From positions 715,770 through 779,769 of the forward strand of contig BCKL01000008.1 of NCBI GenBank assembly GCA_001600635.1: a stretch of 64,000 nt of DNA. The letters run 5' to 3'. The notes beneath the pieces were generated by a model. It was given only the letters and a program-made list of their open reading frames with translations. It had not been told where the DNA came from and ran no database searches. Position 1 is the first letter of the stretch, and each line of letters opens with the position of its first letter. Shown piece after piece: positions 1-64,000 of the stretch. The translations under genes and the position numbers were made by a program. This stretch comes from Leucosporidium creatinivorum (taxonomy: Eukaryota > Basidiomycota > Microbotryomycetes > Leucosporidiales > Leucosporidiaceae).

Positions 1-1
1 T

Positions 2-1281
<1,280 letters not shown>

Positions 1282-1787
1282 GCTTGGGCTCGAGTTGTGT
1301 TCGTAGCTTGAGGCGCCTCGTGCAAGTCAAGCAGGGTGTTTGAGAAGGACCTATATATCCGTCCGCTACGACGTGAGAGCTGAGAACAGGCTAGGAAGCT
1401 GTAGGGCGTCTCGAGAGCTCGGCTTGTCGAGAGCTCTGCTTTGAGAGCTAAGAACTTCCTGAGAACCGAGAGCTGCTCGGCGATGGACTCAGACTCGTAT
1501 AGCAGCGGCCCCAGAGGCTCGATCGAGCTACTACTGCACCCTGTGTGAAGCTGAAGCTAGCGAGGCACCGGCAACCACCTCTGCGACTGCAGCTCGTCAG
1601 CGCAAGGCCGCCCTTGACCCAGCTCGGGCGCCGAACAACTGACTCGGGCGGCCAACGAGGCAATTCGAACGTCTTCGCTCGCTCTGCGCAGGCTCTCGAG
1701 GGCTGCCTTGGCTGTAAACGAGTATGTATATATGTGCGCAAAACAACTACGACATTAATAGTACGACTCGCTACAAGAGTCCTCTGC
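1282..1787. other. Convergent 3' intergenic region
   Basis: About 500 bases between the stop codons of RPL10 (+) and the Snt2-like gene (-). It should carry both 3' untranslated regions. I see no RNA gene, repeat or convincing exon; the open frames here look like chance frames in GC-rich DNA. Confidence 0.5.
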
Positions 1788-4700
1788 CTATTCCTCCGCT
1801 CCCGCTCCTCTCCCGAACGCCTGACTCTCCCAAAACTCGACCTCACTAGCAAAACTCAAGACACCTCCGTATTCCCTTTCTACTCCAGGCTGATGGCTCG
1901 GGGTTCCGCTGCCTCCCTCGGCGTTGGCTCCGACTCGGCGAGTGGCGCCGCTCGAAGCGCCGACGCCATCGTCGTGATGCGAAGTAGCGGTCGTAGAAGC
2001 TGAGGCGGAAGCCGACGTGGACGAGGTCGATCCCGCTCCTCGCTCCTTGCTCGGTCCCGCCTCTGCTCCCGCCTCGAATGGATCGAACGGCGAATGCGCC
2101 TGCTTCCTCAGCTGAGAAGGGTCGAAAGGCGAATCGTTGCGGTGGATGTACGATCCAGCGAGAGTCGTTCCGTTGAGAGCGGCGGTGGAGGTGGGTTTGA
2201 TGGCGCCCGAGGCGGACGGAGGCGATTGCTGCTGGGGGCTGGGGCCGCCGTAGTGAGTCGAGTTGTAGTCGTCGTTGACGTGGGGGTTGTAGGGCGTCTG
2301 GAAGGTGAGCTGAGGCATAGGTTGGAAGAGGCTAGGTGGACCTCGCGCTCCTGCCCCTCCCGCCGGCGTCGCTCCTCCTCCACCACCACTCGAGCTCCCG
2401 CTTCCGGCTCCGCCTCCTCCACCCCTCGCAGCCGCGCCAGCAGCCGTCTTGGGCTTCTTGGCGGCCTTGGGCGTATCATCGATGAAGATGGTGACGTTCT
2501 TGTTGGTGCCCGTCTCGGCAGCCTTGCGCTTGATGATGCGTTGAGGACCGATGCCGCGCGAGACGACGTTGATGGGACGGTGGTGGCCGTGCGCCTTGAA
2601 GTAGAGACCGCACGCCTGTCGTTGTAGATTAGTGAGGAGGGAGGGAGGAGAAGAAAGGTCAGCCTCGGCGCGGAAGGGATGGGAGGGGAGCAAAACTCAC
2701 GTTGCAGATGTAGAGACCGGTCCCAGGATCGCGACGGAAAAGAGGCGAAGTGGTCGTTCCACAGTGCGAGCACACGGGCTGCTCCTTGTCGCCTTCATCG
2801 GCCGCCGCGCTCGCCTTGGAGGCTCGCTTCTTCTTCTTGCCCTTGGCCGGCGCATCCGCCTTGCCCTTGCCCTTGCCCCCGCTGGCAGGCGAGCGAGCTG
2901 GAACGGGTGCAGGAGCTGGAGGCGGTGGTGCAGGAGGATGGAGAGGAGCAGTGTTGGTGACTGGAGTCGAAGCCTTGGACGACGCCGAGGCCGAGATGGC
3001 GGGACTGGCGTTGCGAGTGATGCTGCCGACGTCCGTCTCGTAGCCAAAGTCGAGGTGGGGATTCTGAGCCTCGAGATGAGCCGCCTGTTGCGAAGCGATG
3101 TACTGGGCGAAGGGGTCCGAAGCGAGTCCCGAGGCGAGGCGAGCGAGGTCCGAAGGGGAGACGGCGCCGTTTCGAGGAGCCGAGAAGGCGGGGGCTCCGC
3201 CGACGAGTCCAGAGGGAAGAGGCGGCGCGGGCATCGAGCCATTGGCGGGACGCTGCACCGATGACGAGGCCTGACCAACCTGCGGGGGAGCGCGAGTCGA
3301 GCGTCGAGATGCTGGCGAGGCTTGAGCGGTGGAGGAGGTCGCTTGAGGCGGAGGAGGAGTGTCGACTTGACGAAGAGGAGAGGGCTGGTGGGTGCCAGGC
3401 GACAGCTTGCGAGCGCGAGGGAGGGAGGAGGGGCGCCGAGGGCGAGGTGGAGGAGGGAGACGACGTTGCTCCTCTAAAGCAGGGGCGGGATGCGAGGGCG
3501 CGACGACGGCGGGCGAAGGAGCGGAGCTCGTTTGCGGCAGTCGAGGGGTGATACTTGGCGTGGGCGCAATCTCCTCGTCGATGCCGAAGAAGGCGTCGAG
3601 TTGGTCCAGAGCGCTCGGAGTCGCACCTCGCTGTTGAGTCGAGGGCGAGTGCGGGGCTGCCGGCTCTGAAGAGATGCGACTGAGAGGCCTCGAGGAAGGC
3701 GAGGCGACGACCACCTTCTCGCTCGAGGCGCCTTGATCGACGTCAGCGGTTGCTGGAGGGGCGGTCGAGGGGGATGGAGGGGAAGCGACGACTTCGGTGG
3801 GAGCCGAGACTGGAGGTGGAGCGACGTCGGCGAGAGACTCCTGCTCTGGCTGAGCGACCGAAGGCGAGGGAGGGACCTGAGGTGCTGTAGCGAGATCTGA
3901 AGCCGCTGCTGGAGGCGCCGATTCGACTGCTTGCTCGACAGCAGCGGCGGCAGGCGAGGGAGGCGTAGGTGAGGCCGAGGGAACGACGGCGGAAGGGGCG
4001 ACCTTGCCAGCCTTGGGCGTCGACCGAACTAGCTTGACGACGAAGCCCGAGGACGAAGCGCGAGAGGAGCGCAGCGAATTGCCATCGTCGGCAATCGGGG
4101 CGACGTCGTGAGAAGCTTGAGGTGGCGCCGACCGGTCGATGGTTGGCCTCGTCTCCTCGTCCTCCTCATCCTCGTCGGGCGTATCCTCTCGAGAAGGCCG
4201 AGCGACGCTGGCCATCGAAGCGAGCGTCTTGCCGCCCGTCGTCGCTCGAGGCGGCTCCTCGTCCTCCACCTCGACAGCAGGCGACTCGTCGACGTCCATC
4301 GGCATCTCCTGAATTGGTTCAGGAGGGTCCAGAATAGCGGCCGACTGCTGAGCGGGCATAATGGAGGACTTGCGGCGCTTGGAGGGCTTGCGCGCCGTAG
4401 ACTCCTCCTCCTCCTCGTCGGGGCCGTAGTCTACGTGCCAATTCGACCTACGCCTCGTAGCGCCTGGGCCGAGCTTTGCGATCGCCGCCTGGCGCTCTTC
4501 CTCCATCAAGCGAGCCTGCTGGACGTAGTCGAAGTCGGATGGAGGCCTCAACGGCGCCGAATTCGCGGCGTTGAGCATCTCGCCACGAATCCTGACCTGC
4601 TCCCGGTACTCCTCCACCGCCTTGTCCTTCTCCTTCTCGTACGCCGCCTTGTGATCTTCGTGGGTGTAGGGCGTGCCAGGTGGAGGCTTCCAAGGGACGA

Positions 4701-7700
4701 AGCCGGGAGGATGACCTGCCGGCGCGTACAAGGCGGGACGGAGCTCGACGGGGAGGAGATGGGCCCAGCTGTCGGCGGAGGTGGTCGGGACGGCGGGAGA
4801 AGCCTGCTTGAACTTGGAGGTAGTCGAGCCGGTGGTGGAGGTGGACTTCTTGGGCGCGGCGGTGGAGGGTTTGGGTGGGAGAGCGGTCTTAACTTTGGCG
4901 CTGCTCGACTTGTTGGTCGTCGAGCCGGCGTTGGAGCTGGCGTTCGAGGAGCCGGAAGCCTGATCCTTCTTGGGCATGGCGGTCTTGGCGTGCGTGCCCT
5001 TGGTGCCCTGTCCCTTCTTCGAGCCCTTCGGCGGGCCCTTCTTCTTCTTGGGCTTGAGGGGAAGGCCGTCGGGACCGAGGACGGGGACTTCGTTGGCGGC
5101 AGTAGCAGAGGTGGCGCTGGAGGGAACGGCGGGTGCTGGAGCGATCGCCTTGGGAGCCTTGGGGGCCTTGGGAGCCTTGACGCCCTTTGCCGAGGCGGGC
5201 TTGACGACCGAGAACTCGCCAGCTTCGTCCGAGGCGAGAGCTGTAGGATGACGAGAGGTCAGCTGGATCACTGATTAGAGTAGAGAGAACAGACGCACGC
5301 CAGAGAACGGCTTCGCCCTCAGTGCGAGCTCGAGGAGCTGGGTTCAGGACGGGCGTGACGAGGCTGTCGACTCGACGAGCCAGACGGAGGGTAGTGTAGG
5401 TGTCGGCGAGGTCGACGGGCTTCTTGCTGCTCCGGACATAGGTTTGGAGAGCGGTCTACTCGAAGGAGGGTCAGCTCGAGCGAGCGTCTCGGTGGAAGTA
5501 GGTTCGGCGACAACTCACGAGCTTGCTCTTGGGGTCGCGCTGACCGAGATCGTAGGTGGCGCGATCCACGTGAGTGAACTGATGGTTCGGGCACCAGATG
5601 CAAGGGCTCATGACGCCTGAAAGGGTCCGACATCAAGAGTCAGCTTCCCTCCCCTCAGCGCGGAGATCAAATCGAAAGCTGCTCACCTTCTCCATCTTTA
5701 AAGGTGACCGTCTGCACATCCTTGCCGAGCTTCTTCTTGGGCTGTCCAATCTCGAAAGCGAACTTGTAGCCTGCCGTCCACGCGCACGAGACGTGAAAAT
5801 AGCGAGTGCAATCCTCGCACTTGACGCAGGCGCCGGTCTTGATCTTGCAGAGGGAGCAGGTCTGGAGGACGGTCGCGGGTTAGCGGGGAAGGGCGCAAGG
5901 AGTTAGGAGTACACTCACGACTTCTCGTCGACGCGCGGGGATGCCGGCGAGGCTCTCGACGACGCTCATGTGGCGAGGGCTGGCGAACTTGATCTCGGGA
6001 TGCCAAACGCCGCAGAGTAGGTGGACGTAACTGTGGTGGAGATAGAGAGCGATGAGCGAAGGATTTGAAGAGAGGAAGGGGAAGCTCACTTCTTGAGCTC
6101 GGTCGGCTTGAGGCACTCGAGCGCGGTGAGGGGAACGTCGTCGCCCATCGGCTTCGGCGGAGGGCAAAGCACGCAGTGAGGGCGCTATTTGAGGTAGGCG
6201 AGATCAGTACAGCTTCTGAGACTTGCGAAGAGCTCGACGTACAGCGCAGAGAGGCTTGCTGTACTTCTCGAGGTCGCAGAGGTCGCAAAGCCAGTCTTGC
6301 TCCCACTCGTCGTCGTCGTCGATTCCGTAGCAGGCTGCGAGGGGGAGGTCATTAGCGATGCAGTGGAGGGACAGCGAGCTTCCCGACTCACAAACATGCA
6401 CGGCGAGGGTGCACTTGTAGCATTGGGCGAGTTGAGTCCGAGGCTCGATCCTCTTGCAGAGCAAGCACGGCTTGGCGGGAGGCAAATTGCTCTTCTCCTT
6501 GGTGGTCGGTGGAGGTGTACCAGCGACGGGAGAGCCGGCTTTGCTCGTCTGTGGGAGGAGAGGAGAGAGGTCAGCGATGAATCTCGGCGTGAGGGAGAGC
6601 AAAGAGACGAACAGATGCCTTGGCCTTCGCTTCGGCGGCCGCTTTCGCTGCAGCCGTCTTGAGAACTGGTGCCGCCTTGGGGTCGTCGGTGCTGGGAGGG
6701 TACTGGATGCCGTCTGCGAGCGCGAGAAGAGACAGGTCAGCGAAGCTCGGCGGAGAGAAGAGCACCGAAAGTCTCACAATGCCTCCAACGGATCCCACAA
6801 TCCTCGCACATGAGCAGCGCCTTGCCCTTCGTCTCCGCCTTCTTCTCCTTGTCCTCATGATCCATCAATCCCTCGGGGCAGTGGAACCACTTGACCGAGG
6901 TCTTGACGTCGCAAATGGCGCACACTCGCATCCTCTTGGCGTTGGCCGAGGTCGGCTGGCCGACGACCGACCCTTCGTCGTCGCTGTCGTTCTTGGACGC
7001 CTTGGACTTGGCGGAGCCCTTCTTCTCGACGCGCGAGGCGGCGGCGGCCTTCTCCTCGGGCTGCTGGGGAGCGTCCTCTTGGATCGCGTGGCTGTGAGCG
7101 GGAGGAGGGATCAGCTCTCGGTCCGCGTCCTCAGAGCCAATGGAAACTCACCCGTGGACGATGTAGTACCGCTTAACGACGTCCTTGATCTTCTTGCTGC
7201 TAATCGTGTCGGCGATATCCTCGATATCGTTGCCATAGTTCTTGATGCCATCGATGAGACGCTTCCTGTCCGTCTCGCCCCAGACGGGGAAGCCGAGGTC
7301 CTGCTGAGTGAACCTCGACATGGCCTCGATGACGGTCTCGCCGTCGACGCCGCCTTCGCCTTCGTAGAGGAGGGAGAGGGCTTTGTCGATCATGTCGACT
7401 CCGACGTTCGAGTAGACGCGCGAGGTCTTGATCTTGGCGACGACCTCGTCGACTGTAGACAGAAGACTCAGCTCGGATCGAGAGGACTGTGAGGGAGTAT
7501 GCTCACGAACAGCGTCGTCAATCACGCCCGGCCGAATCGTGACCTTGACGACGTCCTCGTCGCCGCGCGGAGGCAGTGGCGTTTCTGTTGGTGAGTAGGA
7601 TCGTTAGCAGATCGTCCAAGGCTGCTAGAGCTACGGCTCTACGCACGCAGAACCTTGCTCTTAGCCTTCTCCTTGCCCTTCTCGGCCTTCTCCCCCTTCG

Positions 7701-9399
7701 GCGCCGGCGTGCTGGCTCGACTCCGAGGACGGTTCTGCGGTCGGACGAGTTCGGCGGCGGGCATGACTTGAGTCTTGTTGACGGGATCCCAGTCGGGGAC
7801 GACGGCTTGGAACTTGCTGCCCAGTCGCTGCGAGGAGTGGGAGATGGGTCAGCATGAGCCTTTTCGGCGGAGGCGAGCGAAGGGCTTACTGTCGACGCTC
7901 GAGGGTAGAGAGAGTCGTGAGGATCTGGAGGCGGATCATTAGTATGTCTATGTAGACTCGAGCGAAGCGATCAAGGCGTACCGAGGACGTTCTCAGCCTT
8001 GGTGTGCATGCCGAAGTAGCGGAAGGGCCAGCCGTTGGTCGTTCGCCATTTCCTCGAGTCGACATTGGGCTCGGGTGGGGTGAGATCTATAGCCATGAGC
8101 TACTAGATCAGCGACCGAAGACTCGACGGTACGGGGCTCGCTCTACACGACCGAATGACTCACCCTTAGCCTTGCCCTTCCCCTTTCCCTTCTCCTGCGC
8201 CGCCTCGATAGCCATGGGAACGACGACATCCTTGCCCGGCGCGAGCTTCTTCAGTGGTGCTCGTCCCGTCTCCATGTAGGTTTCGACCTCCTCGTCATGC
8301 GCCTTGGAGCACGGAGCGCAGGACCAAGCGTACCCCGCCTTGGGCTTGTGGCTCAGCGGAGGATCGACACAGCCGAGGTGGAAGACGTTGGTGCAGCGTG
8401 CGCAAGTAACTGACTCGGGGCTGTGATTGTATTGGAGAGGTGAGAGGGATCAGCTCGGCGCGAGAGGAGCAGGAAGTCGACTCACTTGGCCGCCCACTTG
8501 TGGCAGACACAGCAGCCTCGCTGGGCGTCGCAGAGCTCGGCGGCGATGCCCGTTTCGCAGAGGATGAACTCGAAGCTTTTGAGGAGATGGCGGACGACGT
8601 CGACTGTGGGAAGGAGCGGCGAGAGATTAGCGAAGAAGCGAAGGAGGGGGGAGGGGGAGCAGTCGGTTCGCACCTGGAGCGTTTCGGACCTTGCCCACGG
8701 GCACGGCGTCAAAGTAACGATGGAGATAGCGGTCGTACAGCTAGATCGAGTCGGTGAGAGACGCGTCAAGTTGTGTTACAGGTGAAGAAGCAGCCCTCGC
8801 GCCAGACGCACCTGGGACCAGTAGAACGCATCTTCGGTCTTCTTGAAGGCGTCCATGTCCTTGATGTGCTCCTTGTGCTTGACGATACATGGTCCTCGAA
8901 CGTACGAGCTTGGGATCACGTCCGAGTGCATCGTCGCGACGACGAGGCGAAAGTCGGCGATGTACCTGCGCCGCAACAAGCCAACACAAAGGGTCAGTCG
9001 GTCTTCTTCTGTAGTCTAGCAAGATGGGAGGGCGTTGGACGTACCTGTTGGAAATGTCTCGAGGGCGGAGGTAGTAGGCTACACGAACCCGAGGGACGGA
9101 AGCGGCGGAAGTCGAGGTGGACGCGGTCGAGGGCGGGAGGAGCTCGAGGATGCGGGCGACGAGGTAAGGCTCTCCTTCGCGGTGTGACCAGGGTGCAGAG
9201 ACGAAGACATGGTCTGTAAAAGCGAACGGTGCAGCGAGAAGAGCCAGCACGGCGCGAGAAGAGAAGGCAGCGGGAAGGGGGAGCGAGTAGAGGGGCAAGG
9301 GTCAGTTGAGGCGTCAGACTGGATGAGGTGCAGGATTGACGGACCGTTGACCTTGACTGGCTTGCCGTCAAAAGAAAGATTCTTGGACTTGGGCGCCAT
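1788..9399 (-). CDS. Snt2/MTA-like chromatin protein: BAH-PHD-ELM2-SANT-GATA-PHD-ePHD plus C-terminal GATA finger
   Basis: Very large nuclear protein (roughly 1,900-2,000 residues, about twenty exons). From the ATG at 9399: a BAH domain (exons about 9210-8815, including VAYYLRPRDISNRY), a first PHD finger with a CCVCHKW core (about 8570-8300), an ELM2-like segment and SANT helix (about 7560-7150, FPVWGETDRKRLIDGIKNYG), a C4 finger of MTA type (CAIC...CEDC...W, about 6930-6780), then PHD and extended PHD (about 6510-5690). A long Ser/Pro/Ala-rich disordered exon (about 5240-2701) leads to a classical GATA finger split by the last intron (2616-2700): C-x2-C-x18-C-x2-C ending CNACGLYFKAHG. Fungal Snt2 proteins read histone marks in histone-deacetylase and Lid2/Ecm5-type complexes. 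The second GATA finger, with Phe in place of the usual Trp, suggests added DNA binding; that is inference. Confidence 0.85.
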
Positions 9400-10662
9400 C
9401 CTCTGTCCTCAGCGGGCTTGAGCGAGCTACAGAGGGCTCTCAACCGCTCGAAAGGTGAGGGAGAAGGCGCGGCGGACGGGGCGAAAGATGAGACTTTTGA
9501 AGCGCGTTCAAAGGCTGAGACTGATGGTGTGGTCTGTAGTGGTGTAGAAATGAACCCTTAGCCGTGCAAACTTGTCGAATGAGGTGCAGCGGCGGTGGCA
9601 AAAGGGAGGCAAGATGTGGGAGGAAGTCAAGAGGCTCGAGAAGCCAGCGCTGGTCACTTTCAGCCTCTCAACAGGGTGGCTGTGAGCCGCTTTCGCAGTC
9701 CAAGAGGTAGAAATGACGCTGTAGCTTGACCTTGTACGCTTGCAAGGCAGACTCGCTCTCTTCTCTCGTTTTCGGAGCTCTCTCGAGGGCGATGACCAAG
9801 GGTCGGCCTTTGCAGTTCACACCGCTGTTCTCCTACAGCTCGCCCACAGCCTCCTCTACACAAGGTCTATAGAGACTGAGCCGAGGTCAGAACAGCTCGA
9901 CCGACCTTCATCACCGAGGACGGGACTCACCGGCTGACCCCAGGTCAGCGAAGAGCTTTTCCCAAGTCATCTATCGCCGTACAGAAGCCTCGGCCGCCTT
10001 CTCCGACCTCGTAATATCCCGTAGAGCCAACAGGACCGCTCGACCAGAGCTACCTCGGTGCAGGAGCAGCCTCGCAAACCATCAACAAGGCGCCCCCACT
10101 CTGCTAGCCGCCGTACTTCTGCTTCTCATCATGTTGGACTTCGGAGGAGCCTTCGGCACCTGAGCAGAACCTCGACGACATCCTACAGCCTTTCGAACCC
10201 ACTGCAGGCCTTTCCATTCGGCTCAGCCGGCAAACACCTGCCTCCTCCAACTTTTACGCCGAGCTGTAGCTCGTTCGACGGCCTACCATCGCCTAAGAGC
10301 AGCCGCTCGTCCTTCTCCTTCATGCCATTACCCTCCCAGCCCGCCTGTAGCCCATTCTGACCGCGCCTGCTGCTCCTTGTCTGGCCCGGCTGAGGAAGAT
10401 GAGATCAAAGCGGAGGAATGGAGGGGTTGAGGGCGATTCTGTGGGGAGCTAGGAGAGCAGGGGAGCAGGCTCTGACCTAACGAGCTGCAGAATCAAGAGC
10501 GCGTTGAACCGGCTGAGGTCCGTTCGAGAGGAGCGAATGGTCGAGAGAAGGAGAGAGAGCGAGCGGTCGTCGACTTCGCCTCCCTCGCTCCTGCCGTTTC
10601 GTTCTAGTCGACTCCAAACTCGGGCGCAAGCTGGGGCGTAGTATCGGCCTACAGCTACAGCT
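9400..10662. other. 1.26-kb divergent intergenic region
   Basis: Separates the starts of the Snt2-like gene (-) and the SLC35F5-like transporter (+). It should hold both promoters; I see no clear TATA box. The only coding candidate is a weak two-exon frame at 9792-10163, listed separately. A Ser-rich open frame at about 10058-10360 has no supporting feature. Confidence 0.4.
9792..10163 (+). CDS. Possible small two-exon protein with hydrophobic tail (weak)
   Basis: Tentative. ATG at 9792 (MTKGRPLQFTPLFSYSS), exon 1 to 9864, intron 9865-9984 containing a host-like GGCTGACC branch site and a TACAG acceptor, exon 2 from 9985 to TGA at 10163. The junction keeps frame and yields 83 residues ending in a hydrophobic stretch (TLLAAVLLLLIMLDFGG) that could be a tail anchor. 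Against it: the donor is GTCTAT, not the GTGAGT type favoured here, and I recognise no family. It could equally be 5' leader of the transporter gene downstream. Confidence 0.25.
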
Positions 10663-12831
10663 ATGGCTACCCCTTCACCAGCCTCGCAACGAGCGGTCCT
10701 TGATGCAAGGCGGCAATACGTCTGGGGCACGCTCATGCTTCTCTCTGTCGTCTTTCTCTGGGTCTCGGTCAGTCTCTTCCTGGTTAATTCAAAGAGCAGG
10801 AATACAAAGCTGATTATTGGTGTGATATTGCAGAGCTCCTTCATCATGAACGTGAGCTGCTCTTTCGTTTAGCGGGTCGAGTCTCCGGGGCCGCTGGCTT
10901 GAAGCAGGCAGGCTCGCGCGACTGTGTTCAGCTCCACAACGAGCGAGGCCAGAAGGATGGCACAAGTACGAATAAGTAGCGCCGATACTAATCTTCACGA
11001 CCCTATAGGCCATGTTCACTTCAATGTCCTACAAGTGCGTCTCTTGCCTCGCGCGTCTCTCCTCTCGCGCTAGCTCACGCCCTTCTGTGTGCAACAGCAA
11101 ACCCTTCCTAATCACCTACCTCTGCACCGCCTCCTTCTCGGCCTACCTCATCCGCCCGACATTCCAGTACCTACGAGCATCATTACGGCGGGGCAGCAAG
11201 GCGGAAGAGGAGGACGAGGATGATGACCTCGTTCCAGCGTTGCCGGAATTGGGAGGAGGGTACGCGAGGAGCGTGGCAAGGAGGAAGAGTGTCGATAGGA
11301 TCTCTACGTGAGTCTTCTTGCCTTGCTGCTGCTGCTGCTGGTCGAGACGATGGAGGACCCCGAGCTGATGCTGAGCCTTCCGCTCGCGCGAAATAGCGGC
11401 TTGGAGCCCATTGGATCCTACACCGACGCCAACGGAATCGTGTACATGCGACCCGACGTACGTTCTCCCCTCTCCCTCCATTCCCCCCATCTCAGCTCCC
11501 TCGCTAACCTCCCTCACCCTCCCTCGCCAGTTCTCCTACCGCGCGCGCTCCCACTCTCGCTCCATCTCCCGCCCCCGTCCCCCAGGGGCAGGTCTCTCCG
11601 TCTCGCGTCCCATCTCCCTCATGTCGACCGACCCGCCCCTCACGGTCAAGCAGACGGCGAGCCTCGCGCTCCTGTTCTGCGGACTGTGGTTCTCGGCGAA
11701 TTGGAGTATGAACGCGGCGCTGGGGTACACGAGCGTGAGCAGTACGACCATCTTGAGTAGTATGAGTGGTGAGTTGTTGAGTTTCTGGCCACGCTCGCCC
11801 CCCGAGTCTGTGGCTGTGGCTGTGGCTGATGAGGAGATTCGGACACAGGCTTCTTCACCCTCGCCGTAGGGTCATGCGTCGGCGTCGAGTCCTTCACGCT
11901 CAGCAAGCTGAGCAGCGTGGTCCTATCGTTCGCTCTCCCTCCTTCGTCTTTTTCTCTCTACTCCCACTGACCCTCTGTAACAAACACACAGCATCATCGG
12001 CGTCATTGTCATCTCCAAATCCGACGCCATCTCCCCCGCTCCTCCCACCATGGACCCCTCCGTCCCCCTCCCTCCCTCCCACACTCCCACTCCCACTCCC
12101 TCACCTACAGCTCCCCTACTAGGCGACGCCCTCGCCTTGATCTCAGCCCTCGCCTACGCCTTCTACGTCATCCTCCTCAAAGTTCGCATTCGGACCGAGA
12201 GCAGAGTGTCCATGACCCTCTTCTTTGGGTTTGTCGGCTTGTTCAACATTCTCGGCATCTGGCCGCTGGGGTTCGTGCTGCATTATACGGGCGTGGAGGT
12301 GTGGGAGTGGCCCAGGGGAGGCAAGTTGTGGTTGAGCATCGCCATCAATGCCATGATCACTTTTGTGAGCTCGGCCCCTTTTTCTTTTCTCTCTCTTCCT
12401 TCCTTCCTTCCTTTTCCTTCTCTTCTCTTCCAGCCGAGACTGACTCTCTCTCTCTCTCTCTCTCCCTCTCGCTCCGTGATGCTTTTATCATCGAACAGGT
12501 CTCCGACGCCCTCTACCTCCGAGCCATGCTCATGACCTCCCCCCTGGCCGTCACGCTCGGCATCTCGCTAACCATCCCTCTCGCCATGGCGGGAGATCTG
12601 TACCGAGGCACACCGATCGGGTGGAAGACGGCGCTCGGGGGAGTCCTCGTCCTAGGGAGCTTTGTGGCGAATGGGCTCATGGACCTCGCGAGTGCCGAGG
12701 AGGAGATTGAGGCGTTTGTGCAGCATGCGGAGGAGGAGGAGGAGCAGGTCGAGGGAGAGAGGCAGAGGTTGTTGAGTGGGAGTGGGAGTGGGGGCGGGAG
12801 GGAGGCGGAGAGGGATGTAGGGGGCACATAG
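10663..12831 (+). CDS. SLC35F5/YML018C-like multi-pass membrane transporter (EamA/DMT fold)
   Basis: Member of the drug/metabolite transporter superfamily; fungal relatives (YML018C/THI74 group) sit in the vacuolar or mitochondrial membrane and their substrates are poorly known. The first exon gives a transmembrane helix ending VVFLWVS, joined across a short intron to SSFIMN and then to AMFTSMSYN-KPFLITYLCT, the family's conserved first and second helices. Later exons carry the repeat helices (ALLFCGLWFSANWSMNAALG, LALISALAYAFYVILLK, SPLAVTLGISLTIPLAMAGD). A Ser/Pro loop and an acidic C-terminal tail rich in Glu follow. Introns hold CT and TTCC simple repeats (around 12392-12464). The gene faces MMtag tail to tail. 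Confidence 0.88.
12444..12464. repeat. (CT)n microsatellite in an intron
   Basis: About ten CT units, preceded by TTCC repeats near 12392-12413, inside the last intron of the SLC35F5-like gene. It forms the pyrimidine-rich part of the intron. Confidence 0.85.
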
Positions 12832-13195
12832 TGTGGCTTGCTACGAGATAGATGGTATGGCCATGCGTGCGTGCGTGCGAGCGAGAGTTGAGTAGTGAGG
12901 CAGGCCAGCGAGAGAGGGCGAAAGCCGAGCGGAGCGCCGAGGTGCGGGCGGGTTTTGGGCTACTGCGATCGAAAAAGTGGAGCCCGCGAACTCTCGGAGC
13001 GCAAAGGCGGCTCGAAGGAGTTAGGAGGCAAGCTCGTTCGAGGATGAATCAGGCTTCGTATGCTGACTCGGCTCGGAGCGCTCTGTAGCCAAGTGAGAGC
13101 GGCGGCCAAGGCTCGGGCGCTGGTTTCGCTGGTTTCGCTGCTCGCTGTCGCATCTCAAGTGGGCGCCAACTCAGCTCGTTCAATCAACACCTATC

Positions 13196-14293
13196 TCAAT
13201 ACCTCCTCCTTCCACCACCGACGGGCGAGCGACTCCTCTCCTCCTTCCCCCGATAGCCACCTCGGCGCCTCGAGTCGTCCTCCTCCTCCCCCTTACTCGG
13301 ACGATACCTCTCCCTCTCCCTCTCGCCCTCCTCCCTTCTCCTCCTCTCCCTATCATACTCGTCTCTGCTACTCCTCGGCCTCTCCTCGTGCGCATGCTCC
13401 GTCGGTCGCCTCGCCTCCTCCCTTCTCGGACTCCCACTCCTGCTCCTGCTCCTCCTCCTCTCCCTCTCCTTCCCCCCCTCGTGACCACCGCGTTTCCTCT
13501 CCCTCTCCTCCCTCTTGATTGCCCGCTCGGCCCTACGCGCCTCCTTCTCTCTCCTATGCGCTTCCTTCTCGGCGGCCCGGGCGGCGGCGCGGGCGAGGAT
13601 TGAGTCGTTGGATGAGGGGTCCGAGGCGGAGGGGTGGGTGGAGCCGGGAGGTGGGCGAGGAGGGCGGACGACGGGGGCGAAGCCTCTGTTTCGATCCAGC
13701 GTTCGGGGTGGGGGGAGGGTCAGCTCGCTCGCCGAGCATCCGCAGGAGAGAGAGCAAGAGAGAGAGAGCAAGAGAACCTACAGCGCCACGGCCAACGCGT
13801 CCTCTTCAGCCTCTTTAATCAACCTAATTTCCTCCCTCCTCTGGTCCTCCTTCTCCCCCTCACTCGCCTCTTGTCCATCCTTATTATACCAGGTCAAGTC
13901 TTTGCCATTCTGCCACCTACCGACGGGGGCGTTGACAGAGTGGCCGAGGTAGTTCTCGCGGTCTTTGTCCTGTTGTGTTGTAGTGTGGTAGAGAGAGAGT
14001 TAGTGGGAGAGGGAAGGGAAGGGAAGGGAAGGGAGAGGGAGAGACGGGAACGGACAGAGGCGACGTCGGCCCATTTAAAGTCGCCTTGACCTCCCCTGTA
14101 GAGCAGTGATAGTAGTATAAGAGTGAGTTCGGGAGAGAGAGAGGTGTGTGCAAAGGGCAGAGCATACCTGGTTCCTCCTCTGTGAGATGAGATGAGATGA
14201 GATGAGATGAGAGAGGGAGCAAGTCAGCTAGTTTGCTGGCTGGAGAGCTACAGCAGTAGAGAGCAGAAGAGGGTACCTGACTGGATTGTACAT
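13196..14293 (-). CDS. MMtag-domain nuclear protein (MMTAG2/C1orf35 homologue)
   Basis: The conserved N-terminus assembles from short exons: MYNPVR (ATG at 14293), GGT from a 12-nt exon near 14165-14180, GGQGDFKWADV, then DRENYLGHSVNAPVGRWQNG followed by KDLTWY. This is the MMtag domain (multiple myeloma tumour-associated protein 2 family), whose human member is nuclear and phosphorylated; its biochemical role is not established. The C-terminal exon (about 13200-13695) is a long basic Arg/Glu/Ser tail with RS-like repeats ending in RRRY, suggesting association with RNA or splicing factors; that is inference. It starts about 250 bp from the divergent SLY41-like gene. Confidence 0.88.
14184..14208. 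repeat. (GAGAT)5 pentanucleotide repeat in an intron
   Basis: Five tandem GAGAT units within the second MMtag intron, directly beside the 12-nt micro-exon. Length variation here could change acceptor spacing. Confidence 0.85.
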
Positions 14294-14544
14294 CTTCGAA
14301 AAGGGCGGTAGTAGAAGCTGAAAGAAGCGACAGCGAGCGGTAGGAGTAAGAGCCCTTTGCTGGCCCAAGAGTCTCGAACGCGTCGCTCCCTAAGGGTTGG
14401 ACTCCCTCCCCATTTCTTCCCTCGTTTCTCTCTCTCTCGCCTCTCGGGTGTTCTGTACAGCTTCAGGTCTCTTCAGTCGTAGAGCAGGTCTCTTCCCCCT
14501 TCGTAGGCGACTAGCAGGCTACAGGACGAGGGCAGTCTCATCAG

Positions 14545-15489
14545 ATGGCGACCACGACTTCGCATCACTCCTCGTCTCTCTCTCCCTCTACGGCTACTCC
14601 CCTACACCTACACGATGGTCACTCATCATCATCATCATCATCAAGACATCGACAACATTACCCTCAACCTACTACTCCCAACGATCCCTACCAATACCCT
14701 CAGGGTTAGTCTGACTTACAGCCTTCACTCTTACCCGCGTCTCCCAACTCTAATCTCTCACCCGCTCTGCTACCACTAGACATCAAAGACACTCAACACG
14801 TCAACCCTGCCTACGATCAACAATCTTACCACCCTAATGGTCCTTCCTACCGCTCTCGCTCCCCTCTACACCACACCTCACCACTTCACTACGACAAGGA
14901 CACGACCCTCTCCACCTTTCTCTCCAACCTCTTTGTCACCGCAAAGCATCAACTACAGCCTCACAGCACCACCTCTACCTCTACCTCTACACTACTACAC
15001 AGCAGCATCAAATCCCTCCTCCCCGCCCTCCCCACCGACCCACAAGAGCTCAAATCCTCGGCGGGCTTCATCCTCCTCTGCGCCCTCTGGTACCTCTCCT
15101 CGGCCTTCAGCTCCAACACGGGCAAATCCATCATGACCCAATTCCGCTACCCCGTCACCCTGACGTTTGTCCAATTCGCCTTTGTAGCGGGCTACTGCGT
15201 CGTCTTCCTCGCCGCCCGAGAACGCTTCTCGGCGTTGGGAGGACCTCAGAGCATGCCCGGCGGAGGAGCAGGAGGAGGGGGGATGGCAAGGAGGGCAAGT
15301 GTGGGAACGGCGAGTGGGTGGGGGATCAAGAAGCCGACAAAGGCCATGTTTCAAGGGACGTTGATGATGAGCTTGTTCCAGATTGCTGGGCATGTCTTTT
15401 CGAGCATGGCGATTGCGAGGGTGCCCGTCTCGACGGTACATACCATCAAGGTGTGTCCCTTCTCCCTTCTCTCCCTTGTCTCCCTTCTC

Positions 15490-15524
<35 letters not shown>

Positions 15525-16591
15525 AGCCGAGCTAACCCTTGCTACTCTGCGATACAACACAGGCCCTCTCCCCGCTCTTCACCGTCGCCTCCTACGCCCT
15601 CCTCTTCGGCGTCCGCTACGGCACGCCCACCTACCTCGCCCTCCTCCCCCTCACCCTCGGGGTCATGCTCGCCTGCTCGTTCGACCTCCGCGCCAACGCC
15701 ATCGGCTTCCTCTGCGCCCTCGGCTCCACCATCATCTTTGTCTCGCAAAACATCTTCTCCAAAAAGTTGTTGCCCAAAGAGAGCTCGGCGGGTCAGGCGG
15801 CCCCGAGTGCAAGTGGGGGTAGTGGGGGAGGCAAGCTGGACAAGTTGAACTTGTTGTTCTATTCCAGTGGCATGGCCTTCTTCCTCATGATCCCCATTTG
15901 GCTCTACTCGGACGCGTCGACCCTCCTCTCCGCCTGGCTCAACCCCGTCTCCATCCCTATGATCCCCACCCCTTCCTCCTCCTCCTCCTCCTCTCTAGCC
16001 CTCTCCTTCTTCCTCAACGGCACCGTCCATTTCGCGCAAAACCTCCTCGCCTTCTCCATCCTCGCGCGCACCTCGCCCGTCACCTACTCGATCGCCTCGC
16101 TCGTCAAGCGCATCGCAGTCATCTGCATCGCTATCATCTGGTCTGGGCAGAAGGTGACGCCCGTCCAAGGGCTGGGGATGACGATGACGTTTGGAGGGTT
16201 GTGGTTGTATAACCGCGCCAAGGGGGATGTGGATAAGGGAGAGAGAAAGAGGGGCGCGGTGGAGAAGAGGCAGGAGATGTTCTTGCCGACTTCGGTCGAG
16301 GACGTTAGGCAGATGCAGGCGACCCCGCCGCCTCCGCCTCCTCCCCCTCCCCATCCTCATCCTCATCTTTCCAACCCTCAACCCTACGCCCACCCCACAC
16401 CGAATTATGTTGCCGATGTAACGGGAGGAGGACAGAGTCAGCCGAGGAATCGCAGTTTGACGAGTAGTCAGCCGTTGGTGTTCTCGAGTCATGCTGGAGG
16501 ACAGCACCATCATCCCCATCCTCATCCGCCACCACCACCACCGCCGCAGAGTAGTGGGTTGAGGGAGAGTCACACAATCAAGGCGAGGTAG
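14545..16591 (+). CDS. SLY41: SLY41-like triose-phosphate/nucleotide-sugar translocator family protein
   Basis: Three exons (14545-14704, 14780-15450, 15563-16591) give 619 residues. The N-terminal ~180 residues are Ser/His/Pro-rich and probably cytosolic. The TPT-type transporter domain begins at LLCALWYLSSAFSSNTGKS and continues through VPVSTVHTIKALSPLFTV, LGVMLACSFDLRANAIG, STIIFVSQNIFSKK and SPVTYSIASLVKRIAVI, all diagnostic of the family. Yeast Sly41 is an ER/Golgi membrane protein whose overexpression suppresses loss of the Rab Ypt1. The C-terminus has a run of prolines and repeated Pro-His. The second intron holds a (CT)n tract at 15494-15522. Family is sure; Sly41 orthology is likely. 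Confidence 0.88.
15494..15522. repeat. (CT)n microsatellite in an intron
   Basis: About fourteen CT units serving as the pyrimidine tract in the second intron of the SLY41-like gene. Confidence 0.85.
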
Positions 16592-17007
16592 ATGGGGGAA
16601 TGAGGAGGGGAGTCGCATTATAGATAAGAGGAGAGGAGGGAGGATGAGGGTCAGAGGGAGCAGTCGGAGCAGTCGTTTGGGCTTCAGTCGTCGTTGTCGT
16701 TGGATTTTCTCGGTCGAGATACTACTATACCCCCCCTCGCTCTCCTCATACGTACATCCCTCCCTCCCTCGCTCATACGCTAGACATGGATCAGTTTACC
16801 AAGATGATCACTCGTTTTCGTGCCCGCATCTTGACGTCGAGATCGAGAGGCGAGCGAGCGAGAGAGAGAGAGAGAAAGCTCGGCGTTCGATCCTCGGCTC
16901 GGCGCCCGGCTCGCTGGTGCTCCTCAACTTGTGCAAGATATCTTAGAGTTACGGTTCAGATAGATTAGAGGGTACTCGCTACACTCGCCACAGCGCTGCT
17001 CGGACTG
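16592..17007. other. Convergent 3' region
   Basis: About 415 bases between the stops of the SLY41-like gene (+) and the short-chain dehydrogenase (-). Presumably overlapping 3' UTRs; nothing else recognised. Confidence 0.45.
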
Positions 17008-17731
17008 CTAGATCCCTCCCACCTTCTCGTCCGCGAGCGTCTGGCAGAGTGTCCAGAGGTCGGTCGCGAGCTGCAGAGCCAAGGTCAGCGAGGCTGGTCT
17101 GGTCTGAGAGAGAGAAAGAGGAAAGGCGAAAAAAGGGGTAGTGAGAACCCACCTTGGCATCATCACCCGCCTTGGTCGTCTGCTTGACCTTGGCGAAGGG
17201 GACGAGGTAGGCTCCCCTGTTTTTTGGAGTCGAGTTCGAAGAGGCGAGGCGGAGGTCAGCTCTCGTCGGGTCCCGGGTCCGGAGAGCGTAAGAGAGAGAA
17301 GGGGAGAGAGAGAGGAGAGACAGAACACACCAAATCCCCTTCTCCTCCACTTCGGGCGAAGCGGCCGCGTAGAAAGAAGAGTAGGCGCCTTGCTCGAGGG
17401 AGATGAAGGTTCGTTGCAGAAGGGAAGCCGAAGTGTGCTTGTAGAGGTCGGATTTCTACGGGCGTAACAGTTCGTTAGTTGACCTAGTAGTATCGGATCG
17501 ATGAAGAGGACCAAGAGACTCACCACAAACCCCGGATGCACGCTCAAACTCCTTACCCTACTTCCACTGGCCTCGGCGCGCCTGTTGAGCTCGCGGGAGA
17601 AGAGAATGGCCGAGAGCTTGGCTTGCGAGTAGCGGATCCAGCCGGTCGGCTCGAAGGACCGGTTGACGTCGGCTAGGGAGGTGAAGGAGGGCGAGGCGAG
17701 AGGGTAGGCGGAGATCTAAGAAGCGCCGAGA

Positions 17732-17809
<78 letters not shown>

Positions 17810-17909
17810 NNNNNNNNNNNNNNNNNNNNNNNNNNNNNNNNNNNNNNNNNNNNNNNNNNNNNNNNNNNNNNNNNNNNNNNNNNNNNNNNNNNNNNNNNNN
17901 NNNNNNNNN

Positions 17910-17945
<36 letters not shown>

Positions 17946-18799
17946 AGGATTAGTGGGCTGGGAGAGGGGAGAGCAGTGGAAGGGAGGAGGACGGACGAAG
18001 TTGTGCGCGAAGGAGGACAGGTTGATTACGCGCGAAGGGTGGCCGGTCGTCTAAGGAAAGAACGGAGAGGTCAGCGCCGAGCGCGGTTCGATTCTCTGCG
18101 CCGACTCATGCTCACCTCGGCGGTCTTCTCCAGCAAGGGCATGAGCTTCTGAGTAAAGAGCCAGTGCCCAAGATGGTTGACCTGGAACTGTGACTCGATG
18201 CCGTCCTATCTCGGCGCAAACCCAAAATCAGCTCTCACGTCTCTTCCTCGTGCCGAGCCAGCCCAAGAACCCACCTCGGTCAACTCATAAGGCGAAGCCA
18301 TGACGCCCGCATTATTGACCAACCCATCCAACCTCCCCTCCTTGCTCAACACCTCAGCAGCAGCCTCCTTCACCTGCTTCAGGCTCGAGAGGTCGAGCTT
18401 GACCCACGAAAGGCGGGGGGCGAGGGCAGCGTCCTCCGAGATGAGGGTCTCGATCGCCTCGTCGACCTTGGATTGAGTGCGCGAGGCGAGGATTACGCGA
18501 GCGCCGGAGGAGGCGAGGAAACGGGTTGTCGCGAGGCCCTGGGAGGAAGATGTAGCGAGTTAGCGAGGATGGGAGAGCAGTGACATATGCTAGACATAGC
18601 ACCACTCACGATACCAGCATGTCCACCCGTCTATCCTCGGCAGCACGACAGAGAATCAGCAATCGGCGACACGGCGAAGTGGGAGAGAAGCAGCTGCACG
18701 CACGACGATGAACACTTTACCCTCTTGCGAGGGGATGGAAGCAGGGTCGAAGCCCGCGCTGCTGTTGCCGGTGATGTCGGAGACGATGGGGACGGGCAT
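17008..18799 (-). CDS. Short-chain dehydrogenase/reductase (retinol-dehydrogenase-like)
   Basis: NAD(P)-dependent oxidoreductase of the classical SDR fold. The cofactor loop TGGHAGIG is assembled across two introns (about 18600-18720); then VNNAG and a YSQAK active site (Tyr and Lys of the catalytic tetrad) appear in order, with LASSGARVILASR as the second beta strand. The C-terminal part continues through VRSLSVHPGFV and ends LADEKVGGI. About 330 residues, normal for the group. Substrate cannot be told; close family members act on retinoids, lipids or xenobiotics. The intron at 17716-17996, between AHNF and ISAYPL, contains a 100-N gap flanked by long poly-G runs. Coding sequence on both sides is intact, so the protein is probably complete. 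Confidence 0.87.
17735..17944. repeat. Poly-G tract with 100-N assembly gap
   Basis: 75 consecutive G (17735-17809), exactly 100 N (17810-17909), then 35 G (17910-17944). On the coding strand of the dehydrogenase this is a poly-C stretch inside an intron. A 100-N run is the customary filler for a gap of unknown size. The G runs may be a genuine long homopolymer that broke the assembly, or low-signal reads padding the gap ends. Confidence 0.95.
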
Positions 18800-19179
18800 T
18801 TCTGAGGGAGACGAGATGAGCGAGGAGGAAGGAGAGGAAGGAGAGAAGGCGGGCTGTTGATCTCTCTGACGTTGTGCTGGGGAGTGAAGGAGAGAGGGAG
18901 AGAGCTGCAGCAGAAGACAGTCCGTCTTTTCAGCTGCATGACACTCTCCACCTCTCCCTGCTCGCCGGCGCCGACTTGATACCCCTTTTCCTCCCTTGCC
19001 CTTTCGTGCTCGCCGAAGCCGACCCGCCGTGGAATCGAAAGCTCATGCAGAGCTGTCTGGCGCGCCAACGATCGTATCGGTCGATTGATCACTCTGTTGA
19101 ATGCCATAAAGGAGGAGAGAACTACGACGGAGGGGAAGAACTGCTAACGAGAGACGACCGAGGGAAAAGGTCGTCGATA
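18800..19179. other. Upstream region of the dehydrogenase
   Basis: About 380 bases between the dehydrogenase ATG and the end of the kelch-BTB gene, both on the minus strand. Expected to contain the dehydrogenase promoter; no motif identified. Confidence 0.4.
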
Positions 19180-21688
19180 TCACGACGGGACAGCAGCCCG
19201 CTGGGCACCGGTAGGAAAGGGTGGCTCGGGTGGTGTCGAGCGCACTCGATTGCGAGGTCCGCCCTACAGACGAGAGAAACTTCAGCGAAACGTCTGATCG
19301 GCGAAAGAGCGCCGAAAGCTTACCATGAGGATCCTCAACGCCCTGATCTGCAGAGCCGTACATCCTCCCAGCGTACTTGCTTCATACACCTGCGCCGCTG
19401 TCCATTGCCCACTGCTGAGGGTCTCATGCAGCGCGTGTACGCAGAGAGCGCGAAGGTTGCTCTCCTCGTAGCTCTTGGCGAAGACGAGGAGGGAGGTGAG
19501 GACGGGGAGGTCGAACTGGTGCGGAGTGCAGAGGGTGAGGGTGTAGAGGTATTGGAGGAAGGCTTGCACGACGGGCGAGGCTTCGGGGAGGTTGAGAGTG
19601 CGAGGAGTGAGGCGGATCTCGTTGGAGAACTCGGAGGAGGCGGTGGGTGACTTGTCGGCGAGATTGGTCGTGGCGTCGATGGGTGTAGGAGGGGGTTCAT
19701 CCGCGGCCGACTCTGAGTCCTCAGCTTCAGCTTGAGCGTCGATCCGCTTTTGCTGAGCCGTGAGCATGCCCTTGGCGCGAAGCTTGAAGTCGGCCAGTCG
19801 GACTCGGAACCACGTCCAGCGGTCCTCGAGCAGCTTGCGTGAGCATCCGAGGCGAACGCCGTCGCTGCAGCAGATCTCAAAGTCGGCGAGGAAGGGTTGC
19901 GAAAGGGTGAGGAGGCCGAAGGATTGGGCGACGGGAGGCAGGGGTTGTGTGGGTGGTTGGTAGACGCCGAAAGCTTCAAGGTCGATGAAGGCGATGTGAG
20001 TGAAGTTGGTCTGCAGGTGAGAAGCGGTCAGCTTGAGCATGAAGCGGAGCAGCGGACGCGAGCAGACCTGGCGGTGATCGTAATCCGTGGCGATGTCGCG
20101 CTCTGCAAGAGGTGAAGAGGGTCAGCAGAAGGTATAAGAGATGCCTCATAGCACTCACCCCGGTCTCCCAGCACGACGACCGAGTTGTTCCATCCGAGCG
20201 CACGATTCCAGCTCCCTTGGCTCAGCACGCTGCCCGGATCGATCCTCATCCAGTTCAGCGGCTCCTTCTCCTGCACCTTGGCTAGCACTCCCACTCCACC
20301 ACTCTCTCCGAGGTCGAGCGCCCAGATGGAAAAGTTGTTGACGGCGTGCGAAAGGAAGGTACCGAAGATGAGGAGATGACGGCCGACGATGGTGCCCGTA
20401 GGGAATCGGAGGCCTGGTGGGAGGGCAAGACCGGACATGAGAGCAGAGAGAGAGGTGGCTTCGAGTGGGTGGTCGGGATGTACGGGTGCGGAGATGAGGT
20501 CGAGGTCGCGCCGAACCCTGCGAGGAAGGGGAGTCAGCTCCGTCGCAGCGCTTCAGGCGATGAGAAATGACTCACTGAGTAAAGTTGAAGTTGGAGAAGA
20601 GAAGCAGAGGTTCGGGCTTGTCGGTCGTAGGCTTGACCGAGTAGCTCAGCTGCACGAGCGTCTCGCCCTTGGGCAGCCCCAGCGCCGCCTCGTCCCCTCC
20701 ACTGACCAGTCCCTTCCGAATCTCATCCTTTTTCTTCTCGTCCATCACATACGCCGCAGCTGATCCCATGGAGCGACCTCCAGTACTGCTGACCGACTCG
20801 CCGCGAGGTCGACCGCCGTTGATGCTCGATTGAGACGTCGCCGAAGGGAGAGGACCGCCGGGAACGACGCTCCATTTTGAGGTAGTGGCGACGGCGCGGT
20901 AGGTTCCCGTCGACTTGGTCCACTGGCTCGACTTGACCCAGCGCAGGAGGTTGAGGTCGAGGACGTTCATCGATTGGAGGTCTGCGAAAGCTGAGGGTCA
21001 GCGAAGGAGCGCCGAAGCCGGGCTCGAAAGCCACTCACAGGTATTCCGAATATCCTGACCACCCATCAACAACATCACGCTCTGTCCCTTGCCTCCCTCG
21101 CCTACCACCGAGCTCACTGCAGCGAGATGAGCGTAGCGAGGCGCCGGCGGCTCGACGCCCTCGTCGCATTCGGCCTCGGGGAACTCCCACTTGCCCGTCT
21201 CGGTGTCCCAGATGCACAGATCTCCGAGCGTGCAGAGCGGCGCCTGCTCTTCCTCGTCGCCTTCCGCCTCGGCTGCTCCACCCTCCGCCTCCGCGTAGCC
21301 CTCCCCACCGAAGACGATGATCTTTGATCCCCAGGCCTCGGCCGAATGGAAGTAGCGTGGTGCAGGACCTATTGTTGTTGCTTCTGTAGAGATGGTAGGC
21401 TCTGCTGGCGGCCAGAGCAGGCGCCACTCGAGGGTTCTCAGCGAGAGCGAGTAAAGGGTGGAGACCATGGTGCGAGTTGGGACCAGTCGTCCTCCGAAGA
21501 GGTAGATGTGATCATTGATGAGGGTGAGGGAGCATCCAACCTGTAGCAGAGGCCAGAGCTGGCGGTCAGCGACGAGTACAGCGGAGAGCGGGAGCGAGCG
21601 AGAGACTTACGAGAGGTGGCGGCCGTTCTCCTGTAGTACGCCGTGCTGCAGCTGTGAGATCTGCTAATGTGCTCGCCTGTGCTGCCAT
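19180..21688 (-). CDS. Kelch-repeat and BTB-domain protein (Ral2-like)
   Basis: N-terminal kelch propeller: VGCSLTLINDHIYLFGGRL, APRYFHSAEAWGSKIIVFGG and APRYAHLAAV...LLMGGQD each show the paired Gly-Gly blade signature. A BTB/POZ-like C-terminal half follows (ADFEICCSDGVRLGCSRKLL, then VVQAFLQYLYTLTLCTPHQF). Fission-yeast Ral2, an activator of Ras1 signalling, has this arrangement, so a Ras-pathway role is possible but not shown here. Start ATG at 21688 gives MAAQASTLADLT and splices into the first blade. The C-terminus is uncertain: reading through RALRILM gives a stop at 19282, while removing a 59-nt intron gives a stop at 19180. Confidence 0.75.
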
Positions 21689-22228
21689 CTTCTGCCCCGA
21701 GTTGTCCTGCTGCATCTCGCCTTCGCCGTTTGTTTGACGGTCCGCGCGCGCGTTTCGGAGAGAATCTGTAGGTGGGTCTGAGGGTGGTGGAGGGGCACTG
21801 GCGGTTGATGTAGGTCGGTATAGCGGTGCTGCTGCGAGTGCGAGTCGAGCGGTGGAGACCGAGGAAAGCGTAGGAGGACAAGGAGCCAGCTCGGCGGAGT
21901 TGAGCTCTCTTTCCCCCTGCCATCACCTCGTCTCTCACTTCGGCTCGCCAGCAGCTCCGTTAAGAGTCGAGATCAGCTCCAGGGACTCAACTCGTCGCCC
22001 ACCAGCCTATACTTGCGCGCCGACCTTTCCTCCGCATTCTCGCCGCCGTCTGATCGCGCTTCTCAGGATCGTAGCGCTGCTTGACAGGACTTTAATATCA
22101 AAAATATCAAAGAATGGTAAGATACATCTACCCGTGCTTCCTCGCCCGTCTACGACCGCTCACTCAGCTCCCTCGCCTCACAGACTGTCTCCAGCGCCCG
22201 CTCGAGCTGGCCTCGGCAAGTGGCTGCC
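21689..22228. promoter_or_regulatory. Divergent promoter region, kelch-BTB / PhyH-like
   Basis: 540 bases separating two diverging start codons. It must contain both promoters and 5' UTRs. I see no clear TATA box or repeated operator; an AT-rich patch (TTAATATCAAAAATATC) lies near 22090, about 135 bp before the dioxygenase ATG. Confidence 0.45.
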
Positions 22229-23067
22229 ATGGATGAGGAGCTGGCGCTTAAGCTGCGTACCGACAAGCTTCCGGCTAGCCATTGGGAACCGGCCAACGTC
22301 GATGCTCTTCGCAAGCAGCTCGCAGAGGACGGCTTCCTCTTCTTCCCGTCGCTAGTTAGTCGCCTTCGCTGACGAGCTCTGGAGGAGCTGGGAAGCACGA
22401 AGCTAATGTCGCTCCTCTGCAGCTACCCGTTGAGCTCATCGCCAACGCGCGACAAGTCATCGTCTCGGACTTGGCCTCGAACGGCTTCGTCTCCTCCTCC
22501 TGCGGCGAGCTCCCTTCCGCCCCACTCTACACCACCTCTCCTTCGACCATCTCCCCCAAGCTACTCGACCGCAACGACCTCCAACGCCACCCCACCATCC
22601 TCGCCGCCGTCGAAAGCTCCCAGCTCCGAACCATCATGTCCTCCCTCCTCGGCGCTCCCTCCTCCCCCAAAGTCAAGACCCATCCCTACAAATGGCTCCG
22701 AGCAGTCGGTCCCGGTCTCTTCACCGGTCCTCACGTCGACTCGACCTACTTCCCATCCAAGCAGTACCCTTCGCTCCTCACGGCGTGGATCCCGATGGCG
22801 CCGACCACCCCCTCCTTAGGCTCGCTCATGATTGCGCCGGACCTCAAATCTGTGCCGATAGAGCTGGAGAAGGGGAGCGATGGGACAAAAGCGGGGTGGA
22901 TCAAGGACTCGGAGGAGGAGTTTGCGACGACGAGGTGGTTGAGCGCCGACATGAGCATGGGGGATGTGGTCGTCATTGATCCGACAAGATGCGTGCATAT
23001 GTCGAGTAGGAATGTGGAGGTGCCGGAGCAGTGGAGGATCAGCTGTGATACGAGATGGTGGGTCTGA
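22229..23067 (+). CDS. PhyH-like non-haem Fe(II)/2-oxoglutarate dioxygenase
   Basis: Two exons (22229-22354 and 22423-23067) give 256 residues. The facial-triad motif is visible as GPHVDSTYFP (His-x-Asp), with a distal His in RCVHMSS and the 2-oxoglutarate-binding Arg in WRISCDTRW. N-terminal FLFFPSLLPVELI matches the opening helix of phytanoyl-CoA dioxygenase-like proteins. The substrate is unknown; relatives hydroxylate fatty acyl-CoAs, ectoine or small metabolites. No peroxisomal PTS1 tail is present (it ends RWWV) and I see no signal peptide, so it is probably cytosolic. Confidence 0.82.
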
Positions 23068-23795
23068 GGTCGGGTTTAGAGGGGGAGGGGGAGGACCGAG
23101 CTTCGCAATGGGAGCTTTGTTTCGCTCATAACCACGCTTGGGCACGGCGAGCAGCGTCGAAGAACAGCTAACAGATGCTTATCGAGTCAGCTTGATCGCC
23201 AGCTTCCCGCACAACTCGAGGAGGCGTAGGCAAGGGTTCCGCTCGATGTTCGGCGTGGGCTGGCTTCCGCCTACTTCCGCTTTGCATGATCGCCCCTGCG
23301 GAAGGCCTTGGGTTCAATTGCCAGCTTCTCCAAAGCATTTACACGCTTATCTTTTGCCTCTGTGGCCCTCCTCATCGCCGCCGAAGCTGGCTGCTGGAGG
23401 CGGGCTCTCCTTTTCGTACGCCCGCTTCCCGCTTCCCGCTTCTACTCGCTTGCATTGCTCCCTAGCAGGAGCGTCGCTCACACTGCAAGATTCAGAGCTG
23501 TATGCTGTTGCTGTGGCCCTCGCGCGCAGGTATCCCGCTGAGAAGGAGGTCCGAGCTCCGCCGAGCTCATTGCTGGCTGAGAGGCCTCGGCGGAAGTGCT
23601 TTACTCGTGACACGTCAATCTAGACGTATAACGCCATAAGTTATCACAAGCAGTGAGCTTGTCACAGCCCCCTCAACTATGTGGCGAGCGGGCGAAGGCG
23701 GGGTTGGAGCTCGGCGATGGGCGTCTCAATCTCGACAGTCCAAGAACGCGAATAGACCAGTGACCATTTCTTCTGAACTCTAGACAACCATTCCT
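23068..23795. other. Convergent intergenic region with tRNA-Ala relic
   Basis: Lies between the dioxygenase stop and the MOV10-like stop. Its centre is occupied by the degenerate tRNA-Ala repeat at 23241-23540; the remainder has no recognised content. Confidence 0.5.
23241..23540 (+). repeat. Degenerate tRNA-Ala(TGC)-headed repeat, copy A
   Basis: The 3' half of a tRNA-Ala is recognisable at about 23273-23332: TTTGCA anticodon loop, a 10-nt intron-sized insert, GCGGAAGGCC, a T-arm GGTTCAATT and acceptor CTTCTCCA. The 5' half (box A) is badly eroded. Beyond the tRNA the next ~200 bases also match the downstream flank of the intact tRNA-Ala at 28268-28349, for example GCCGAAGCTGGCTGCT in both and GCTTGCA(T/G)TGCTC further on. 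It is therefore a copy of tRNA plus tail, either a tRNA-derived SINE or a duplicated locus, now probably not functional. Confidence 0.75.
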
Positions 23796-26700
23796 CTACT
23801 CCTCCCTGCTCCAACCCACCTCAGCAGCCCTCATCCCGCCTCCGTCTGCCAGCTCCTCGAGCGCTCCGTCCTCCATCTGCAGCCGCTCCATCTCGGCCAC
23901 CATCCCGTCCATCTCGTTCCGACCAGCCTGCACGGGGTCATGCGAGGGGTCGGCAAACGGTGTGGGGTCCCACGCTTGGCCAGCCCAGCCTCCGTTGTTG
24001 TGGATGAAGATGAGGAAGCCTGCGCGAAGGGGGAGGCGTCAGCTCGGCGATTCGGCGTAGAGCGGTCGAAGGAGGTGTAGACAAGAGAGAAGAGCGCCCA
24101 GTACTGCTGTAGAGCTACAAACCAAGACTTACAACACCACAGCGGATCAAGAGCGAGGATGTCGGGATCGCCGACAATGATGAGACCTGCTTGAGCCCTC
24201 GTGACGGCAACGTTGAAGCGTTTGGGGTTGGCAAGGAAGCCAAGAGAGAACCTCTTGTCAATCTCAAGGTACTCTTTGTTGGAGCGGACGGTGGAGATAA
24301 TAATGACGCTACGGAGAGAGAGCAGGGCGCGAAGTCACCGCCGAGGCTGAGGGAGCGGCAGAGAGGAGAGAGAAGCTAGCCTGCGCTCCTGGCCTTGAAA
24401 TTGCTCGGTAGAGCCGACCATGATGCCTGAAGTGGGAGAGCCCGATCAGCTGGCTGCGCCGAGCGCGAGGAGCGATCAAGACTCACCTTCGGCGTCGATT
24501 TGCTTCCTCAGCGAGCGAACTTGAGCCGCGTAGGGTGAGATGACACCGATATCGTTGTCGGTAAGCCTCCTTGAGTTGCGTAACGACGTAATGTACTGCT
24601 TGACCTGCGAGATTTCCGTAACGTTGAGGAAGGAAGGACTCGTTCCCTCGCGCTCATCGATGCCCTGCACAGCGTGGAAGAGGATGGGGAAGCCTGCCGT
24701 CGGCCATCCAGACCAGTTCTCGAGACGCTGAGTAGTCGTGATGGGCGCCTTGACGACCAGCTCGTTCTGGTAGAACTCGGCGTTCGGATAGGTGAGGATG
24801 TGAGGATGCGAGCGGTAGTTGTCGAGGAGCTTGACGTAGAGGACGCCGTGGGACTCGATGGAGGAGTAGGAGGGGGTGGACATGAGGCGCTCGAGGAGGG
24901 AAGTGTGGTAGTTGAAAGCCGAGGCAACAGGGGAGCGAGTGATCTGTACGGCGAGGAAGTCAGCTCGGTCGAGGCGCAAATCGCAGAGAAAAGCCTACAG
25001 GACCGAGTTGCTTGGGGTCGCCAACAAGAATCACGCTCGTATACTCGTCGGCTAAAGAGATGGGAAGAAGCGCTACAGGGTGAGAAGTGATGAGCACCCC
25101 GTCTCGTCATCGCCGAACCTCACCACTCACCTTCAGGCTCTAACGCTTGACCGGCTTCGTCGATGAAGATATGCGAGAACATCCCAGGCTGTATTCCGAC
25201 TCCGGCGAGAACGCTAGCCGAGACGCAGGTTGCGACGATGACTCGGTACCGTCTGAGTCTCTCGACGGGAGGGATGGCAAACGAGCCGTCCTCGACACAG
25301 CAGAACGGAAGAAGCTGGTCCGCCGTAGCCTTCGGCATGCGCGAGGTAGCCATAAGACGGAACATTTCGTGCTGTTGTAGACCCCCTTGGATGAGCTTGA
25401 GGGCGAGGAGGTCGCAGGCCGAGTTGGAGGGAGCGGCGAGGAGGAGGGTGGCGCCTTCGTACTCGAGAAGTTGATGGCAGGCTTCCTGTTGGAAGTCAAG
25501 GGCCGGGGTCAGCTCCGCGGTTACTATAGATGGATGAAGGTCACTCACGATGATGGTAACGGTCTTGCCAGTGCCAGGTGGTCCCCAGAGGAGAAGCGGA
25601 GACAAACCGGCCGAGCGGTTGAGGATGCAGTGCACGGCGAGCGTCTGCTGCTCGTTCTGGAGGATGGCCGGATTGATGAATGGATGCGAGATGGTAGGGA
25701 GAGGCGACGAATGCGAGGCGACGACGGCCTGCGCGTCTGGGAAGAGCAACTCCTTGCGAGGAAGAGTCGACTCGAGTGTTTGGTGCATGCGGCGAGCAGG
25801 GATGCGAGGGACCGTGAACTGCGCGTCGTAGAAAGCGTGGCTGTGTGGAGTGGGTCAGTGAGTCTTCGGCGGAAGGAAGGGTGGGAGAGAGCACGAACGC
25901 CGAGTATGCCGAGCGGAACTGGAAGTTGAACTTGAGACCGACCTCCTTTTCGCGAACGACGTGGACGATCCCTTCGAACCATCGATCTCCCGAGCCCGAC
26001 CTCTGCACCTTAATGCTGTCGCCTCTCATGACCGAAGGGCGACCTTCGGCAAGGCCGAGCACTTCGAGGCTGCGGAAGGCGACGGCGGTCAGCTCTGAGG
26101 CGACGGTGGCGAGTGAAAATGGAGACGGACTAGTAGAGACTCTCGTTGTGACGCTGGAGCGGGACAGACTCCAAATCGTAGCGCCGAATGTCGACCCTGC
26201 GCGAGTAGCACGATCAGCTTTGGGCTCGGCGCACGGCCCGAACGCACTCACTCCTGTTGTAGCTGCTCGATGTAGAGTAGCGTAGACCACCATAGACTGT
26301 ATTCGGCGTACAAAAGTTGGACCGGGAGCAAGTGCTGGTTCACACGAGTGATCTGAGGGAGAAGCGTTATCGAAGCGCGGGGCCCGCCTCTAAACGAAGC
26401 GTTCACTCACCTGCTCTGTGACGTCGCGGCCATGGAGCACCTCACGCAAAAGAGGAGGAACGTTGTAAGGAAGTAGAGGCTTGACCCAGGCTGTACGACG
26501 TCCAGTCTCGATCTTCGGGCCGGGAATCGCGTTTTGAGCTCGAGGGCGAGTAGAGGACCGTGGCCTTCCCACGTAGGGCGTCCTCGGTCCGAGAGCATCT
26601 ATATCTGCCTGCACCGCGACCCTTGCAGAGATGGTGCGCTGGATGGCGAAGGTTGACGGCCGGCGTCCGTTCCGACGGCGAACGAGAGGGTGAGGAAGTC

Positions 26701-27374
26701 GGCGAAGTGGCCCATGGTCTGGCGTGGGTAGAAGTCGAGCGTGACGAGCTGACTCGAGTTCGGGCGAAGGAATAGGTCGGCGGGGAGAGGGCGAACGGCG
26801 AAGCTGTGCAGGGAGAATGAGAATGAGTTGGCGCTGAGCCGAGTGATCAGGCAGCTTGAACTCACCTCCTCCTCGACGTAGCGGAGTGAAGGCTCGCATC
26901 TATGAGGTAGCATGCCGTAGCGCCTACACGAGCGACGACGGTCGTCTGCAGTGCCGTGTCGACCGAAGCGAGCGTCGAGAACTCGACGTGGCCAAAGTCG
27001 ATCGCCGAAGGAGTGACCTCGACGCCGTGCTTGGGAGCTTCACCGTATGCCTGTGCCGCCTTGTAGCGGATGCCCTGAGTGTATCGCTTGTGGTGTCGGT
27101 TCATTCCGTGAGCGGCTTGGTCCGAAAGCTGCACGATGATGCCGCACTCGCATTGGGTAGAGTTGGCTGGTACGGTACGAATCGCTGCACGGGCGAGGAC
27201 CTTGCGGTGGGCTTTGCCTGCGATGTGATCGTTGAGGGCAAAGGGCGAGTTGAAGTAGCGCTGGCACGTCTCGCACGTTGGGAGCGAGTGGTTGTAGGCG
27301 CAGGACAAGCCTTGAGGGCAGTCAGAGGATCCCAGTAGAGCCCTACACGGGATGCGACGTAGATTCTGTACCAT
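23796..27374 (-). CDS. MOV10/SDE3-family superfamily-1 RNA helicase
   Basis: ATP-dependent 5'-3' RNA helicase. ATG at 27374 starts [17 protein letters not shown], followed by a Cys/His-rich N-terminal region ([20 protein letters not shown], a C2H2-like finger; then CECG...H). The motor has Walker A GPPGTGKT (motif I), [14 protein letters not shown] (Ia), [11 protein letters not shown] (motif II), [10 protein letters not shown] (III), [11 protein letters not shown] (IV), [13 protein letters not shown] (V) and NVAVTRAQ (VI), spread over about a dozen exons. The order and the DEAG form are those of MOV10, Armitage and SDE3, which act with Argonaute silencing and restrain retroelements in other eukaryotes. 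It ends in an acidic Met/Glu-rich tail (EVGWSREE) at 23796. No Argonaute or Dicer gene is in this window. Confidence 0.9.
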
Positions 27375-28267
27375 GGCGAGCTGCTGTATGCGAGACGACG
27401 ACGACGAGAAGTGAAGCGTAGGAGGAAAAGAGGCGACTGAGCCAAATCGCGCATTCTTGGCCGCCCTCCTTTATTCGGCGTTGGCTTCGCTGCAGCTCTG
27501 CAGAGCAGGGCGCAGCTCTTGGAGCGTCCCCTGCTGTTCATACAACTACTGTTGATCGCCCGAGAGCTGTGTTAGCCTATAGCTTCGACCAGCTCTCAAG
27601 TTGTCCGCCTTGACCCTCCCCCACAGTCAGAGAACGTACGCTTTGACCTCGCCTGCTCAGCTACATATCTCGAAGCAGGCTCCAGCGAGCGGTACAGCTT
27701 CAAAATCGCTCGTACGGTGATTCGTTGAATCATGAAAAGGGAAAGCCGCGCTACGAGGGAAGCCAGGAGAGCTTGCGCCGCGATGCACTTGCGAGCTCGT
27801 TGCGGCGCTTGCAAGAATACAGCAATCTTCCCGAGCTGGAAAGCGTATGTTCATTGGCTGATGTGACTGCATGATGCCGGTCGCTGCGCTCCAAAGCCTC
27901 TTCAAACCTGATCAGTCCCGTCGCCCTCATCGCCGAGCTGAACCCGTCGTCTCCAGCGAGCTCGGCGGATGATGAAGCACACTTCCTCAAAGCTCGAACC
28001 AAGGGGATATTGTTCTACAGGGCTCAGCATAGATGGAGAGCTCTTGCGGGCTGAGACATTGGCCCTTGCCAGCTAGCGACGGCTAGGGACCGCTAGAGAG
28101 CTACAGCGGGACAGCACACACCCATCCTGCACTTTGAAAACGACGCTTCGGCTCCTGAGCACTGCAAGCAAGCAGAAAGCTGAGGTCTGAGAGCAAAAAG
28201 AGGAACAAGGTCGCCCCGAGCAGCCAGCTTCGGCGAAGGGGGGGCAGCAGGGGCAAAAAAAAGGTTT
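27375..28267. other. MOV10-side intergenic region
   Basis: About 890 bases upstream of the helicase ATG and downstream of the tRNA-Ala. The part from 28095 on belongs to the tRNA-tail repeat; the rest shows no gene I can support. Confidence 0.4.
28255..28262 (-). terminator. RNA polymerase III terminator of tRNA-Ala
   Basis: Eight consecutive T on the minus strand, five bases beyond the tRNA discriminator base. Confidence 0.85.
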
Positions 28268-28349
28268 TGGAGAAGCTGGGGATTGAACCCAGGGCCTTCC
28301 GCAGGCGCAATAATGCAAAGCGGACGCGCTGCCACTGCGCTACATCCCC
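28268..28349 (-). tRNA. tRNA-Ala (anticodon TGC) with 10-nt intron
   Basis: Folds as a complete cloverleaf: acceptor GGGGATG against CTTCTCC (one T-T mismatch, one G-T pair), D stem GCGC/GCGC, anticodon stem TCCGC/GCGGA, variable loop AGGCC, T stem CTGGG/CCCAG with TTCAATC loop, discriminator A. The anticodon loop TTTGCA...T carries TGC and is interrupted one base after the anticodon by TTATTGCGCC, the standard intron position. Mature length 72 nt. Box A and box B are both good, so transcription is expected. Confidence 0.93.
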
Positions 28350-28666
28350 GTTTTTTGTTCTTGTTGTAATTTGGTCGACTTCTGGCTTTATATACTTCAT
28401 CCCAAGTTCGGCGCTCGGCGTTTTTTCAACGGACAGCTGATTGCGCTTGAAACAACCACAGTAGAGCTGCAAGGTCTCTGAGATTGATTATCTAAAGCTA
28501 TTAATATCCTACGCTGTCAATCACCTCACCTCACAAGCTCTTCCCTCAACACTTTCTTCCCATGCCGGCTTGCTTCGCCAGGCCGCGCACTCCTCCTCTT
28601 CGTCAACCAGTGAGGCGACCTCTCCCTTCACCTTAGCACCAGCTGCCCATCTAAGTACTCTGTACA
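28350..28666. other. Upstream region of PCP1 and tRNA-Ala
   Basis: About 320 bases between the tRNA 5' end and the rhomboid ATG. Contains AT-rich patches near 28380-28400 and 28490-28510 that may serve as promoter elements; nothing more specific. Confidence 0.4.
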
Positions 28667-30116
28667 ATGATGCGACTATTCCCCCTTCGAGCACTGCGAC
28701 CGCCTCCAAGAACTCTCGTACAGCAGCAGCTGCCTCGCCGATTCCAGAGCTCCATCTCTCGACCGCCTCCGCCCGCTCACCGGATACCGATAGGCAGGCA
28801 TGTTGCATTCGGAGTGGGACTAGGAGCTGCAGGTGAGTACCAGGAATCACGAGGGACAGAAGAGCGAGCTGAACCCCCACAAACAGGGACGCTGGCGGCG
28901 GCTTTCCTCACCAACAGCGAGACAGCGGCTCGCAAAGAACAAGTCTCTGGTGGATGGTGGTCACGGCAGCGCGAGTGGAAGGGCTTGGATCCAGAGCTGG
29001 CCAGCTTACGGCTGAGGGAGGTGGTGCAGCGAGTGCGGAAAGTGGTGGGAGCGTTCGGCGATGAGTGGAGGCTACCGACGATCCTGGGACAGAATTACCT
29101 CAACTTGACGGAGGAGAAGCGTACACAACTCGCCATCATCGGTCTCACCGCAGGTGTCTTCGTCGTCTGGAACATCCCCGCCTGCCGAGGGTTCAGCTCG
29201 AGGTATCTGTGGGCCGACCCTCTCGCCTCACGCCCTGTGACTCTGCTCACATCTATCTTTGCGCACAAGGTGAGCCCTCTTGCCCTCGGCCGACGGGCGC
29301 CGCCGCTGACCTCTCCGTCTCCACAGTCCCTTCCTCACTTCGCCTTTAACTCCATCGCGTTGTGGAGCATAGGATCCGCATGCTCCTCCTACTTTGATCA
29401 CCACGACGACATCCTACCCCGCTCCACCTCGCGGTACGAGTTCTTGGCCTTCTTCGTCGCCGGTGAGCCGCGCTCGCATTCTTCGCCGAGAAGGAGAAAG
29501 CTGATCGCCCGCGCCTGCAGCTGGTCTCTTTTCTTCGCTCGCCTCGCATATCTACTCGGTCCGAGTCCTCGCGCCTCGACTACGACAAGCTACCTCATCC
29601 GTCAGCGCTGCCAGCCATGCCATTCTGCCATCTCTCGGTTCCAGTGGTCGGTCCTCGCTCCTCGTCTTGTCTCAGCTCGACGCATTCTTGCTGACAGCTT
29701 GTTCGACAGGTGCTATCTACGCCTGCCTTATCGTCACTGGTCTCGCCTACCCGGAGGCCTCTGTCTCTCTCATTTTCCTTCCTTTCGTACCAATCCCGAT
29801 AGGTTCGCTCTTCGCTTCCTTTTCTGCACCAGGACACAATTGACCCATTCTACCGACGCAGGAGGAGCCTGCGCTGCGATGGTGACGCTGGACCTCGTCG
29901 GTCTCCTGCGCGGCTGGCGACTGTTCGACCACAGCGCACATCTCGGCGGAGCTGTCTATGGTGAGCGAGGCGCCTGGGAGCTGCGCAGACTGCTGCTGAC
30001 GCAAACGTACCCGCGTAGGACTCTGGTACTATCTCAGTGGCCACAAGCTGTTTGAGCATCTTCGCGTAGCGCTGGGCGGCTCGTCGATCTCGGCGAGGAA
30101 GGTCGTCCGGACTTGA
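28667..30116 (+). CDS. PCP1: Mitochondrial inner-membrane rhomboid protease (Pcp1/PARL)
   Basis: Intramembrane serine protease that in yeast cleaves Mgm1 and Ccp1. The N-terminus (MMRLFPLRALRPPPRTLV, then RRFQSSISR) is a typical Arg/Ser-rich mitochondrial presequence. Catalytic Ser lies in LGSSGAIYACL (GxSG) and the paired His in DHSAHLGGAVYG; an upstream conserved segment reads HFAFNSIALWSIG. The last exon, joined as G-LWYYLSGHKLFEHLRVAL, is the standard PARL-type seventh helix, with TGA at 30114-30116. About seven exons. The PDK gene approaches from the other strand with only ~140 bp between stops. Confidence 0.92.
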
Positions 30117-30255
30117 AATCACGACTGTTATGGAGCACTGGCTCGGACGAGTGCAAAGCGAACATGCGCAAATCGTCGCACCTATGTTACAAACGTACTA
30201 TAGATGGTGTTGTACAATATCTGCTCTTCGAACGTCTGCTCACTCGCTCGGCCGT

Positions 30256-32449
30256 TCACTGCGCGAGAAGGACGAAGTTAGTTGGGTCGCAAACGCTTGT
30301 AGGAGGCAGCGTCGACCCACCTGAAGAGGCTCGGAAGACTTAGAGAGTCGGGAAAGGTGGATGTAGCAATCGGTGCCGTAGCTGAGGAGGGCGAAAAGGT
30401 CAGCTCGGCGCAGGACGAAGCTCGAAGAATCAACCTACCCCTCCATCGAGATGAGCTTCAGCGAGCCACCAAAGTACTGCGAGTACAGACGAGCAATCGG
30501 GAGTCCGTATCCTGCGTGCGAAAAAGAGTCAGCGGCGTCGCGAGAGGAGAGACGGGCTGAAAGACTCACCGAAACCGGCCATGGGAGCCTTGAAGTCGGT
30601 TCCCTGGAAGTCCTGGTCCAGGTTCTCGGGATTGGCGGTCGTGTACCTGCTCATAGAGGACAAGAGTAGGTCAGCTGTGCTCTCCGCGAACCGCCTCGGC
30701 GACGCTGCTCACATGAAGGTCCAAACGAGAGGCAGAGCGCTGCGAGGGATTCCTCCTCCTTCGTCCGAGATCTTGATCGTGATGTCCTCGTTGCCCTCTG
30801 CGACAATGACCTTGACTGGCGGGAAGTTCTCGCAGTCGACGCCGTGAGTCTCGACGACGGCGCGGAGCGAGTTCTTGAGGACCTCGAACAGGACGTGGTT
30901 CTGCAGGGCTCTCGGTCAGCGGGGCTCGGATACGGGAGAGAAGGGTACACAACTGACCAGATGGCTCGGCACATACATGAAGTTGAGGTCCTTGGGGCAA
31001 ATGAGCTGGACGGGAGGTCCCTTGAAGAGGCCAAAGTGATCCTCGCAGACGTAAGTAGCATTCTCGATGGCTTCCCGAGCGATCTGGTGGATGTTGGTCT
31101 TGGTGCAGATGATCCCGACTGCGAGAGAAGAGCGAGGTCAGCTTGAGGACGCGAGCGAGGAGCGCCGAGAGCGGAGTAGCGCACCATAGTCCTGTGTGGT
31201 AGATGGAGAGTCAGCAGAGCTCGGAGGGAGACTAGACACGCTTCAAGACCCACCTCATGCGGCTCGAGACGATTCAGAGCGATGTGCTGGCCGATGAGAA
31301 CACGAATTCCTGTCGAGCCCAACGGAGGTCAGCGACTGCCTCGCTAGCTCTCCGTCGCCAGACGTACCGATGCGAGACATGTAGAAACGGTCGAGGAAGG
31401 TCTGGATGGAGCGGTCGATGTGAGGTGATTTGCTCTCGCGCTTGAACTCGAGGATTCCCTGAGCGATCGTCGTCACGACGGGGTCATGTCGTCGCTTGAT
31501 GTTCGAGAGGACCTTTGTGAACCGTTCGTTGTAGTCGTGGACCTCTGGAGGCCATTTGATGCTCGAGTCAGGGTCGGTGTAGTATCTGTTCGAGCTCGAA
31601 GGGGTCAGCTCGCGGCCCCACCTCCACTCACAAGCTGCCATGCTAGCTCACCGGTGGGTCAGAGGAGCGCGGAGACGGTCTCGGATCTTCTTGTTGTCTT
31701 GTTTCGGTCGCATGTGCTCGGGGAGGGAAGGATTTGGGGTGGACTCGGGCAGGGAAGGGATGTCTTGCGAGGCGCGTTGGAAAGCTTCGTGAATGGCTGG
31801 CGGTAGTTCCGGTCTAGGGAAGTTGACGAGTTCCTATGGGGCGCACGAGTCAGTCTCGTCAAGTCGGACACTCTGTACTCGTACAGAGCAGCTCGACGAG
31901 TCAAGAGACGCACCTCGAACGACTCCGCGTACCACTTCTTGACCTTCTCGATGCTGGGCATCTTGTCGAGGCCGTTGGGCAAGGCGTCGAGCTCCTTAAC
32001 ACGGTGAGCCAGTCGAATAGGCAGCTCCTCTGTAGAGGCGAGCAGGCTGTCAGCTCTCGCTCTGCTGCCCCCCGCTTCCCCGCCCATCAATCACGCCGCA
32101 CCTGCAAGAAACTGGGAGGCGCGCAAGAGTGTTCCCTGTAGTGAGATGTGGACGTAAGCGTGCAGCCCAGCTAGCCCAGCTCGTCGGAGCTCACCTGAGA
32201 AGGGTTCTGGCCGAACATGACCATTTGCCGGAGGGAGACGCCGGTTTGAGGAAAGGTCGAATAGTGTAGGATCTGCTTCCATAGCCTGCGAGGGGAGACA
32301 TGCGATACATATTAGCTCCCTGCTGCACCCCTTCAGCCGCCCGCTCGTCCCCTGCTGGCTCCCAAGACGAGCAAACGCTGGGACGGGGAGGCGACGTCGT
32401 CGAAGCTAGCGAGAACAACTCACGCTGGGTTGATCTGGAAGGGTGACAT
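30256..32449 (-). CDS. Mitochondrial pyruvate dehydrogenase (acetyl-transferring) kinase
   Basis: Inactivates the pyruvate dehydrogenase complex by phosphorylating E1-alpha. Begins MSPFQINPA-LWKQILHYSTF, then SQFLAEELPIRLAHRVKELD, typical of the PDK/BCKDK N-terminal four-helix domain. GHKL ATPase boxes follow: VLFEVLKNSLRAVVETHG (N box), ISDEGGGIPRSALPLVWTF (G1) and MAGFGYGLPIARLYSQYFGG (G2), closing with SMEGYGTDCYIHLSRLS. Roughly 430 residues over about ten exons. A final 67-nt intron with GTGGGT donor, CTAAC branch and GCAG acceptor places a TGA as the first codon of the last exon (30256-30258); unspliced reading would add about 24 residues and stop at 30240. PDK versus branched-chain kinase cannot be fully separated by eye. 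Confidence 0.9.
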
Positions 32450-32814
32450 GGCTGTAGTCGAGCAGAGCTATAAGCTGAGCAGACACAAGAGCAGAGGATA
32501 CAGGGCACCGAGCGCAGGCGGGCGACTGAAGAGGAGACGAGAGATGTGGGGCGAAGGCAAGGGTGAATCGTCCTTCGAGCCCAAGTCGAAGACCGCGGGC
32601 AGGCTCGGGAAGGGGGCTGCTGGTGAGTCAAGAGTGGAAGGGAGGAGAGCTGTGGGCATGCACAGGACATCATGAACGATAAAGCGAGGTATTAGGCTGC
32701 AGACGGAGCCACCGAGTCGACAGCTCGGCGCTGCCAGCCTTCGCCGACCCTCATCAATCTTTGGCGCGAATGATGGGTATCTCAGTGCAGGGGGGTATCG
32801 AGGTCTAATAAGCT
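32450..32814. other. Upstream region of the PDK gene
   Basis: About 365 bases between the PDK start and the HD-protein stop, both minus strand. Presumed promoter and 3' UTR; no motif recognised. Confidence 0.4.
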
Positions 32815-34233
32815 CTACTCCAACACGAACGTCCGCCGTCCCTTCTTCGACGTGCGATAGTCGCGAACTTTCCTCGCGTATTCCTCATCCAGCTCGGTCA
32901 ACTTGGCCGTCTTGCCTCCCTCGAGCAACACCGTCGGATCCAGCACCCGTGGCTTGAGCTCCATCTGAAGCGTGTTGGTCTCTGTTGCCGCCTCTGCCGC
33001 CGAGCACTCGCGAACGTGGAGGTCACCCTTGACTCGTTCGGCGAGGGATCGTACCGAGGGATGCGGCGAGTCGACCAATCCTTGCCAAAATGCCTCGCAG
33101 CTTGGTGAGGCCCATAGGTCGTCAAGCTTGAGCTGACCGAGGTCGTAGGCTTCCTTGATGGCTCTGTAGAGGGCGCGGCGAGGGAGAGGGCGCGGCGAGG
33201 GAGAGGGAGGACGTGGGGAGGGCGAAGGCGGAGGGGAAGAGCTAGTCAGCATGCGAAAGGAGAGCAGGGAGTAGGACAGTAGCGCGCAAGGTGTACTCAC
33301 TCTGCTGCAAACTTGTACAGTGCGCCGTGAGTTGCGTTCGACCAGGCAAACTCGTCCGAAGCCATGTCTGCGCCGAGGCGAAGCGGATCAGCTCGGTTCG
33401 GCCCACTCGTCGACAGCCGCTCATACTTACAAGCATCCGAGAGCACACGAGCTGCCTTTGTTGTCCGGCACACAATCTCTCCCTCGAAGGCGACGATATC
33501 ACCGAGGATGAGACGGACGTCGTCTTGACTGAGCATCACCGAGAAAGAGTCAGCGAGGCTTCACAGCGAAAGAGGGCCGCCGGAAAGCTTACCCGAGCTT
33601 CTTGAAATTAAAGCTATCTCGTAGAGCGTAGTCTAACCGGTCTCCGCAGAGTGCAGGAGCGTCCCGCTCGAGCAGAGAGAAGTTGGTCTCCTCGAGCACT
33701 CGTTCTGGGTCGAACCCATGTGCCTTGATGATGGCGGGGCTGTAGAGAGGAAAGAGTCAGCTTGAGTTGAGTCTAGTCGCACACACACTATCGTACATGT
33801 CGGTCTGGGCGAGGAAGTGACCCTTATCCTGCTCGTGCACCACTCGAGCGAAAGCAAAGTCGACGGTGTGGCTGAGGGCGGTGTGTGCGATATCGTGAAG
33901 TAGCTATAGAGGACCAAGAGCTGTCAGCGCCTCCCGTATCCTTCGCAACAGCCAGAGAAAGCGACTCACAGCTGCCGCCTGCTCCTCGAGCGAAGCTCCC
34001 AGCCGCCGCACCAGCAGACAAGCGCCGATAGAGTGGTGATACCGAGTGACTGAAGCGCCGCAGATGTTGCTAGTCGGTACCGCTGAGATGCCGTGCTGAA
34101 GCACATGCTTCAGGCGCTGAAAGGCGGGCGAAGCGATAAGTTGGATGAGCACGGCATCGCGCTGGCCGTGTAGGGTTTGTCGGCCGTAGATCTCATCGTC
34201 CAGTACCAGATCTGGCGATAATGGGATGGCCAT
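32815..34233 (-). CDS. HD-domain phosphohydrolase
   Basis: Predicted metal-dependent phosphohydrolase of the HD superfamily. Begins MAIPLSPDLVLDDEIYG; the metal ligands appear as TRYHHSIGACLLVRRLG (first His) and LLHDIAHTALSHTVDFAF (the HD doublet plus following His), with a later conserved block ERDAPALCGDRLDYALRDS supplying another Asp. The same layout is found in bacterial dGTPase-like HD proteins, so a nucleotide substrate is plausible but unproven. About 400 residues, six or so exons. The C-terminal exon ends SKKGRRTFVLE at 32815. I cannot assign a specific yeast orthologue. Confidence 0.82.
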
Positions 34234-34653
34234 GCCGAGGAAAGGAGACGTCGTGGCTGAAAGTTGGAGAATGCGGCCGAGCGAGGGTGGCCCGGGCGAC
34301 GAAGAGAGAAGGGCGAGGAGAGCGCTAGGCAGCTAGTAGCAGCAGTCGTAGGAAGGTAGGAGGCGGCCGGAGACGATGAGAGCGAGCGCGGGCGATGAGA
34401 GTGAGACGATATGGACGGGAAGAAGGAAAGCCGTGCTCCTTCACTCAACGCGTCCTTGACCTCCTTCGATCAGCAAGTTTCTACAGCTCTGTAGCGAGTC
34501 TCGCCGGGAGTAGCTGAAGCACAGAGAAAGTGCAATGCAGAGGAGTAGGCAAAGGATATCTAAACGAGGGGCAAGATGGTATAAGGGGGAAAACTGCTTG
34601 AGAATCTTCGGCGAGGCTGGCGGCGAAGGGAGGGTGGTAACGAGGGGAATGTA
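34234..34653. other. Upstream region of the HD-domain gene
   Basis: 420 bases between the HD-protein ATG and the end of the BTB-CAP-Gly gene, both minus strand. No RNA gene or repeat seen. Confidence 0.4.
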
Positions 34654-37600
34654 TTAAAGGACGTAGACAATCTACAGAGGAATAGAGGGATCGTCAGAAT
34701 ATAATGCGAGTTTGCAACAAAGCATCCCACTCACCTGATTAGGCCGCACGAAGAGTCCCTTCCTCGGCCCTCCATCGCGGTCGGGCTCAGACGAGCTGGA
34801 ACGCCGTTGGCGGCGAGATGGCGGTCGTAGCGAGGAGGCGCCACTCCCACCGACGCTTCCGCCGTTGCTGCTGCTTGCTGCTGATGGTCGAAGGTCGTGG
34901 TGGCCTTCGCTGGGCGAGGGAGTCGTCCGGCCGCTGCTCCTGGCGCTGCTGGGAGCAATCTTGAAGTAGGAGACTGCGAATGAAGAGAGGTCAGCTGGGG
35001 GCACTTACGAGATAAAGGCGGCTACTCACCTCCAGCGACTTCGCCATTGTTCCATTCGAGCTCTCCGGCCTCAGGAGGGATCGCCGACTCGGCGACTTCG
35101 ACTCCGACCCACTGTCCCTCCCCCCAAAGGACTTCTCCGATATACCGCACGACAGCGCGAAAGCGTGTTGGTCGATCCGAGCGCACCGTGACGATACAGG
35201 GAATGCCCGAGAGGAGCATTGTGCCGGGTAGCTGCTGCTTCGGCTCGGCGATGACTGTGGGCTCCTTCGCTGAGGTGTCCTTCGCCTTGGCACTAGGCGT
35301 TGCTCGAGCACCAGGTCGAGAAGGCGTCCCGGTCGCTGGGCGAGTAGGTGTGCCGTTGACCTCGGGAGGCTTGATCGGCGACTTGAGCGAGGCGGCGGCG
35401 GTCGGTGTCGGTTTCCGAGTGGTTGACTTGACCGAAGCGGCCGAGCTTGGGCGAGCAGCCGTTGCCGGAGCGCGAACGGAGGTGATGGAAGTGGTGGAGG
35501 CTGGGCGACGGAGGGTGGCGGTCGACTTGGTCGAGGTGACGGATGGTGGTCGGCGAGTCGCTGGCGAAGCGACTGATCCGGCGGAGGCCTTTTCCTTGCC
35601 CTTTGCTGATGCTGGTACCGTCTTGGCAGCTACTGAGGGCGTAGAAGTCGTTCGAGGTCGTGCGGTAGAAGGAGTGAGGGGCTTGGCCGGCAGTCGAGGG
35701 ACTGGGGGTGGTCGCGGCGTCGAGGATGTAGAGGCGAGGGAGGAAGCTGAAGGGCGTGTAGAGAGAGAAGGGGCGAGAGAGGGAGGTCGCCTTGTTGTCG
35801 ATGTAGCGGTCGCTGGAGGACTTGCGGTGGAGGTGGCGGTAGGTCTTGAGGTGGCGGCGTTCAGCCGAGGGCTCACGCTGCTCGGACCTGCTGCTGATCG
35901 GCTGGACGTTGAGATGGCAGCGGGCCTGACAGGGCGAACCGGAGGCGCCGTAGACCTCAGGGAGGTACTGGAAGAGCGAGCTGAGAGAGTTGGTGGTCGA
36001 CTGGTAGACGCCGAAGGACGGGAGGAAGTGGCTGAGCCTCGCGGCGTGGCTCTAGGGGTGGAGGAAGGGGTAGCGGAGGGTGAAGATGTCGAAGGGAAAG
36101 CGGTAGGCAGCGGAGGAACGGTAGAGGACGATGTGGAGGGTCGTGGGCGAGCCGTAGTCGACGTGCTAGCTCCGCCTCGAGCGCCCCTAGCGCTGACCGA
36201 AGCGCCTCGAGCGGCGGTCGTGCTCGCTCCATTCGTACGAGGCAGTGGAGGCGGGGCTACGGTGGAAGTTCGAGAAGTCGAAGCTACGCTCGACGATCTT
36301 GATGCCGTGGTCGCAGCCGTCATGCGAGAGGCGGTGCTGGTCGTCGAAAGCCGAGGGGTGCGAGTCGTCGCCGTGCTTGTCGTGGTGGTGGTTGCGTGCG
36401 TCGGGTGGGTAGGGAGGGAGGGACGCCTCTTTTCCGGAGGAGTAGCCTTGATCGTGCCGTTTGCTCCCAAGCTGGGCCGAATGGTGCTGCGAGCGGCGAT
36501 ATTGCCGAGCTTGGGAGCGTCGGCGAGCAGGTCCTCGACGGAGACTTCGATCTCTATGGAAGTGAGACGGGTCAGCAAAAGGCTGATGGCCGAAGAGGCA
36601 TGCAGCCCACCATCAGAGAGCTCCTTCAAGCACCAGGGTTCGAGGTCGTCGAAGCCACGAACCGCTCGAATGCCGATCCACTTGCGCTGAATGTACTTGA
36701 GGATGCCGTTGCGAGCGTCCTCGACCAGGACCTTGGCCTGTAAAAGCGAAGGGTGAGCGATCGTAGGCCTACTCCATCGACGAACGAAAGCCTCACGTCT
36801 ATCAAAATTCCCTCCTGCGACGGGAGGGCGGGTTAGCGAGATGTCCGAGAGCTCCACACTATCCAGATTACTCACCTCGCGAAGTAGAACCGATCCAACG
36901 AGAGCCTGGTATGCCTCGGGCGCCGTTGCCTCGCGCAGCCCGCGAACGATCAGCTCCAGGATCCATTCGAGAACGTCGGTGCTGAATCCGACGCCGTCCA
37001 CCAAGTCGACGAAGCCAGGCGAGCGCACGACGGCAGGAAGATGACGCCCTAGGATGGTGACCAGCTCGTCCTCGATGGCGCTGAGCATGGCGGCTACGTG
37101 CTCGGCCCACATCGCCTTCTCAAGCTCCAGTCGCTTGCGCAGGTTGAGCGTCATCTTAGCGATAGAGGTGACCGACTCGGGCTTGATCCTGCTGCAGACT
37201 TCCCTGACGAGCTTCTTCTGGGCGTCGTACTCGAGGTTGCCGATATGAGGGCCTACCCAGACATCGCCGAACTTGTCGACTATCCAGGGCTCGACGATAC
37301 GAGCGAGGCGCTGGCTGTTGACGTCGGGGGAGAGGGCAAAGTTGTAGATCCGTGCTGCTCGCTGCAGATTGGCCATCCCCTCGATCTTGAGCTCCACCTC
37401 TTCTTGCAGCAGCGAGAGCGAGAGGAAGGCGGCGCCGCGCCAGATCTCAAAGGCCGTCGTGAGGTCGAACTTGCGCGAGGAGAACTGGAGAGTGCCGGTA
37501 TAGATGTAGCCGAGGATGAAGGTGGTGGAGGCCGAAGTGAAGGGCGGGGAAGGGAGGGTGAAGTGGTTGAGCCGAGAGTCGCCGTAGCTGCCGAGGAGGA

Positions 37601-38401
37601 GGGATTGGAAGTAGGGCGAGCGGGAGCAGAGGATGGCGCGGTGGGCGGTGAAGGTCGTCTCTGCTGCATCGTCGAGAGCGATAGTGACGTCGGCGAAGAG
37701 CTTGCTCCGCCATGAGTACATGAGGTCCTGCGAAGTGAGAGCGAAAGTCAGTTGTCAGCATCTTCACAGCGGGAGCCCCTCCTGGGAGCATGAGGATCAC
37801 CCACCTCTCTGAGCTTTACTGCCCCATCAACCTCCGACTCTTCCTCGCGCACTCCATCGCCGAAGCCGTCAAACAACACAGCCATGCCCTCGGCGCCCTT
37901 CTCGCCGGTGTAGAGGTAGTCGAGGCAGGCTTCAAACAGCGCAGGATCCGTCCCCGAAAGCGAGAGTGGTATTGCTGCCGCCGAGCTGGCTGATAACATG
38001 CTGGTAGGCGAGGTGCACCGGTCCTGCGAGTGGCCGCTCGACGATGGCCCGCTGTAGTCGTGACTCTGTGCCGAGGCGGAAGGTGTGACGGAGCGGCGGG
38101 AGTGGGAGCGCTGGTTGGGAAGGGAGAGCATCGATTCGTGGTGCATCGAAGTAGGCGCGGCGAGGTAGCGCTGCTGGAACGAGCCTGTGGAAGCGACGCG
38201 TTTAGCGCGTCTCGTGCTGTAACGGAGCAGCTTCAACTCACCTGCAGCCCTGCTGTACACTATCACCTTGTGCGCATGGATAAAGTTGCCCGTCCCGTCG
38301 TCCCAAGCAACGTCAGCGAAGCGAGCTTTGGCGTTGCGTTTGAGCGAAGCGAGGTCCTCCAACCATTGCTGATGGCTCGCCGCGCGCGCCTTGACCGACA
38401 T
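34654..38401 (-). CDS. BTB-BTB-CAP-Gly protein
   Basis: About 1,150 residues. Two BTB/POZ-like modules at the N-terminus: the first with FADVAWDDG...FIHAHKVIVYSRAA and a closing ALFEACLDYLYTGE, the second with LFADVTIALDD...FTAHRAILCSRSPYFQSLL. A BACK-like helical stretch continues to about residue 600. A long Ser/Thr/Pro/Ala low-complexity linker (about 36480-35270) leads to a C-terminal CAP-Gly domain: IPCIVTVRSDRPTRFRAVVR, YIGEVLWGEGQWVGVEV and WNNGEVAGVSYF, then a basic loop and GLFVRPNQ before the last five residues from a tiny exon. CAP-Gly domains bind EEY/F tails of tubulin and EB1; BTB domains dimerise or recruit Cul3. The usual GKNDG motif is changed to NNGEVAG. A cortical or microtubule adaptor is inferred; I know no named fungal protein with this layout. 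Confidence 0.85.
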
Positions 38402-38697
38402 GGACGGGCAAGGATGCGATGGGCTACAGCCCCACAGTGGGTGCAGAGGACGAAGCGAGGGCGGAGGCGAGAGACGAGGAGCTCGAGCAAGATGTGGCAG
38501 GCGGTCAAAGAGCTGGCGAGAGGCGCGTGCGGGTCGACGTCAATGCTGGGAAGCGCGCTTCTCGCCGAACTCGATGTAGACTTGGACTGGCTTGCACAGA
38601 TTGCCAGAGCACCAAAGCCACCCAAAGCCGAGTCGCCGGTACAACTTCCGCCCTTCTCGGCGCTCGCAAGCTTCGCCGAGCACCCTCCTTCCCGCCT

Positions 38698-41600
38698 CTA
38701 CCACTCCATCGTCTGATCTTGAATGCCGGTCGACCATCTACGGATTGGAGGTAGATCAGCAAGCAAGCCTAGTAAGAGGAGAAGGGCCCGAACTCACTGA
38801 GGCAGGAAGAGCCGGTCGATGCCCATGTCGAAGGCCGTCTCGAAGTTCCAGTCCTGCTCCCCTGTGTCCGTCTTGATCCACTCGGGAAACAGCTCACTGC
38901 CAACCCAATTACTATCCGGCAGCGCCTGCATATCAAACTGCGCATGGTTGTTGCCGAGGAAGGGGAATGGGCTGGCGGCGAAGGGGTTGAGGAGACTTGG
39001 GTCGGCGAAGGCGCCTGTGACAAGATCGGCCTTCTGTGAGGGGACCTCGAGGTCGAAGGATTTTGCGAAGCGGTCGAGGGCGATTTTGATGGTCATGCTG
39101 AAGCGTTGGGCGCCGGGGAAGTCGCCGAGCGAGGATTGGAGTTGCGCTGCTTTGCTGATGAGGCTCGGTAGGTCGACGCCTTCCGAGAAAAGCCTCGTGA
39201 GCTTGAGGACGAGAAGGCAGGCGACTGTAGAGTAACAGACGGAGTCAGCTCGGCGACTCTAGGCTGGGCATATCGTTTCGGCGACCTCACTCACAGCTCA
39301 AGTCGACAAAGACCTCGTGTGTAGCGTAGCGAAGGGAGTCGCGGAAGGCAGGAGCCTCGCAAAGATCGAGTACGGCACTAGCGGACGAGCGAGCTAGCAT
39401 GGCGAGCTCCCTAGCGTCCTGTATGAGTGGCAGAGGTGAGCGAGCACGTCGCCGAACTACGAGAAAGCAACGACTGACGACCGAGAGATGCTCCGTGTCG
39501 CCAATGTTGGCGCCCTTGAGTACCGAAGTATAAAGGAAGATGAGGCTGGTGTTGAAGTAGCATTCGAGTCTCTTGCGCTCGAACGAGTCGGGGCTGAGCT
39601 TTTCGGCTGTGGCAAGCTCAGGCGGTCAGCTTCGGCTCGAAACGACGCCTCGAGTCGGTCTCACCAAGAGCTGCATCCCACTTATTGTACCACGCCGTCA
39701 AATCCCTGGACGAGCGCCTCGTAAAGTCGACCGCGCGAGAATCGAGCTTCGTCTCGAACGCGCCGCTCATAGCCTCGATACGGGAGCGGCAGGCCATGAG
39801 CTCAAATTGGGCGACGAGGACCTTGTCGCTGTCGATGGCGAGGGGGTGCTTGAGGAAGCAGGCGAGCTTCTCGGGCGCAATGAGCTCCTCGTGGACGAAG
39901 TGAGGCCGGCCGGAGGAGGTCTACGAGCAAGACGAGTCAGCGAGTGGGAGAAGAGAGGAGGAAAGCGAGAACGTACACTGAGCACCCAGTCGAGCCAGTA
40001 GAGACACAAGAACACCCGCGCCGACACGGTCAAAGTCCTCTGCTCCGCCTGCGAGCGAACCCTCCCCTCCTGCGCATCCTCAGCGAGCTTTCCCAGCGCC
40101 CTGTGCAGGCCCAACTCCATCGCCATGCGCAGACTATGCCCACTCGCCATGTAAGGGCTATTGGACGTCTGCCACGCCGCTACGAGCCCCATCGCCTGAC
40201 AGCCTTCGGGTCGAACAGTCGGGCCGAAGAGCGAGCTGCGAGCGATGCCTTGCGCTTCTTCCGAGCCGTGCTCCGCTGCTTGTCGGATCTCGTTCGAGGG
40301 ATTGGGCATGCGAGAGGCGGCGACCATGACAATCGAATTGATGGACCAGGGGGTGCGCTCGCGCATGGACTCGAAAGTGTCGTAGGAGGGGTCGAGGATG
40401 GGGAAGAAGGGCAGACAGTTCTGTGGTCGTAGAGGTCGACGAAGTAGGTTAGCGCTGTTCTTAGCCCCACGAGGGCGACTTCGGGCTCGGACGTGATCCC
40501 AGCTTGGTCGGCGGGACTCACCTCGAAGAAGAAGGTGAAAATCTGGCGGCAAGTAGATTCGGATACAAGGTCGCGAGTAACAACGTCTGTAGAACATCGC
40601 CAGGAGTCAGCTCCAGCTCAGAATGTACCCACTCGAGCTCGCTGCGACTCGGTCGAGCTCGAACAGCGCTCGGCGACCGAACTCACCTGGGAAGGCATTG
40701 GGAGGCGGCGGCATAGGTCTCCGACGCTTGCGTGCGCGACCCTTATTGACGGGAGTTCCACTTCCACTGGGATTGCCCGAGGCGGGGTCGAGCTGAATGT
40801 GAGCCTCCGAAGCTGCTTGAGCGAGGGCTTCGAGCGGTGCGGTGAGGGAGCCAGTGGGGAGGCTGTCCTCGTCGTCGGATGAAGGTGCGGTCGAGGGGAT
40901 GATGCCGTCTATCGGTGAGAGTGCGGGTCAGTGACGGATTTCTCGACTGAACATAGGAGCTCCGAGACTACTCACACATCGAGACGGGATGAGGAGGAGC
41001 TCGGTAGTTGGGAAGCTGAGGAAGATCCTGTCGTCCGAGGACATCGTTGCTAGCTGGACGAGGGCGTTTCGAGCCGCTGGTACTCGCGAAACCATTCGAG
41101 GGAGCCGAGGGGACGATGAACGTCTCGGCGAGCTGCTGAGGGATCGTCGGCGGGAGTGGAGGCTGGTAGACGTGCTGCTGCGTGAGGAGGTTACCAATAG
41201 AGGAAGAGTTGTCGATATCCCAGGTCATGGGATTGCTCGGGCTGCGGGCGTTGAACGAGGCGTCGAGACGGAGAGGGACGGAGGCAGGCGCCGTCGAGGT
41301 GCTCGCCCCCATCATGGGAAACGTCGGCGAGTTGTGCTGCTGGGTCGCCTGGCTGCCCATCATCTGCACCAATGCTTGGACTTGACTGGTGAGGTTGGTG
41401 ATGCCTGCAGTGGGAACTCGTAAGCTTCACCGAGCCAGACTTCAAGGTCGACCGAGCAACGCACCCTCTTCCATCCGCCCGATGCGCTCCTCGTCGAACG
41501 TCTTGTTGGTAGCAGGTTGCTCGAAGACACAGTTGGTACCGTTCTTGGCGCAACGCTCGCAAGGAGCGTCCGTTCCAGCGTTAACGCAGCGGTTCTTGCC

Positions 41601-41820
41601 TGAAATCGAGAGCAGTTAGCCGGCTGAGGAGCGGGGAGGCCGAGCTGAGAGAAAGGTTACCTTTGCGACAGCTTACGCAGGCTCTAGCTCCCTGTATGCG
41701 AGTGAATTGTCAGCGCTCGGCGAGAAAGCTGGGCAACGACGGAAGACTGACCCGCTTAGCTTGGGCGCTTGAGGCGGCAGCAGAGGGCTTCTCGTCCGAT
41801 GGCGACCCCAATGAGGACAT
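38698..41820 (-). CDS. Zn2Cys6 (C6 zinc-cluster) transcription factor
   Basis: ATG at 41820 (MSSLGSPSDEKPSAAASS). The zinc cluster is built across an intron: ACVSCRKGKNRCVNAG then APCERCAKNGTNCVFE, spacing C-x2-C-x6-C-x8-C-x2-C-x6-C. A coiled segment (RIGRMEEGITNLTSQVQALV) and a proline-rich linker follow, then the fungal-specific regulatory domain (CLPFFPILDPSYDTFESMRE; GHSLRMAMELGLHRALGKLA; LDWVLS). About 880 residues. The 3' end uses a 60-nt intron (38738-38797) with GTGAGT donor, so the protein finishes with WSTGIQDQTMEW at 38698; unspliced reading would stop at 38794. Target genes are unknown; it shares a 510-bp divergent promoter with biotin-protein ligase. Confidence 0.88.
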
Positions 41821-42329
41821 GGTGCAGGGACTACGGACATCAGGCGAAGGTTTCCAGTCAGCTCCAGACTGGTTACGAGGGGTGGGCTGCCGTCGGAGGG
41901 TGCAGCAGAGGGGACCGAGGGTGCCGGGCTGGGAGAGCGGCGCGGAGTGGCATTGAGGGCTACCCCGCGCCCTCTCGTACCGTCAGCCGAGCAGAGCATT
42001 GTCCGGAACGAGAGCTCGAATTGAGCCTTGTCTTGCTCCGTCCCCTGTAGCCTTATACTCCTCGCCCGTCGTCGAAGCTCCCCGCGCGTGAGGGATGGAC
42101 GCACCTGATGGTGGAGAGGGAAGCGCCTCGAGTAGGCGAGTAAGAGCCCAACAGGACGAGCGAGAGCAAGACGGTACAGAACTAGTCTTGAAAATGAAGC
42201 TGTAGCTGAGTCGGAGACTTTGAGACGAGTAGTGTAGGAGACAGAGCTGCCCTCCAAGCTCTCCCTTCCGCCCTCCTCCTCGGTCAATCCCCCTCGCTCT
42301 TCTCCTTCAGCTCGGCGCTCAGTACAAGC
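41821..42329. promoter_or_regulatory. Divergent promoter region, C6 factor / BPL1
   Basis: 509 bases between the two diverging ATGs. Both 5' UTRs and promoters must lie here. I find no obvious inverted CGG triplets at close spacing that would suggest autoregulation by the zinc-cluster protein. Confidence 0.45.
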
Positions 42330-44549
42330 ATGTCGGACGGCAAGCTCAACGTACTCGTCTACAACGGATCAGGCGTATCCGCTTCCTCAAGGGATCACGC
42401 CCTATTCGCCCTCCGCTCCTTCCTCTCCCACCGCTACGACGTCCAACTCGTCTCGCCCAAATCCCTCCGCCAAGAGCCCTGGCAGGACAACTGCGCTTTG
42501 CTCGTGTTCCCTGGTGGTAGGGACATCCCTTACCATTTCGACTTGGAGGGCAAAGCCAACAGCAGGATCCGCGACTGGGTCGAAGCAGGGGGACGCTACT
42601 TGGGCTTCTGCGCCGGAGCTTACTATGCCTCCAAGACGGTCGAGTTTGAGGTGGGGACTCATTTGGAGGTAGTAGGAGAGAGGGAGCTATGCTTCTTCCC
42701 AGGAGTCTGCCGAGGGACCGTGTTCCCTGGCTTCGCCTACGAGACGGAAGCCGGCGCTCGCGAGGTTGTACTCGAACTCGACCGGTCGGCCTGGAGGGAT
42801 CACTGGTCCCAGTCGCCCGAGCAGGTCGAGGTGTGGTACAATGGAGGAGGAGCCTTCGTCATGGACGAGCGGGCCACAGCGGCGGGCATCTCGGTCCTCG
42901 CTACCTACTCGCAGGCGGAGGGCAAGCCCGTCGCCGGCGTGCTCGCTCGACCAGGCAAGGGCAAGGCAGTGCTCTGGGCGGCTCACCCGGAACACCCAAC
43001 GTTCATGAGCTCACCCTCGGCCGTTCGCTCAGGCGAGAGCCGTCACCAGGAGAAGGAGCGCCTTCGCCGAGGTCTCCTTCGGTCCACCCTCGCCCTCCTC
43101 GACCTCGACGTTTCGGACGAGCCCGCACCACCACCACGACTCCTCCCTCTCTTCCTCACGTCCCCCAACGCCGACCTCATCAACGCTGCCGCAGCCAGCA
43201 TCGCCGGCAAAGCCAAGGAGATGGACGGCTCGATCCTCCTCGACGACCGCAACGATTGCTTCGCCCTGTACCCTTCCTCCTCTATCGTCGACCTTTTCGC
43301 CAAGTCGCGCACACGGCCAGGATCCTCGGATGTCGAGATCCTCAGGACGACGGTCAAAGACATCGCCATCTGCACCGAAGGACTTCCCCTTCGCTCGCAC
43401 ACCCCCCTCTTCGACCTCGCCAAGTACTACGAGGAGCTGGCTGCCGCTGCTGCTACCCCTTCACCAACATTCGGCAACATTGTGCTATACGGAGAAGCGG
43501 TCACAAGCACTCAGACGATGCTGGACAAGTGAGTGGCTCTTTCTTCGCCCTCTCTAACCCGTCCCGCTCTCCCGACTGATTCACTCTGACACACCACAGG
43601 AACGAGCGCTTCCTCTCCACCCTCCCCTCCGGCCTCGTCTGCCTCGCCTCACACCAAATCGCCGGCCGAGGCCGCGGCGGCAACTCATGGGTATCCCCCG
43701 CCGGCTGCCTCCAATTCTCCCTCATCCTCCGGCTCTCCTCCTCCAACGCTTCAAAAATCGTCTTCCTCCAATATCTCTTTGGGCTGGCGGTGGTCGAGGC
43801 GATTAGGGGGCAGAAGGGGTATGAGGAGGTGGGAGTGAGGCTGAAGTGGCCGAATGATATCTATGGGGAGGTTGGAGGGGAGGGGACGGAGGGGATGGAG
43901 AGGTATAGGAAGATTGGGGGGATTCTGGTCAACTCGAGCTATGCGGGGGATGACTTCACGCTCGTCGTCGGTGAGTTGCCTCGGCTTTCCTTTCTCGCTC
44001 CCTCCGCTCCGAGCAAGCTGACCCTCCCTCCCCTCTCGCGTGCAACAGGCTGCGGCGTCAACACTTCCAACCCCAAGCCCACGACCTCGGTGAACGAGCT
44101 GATCGCCGTGCACAACGCTCGGACAGGCGCCAACCTCGCTCCCTTCCGTCCCGAAACGCTACTCGCCCTCATCCTTGCTCACTTTGGTGGCATGTGGGAC
44201 ACGTTTGTCAACGAGGGGTTCCAGCCGTTCGTCGATCGGTATCTGGAGAGTTGGATCCATTCGTGAGCTGGCTTTCTTGCTCGGTCGAGGTCGAGGAACG
44301 CCGAGCCGAGCTAAAGCCTCTCTGCGCACGCTCCACAGGGACCAACGAGTCACCATCGAATCGACAGGACAAGTTGTCAAGATTGTAGGCATCACCCCCG
44401 AGCATGGCCTCCTCCGCACCCTCCCCGTCGACGTCGATAGGAATGGCCGCGAGGTCTATGGCGGAGGCATGGGTGTCAAGAAGTTTGTGGACCTCCAGCC
44501 TGATGGGAACGGATTTGATATGCTCAAGAGCTTGCTGGTGGCAAAGTAG
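42330..44549 (+). CDS. BPL1: Biotin-protein ligase (holocarboxylase synthetase)
   Basis: Attaches biotin via biotinyl-AMP to a lysine of acetyl-CoA and pyruvate carboxylases. About 665 residues in four exons. The N-terminal half is the class-I glutaminase-like domain of eukaryotic BPLs (VLVYNGSGVSASSRDHALFA, LVFPGGRDIPY, GRYLGFCAGAYYAS). The catalytic half has GRGRGGNSWVSPAGCLQFSL (biotin loop), LKWPNDIYG, KIGGILVNSSY and CGVNTSN, then a C-terminal SH3-like domain with GHGLL-type strand PEHGLLRTLPVD. Introns follow LDK, LVVG and WIHS. Every diagnostic motif is present; identification is firm. Confidence 0.96.
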
Positions 44550-44696
44550 AGGGAGGAAGCTGGAACGCCGGCTTGAGCAATTCGGTTCGCTCGGACTCGG
44601 TCGACGCGAAGAAGAGAAACGGAGAGCGCTCAGCGCCGAAACTAGAGCCTATACAACCCAAACACACGTACATCCTTTCACCATTATCTCACCACC

Positions 44697-46103
<1,407 letters not shown>

Positions 46104-47919
46104 ATGCCTCGCGCTGCTAAGAAGCAGGCCGCCCCTCGCCATGATCCTCTCGCCGTACAAATGCACCACGAGCAAGCCAACGACACCGGAGTCCTCTCTC
46201 AACCTGGCAAACGTCAAAAGAGGCAAAAGGTCGAGAAGGCTGACGAGGTACATTCTAGCTTGATACACGACGAAAACCCGCAACTCTCGCCTTTTCGCAA
46301 GTCGCTGATCTTCTCTGCTGCCCTACAGACCACCCTCGATGCCAAGGTGTCCCGCAAGGTCCTCGCCATGGCCCGTGATCAGCAGGACGAGCTCGCTCAG
46401 GAGGATATCGAAGAGCTCGACGAGGACGTAGAGTGCGCTGCCTGCCCCCGAGCGCCGACCGCGAAGGTTGCTGATTCTTGAACTCGCTGCAGGGCTACCG
46501 GTGCGCGTGAAATGAATGATGATTCCGAGGGAGATGATGACGAGGACGAGGAGGAGTACAGCGACAACGATTACGAGGAGTACGAGGAGCTGGTGAGTTC
46601 AAGCTCGTCGCCAGCGCCGAACTCGGCTAATCAGCTCTGATATCACAGGAAATTGACGAGGGAGACCAGGCGCTGCTCGATAGCTATCTGCCGTCGGGAC
46701 AGCTGGAAGGAGGAAGAACGTTGGCCGACTTGATCATGGAGAAGATTGATGCGCAGGAGGCAGGGCCCGCCGAGCCAGCTCGTGAGTTGTGTTCGAGTCG
46801 TCTGCACGCTCCCAATAACTGACGCAAGCTTCCACACAGCCGTTCGTGAGCCCCCACCAGGCTACAACCCCAAGATCGTCGAGGTCTACACCAAGTACGT
46901 CTCTCTGAAGCCGCTCGGCGTTCGAGCTCGAATGCTGACTCTCAACTTCACAGGGTCGGCGGTCTTCTCTCTCGCTACAAGTCGGGCCCCCTCCCCAAGG
47001 CGTTCAAGATCCTCCCCACCCTGAGCATGTGGCCCACCCTCCTCATGCTGACCATGCCCGAGAACTGGACACCGCACGCCACCTACGCCGCGACCCGCAT
47101 CTTCGCCTCCAACCTCGACCCCAAGCAGAGTCAAAAGTTCTATAAGGAGATTTTGTTGGAGAAGGTTCGCGAGGAGATTTCGAGCGAGGGCAACAAGCTG
47201 AGCGTGCACATGTACATGGCGCTCAAGAAGGCCATTTACAAGCCCGCGGCCTTCTTCAAGGGAATCCTCTTCCCTCTGTGCGAGGTGAGTCTTTTCTGAT
47301 CCTTCGCAAGGTGAAACTCACGCTGACCTGACTCTCTCACTACAGAGCGGAACCTGCACCCTTCGCGAGGCAGCCATCATCGGTTCGGTCCTCACCAAGG
47401 TCTCGGTCCCCGTCCTGCATTCGGGAGCCGCCCTCCTCAAGCTCGCCGACATGGACTACACCGGTGCGTTCCCTTCTCTTTCCTCCCTGTGGACCCATCG
47501 CTGATCATCCTTATTTGCAACGCCCACAGGACCCAACTCGGTCTTCATCCGAGTGCTCCTCGACAAGAAGTACGCCCTCCCGTACAAGGTCGTCGATGCC
47601 CTCGTGTTCCATTTTATCCGCTTCAAGCGTGATCCCCGCGAGATGCCCGTCCTGTGGCATCAGTCCTTCCTCGTCTTCTGCCAGAGGTTCGTCTTTTGCC
47701 TCTCCGTCCTCGCCGAGCTCATTGAACTGACCCTCGCTCAACAGGTACAAGCAGGATCTGACCGAGGAGCAGAAGCAGGCTCTTCTTGAGACTCTCCGCG
47801 TGAAGGTGCATGCGCAGATCACCCCCGAGATTCGTCGTGAGATTGTCAACTCGGTCGCGAGGGGAGAGGAGATTGGAGTGCCCGGCGCTGAGTCGATGAT
47901 GGAGGTCGAGATTATGTAG
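46104..47919 (+). CDS. ENP1: Bystin, 40S ribosome biogenesis factor
   Basis: Nuclear-to-cytoplasmic factor of pre-40S particles, needed for 18S rRNA maturation and export. [20 protein letters not shown] opens the protein; an acidic stretch ([18 protein letters not shown]) precedes the bystin core: [91 protein letters not shown] and [18 protein letters not shown]. Nine or so exons, about 460 residues, normal length. ARPC1 follows in the same direction after 184 bp. Confidence 0.96.
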
Positions 47920-48103
47920 CCTGATTACAGGGTTAATACGAGATCTCATCTATACCTCTACATCATCAACAAGTGATTTTGCACTCGACTCGACCTGAGC
48001 GCGCGCGAACCGCCCCCTCCGACTCCGGCTTGTCCTCTTGCCATATCGCACACAAGGTCGACTGATCAGAGTCCCTTGTCACCTTACACTACCAACCTAC
48101 AAG

Positions 48104-49596
48104 ATGTCTGAGATTCTTTCTGCTGTTATTGGTACTCCCATCACTGCTCACGCCTTCAACGGTGACCGCACCCGTCAGTCGTCGAGCTACAGCCCGCTCC
48201 ACGCATCCCGAGAGAGCTGACCCTTCTCGCTCTACCAGAGCTGGCCATCTCTCCCAACACCAACGAGGTACACATTTACGCCAAGAATGGTGCAGGATGG
48301 CAGTTGTCCCACACTTTGACCGAGGTGAGCTACAGCTCGAGCTTGCAGCCAGAAGTGACGACGCAAGCTGACCAGCTCGCTCTGCTCTGCTACAGCACGA
48401 CAAGCTGGTGACGAGCATCGACTGGGCGCCCCAAACGAACCGGATCGTCACTTGCTCGCATGACCGCAACGCCTACGTCTGGAACTACTTGCCCGACCCC
48501 GAGACTGGCGCACCCACCTGGCTCCCTACCCTCGTCCTCCTCCGCCTCAACCGCTCGGCCACCTTCGTCCGCTGGTCGCCCAACGAGGAGAAGTTTGCTG
48601 TAGCTTCCGGAGCGAGGACCATCGCCGTCTGCCAGTTTGATCAGGAGAGCGATTGGTGGGTCGCCAAGCACATCAAGAAGCCCCTTCGGACGACGGTGCT
48701 TTCCCTCGACTGGCACCCTAACTCGGTCCTCTTGGCTGCTGGATCGGCGGATGGGATGGCTAGGGTCTTCTCGGCCTTCATGAAGGGCGTCGACGCCAAG
48801 TGAGTTGGTTTTGGCAGAGCTCGCCGCGGTTTCGCTGATCCTCTTCCTCGCGTCGACAGGCCTACTCCTACCGTCTGGGGAGAGCGTCTTCCCTTCAACA
48901 CCGTCTGTGGAGAGTTCGCCAGCCCCTCGGGAGGATGGGTCCACGGCGTCGCCTTCTCGCCCAGCGGCGATGCTCTCGCTTTCGCCAGTGAGTTTGGGCC
49001 GAGCTTCTCGAGTCGCGATCCAAGCTGACTCCTCTACCTCCAAAGGCCACGACTCGACCATCACCGTCGTCTACCCCTCTGGACCCGAGACGGCCCCTCA
49101 CGCCGTCTACCCCATCCAGCTGCCCGCCCTTCCCGCCGTCTCGCTCGTCTTCATCTCGGAGAACGCCTTCGTCGCCGCAGGTCACGACTGCCAGCCGGTC
49201 CTGTTCGAAGGCAGCATCGATCAAGGCTGGGCTCTCGTCCGCTCGCTCGACGACCACGAGAAGCGCGAGGGTTCGGGCGCAGGTCGCGCCTCTGGAGGAG
49301 TCGGTCGCCTTCAGAACTCGGAGGCCTTCAACCGCTTCCGCGCGGCCGATTCGAGGGGTGTGGCTGGGGGAGCGGCTGCTCCTGCTGTCGCGGGCACGAG
49401 GCTCACTGCTACGGGCACGGAGCTTCTCACGCTGCACCAGAACACCATCACCAGCGTGAGGGCTTTCGAGGGCGGGCTCGGCGGCCAGGACGTCTCGCAG
49501 GTTAGCACTACGGGCGTGGATGGCCGTGTCGTCGTGTGGAGCACTGCTGGCGGTGTTGGAGGAGTGACGCAGGGCGTCGGTCGTCTTGGATTGTAG
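48104..49596 (+). CDS. ARC40: Arp2/3 complex subunit 1 (ARPC1, WD40)
   Basis: WD-repeat subunit that scaffolds the Arp2/3 actin-nucleating complex at cortical patches. [20 protein letters not shown] is characteristic; blades include [20 protein letters not shown] with [49 protein letters not shown] and [20 protein letters not shown]. The long insert between the last two blades ([15 protein letters not shown]... [11 protein letters not shown]) contains the family's actin-contacting helix. Five or six exons, about 400 residues. Stop at 49594-49596 lies 92 bp from the DAD3 stop on the other strand. Confidence 0.95.
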
Positions 49597-49688
49597 ATAG
49601 TGTAGTAAGGGCCTCTTTCGCACGCGTCGGCGATGAGAATCTGAAGGGAACCGAGCAATTTACAACAGGATAGTGTGACACAGACAGC

Positions 49689-50237
49689 TCAACGCTCCGC
49701 CTCGTAGTGACCTCCTTCCATTGCCTGTTCCTCCTCGTCTTCTCGCTTGCGGACGAGAGCCCAAACGGCGGCTGCGAAAGAGAGAGGAAGCGAGCGACGC
49801 GTGTTTGGATCAGCGAGCAGCTCGGTTGAAGGGCTCGTTCGGTAGCGAGGAGCACGGGAGGGGTAGCCGAGCTACTGTGATGCAGAGAAGAGACGCGCCG
49901 TACCTTTGAAGAGGGTGAGAACGAGGCCCAGCTTGCGCTCGAGGGGACGGACTTGATTGAGGAGATGAGGCTGGACGGCAGAGAGCCTCTGGACGATGAT
50001 GGAGATCTGTAGTGTTTTCCCAACCTTAGCAAGCTAGTACAGGCGCGCAGCTGGGCCCGCGGCGATGAGGCAGCTTCGGCGCCGCTGACGAGAGCGAGGA
50101 GCGGCTCACCTGGTCCAAGTTGCGCGAGAGTAGAGCGTACTCTGCCAGCACTTGGCCTTCCAGCTTTGTTATGGTAGTAGAAGCCACCTTGATAGAGCCT
50201 TAGCCGCCAGTTGAGTTGTAGCGAGAAGCCAACCCAT
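49689..50237 (-). CDS. DAD3: DASH complex subunit Dad3, start uncertain
   Basis: Small kinetochore protein of the DASH/Dam1 ring that couples kinetochores to microtubules. The core LEGQVLAEYALLSRNLDQ, then ISIIVQRLSAVQ, then LERKLGLVLTLFKAAVWALV and a charged tail (RKREDEEEQAME) match Dad3 closely; two clean introns separate the three coding segments. The 5' end is odd: the frame upstream of LEGQ has no ATG before an in-frame stop. Either a 4-nt exon (ATGG, 50234-50237) is spliced by a 35-nt intron (50199-50233), giving MGSIKVASTTITK, or a GTG at 50187 in a strong context is used. The divergent gene starts only 83 bp away. Confidence 0.78.
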
Positions 50238-50320
50238 TTCGTCGGCGCCCTCTCTCTCCCTTACCGCTCACTTTCGAATCTCAGCTCCGACTTCGCTTCA
50301 GCTCACTCTCAGGCGAGGGG

Positions 50321-52009
50321 ATGCCTGTAGGCGATTACCAAGCACAAGAGCTACAGGAAGAGCAAGAATTACAACAACTGGAGACCTTCTCCCTCCTCGA
50401 GGCCATCTGGGCCAAACTACAAGCCAAAGGGCGTCGGATTCACTCGTATCAGGCCATGGAGCAGCAGCAGCAGCAGGACCTGTCAAAACTCTGCTTGCCA
50501 GGGTATGTCCCTTGTCTCCCCGTGCTCTCTTGCAGCTTCGAGATCGCTCATCTTGCTGTCGCTCGCAGGTTCGACCCGCTGTACAATGCCAAGGGGCAGA
50601 ACCCGTGCCAGGTGGCTCGCATCCTCGCAGACCGCTGCATGACTGGACCCCAAGGACCCAAGTTCTACCCGCTGTACCCTCTCGCCGTCGACCAGGATCA
50701 AGATCATTACGTCCCGCCCACGGCCTCTCAGCAGAACCCTTGCCTTTGCTCTAGTGCGTTGCAGCGTATAGTACCGCAAAGCTATAGCTGACCTTTTCTC
50801 TCTATAAAGTGGCCACTTACAACCTCGTCCAGGCTTGCGCCGCCTGCCAGCATTCGGACGGCTCCTCCTCGACCCTCTGGGACTACTGGGTCGGCAGCTG
50901 CATCGAGGCAAGCCATTGGGGATTTCCGCTCGATGTGCCACTGTACACGGAGATTCCCCGATGGGCCATGCAGGTGAATAAGCCTCGTCCTCGGCGATTC
51001 CCTCGCCCCAGAGCTGACCCTTTCGCGTTCTCGCCTCGCAGGATAATTCGGGCGGCGCGACCAACATACAGCTCGCGTGAGTTGACTCGGAGACCGAGGG
51101 ACTGCTCTCTCGATCTCACGCCATGTCCTTGCGCAGACTACACTACGCTACTGGCGGAGGTCACTCCTCGTCCGCCACACCTTCGCAGAGCACCTCGCAC
51201 TCGTCGACGTCTACCTCCTCCGCCGCTTCCTCCTCCTCTACTTCTCCCTCGGGAACTCCGGCACCAGCGTTAGGCAACTCCGACAAGAAGCACCAGAAGC
51301 CTGGGCCTCCGGTAGCCTCCATCGCCGCCAGTGGTGAGTGTCGAAGCATCGCCGCCCACTTGAGCTCAAGCCTGACGCTGTTACACTCCTTCCAGTCCTC
51401 GTCGTGGTCTTCGCAGCCGCTCTCATCGGGATTTTCGTCGCCTACATCCGGAAGAGGCGCCGCACCCGTCATCAAGGCAGGCGTCTCGGCTCGACGTCCG
51501 ATTTGGTCGGCGGAGCTCCCTCGGTCACCGACGAGATGGCGCAAAAGCCCGACAGTCGGGCATCTTTCCTCCCCACCGAGACGTTCTACTCGAGGGACTC
51601 GCGCACCAGCTTTGCCACCAACTCGGTCTCGACTCGTTCAAGGGACTACCGCAACTCGCTGGCGGCGCCGAGCAGCACCTTCTACTCTACCTCTCAATCC
51701 TCCGACTTTACCCTCGACCGAGACTACGACGACGATGAGAATAACAGCATCTCACCTTTCTCCGACATCCATCAACCCTCCGCTGTACGCACGGCCACCC
51801 GCGACAACCTCCACACGCGACCCGACTCGCTCTCGTCGACCTTCTACTCGGGCCCAGCTCGCTCCTCGGTAACCGCCTCGCGCGACACGCTGTCGTTACT
51901 GTCGGAACGGTCACCACCATCGAGCACGGGCGCTACCTATGGCCGGGAGCATGATTCCGACGACGAGGATCTCATTTCGCTGAGCTCTCGGCGGAGCAGC
52001 CGGCGATGA
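50321..52009 (+). CDS. Single-pass membrane protein with Cys-rich N-terminal domain
   Basis: Not assigned a function. The N-terminal part is Gln-rich (LQEEQELQQLETFSLLEAIW), followed by a Cys-patterned region: NPCQVARILADRC, QQNPCLCSSVATYNLVQACA, ACQHSDGSSSTLWDYWVGSC. Cys spacing and the aromatic FPLDVPLYTEIPRWAMQ segment resemble a family of extracellular-domain proteins I associate with basidiomycetes. A Ser/Thr-rich stalk leads to one transmembrane helix (VLVVVFAAALIGIFVAYI) with a basic stop-transfer KRRRTRHQGR and a Ser-rich cytoplasmic tail ending SSRRSSRR. No clear signal peptide follows the chosen ATG, so an upstream exon may be missing. A cell-wall or surface sensor role is inferred from the layout only. 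Confidence 0.72.
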
Positions 52010-52235
52010 GGCTGCGAGGGAGTTGTAGTTTCTGTAGTCGGTTGTCCGTCCGTTTGTTGTAGTAGCTGTTACTCACTCTTAGATAGTAGATCTCTTTCCA
52101 TCAGCCTTTCGTAAAATGTTCTCGTGCAGCAATTTCCCGCCGGCTAGGCGAGCTGAGAGTCACCGGCGACGTCGACGGCTCGCGGCTTGGCTCTGACCAT
52201 CCGCTCGTTCCGCCTGCTCCGACTCGGCTTCAAGA

Positions 52236-53308
52236 ATGGAAGCTGCTCTCACTCGTTTCGTGCAAAACCCGGCCTACCATGATGTACTTGCTATCCTCAA
52301 GGGTGAGCTTGAGCTCGAAGCAACCGGCCTGTTCGCTCATCGTAGTGCTGACCACTCTCTGCGCCTTCTCGCTGTTCTCGACTGCAGGAGCTCGCAACGG
52401 ACTCGTATACGGAGCTCGTGTACGGTTCCCTCATGCTCTCGTCATGACCTTGCTCTTTCAGAGCGGCAGGTAAGCTCTCGAGGTTGCGTCTGAAAGGCGA
52501 GGAGCCGTCATGAGCTCAGAGTAGCTGATCCCATCGCCGTACAGCTATAAGTCGCGCGCCAAGTACGTCTTCAGGGCCACCAAGCAACACGCTACCAATC
52601 TCGCTCGCTTCGTGGCCATCTACAAGACTTGCCTGCTCCTCCAGAAGACTCTCGCAGGAGGCAAGCAGCGTGCGGCAGACACCTTCTTTGCCGGATTGAT
52701 TGGTGGGTGGATGGTATTCGGAGAGCGCAACGCTGTTAACGAGCAGGTGAGGCCAAGTTGCTCGGACAGAAGTCGTGTGGAGCTGCTCGGCGACTGAGCC
52801 GGAGGATGCTGACGGTTCTTTCTATGGCCCAGATCGTTCTCTACGTCGTCTCGCGAGTCATCACCTCCTTCCTACCCCGCGCTGGACCACCGCAAGCTCC
52901 CTCCACCCGCGCCAGTCCTTCCCACAACGGAGTCCCACCACCGCCCGGCGCACCCTACGCGAAGCCTCGGCCGCCTAACGCCAGGCTCTTCGAGGCCTAC
53001 GCTGCTCTCACTTGGGGAGCCGTCATGTACCTCTTCCGCGAGCGTCGAGATACGCTGCAAGGTGGTATGGTCAACAGTATGCAGGTGCGTTTGAGCCTCG
53101 ACTTCGGCCGAATGAGCGCCGAGGGTGGTGCTTCTGGTCGCTGCGGAGCTTTGCTGACGCGGTATCATTGTTCACAGTACCTCTACTTGGACTCGGAAGT
53201 GTGGAACTCGGTCAAGACGCTGCTCTGGCGTGAGTCCTCTTCGCTTCGGCTCGGCTCGAACTGCGGAGCTGACTTCCAGCTCGTTTTACCGCTGCAGACA
53301 ACCAATAG
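52236..53308 (+). CDS. Peroxisomal membrane protein PXMP4 (Tim17/22/23 superfamily)
   Basis: Multi-pass peroxisomal membrane protein of unknown biochemical role. The exon junction AILKG-ARNGLVYGARVRFPHALV followed by MTLLFQSG matches PXMP4 strongly, as do ATNLARFVAIYKTCLLLQK, GGKQRAADTFFAGLIGGW and the tail YLYLDSEVWNSVKTLLWHNQ. A proline-rich insertion (PPQAPSTRASPSHNG...) sits between the third and fourth helices. Stop TAG at 53306-53308 falls in a last exon of only ten coding bases. Confidence 0.9.
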
Positions 53309-53460
53309 ATTTGCATCGAGGAGCGGACAGAGGAGAAGAGCTTTTGAAGACGGATTGTGCTGTATTTTTGAGATGCTACATGTTGATACCCTCCCTTCGC
53401 TCCCTTCTGGCCTCTGCGAAACGCGACCCTCTCTGGCTCCTTCCTCATCTCTCCTCGACT

Positions 53461-55352
53461 ATGGCCGCTCGTCTCTCAACTTCGCAGCTCGCACGGGTGA
53501 TCCCTTGCAGCCGCGCTGTACTGCTCGCTGCTCGCCCTCTGTCTACTTCAGCCTCCCGTCCCGCTCCGCCAAAAAAGGGTGAGGACGCTCAAGCTCCGCT
53601 GCTGTCGGTCTTGGCTCTCGCTGACCGAGTCTCGTTGCAGTCGGAGGGAAGGGTGTACCTTGGGGCAAGAAAAAGGGTGCAGCAGGCGAGGAGGTACGTC
53701 GATTGAGCCTGCTCGCTTGAAGGAGACGCGATCCAGCTAGCTAACCCGCTCCGGCTCGCGCAGGATGCTGCTGCAGGAGGACAAGGACTCGGCAATGTAC
53801 TCGATGAGGTGACTCTGCCTGCACCAGACCTCAGCACACTCCCCGTCCTGCATCCTGTACGTCTGTTCGTGCTCCCTCAGCGATTCCTGTCGAGCTCACC
53901 CTTTCCGTTTGGCCGGCTGCAGGAGACACTCACCGCCGAGGCTGTTGGCGACGTCAGGGCATTCTCGACCGCTATTCTCGCTACATTCAAGGCTCTCAGC
54001 ATCCCACCGCTGCTGGAGAAGGAGGTGAGCTCGCTCTTCGCCTTGGTCCGAGAACGCGCACTGGCCTGACCTTCTTCGCTCTCTGCAGTTCTCCTTCTCC
54101 CGGAGACCAGCAACGGTCGTGCGTGGAGCTACTCTCGAGGCATCATCCATTCTCGACGCTAGCAAGAAGGGCTCCAGCAAGGACTCGCGGCATGTCATCA
54201 GTACGCTGCCTTCGCCCTACTCCTTCGCCTAGAATTGCCGAGCTAACCTCCTGCTACCCACAGCTGGTCCCGCTGGTAGCGGCAAGTCGGTCCTACTCCT
54301 CCAAACTCTCGCCTACGCTCAGGCTACCGGCTGGGTCGTCCTCTACCTCCCCTCGGGTGAGTCCATTCGCAGCTCATGCATCGCCGAGGTTGAAGCTGAA
54401 CCTGTCTCGTTGACAGCCACCCCCGCTCTCAACTCTTCGACTCCCCACGTCTACTCCTCCACCCAAGCCCTTTTCGACCAGCCCGCCCTCTCCCTCCAGC
54501 TCCTCACCAAGTTCACTTCGGCTAACAAGGCCGCCTTCAAGGCGCTTCGCACCAGCAAGGAGTGGACTTTCGGTGATCGTGTAGTCAAGGCGGGCACCGG
54601 ACTCGACGAGCTGGCGACCAAGGGTGTGGATGAGAAGACGGCGACCTCGGTGCTCGAGGCTCTGTTCGACGAGCTGGCCGCTCAGAAGACGTGAGTGGGA
54701 GCGTTCGTAGTCAGTGTTGACTGAGCTGACCTCTTCTACCTCGATAGCCACCCTGTCCTCCTCGGCGTAGACGACTCGCAGGCTCTCTTCGCCACTTCTT
54801 CTTATGTCGACCCCACCTACGAGGCCATCGAGTCCTTCTCCCTCTCCGTCCCTCGCCTTCTTCTCGAGTACATCTCTGGCGCTAAGGCTTTCGTATGTGC
54901 TTTCCTTCGTACACAGGAAAGCATCGCTCATCGCCTACCTTCTCTCAGACGAACGGCAGCGTGATGATCGCTCCCTCCCTCCTCTCCACTCGCAAGAGCC
55001 CCGCCATGACTCGCTTCCTCGGTAACGAGAAGTCTACGGCTTCCTCTGCCTACACACCCGTCGGCACCTCGTTCGACACCTACGGCGAGATCCTCTCCGG
55101 GCTCAAGCAGCTCGCCGTTCCCCCTCGGCTGGAGCGCAAGGAGGCAGTCGGACTTGTGCGCATGCTGCAGGGGTGGCGTGGTATTCGGGAGGGTGAGTCT
55201 TCGCTTTGCTGTTCCCCACTCGAGCAGGGAACTATTATTGAATGCTCTCGTTCGCAGTCGTCTCGGATCAGACCTTCCTGGAGCGCTACGTGGCCACAGA
55301 TGGCAGCCCACGGCATTTCAGGCGGTCGCTGGAGAAGTCGGTCGAGTTGTAA
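53461..55352 (+). CDS. RSM23: Mitochondrial small ribosomal subunit protein mS29 (DAP3)
   Basis: GTP-binding mitoribosomal protein. MAARLSTSQLARVIPCSRAV with LSTSASRP is a clear mitochondrial presequence. The P-loop ITGPAGSGKSVLLLQTLAYA is split from the preceding exon by an intron; further conserved stretches are GWVVLYLPSATP, HPVLLGVDDSQALFATSSYV (Walker B region) and NGSVMIAPSLLSTRKSPAMT. About ten exons, roughly 460 residues. It converges with cardiolipin synthase; only 14 bp lie between the two stop codons, so the transcripts must overlap. Confidence 0.9.
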
Positions 55353-55366
55353 TGCGACAGAAGCTA

Positions 55367-56457
55367 CTACCGAATAAACTTGACGCCGCTGCCAAAGAGG
55401 TAGCTTGCTCCCGAGCCAATAGTCGTTCCTGCGACAAGCCATCTGGATAGGAAAAAGGAGCGTCAGTGGGGGTTAGGGTCGACAGAGTGAACTCAGAAAC
55501 CCACTGCAGGCAGTAGAGAGGGAAAGAGAGGTCATAAGGCAGCAGAGGGCTGACCGTCGTCAGGCCGACGAGCACGAGCTGCAGCGCCGTGTTGTACTTG
55601 GAGAGCTCGGTGGGCTTGACCTCGGCCGAAGGAATGGAGAAGTCCCAGTACCGATTGAAGGTTTTCTGTTTGATGCGAGCCAGATTAGCTCCCCTCTGCC
55701 GCGCCGAGCTTCGGCTCATCTCGACTCACCGGAGGAGGGAGAGAGGCGTAGCGGAAGTAGAATGCAGACATGGAGAGAGCGACGTCCCTTCCTATGATAA
55801 GAACGGCGAGCGGTACTGCAAGGGAGAGTGAGATGTAAGCCGAGAGCTGCCAGGAGGAGAGAGCGAAGCGACGAACGGGGGAGCATGCTCTTCATGGCGA
55901 GGGTGACGACCATGGTAGTCATCAACAGCTTGTCTGCTGCAGGATCGAGGATGCTACCGAGCACCGTACCCATATTGTACTTGCGGGCGAGCCATCCGTC
56001 GACCTGGACCAAGGGGAGAGCCCGGAAGTCAGCTCGCGCTTCGAGTTGAAGATGGGCCTGCAGCGCACCAGATCCGAAACTCCGGCCACAAAGAGGAGAG
56101 CTGTCGCTTTGCCCAGTTCGCCCTGCAGGACGAAGTAACCGATAGCAGGGCATGCACAGATGCGAGCGACGGTGAGAGCGTTCGGGATGGTGTAGATGTT
56201 CTCGTGCATGTCGACTGGTGCAGGCGCTGGTGGTGGTCGTGGTGCAGGCGATGAAGGTGGTGATGATGTGGAATAGGCCTGTAACGTCGATTGTGAGCTG
56301 GACGCAGCTGCAGAAGGCCCAAGAGACCACTCACTCTTGCGGAGAGGACGGTGGGCTGTGGCCAGCGAGAGGGAGCGAGTATGGGTGCACGAGCAGTAGA
56401 GTACAGAGCTCTTGTCGGTAAATGCCCGAGCACACGCGCTGTCGGCCGAAGAAGCAT
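55367..56457 (-). CDS. CRD1: Mitochondrial cardiolipin synthase (CDP-alcohol phosphatidyltransferase type)
   Basis: Joins CDP-diacylglycerol to phosphatidylglycerol in the inner mitochondrial membrane. MLLRPTARVLGHLPTRALYS is a presequence. NIYTIPNALTVARICACPAI begins the catalytic domain; the CDP-alcohol phosphotransferase signature is DLVDGWLARKYNMGTVLGS then ILDPAADKLLM (D-x2-D-G-x2-A-R...G-x3-D-x3-D), interrupted by an intron after DLV. The last junction gives YCLQWLVAGTTIGSGASYLF and ends FGSGVKFIR. Start at 56457 is chosen because it opens the presequence. It shares a 183-bp divergent promoter with the She3-like gene. Confidence 0.92.
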
Positions 56458-56640
56458 GATTCGAGGAAACGTCGCGAAGGGAGAGAGGCGAGCCGGCGAC
56501 GGCGGCCTTCGCCTCCTGCCATTCGCCTCCTGCCATTCATTACTAGTCGTTCGAACATTCTCTTCGGCTTTTGTTACTCGCCTCTCTAGGACCTGCTCCC
56601 GCCTGCTGTACAACTGCAGCTCGGGCTTCGTCCTGCGGCC
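56458..56640. promoter_or_regulatory. Compact divergent promoter, CRD1 / She3-like
   Basis: Only 183 bases separate the diverging start codons, so the core promoters must interleave. No TATA box seen. Confidence 0.45.
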
Positions 56641-58127
56641 ATGGACAACGCGCTGGAGGACTCGTCCCTGCCGCCAACGACTCCGCCATCATTCCCACCA
56701 GGCCCCCGAGAGCGTAGGGATAGCTCAAACGGCAACTGGCGCGAGGAGGAAGCTAGTCTACGGCATCAGCTCCGCTTGCTCAGAGCAGAGCTCGCTTCCT
56801 GGTGCGTGTCCTTGCGCCGTCCGAGCTCTAAGGGACGCTGCTGACCTTCTGCTCTGCAACACAGCCAAGCCAAGCTCGGTATCAAGCTCAATCCCGCGCC
56901 CTTCGGCTCCTCCTCCCGCAAAGGCTCCCTCACCGCCGAGCATCCCCTCCCCCGGCGCAAGTCGAGCACCCCCGACCTCTCCTCCCACTACCGCTCTCCA
57001 CCAACACCGGAACCGCGTGAACGCTCGGGTCTCAGCACCTCCCCTCTTTCGGCTTACTCGTCTGGCCTGCCTGGACCTGGCTCCGTCGCCCTCACTCGAA
57101 CGCTCGTCTCAAACGAAGGAGCCGAGTCGCTGCAGGTCGCCGACGACGGACCAGAACCCTCCGCCTCGTCCTCGAAGTCGAACGGGAACGCCAGGCAGTA
57201 TGGAGAATCGCCCTTCTTCGCCAGCGGAGCCTCACGGGAGCGGATCAGCAAGTCGGCCGTCTCGGCGCAGTCGGGCTCGGGCAAGGTCATCAGTGGGCTA
57301 CAGTCGGACTTGCTGCAGGCTAGGTCGGCGCTCGAGTCGACGCGAGGTCAGCTTCGCCTCTCGCAGAGGGCAGTCGAGTTCCTCGGGCGGCAAAACGACG
57401 ACCTGAAGGAGACGAAGGAGCGGCTCAGCACCGAGATCGAGGGGTTGAACCGGTCGCTTGCACGCAAGGAGCGATTACAGGAGGAAGCGCTGGGTCGCGC
57501 ACGAGTAGCAGAGGCATCTCTCGCGGAGCTGCAGCAGACCCACCGCGCTGCCGTTTCCTCGCACAAGGGCAAGATGAAGGAGCTCGAGGACGGCAAGCAA
57601 CGGTCGGATGAAGCGAGGGCCAAGGCGGAGAGCGAGTATGGCGCACTATCTCGAGGCATGAAGTGAGTGATCAGGCTACTAACGGTGCTAGCGGGAGGAG
57701 GCTGACCAGAATGCGCCTCACAGGTCGATGTCAGATGGTTGGCGGGCGGACCTCAACTGGCTCAAAAGCGACCTCGTCAAGTCCGAGTCTCGATTCGCAT
57801 CTTCATCGTCGGCCGGTAGGTGCACTCCCGCTTCCTCTGCTTTCCCCAGAGCTTACCCCTCCGCATTCCACAGTCACAAAGCTCGTCCAGGCTCGCCCAA
57901 CGCTTCATGAGGACGTCGACTCGACTTTGGCGGGTCTCACGGCGGCACAGCGCGAGTTTGCCTCCTCGTATGCCGAGAAGGCAGCTTTAGCATTACGGGA
58001 AGTGGAGCGGGCGACGGCGCAGAGCGCACAGGATCAGGAGCGGGCCTCCTCCCTCGGCGCCGAGTTCACTCGTCTGAGACGGCTGATGGCAGAGCATACG
58101 CTGGAGACCGAGAAGGGGGAAGCATAG
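56641..58127 (+). CDS. She3-like coiled-coil protein
   Basis: About 430 residues. A disordered Ser/Pro-rich N-terminal third is followed by long coiled coil: VISGLQSDLLQARSALESTR, LSQRAVEFLGRQNDDLKETK, LNRSLARKERLQEEALGRAR, then SRGMKSMSDGWRADLNWLKS and a final Leu/Glu-rich segment ending LRRLMAEHTLETEKGEA. This pattern is what basidiomycete databases label SWI5-dependent HO expression protein 3; yeast She3 is the mRNA-localisation adaptor for myosin She1/Myo4. Coiled coils are easily mis-assigned, so RNA-transport function here is tentative. Four exons. Confidence 0.7.
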
Positions 58128-58239
58128 AGCTGTGCGCATATCAGTATCGTTTGCGCGCCGCACCGTCTACTCCGGCCGAGAGATGAGGAGAGATGCCAGC
58201 CTTCCGCTCCTCGGTCGACCACTCTTGTCCTCTCGCCAA

Positions 58240-59358
58240 ATGCTCTCTGCATCACAACTCGGCTGGATTCTGCTCGGACTTGCTCTACCACACGCTTTAC
58301 GCTTTCTCTATCGACTGTGCTTTCGCTCGAGCGTGTACGAAGATGATAGAGACGTACTCGCCCTCAACATGGCCGCTCCGCCGACGCGCTGGTTCAACCT
58401 GGGCTGGTGGTCTGAAGGGTGAGCGCTGAGGAACTTAACATGAGGCGTCGATAGCTCACACTTGTCTGTCGCAGCGCCACGAGCTTTCCTGATGCAGCGG
58501 CCGAGCTATGTCGTCGGGTTGCGGCACAGGCGGAGCTACAGAAGGGTGCCAGGGTTCTTGTAGGTCGATCGGAGGTCGAGCACCTGAGCTGAAAGCTTAT
58601 TAAATCTCGCTCCTGCTCTAGGAAGTCGGCTCAGGCTACGGCGAGGGCGCACGATTGCTGCTCGCTGAGCACACCTCCCTCGCCTCCTACACCGCTGTGA
58701 CTGCTGTTAGCGCACACCATGACTATGCAGGTGAGTCTAGGAGCTTTAGCTGGTATGCATCAGCTGATCTCTAGCCCCTAGTCCTCGCTGCTCGCCGGTC
58801 GAAGCAGAACGCCGAGTTCGTTCATGGAGACGCTTTGGCTGAGACGAAGCGGATCCCTACGGGCTCCCTGGATGCTGTGCTAGCCATTGACTGCGCCTAC
58901 CAGTGAGCTCTGACACTCTCAACCTCGAGAGCCTAGCTGACCTGGGCTCCCCCAGCTTCGACCGAGACGCCTGGCTACAGAGCGCGCGCCGAGCGCTCGA
59001 CGAAGGAGGCCGACTCGCCCTCACCGACCTTCTGCTTCCCGACCGACCTCTCGGGCTGGTAGAACACCTTGCCTTGCGCTTCGTGTGCTACATGGCTGCC
59101 CTGCCCTTCCACAACCTCGTCCGCGAGGCTCAATATCGGTCGACACTCGCAGCGCAAGGCTGGCGCGACATTCAGCTCGAGGATGTCAGCTCTTCGGTGT
59201 ACCCAGGTTTCCTTCGATTCATGGACCAGCACGGAAGGGATGTAGGACACGCCCTCAGCGCCTGGAGCGGTCTCGCGACCTACGCTTCCGTGGTGCGCTG
59301 GTACAGCAATCCCTCGCGACCTCGGCTGCGCTTCTACCTCATCTCAGCCAAGCGATAG
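58240..59358 (+). CDS. Membrane-anchored SAM-dependent methyltransferase (type 11)
   Basis: Class-I methyltransferase of unknown substrate. MLSASQLGWILLGLALPHAL is a likely N-terminal membrane anchor. Motif I EVGSGYGEGARLLL binds SAM; LDAVLAIDCAYHFDRDAWLQ and GGRLALTDLLLPDRPLGLVE are motifs post-I/II and III. The resemblance is to small-molecule or lipid methyltransferases rather than protein enzymes. An in-frame ATG at 58183 would add 19 residues; the 58240 start is preferred because the hydrophobic helix follows directly. The gene begins about 110 bp after the She3-like stop in the same direction, and its stop lies 31 bp from that of LCL2. Confidence 0.82.
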
Positions 59359-59389
59359 TAGTCCCGTGCAATGTTACAGCTCGTCTCCT

Positions 59390-59751
59390 CTAGACCACTG
59401 CTACCGCTCTTGCTACACCCTCGCAGCTCCTCGCGCACACAAAGGCCCCCTCGTCACCCACCGCACACTTCTTGTCGACAGAGTTAGGGCAGCTGCAGTC
59501 TGCTGGCGAGGGGCGGCACTCGAGGGTCATCGGGCAGAGGTACTCGCCGCAGGTGACTGTACAGAAGGAGCTGTTAGCGCGAGAACTGTGCGCGACCTCG
59601 CGCTCCTCGACGCACTGGAGTCTCGTTGTCCTTCGAAATTGAAGGCAGGAGGAGGCGGAGGAGCTTGTCCTTGCTGGAAGAATTGCTCAAAGAAGGCGAG
59701 CGTTGGTGTAGCGAAGGCGACGAGGAGAGCGAGGGCGTAGGCGGAGCGCAT
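59390..59751 (-). CDS. LCL2: LCL2-like small secreted protein
   Basis: Two exons (59616-59751, 59390-59556) with a 59-nt GTGCGT...CTAAC...ACAG intron give 100 residues. MRSAYALALLVAFATPTLA is a clean signal peptide. The mature protein reads FFEQFFQQGQAPPPPPAFNF, then ITCGEYLCPMTLECRPSPAD, CSCPN and KKCAVGDEGAFVC, the Cys pattern of fungal Lcl2 (long chronological lifespan protein 2), implicated genetically in ER-associated degradation. An upstream in-frame ATG at 59832 exists but would hide the signal peptide. Confidence 0.8.
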
Positions 59752-60049
59752 CTTTGTGGGGGGAGCAAGAGAAGCGTGCGAAGCCGAGACGTTCTTAGTC
59801 TCCATCTGGTCACTAGGAGCCAGAGTTGACATTTAGCCTCTTCCAAGCTGGCTATTGTAAAATCTGAGCTGTGGGTGCAGTTATCTGCTACTCGTGCTGC
59901 TCGGCGCCGAGGAGGTCTGAGCTCCGGCTCCTCGAAGAGGCTTGGGAGTGCCAAAAGTGACAGCTGCCGCTCCTGTGACTGCTGTACACCGGAGTGGGCA
60001 AAAAGGCGCGCCTCCCACATCTCAGCATGGCAGCGAGAAGGGCAAAAAA
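59752..60049. other. LCL2 upstream region
   Basis: Just under 300 bases between the LCL2 ATG and the 3' end of tRNA-Val, both on the minus strand. No further gene recognised. Confidence 0.4.
60044..60049 (-). terminator. RNA polymerase III terminator of tRNA-Val
   Basis: Six T on the minus strand immediately after the tRNA discriminator base. Confidence 0.85.
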
Positions 60050-60136
60050 TGATTTCATGCGGGATCGAACCGCAGACCTTATCCGAATCATTCGAGAATG
60101 TTAAGGATACGTGATAACCAACTACACCATGAAACC
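60050..60136 (-). tRNA. tRNA-Val (anticodon AAC) with 13-nt intron
   Basis: Complete cloverleaf: acceptor GGTTTCA against TGAAATC (one G-T pair), box A TGTAGTTGGTTATCA, anticodon stem TATCC/GGATA, loop TTAACA...C with anticodon AAC, T stem TGCGG/CCGCA with TTCGATC loop, discriminator A. A 13-nt insert TTCTCGAATGATT sits at the canonical intron site after position 37. Mature length 74 nt. Confidence 0.94.
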
Positions 60137-61189
60137 GTCGGTTTTTTTTTTGTATTGCTTGAAATTTGCAGTCACTATCTGTAAGCGCTACGAAACGTGT
60201 AGGGGAATAGGAAAAATGGAAAACCGAGAACAGCGGGCTCATAAGCCCCGCTAGCGCCAACCGCGCACCGTTTGCGGGCGACCAACTCCAAACCTGAAGC
60301 TCAATCGCATCGCAGTACCGTCCCGAGGAGTGGAATGAGAATGAGAGATTAATTCCAGCTAGCTACAAAAAGAGCAATCCCACTCGAGAGTGAGACCCGC
60401 TGGACCACTAGGTTCTCTGAGACCTTGACCAAGACTGTACCTACCAATCCACAGCGAGCGCAGCCGCCTCGGGCGACGCCGAGCGGGGAGAGGGGTCGCC
60501 AGGAGAGGGGAAGGGAGGAGATGTGAGGAGTGATGGAAGACAGGGATGATGGAGATGAATGAGTGATGCGAAATACTATCTGCTACCTACCCTGGCGAAG
60601 AAGCGCGTCACTGACGCCGCTTCCACCGCTTCATCCGAGCTGCCCACAGCCGAGCAGCGCCCTTGATCAGCTCGTGATGCCACGCTTGCTCGAGGCCTCG
60701 TCTCCGCTGCAGAGAAAGCAGTAGCAATTCCGGCGGGCGCGAAATGCAGCTGCCGCCTTTCCACCAGCCGTATCGAAAGGGTAAGCCGCCAGCAACACCG
60801 TGAGCAGCCAGGCCGCTGTGGAAAACAGGTGCTCGGCCGCTGTGAGAACCCCAGGTGAGGAGCACCTGTATTTGAGCTTGAAAACAGGTGCTGTGCTCCT
60901 GTGGGTTGATACACCTGTATTATACATAGGCGTTTTTTCAAAATACAGGCGGTCATTTTTCTAATGCAGAATTAGCGATTACTAGTGAATTGGAGGCTCG
61001 GCCGAGGCTCGCTACTTTCTTGTAGTAGAGTAGTTTCACTTCGCCGTCGCGCAGGTAGCGAGCTGTAGTGATAAGTAAGCTGTGGTGAAATGCAGAAGCG
61101 CTCTAAACATCTACTACAGCCTCTACAGGCGCCCTCCCCCTCGCCCCCCTCCCCCGCTCCCCTCCTCCATCCTATCCATCCCCGCACTT
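60137..61189. other. Gene-poor region with hairpin repeats
   Basis: About 1.05 kb without a gene I can support. It contains a run of T at about 60141-60150, a GA-rich stretch around 60480-60560, and the hairpin-repeat cluster at 60828-60960. A minus-strand frame ending at about 60600 and a Ser/Pro-rich frame ending at about 60440 are open but unrecognised. Confidence 0.5.
60828..60960. repeat. Hairpin-repeat cluster 1 (ACAGGTG/CACCTGT arms)
   Basis: Several copies of ACAGGTG or its complement in about 130 bases, including CAGGTG-AGGAG-CACCTG (about 60853-60869) and ACAGGTG-CTGTG-CTCCTGT (about 60884-60902, one mismatch), plus single arms at about 60834 and 60912. Arms of 6-7 nt with 5-nt loops match the units of cluster 2 at 63261-63415. 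Confidence 0.75.
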
Positions 61190-62145
61190 CTAGCTCAGAG
61201 AGGCGGTAGCTGTGGGTGGGTAGAGTCAGCAGGCGAGCTACCGAGTCGATCAGTGTACAGCAGCACTCACCAGAGCCTCTCTCCTTCTCTCTCCTCCCCA
61301 CCTCGGCTCGGCTGCTCTTGAAGTCGCCAATGGGCGGAAGAGGTGGTCGAGGGGGGTCAGAGAGGATTGTAGGAGGGTGCAAAAGAGTCAGCGAAGCTCT
61401 GCCGTCTACTCAGCTGCACAGAAGACTCACCTTGGCTGACCTCGCACCTCGGCGCTCCCAACACGCCAAGTTGAGGTGCTCTGCTGGAACGAGGAGGACG
61501 GGGAAGGGTCAGCGATGTATACAAAACACCTTGAGTTGCTTCATGATACCCCTGCGTGCCCTCATCGTCTCCTGATGCTCCCTTCGCTCAGCTCGCCTCG
61601 CGCTCGCGTCCAATCCACTCACCTACAGTCATCTCATGACTCTCGCTCGGTCGTCTAGTAGTCTTTAGTAGTAGAGGAAGCGAGGACGACGTCAGCTGCC
61701 TCTCCTACATCTACCAATCGTCTGCTCGAGCCTCCAGAGATGAGAGCGCCTCGACAGCTCGCTCCAAACTCAGCCTCAGACCCGTCTGGGAGGGCACAGA
61801 CAGCGATAACGCGTTCCCCTCTCTTCGTGTACCCTCCCGCAAGCCCTCCACTACTCTTAAACCGCCCAGCAGAAGCGCAAACCCGACTTGAGAAGCGACT
61901 GACGCCACCAGCCCTCGCTGCTCTTGTGCTGTTGTAGGAGAGTGCTGAGGTGCAGAAAGCGAGTCTAGGGGTATGTTAAAGCGAGTTGTTGCCGATATGA
62001 CGAGGCGAGACGAGCCAGAACGGTGTGGTAGGAGGGAGAGAGCTGAGGCGGGCAAGGCTGCTCGATTTCGCTAAGTCCCAGCTCAGGCTTCACTGCTGAT
62101 TAGTCCGTCTTCTGGTCGCCCAACCAGCTCTCAATCACAGGCCAT
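61190..62145 (-). CDS. Predicted seven-exon small protein, unknown family
   Basis: No function recognised. Exons 62139-62145, 61715-62057, 61623-61645, 61530-61571, 61431-61483, 61271-61316 and 61190-61209 total 534 nt and join in frame to 177 residues. Introns of 81, 69, 51, 46, 114 and 61 nt mostly have GTGAGT-like donors, several with CTGAC/CTGAG branch sites, as in the certain genes of this window. The protein begins MASLPASALSLLPHRSGSSR, possibly a mitochondrial presequence, then has a helical middle (GLVASVASQVGFALLLGGLR; LRLSLERAVEALSSLEARAD) and a charged C-terminus (NLACWERRGARSAKSSRAEV). The first exon (GTGATT donor) and the 61646 acceptor are the least certain; a shorter 56-residue start at 61632 is an alternative. 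Confidence 0.42.
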
Positions 62146-62232
62146 TACTTCTCACACGTGTGTGCTCTGGTGCACGCGCCCCCTCGGCTATAAAGACTAC
62201 GGTTCAGCTCGCTCGGCGCGGAGGGCAGTATC

Positions 62233-62831
62233 TGGACTCAACATGGTACAAGTACAAGGCCGGACTGTACCGTAACTTACTGCGGAAAATACAGCCCCTA
62301 TCTCAAGCCTGACAGTACAATCACAGCTCCTCGGATCCGTCAGGCGCGTAACCGAGTGTCGAAATTAGCCAGCTCGGCGCTCGGCGAGTGGTCTACGAAG
62401 CTCGACTTGGTCTTCAAACAGCTCGAGAGCTCACAATCGATGGTCAAGTAGTCGAGTGGTGAAACTCAGTCTTTCTCTGCTCATTCAAAGCTCTTGAGGC
62501 GGGTTCAATTCACTTCGAAGTTCACTCGTTATCCTTCAGCGCCGGCTTTTCTCGCCAGAAAATTTATATTGACATGTACATTTTGTCAGGAGTTCATCCT
62601 TTTGCTGCGCTTAACTTACTACACGACTTCTTGCTGCCTGCATGTAGCACAACATGTGATAATTTGCCAGCTCGGCGTTGACCTCGCGACCTTTTCTCCC
62701 TTGTTCCGGCCGATGCAGATACACGATGTACCTGTACTGAGCTGTATCGCGTAACATTGCGGGGTAAACCGGTACAATACAAGTACAGAGGCCGAATCTT
62801 GCAGGTTTTGTACCATGTTGACTCCAGGTGC
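62233..62831. mobile_element. Putative ~600-bp inverted-repeat (MITE-like) element
   Basis: A 20-nt inverted repeat bounds the interval: CTGGACTCAACATGGTACAA at 62232-62251 and its near-complement at 62808-62827 (19 of 20). The direct heptamer CAGTATC occurs just outside both ends (62226-62232 and 62832-62838), like a target-site duplication. Similarity between the two ends extends loosely inward about 80 bases. There is no coding capacity. The interior is AT-richer than its surroundings. Class cannot be assigned. Confidence 0.45.
62441..62520 (+). pseudogene. tRNA-like relic (Leu/Ser-type box A and box B)
   Basis: TAGTCGAGTGG at 62449-62459 fits box A of long-variable-arm tRNAs, and GGTTCAATTC at 62502-62511 fits box B at the spacing expected for Leu or Ser tRNAs. 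The T stem and acceptor do not pair, so it is probably a relic or the head of a tRNA-derived element, not a working tRNA. Confidence 0.35.
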
Positions 62832-63260
62832 CAGTATCGCCGAGAGGCGCTACGACGACACAGGCGGTGCGGGGACACCGCGGATTCATCCCAGCGAGTA
62901 TTATTAACTTCCTTGTACAATAAAAGGTCTTTAGAGCCTCAGGAGTCGTCTCTGTAGCTCGCCAACTTGAGAGGAGTGGGAGCGCCTTCATTCCTCGGCG
63001 TTTCTGCGTTGAAGGAGAGATAGCTGTAGCTCGTGCTCACTCTCAAGCATTGAATTTGCCATTCGCACTGCCCTCAAGCCATCGCTACCTCAGTCCCATG
63101 CTTGGGAGGCCTAGAGAAGCTTCGCCGAAGTGTTCGCCGAGAAACGTCTCCAGCGCAAGAGCTACAGATGCTGCAAGCTTCTGCTTCGAGTCAGCGGCTC
63201 TATGGAGCTATATCTTCATCCCTGTGGCCTTCTGTACCTCATCAAGTCCTCCCGCGCCAA

Positions 63261-63415
63261 ACACAGGTGGTCAGCGGGAAACAGGTGTCCCTCCGCTGTG
63301 GCTTAAACAGGTGGTCAGCACCTGTGAGTTACTACAGCGGCGCACCACCTGTTTCTGTAAAATACAGGTGGTCTGCACCTGTGGATCTGCCCCACACAGG
63401 TGGTCAACACCTGTG
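63261..63415. repeat. Hairpin-repeat cluster 2 (ACAGGTG-N5-CACCTGT)
   Basis: Three near-identical hairpins: 63307-63325 (loop GTCAG), 63364-63382 (loop GTCTG) and 63395-63415 (loop GTCAA, 8-nt arms). Additional half-units lie at about 63262, 63281 and 63345. Loops share GTC at the first three positions, so the units are related copies. The cluster lies immediately beyond the stop codon of the LINE open frame on the minus strand. Confidence 0.85.
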
Positions 63416-63435
63416 AAATACAACGGCTAGATTTC

Positions 63436-64000
63436 TCACGGTGCAAAGGTCACGAGCGACTGGCACTGCTCGTCGTCCAGGCCATCATCTTTCCCCTTTA
63501 GGTAGCTCAACGAGCGCTTCTTAAGCTCCGTCACTAGTAGCCCACGCTCCTGCGCACTTGCTGTGCAGTACCGGAAGATGTGAGCCTCGGTCTCGTTCGG
63601 CGCGCCGCAGCCCGAGCAGTCCGAGTTGCTGTCAAACGCTCACTCACTCGCTCGGCTGTCGGTAAGCACTGAGCCCGAATCTGTAGCTGTGTCTGCGCGA
63701 CGTAAGACGAGACAGCCCGAAGGTACGGATACGCGGGCGGAGCAAAGTTCAGTCGGCCGAGCTCGGCGATGGCTTGCTTCGACTTCGGCGGTAGAAGCGC
63801 CTTCTGAGTTTCAACAAGTTGATCTGTAAGCACAGTAGTGATGTTTCCCTCAATCCAGCCGCCATCGATCTGAAGTGCCAAGCGCTGGAGCATAAAGTCG
63901 GGAAAGGGAGCAGCTAGCGTCGCCGAGAGGTGGCCGTCCTTTGCCAGTTGGTCAGCTCGGTCGTTCAGCAGAGAGTCACTGTCCTCTGCCTCCGTATGCG
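63436..64000 (-). mobile_element. LINE (non-LTR retrotransposon) 3' end: RNase H and Cys/His domain
   Basis: Only the C-terminal part is inside the window; the reverse transcriptase would lie beyond position 64000. On the minus strand the first residues read HTEAEDSDSLLNDRADQLAK, the final motif of an RNase H domain. A helical linker follows (LQIRAQCLPTAERVSE), then the zinc-binding motif DCSGCGAPNETEAHIFRYC (C-x2-C-x9-H-x4-C) found after RNase H in I, R1 and Tad1-type LINEs. The open frame ends at 63436-63438 (LVTFAP). RNase H and zinc motifs sit in different frames, with one shift near 63650, so this copy appears inactive. Family within LINEs cannot be settled without the RT domain. Confidence 0.75.

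Follow-up and report, generated by a model that had tools for sequence, protein, structure and literature searches.

Paired palindrome arrays at an apparently interrupted LINE frame of Leucosporidium creatinivorum: probable subterminal regions of a single-copy CACTA/EnSpm-type transposon

The window, a stretch of 64,000 nucleotides covering positions 715770-779769 of contig 8, was analyzed together with the genome of Leucosporidium creatinivorum (27.7 Mb in 63 contigs). Its right end is occupied by a minus-strand coding region that extends past the window border (Table 1) and presumably belongs to a LINE. In this neighbourhood, an RNase H profile (PF00075) was matched with 28.4 bits (cut-off 25.8) and an endonuclease profile (PF03372) weakly with 18.9 bits, under its cut-off of 24.5; the order of the domains is LINE-like. 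A frame of 692 amino acids past the window end (L006:2533-4608, minus strand, corresponding to 65263-67338 in window numbering) is presumably the reverse transcriptase, judged from motifs recognised by eye, and yielded neither a Pfam match at E values up to 5 nor a match to PDB sequences at E values up to 1. It is on these motifs, the domain order and a C-terminal CCHC motif that the presumed LINE identity is based. The LINE has further frame breaks upstream, and DNA and protein searches of the genome found only the window copy. The RVT_1 profile occurs at 16 places in the genome, none of which is the window LINE, and a comparison of 15 of these 16 stretches with the reverse transcriptase, RNase H, zinc-finger and C-terminal pieces of the LINE revealed no convincing match (best E 0.02, leaving out the LINE's own overlap in L057). 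Elsewhere in the window, two uninterrupted G runs were detected, one of 75 nucleotides at 17735-17809 and one of 35 at 17910-17944.

The LINE frame ends with ...SLVTFAP-stop. As the first-pass annotation of this DNA had stated, its TGA (minus strand, 63438-63436) is situated close to a group of short palindromes, at a distance of 21 bases. Three hairpins with a common loop start had been reported there, and three exact ACAGGTG-N5-CACCTGT units were indeed recovered at 63307-63325, 63364-63382 and 63396-63414, with the loops GTCAG, GTCTG and GTCAA, respectively. The array is larger than these three hairpins and also holds a half-site and, at 63281 and 63334, two units with two mismatches each. 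A second array of the same palindrome, absent from the first-pass annotation, lies approximately 2.4 kb away. Across both arrays, three of the eight units are perfect, while three of the five imperfect ones share the same departure in one half, CCGCTGT instead of CACCTGT (63281, 60825 and, inverted, 63334). The spacers between neighbouring units comprise 7, 8, 11 and 13 bases on the right and 7 and 14 on the left; all six vary in length and sequence, and the palindrome cores are conserved. The earlier statement that the repetition is not due to chance was borne out by a search allowing three mismatches, which gave ten matches in the window compared to 2.1 expected, a number reached by none of 100 shuffles. 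Eight of these ten matches fall in the right array and in the second array at 60825-60902.

Table 1. Features at the right end of the window (window numbering)
Feature	Position	Strand	Remarks
Putative LINE, far-side frame	60608..60793	-	61 codons and TGA stop; first codon starts at the G shared by the two TTG copies
Target site duplication CAA, left copy	60793..60795
Probable CACTA/EnSpm-type non-autonomous DNA transposon	60796..63443		2,648 bp; 9-bp perfect terminal inverted repeats, 3-bp target site duplication, subterminal arrays; LINE frame resumes
Left terminal inverted repeat CACCGTGAG	60796..60804	+
Left subterminal array	60825..60951		19-bp palindromic units at 60825, 60851 and 60884; half-sites
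Half-site of the left array	60912..60918
Degenerate half-site ACAGGCG of the left array	60945..60951
596-bp repeat with inverted ends CTGGACTCAACATGGTACAA	62232..62827		nested in the transposon
Right subterminal array	63263..63414		half-site 63263-63269; 19-bp units at 63281, 63307, 63334, 63364 and 63396
Right terminal inverted repeat	63435..63443	-	minus strand reads CACCGTGAG; includes the TGA ending the LINE frame
Target site duplication CAA, right copy	63444..63446
Presumed LINE coding region before the insertion	63447..64000	-	RNase H, C-terminal CCHC motif; extends past the window

Both arrays lie just inside an inverted repeat, CACCGTGAG...CTCACGGTG, which bounds the segment 60796-63443 (2,648 bp). 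This repeat is short, as it is perfect at nine of nine positions and patchy thereafter, and it is bordered by CAA on either side. From the inverted repeat to the first palindrome arm, the distance is exactly 20 bp at both ends. When pairs of points in the window were drawn at random, 167 of 200,000 draws had, within 75 bp, an inverted match of 9 bp next to a 3-bp duplication, and six of 200,000 had it at equal distance. The query ACCGTGAG-N20-ACAGGTG, which includes eight of the nine letters of the inverted repeat, had two exact matches in the 27.7 Mb, and these face each other at the element ends. With up to two mismatches, 27 matches were obtained, the two exact ones and 25 with one or two mismatches, but since the reversed control gave 38, the 25 inexact matches are at chance level. 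Searches of the assembly found neither a second copy of the 2,648-bp element nor a partner sharing its ACAGGTG motif.

The TGA that terminates the LINE frame is located within the inverted repeat CACCGTGAG of the apparently inserted element. If the insert and one CAA are left out, the frame continues with ...SLVTFAGGLPFRYGWWKGG..., and a stop follows after 61 codons, the far-side tail reading GGLPFRYGWWKGG...HHELIKGAARLW. As chance leaves 30% of the 60-codon stretches sampled from the window without a stop, the openness of this tail alone is weak evidence. Scored under the codon use of the LINE, the tail reached 0.14 bits per codon, compared to 0.17 in the zinc-finger part of the LINE, its other five frames scored below zero, and 2.9% of the open 60-codon stretches of the window attained 0.14. 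The putative LINE frame is apparently interrupted by an insertion and resumes beyond it. These data bear on the proposal that the palindromes are structured repeats in the 3' UTR of the LINE itself, where its reverse transcriptase would recognise them. It fits this proposal that the right array begins so near the LINE stop and that, in folding, its minus strand surpasses all of 200 shuffles (z -3.7). On the other hand, the stop is part of a 9-bp repeat that recurs in inverted orientation 2.6 kb away, next to the second array and with CAA on both outer sides, the LINE frame goes on past the insert, and the left array folds equally well (z -4.5, again ahead of all of 200 shuffles). Because any palindrome array folds well, folding strength does not discriminate between the readings, and the fold scores do not establish whether hairpins arise or play a part. 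We regard a LINE 3' UTR structure, as suggested by the first-pass annotation, as highly improbable, the array being inside an apparent insertion that has its own inverted repeats and target site duplication. Likewise, the array probably does not lie between the true stop of the LINE and its 3' end, as the observed stop is within the inverted repeat of the apparent insertion.

The distribution of the palindrome in the genome was determined at several levels of stringency. With up to one mismatch, ACAGGTG-N5-CACCTGT was found at five places, all within the two arrays. Exact arms 0-25 bases apart are present at six places; four of these are at the element, and outside the locus there are only two single pairs. 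The element contains 13 exact 7-base arms, all of them in the outermost 123 bp of its left end and 181 bp of its right end, compared to two in the 60,795 bp that precede it in the window and 11 in 136,443 bp elsewhere (a non-random set of slightly overlapping genome stretches). The first-pass annotation had also considered a mobile palindromic repeat, which had to be dropped as worded: individually mobile palindromes should be dispersed, and no unit with at most one mismatch occurred outside the two arrays. Instead, the arrays seem to be part of a mobile element. Another conceivable explanation is an array of E-box-like (CAGGTG) regulatory sites for a host transcription factor that was duplicated in an intergenic region. 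Conserved cores between unconserved spacers would be in line with this explanation, and so would the similarity of the two arrays, which align in direct (score 97) as well as in inverted (score 74) orientation, while shuffles gave a mean of 23.6 and a largest value of 48. However, it accounts neither for the inverted repeats and the CAA duplication nor for the equal spacing at the ends and the interrupted LINE frame, and the two single exact-arm pairs are all that the genome offers outside the locus. A host regulatory array is considered highly improbable.

Taken as a whole, the locus is best explained by a single-copy, non-autonomous transposon of the CACTA/EnSpm type that is inserted in the C-terminal coding region of the LINE and whose right subterminal region is the reported array. 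To this reading, we assign a probability of roughly 86%; that the element arrived by transposition is inferred from its architecture. Characteristics of CACTA/EnSpm (CMC) elements found here are terminal inverted repeats with CAC/GTG tips (CACCGTGAG/CTCACGGTG), a 3-bp target site duplication (CAA/CAA) and direct and inverted subterminal repeats near both ends. Duplications of 3 bp are made not by CACTA elements alone but by Harbinger transposons as well, so that a cut-and-paste transposon of another superfamily (Harbinger, Plavaka-like or undescribed) might be considered. According to PMC12730594, PlavakaB elements have target site duplications of 2 or 3 bp and CATCA..TGATG ends; CAC..GTG ends combined with subterminal arrays are unlike these and fit EnSpm, which makes another superfamily quite unlikely. 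A Plavaka profile search of the genome gave no match, but it was run without a positive control and does not demonstrate absence.

The assignment to CACTA/EnSpm allows comparison with described systems of this kind. For Puccinia, a study published in 2025 (PMC12730594) describes EnSpm families with 5'-CAC..GTG-3' ends and 3-bp target site duplications. The window element resembles these fungal families in both respects; what separates it from them is that the families described there encode a transposase and several of them additionally a TET/JBP gene, whereas the window element is non-autonomous and present as a single copy. In the subterminal regions, there is a likeness to plant elements. 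The soybean element Tgmt* possesses direct and inverted subterminal motifs, with two and 12 stem-loops at its two borders, and a 3-base duplication (PMC2613891). In common with Tgmt*, Tgm1 of soybean and En/Spm of maize, the window element has stem-loop motifs near both ends, in unequal number, together with a 3-base target site duplication (PMC2613891). By contrast, the Tgmt* motif is TTGGCAG/AATCTTACAG and not ACAGGTG, Tgmt* has a transposase, and the soybean and maize elements, which reside in plant hosts, carry 13-bp CACTA inverted repeats (PMC2613891). Among the papers searched, none was found on fungal EnSpm/CACTA elements with subterminal repeats or on basidiomycete CACTA elements with 3-bp duplications and terminal inverted repeats, which does not imply that none is in print. 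The window element adds to a known kind of mobile element and is otherwise of ordinary transposon anatomy.

Most likely, the ACAGGTG palindromes serve as binding sites for a transposon-encoded protein, the counterpart of plant TNPA/TNP1. This protein would pair the transposon ends, and a tnp2-type transposase provided in trans would cut at CAC/GTG. The formation of hairpins itself need not matter for such a mechanism, since binding of a dimer explains the palindromes equally well. Hence, the protein-binding palindrome array proposed in the first-pass annotation comes close to our preferred reading in so far as the arrays are CACTA-type subterminal repeats, but binding as such is putative. None of the 11 open reading frames of at least 90 amino acids within the element had a Pfam match over the cut-off; three weak matches had E values of 0.019-0.096. 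In the genome, the tnp2 profile (Transposase_21) was matched once, on contig 59, with about 46 bits (45.8-46.6, cut-off 28.6), although the match spans only positions 22-97 of the 213 positions of the profile. It is enclosed by a candidate CACTA element of 5,897 bp end to end (L059:1960-7856), the transposase stretch of which was found as one copy in the genome. The ends of this element are 30-nt inverted sequences, 83% complementary, that start with CAC[A/C]GAG..., have CAC...GTG tips and are flanked by TGC on both sides. This pair of ends was chosen for its CAC...GTG tips from 17 inverted repeats, and a stricter first screen demanding the same first four letters had missed it, giving four other candidates with 2-bp duplications. 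The element on contig 59 is thus a good candidate but not proof.

The two elements have CAC...GTG ends and a 3-bp duplication in common. Unlike the window element, the one on contig 59 shows the Transposase_21 match and has 30-nt ends of another sequence, of which only the first letters are shared (CACCG and CAC for the two ends). A few short words recur close to its two ends, among them TGTCGCC/GGCGACA, with four of four occurrences within 112 bp of an end. An ACAGGTG array was not found there, a single arm in 9 kb being at chance level, and without such an array the element would belong to a different family. No convincing similarity between the two elements was revealed either by translated comparison (best E 0.016 over 11 residues) or at the DNA level (best E 0.56). 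One might speculate that the window element represents an orphan CACTA family with a 19-bp E-box-like palindrome as end code, recognised by a host bHLH-type protein or cross-mobilised by the contig 59 element via the CAC...GTG tips, but this is unlikely.

The probable CACTA-type element was apparently itself the target of an insertion, as it contains a 596-bp repeat with inverted ends. For this repeat, 12 other copies with 72-94% identity were found in the genome. Eight of the 12 are flanked by an exact 7-bp target duplication, which is present neither at the other four nor at the window copy. The repeat is possibly similar to hAT elements, as hAT elements with 7-bp target site duplications are named in PMC12730594. 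From the nesting it follows that the LINE would have been first, followed by the CACTA-type element and then by the 596-bp repeat, and this nested series may be used for relative dating. The array next to the LINE invites a misleading reading, which can now be corrected, as the view of the hairpins as a LINE tail is most likely wrong. If the preferred interpretation is right, the element provides, in this fungal genome, a clear counterpart of the subterminal stem-loop arrays of plant CACTA transposons.
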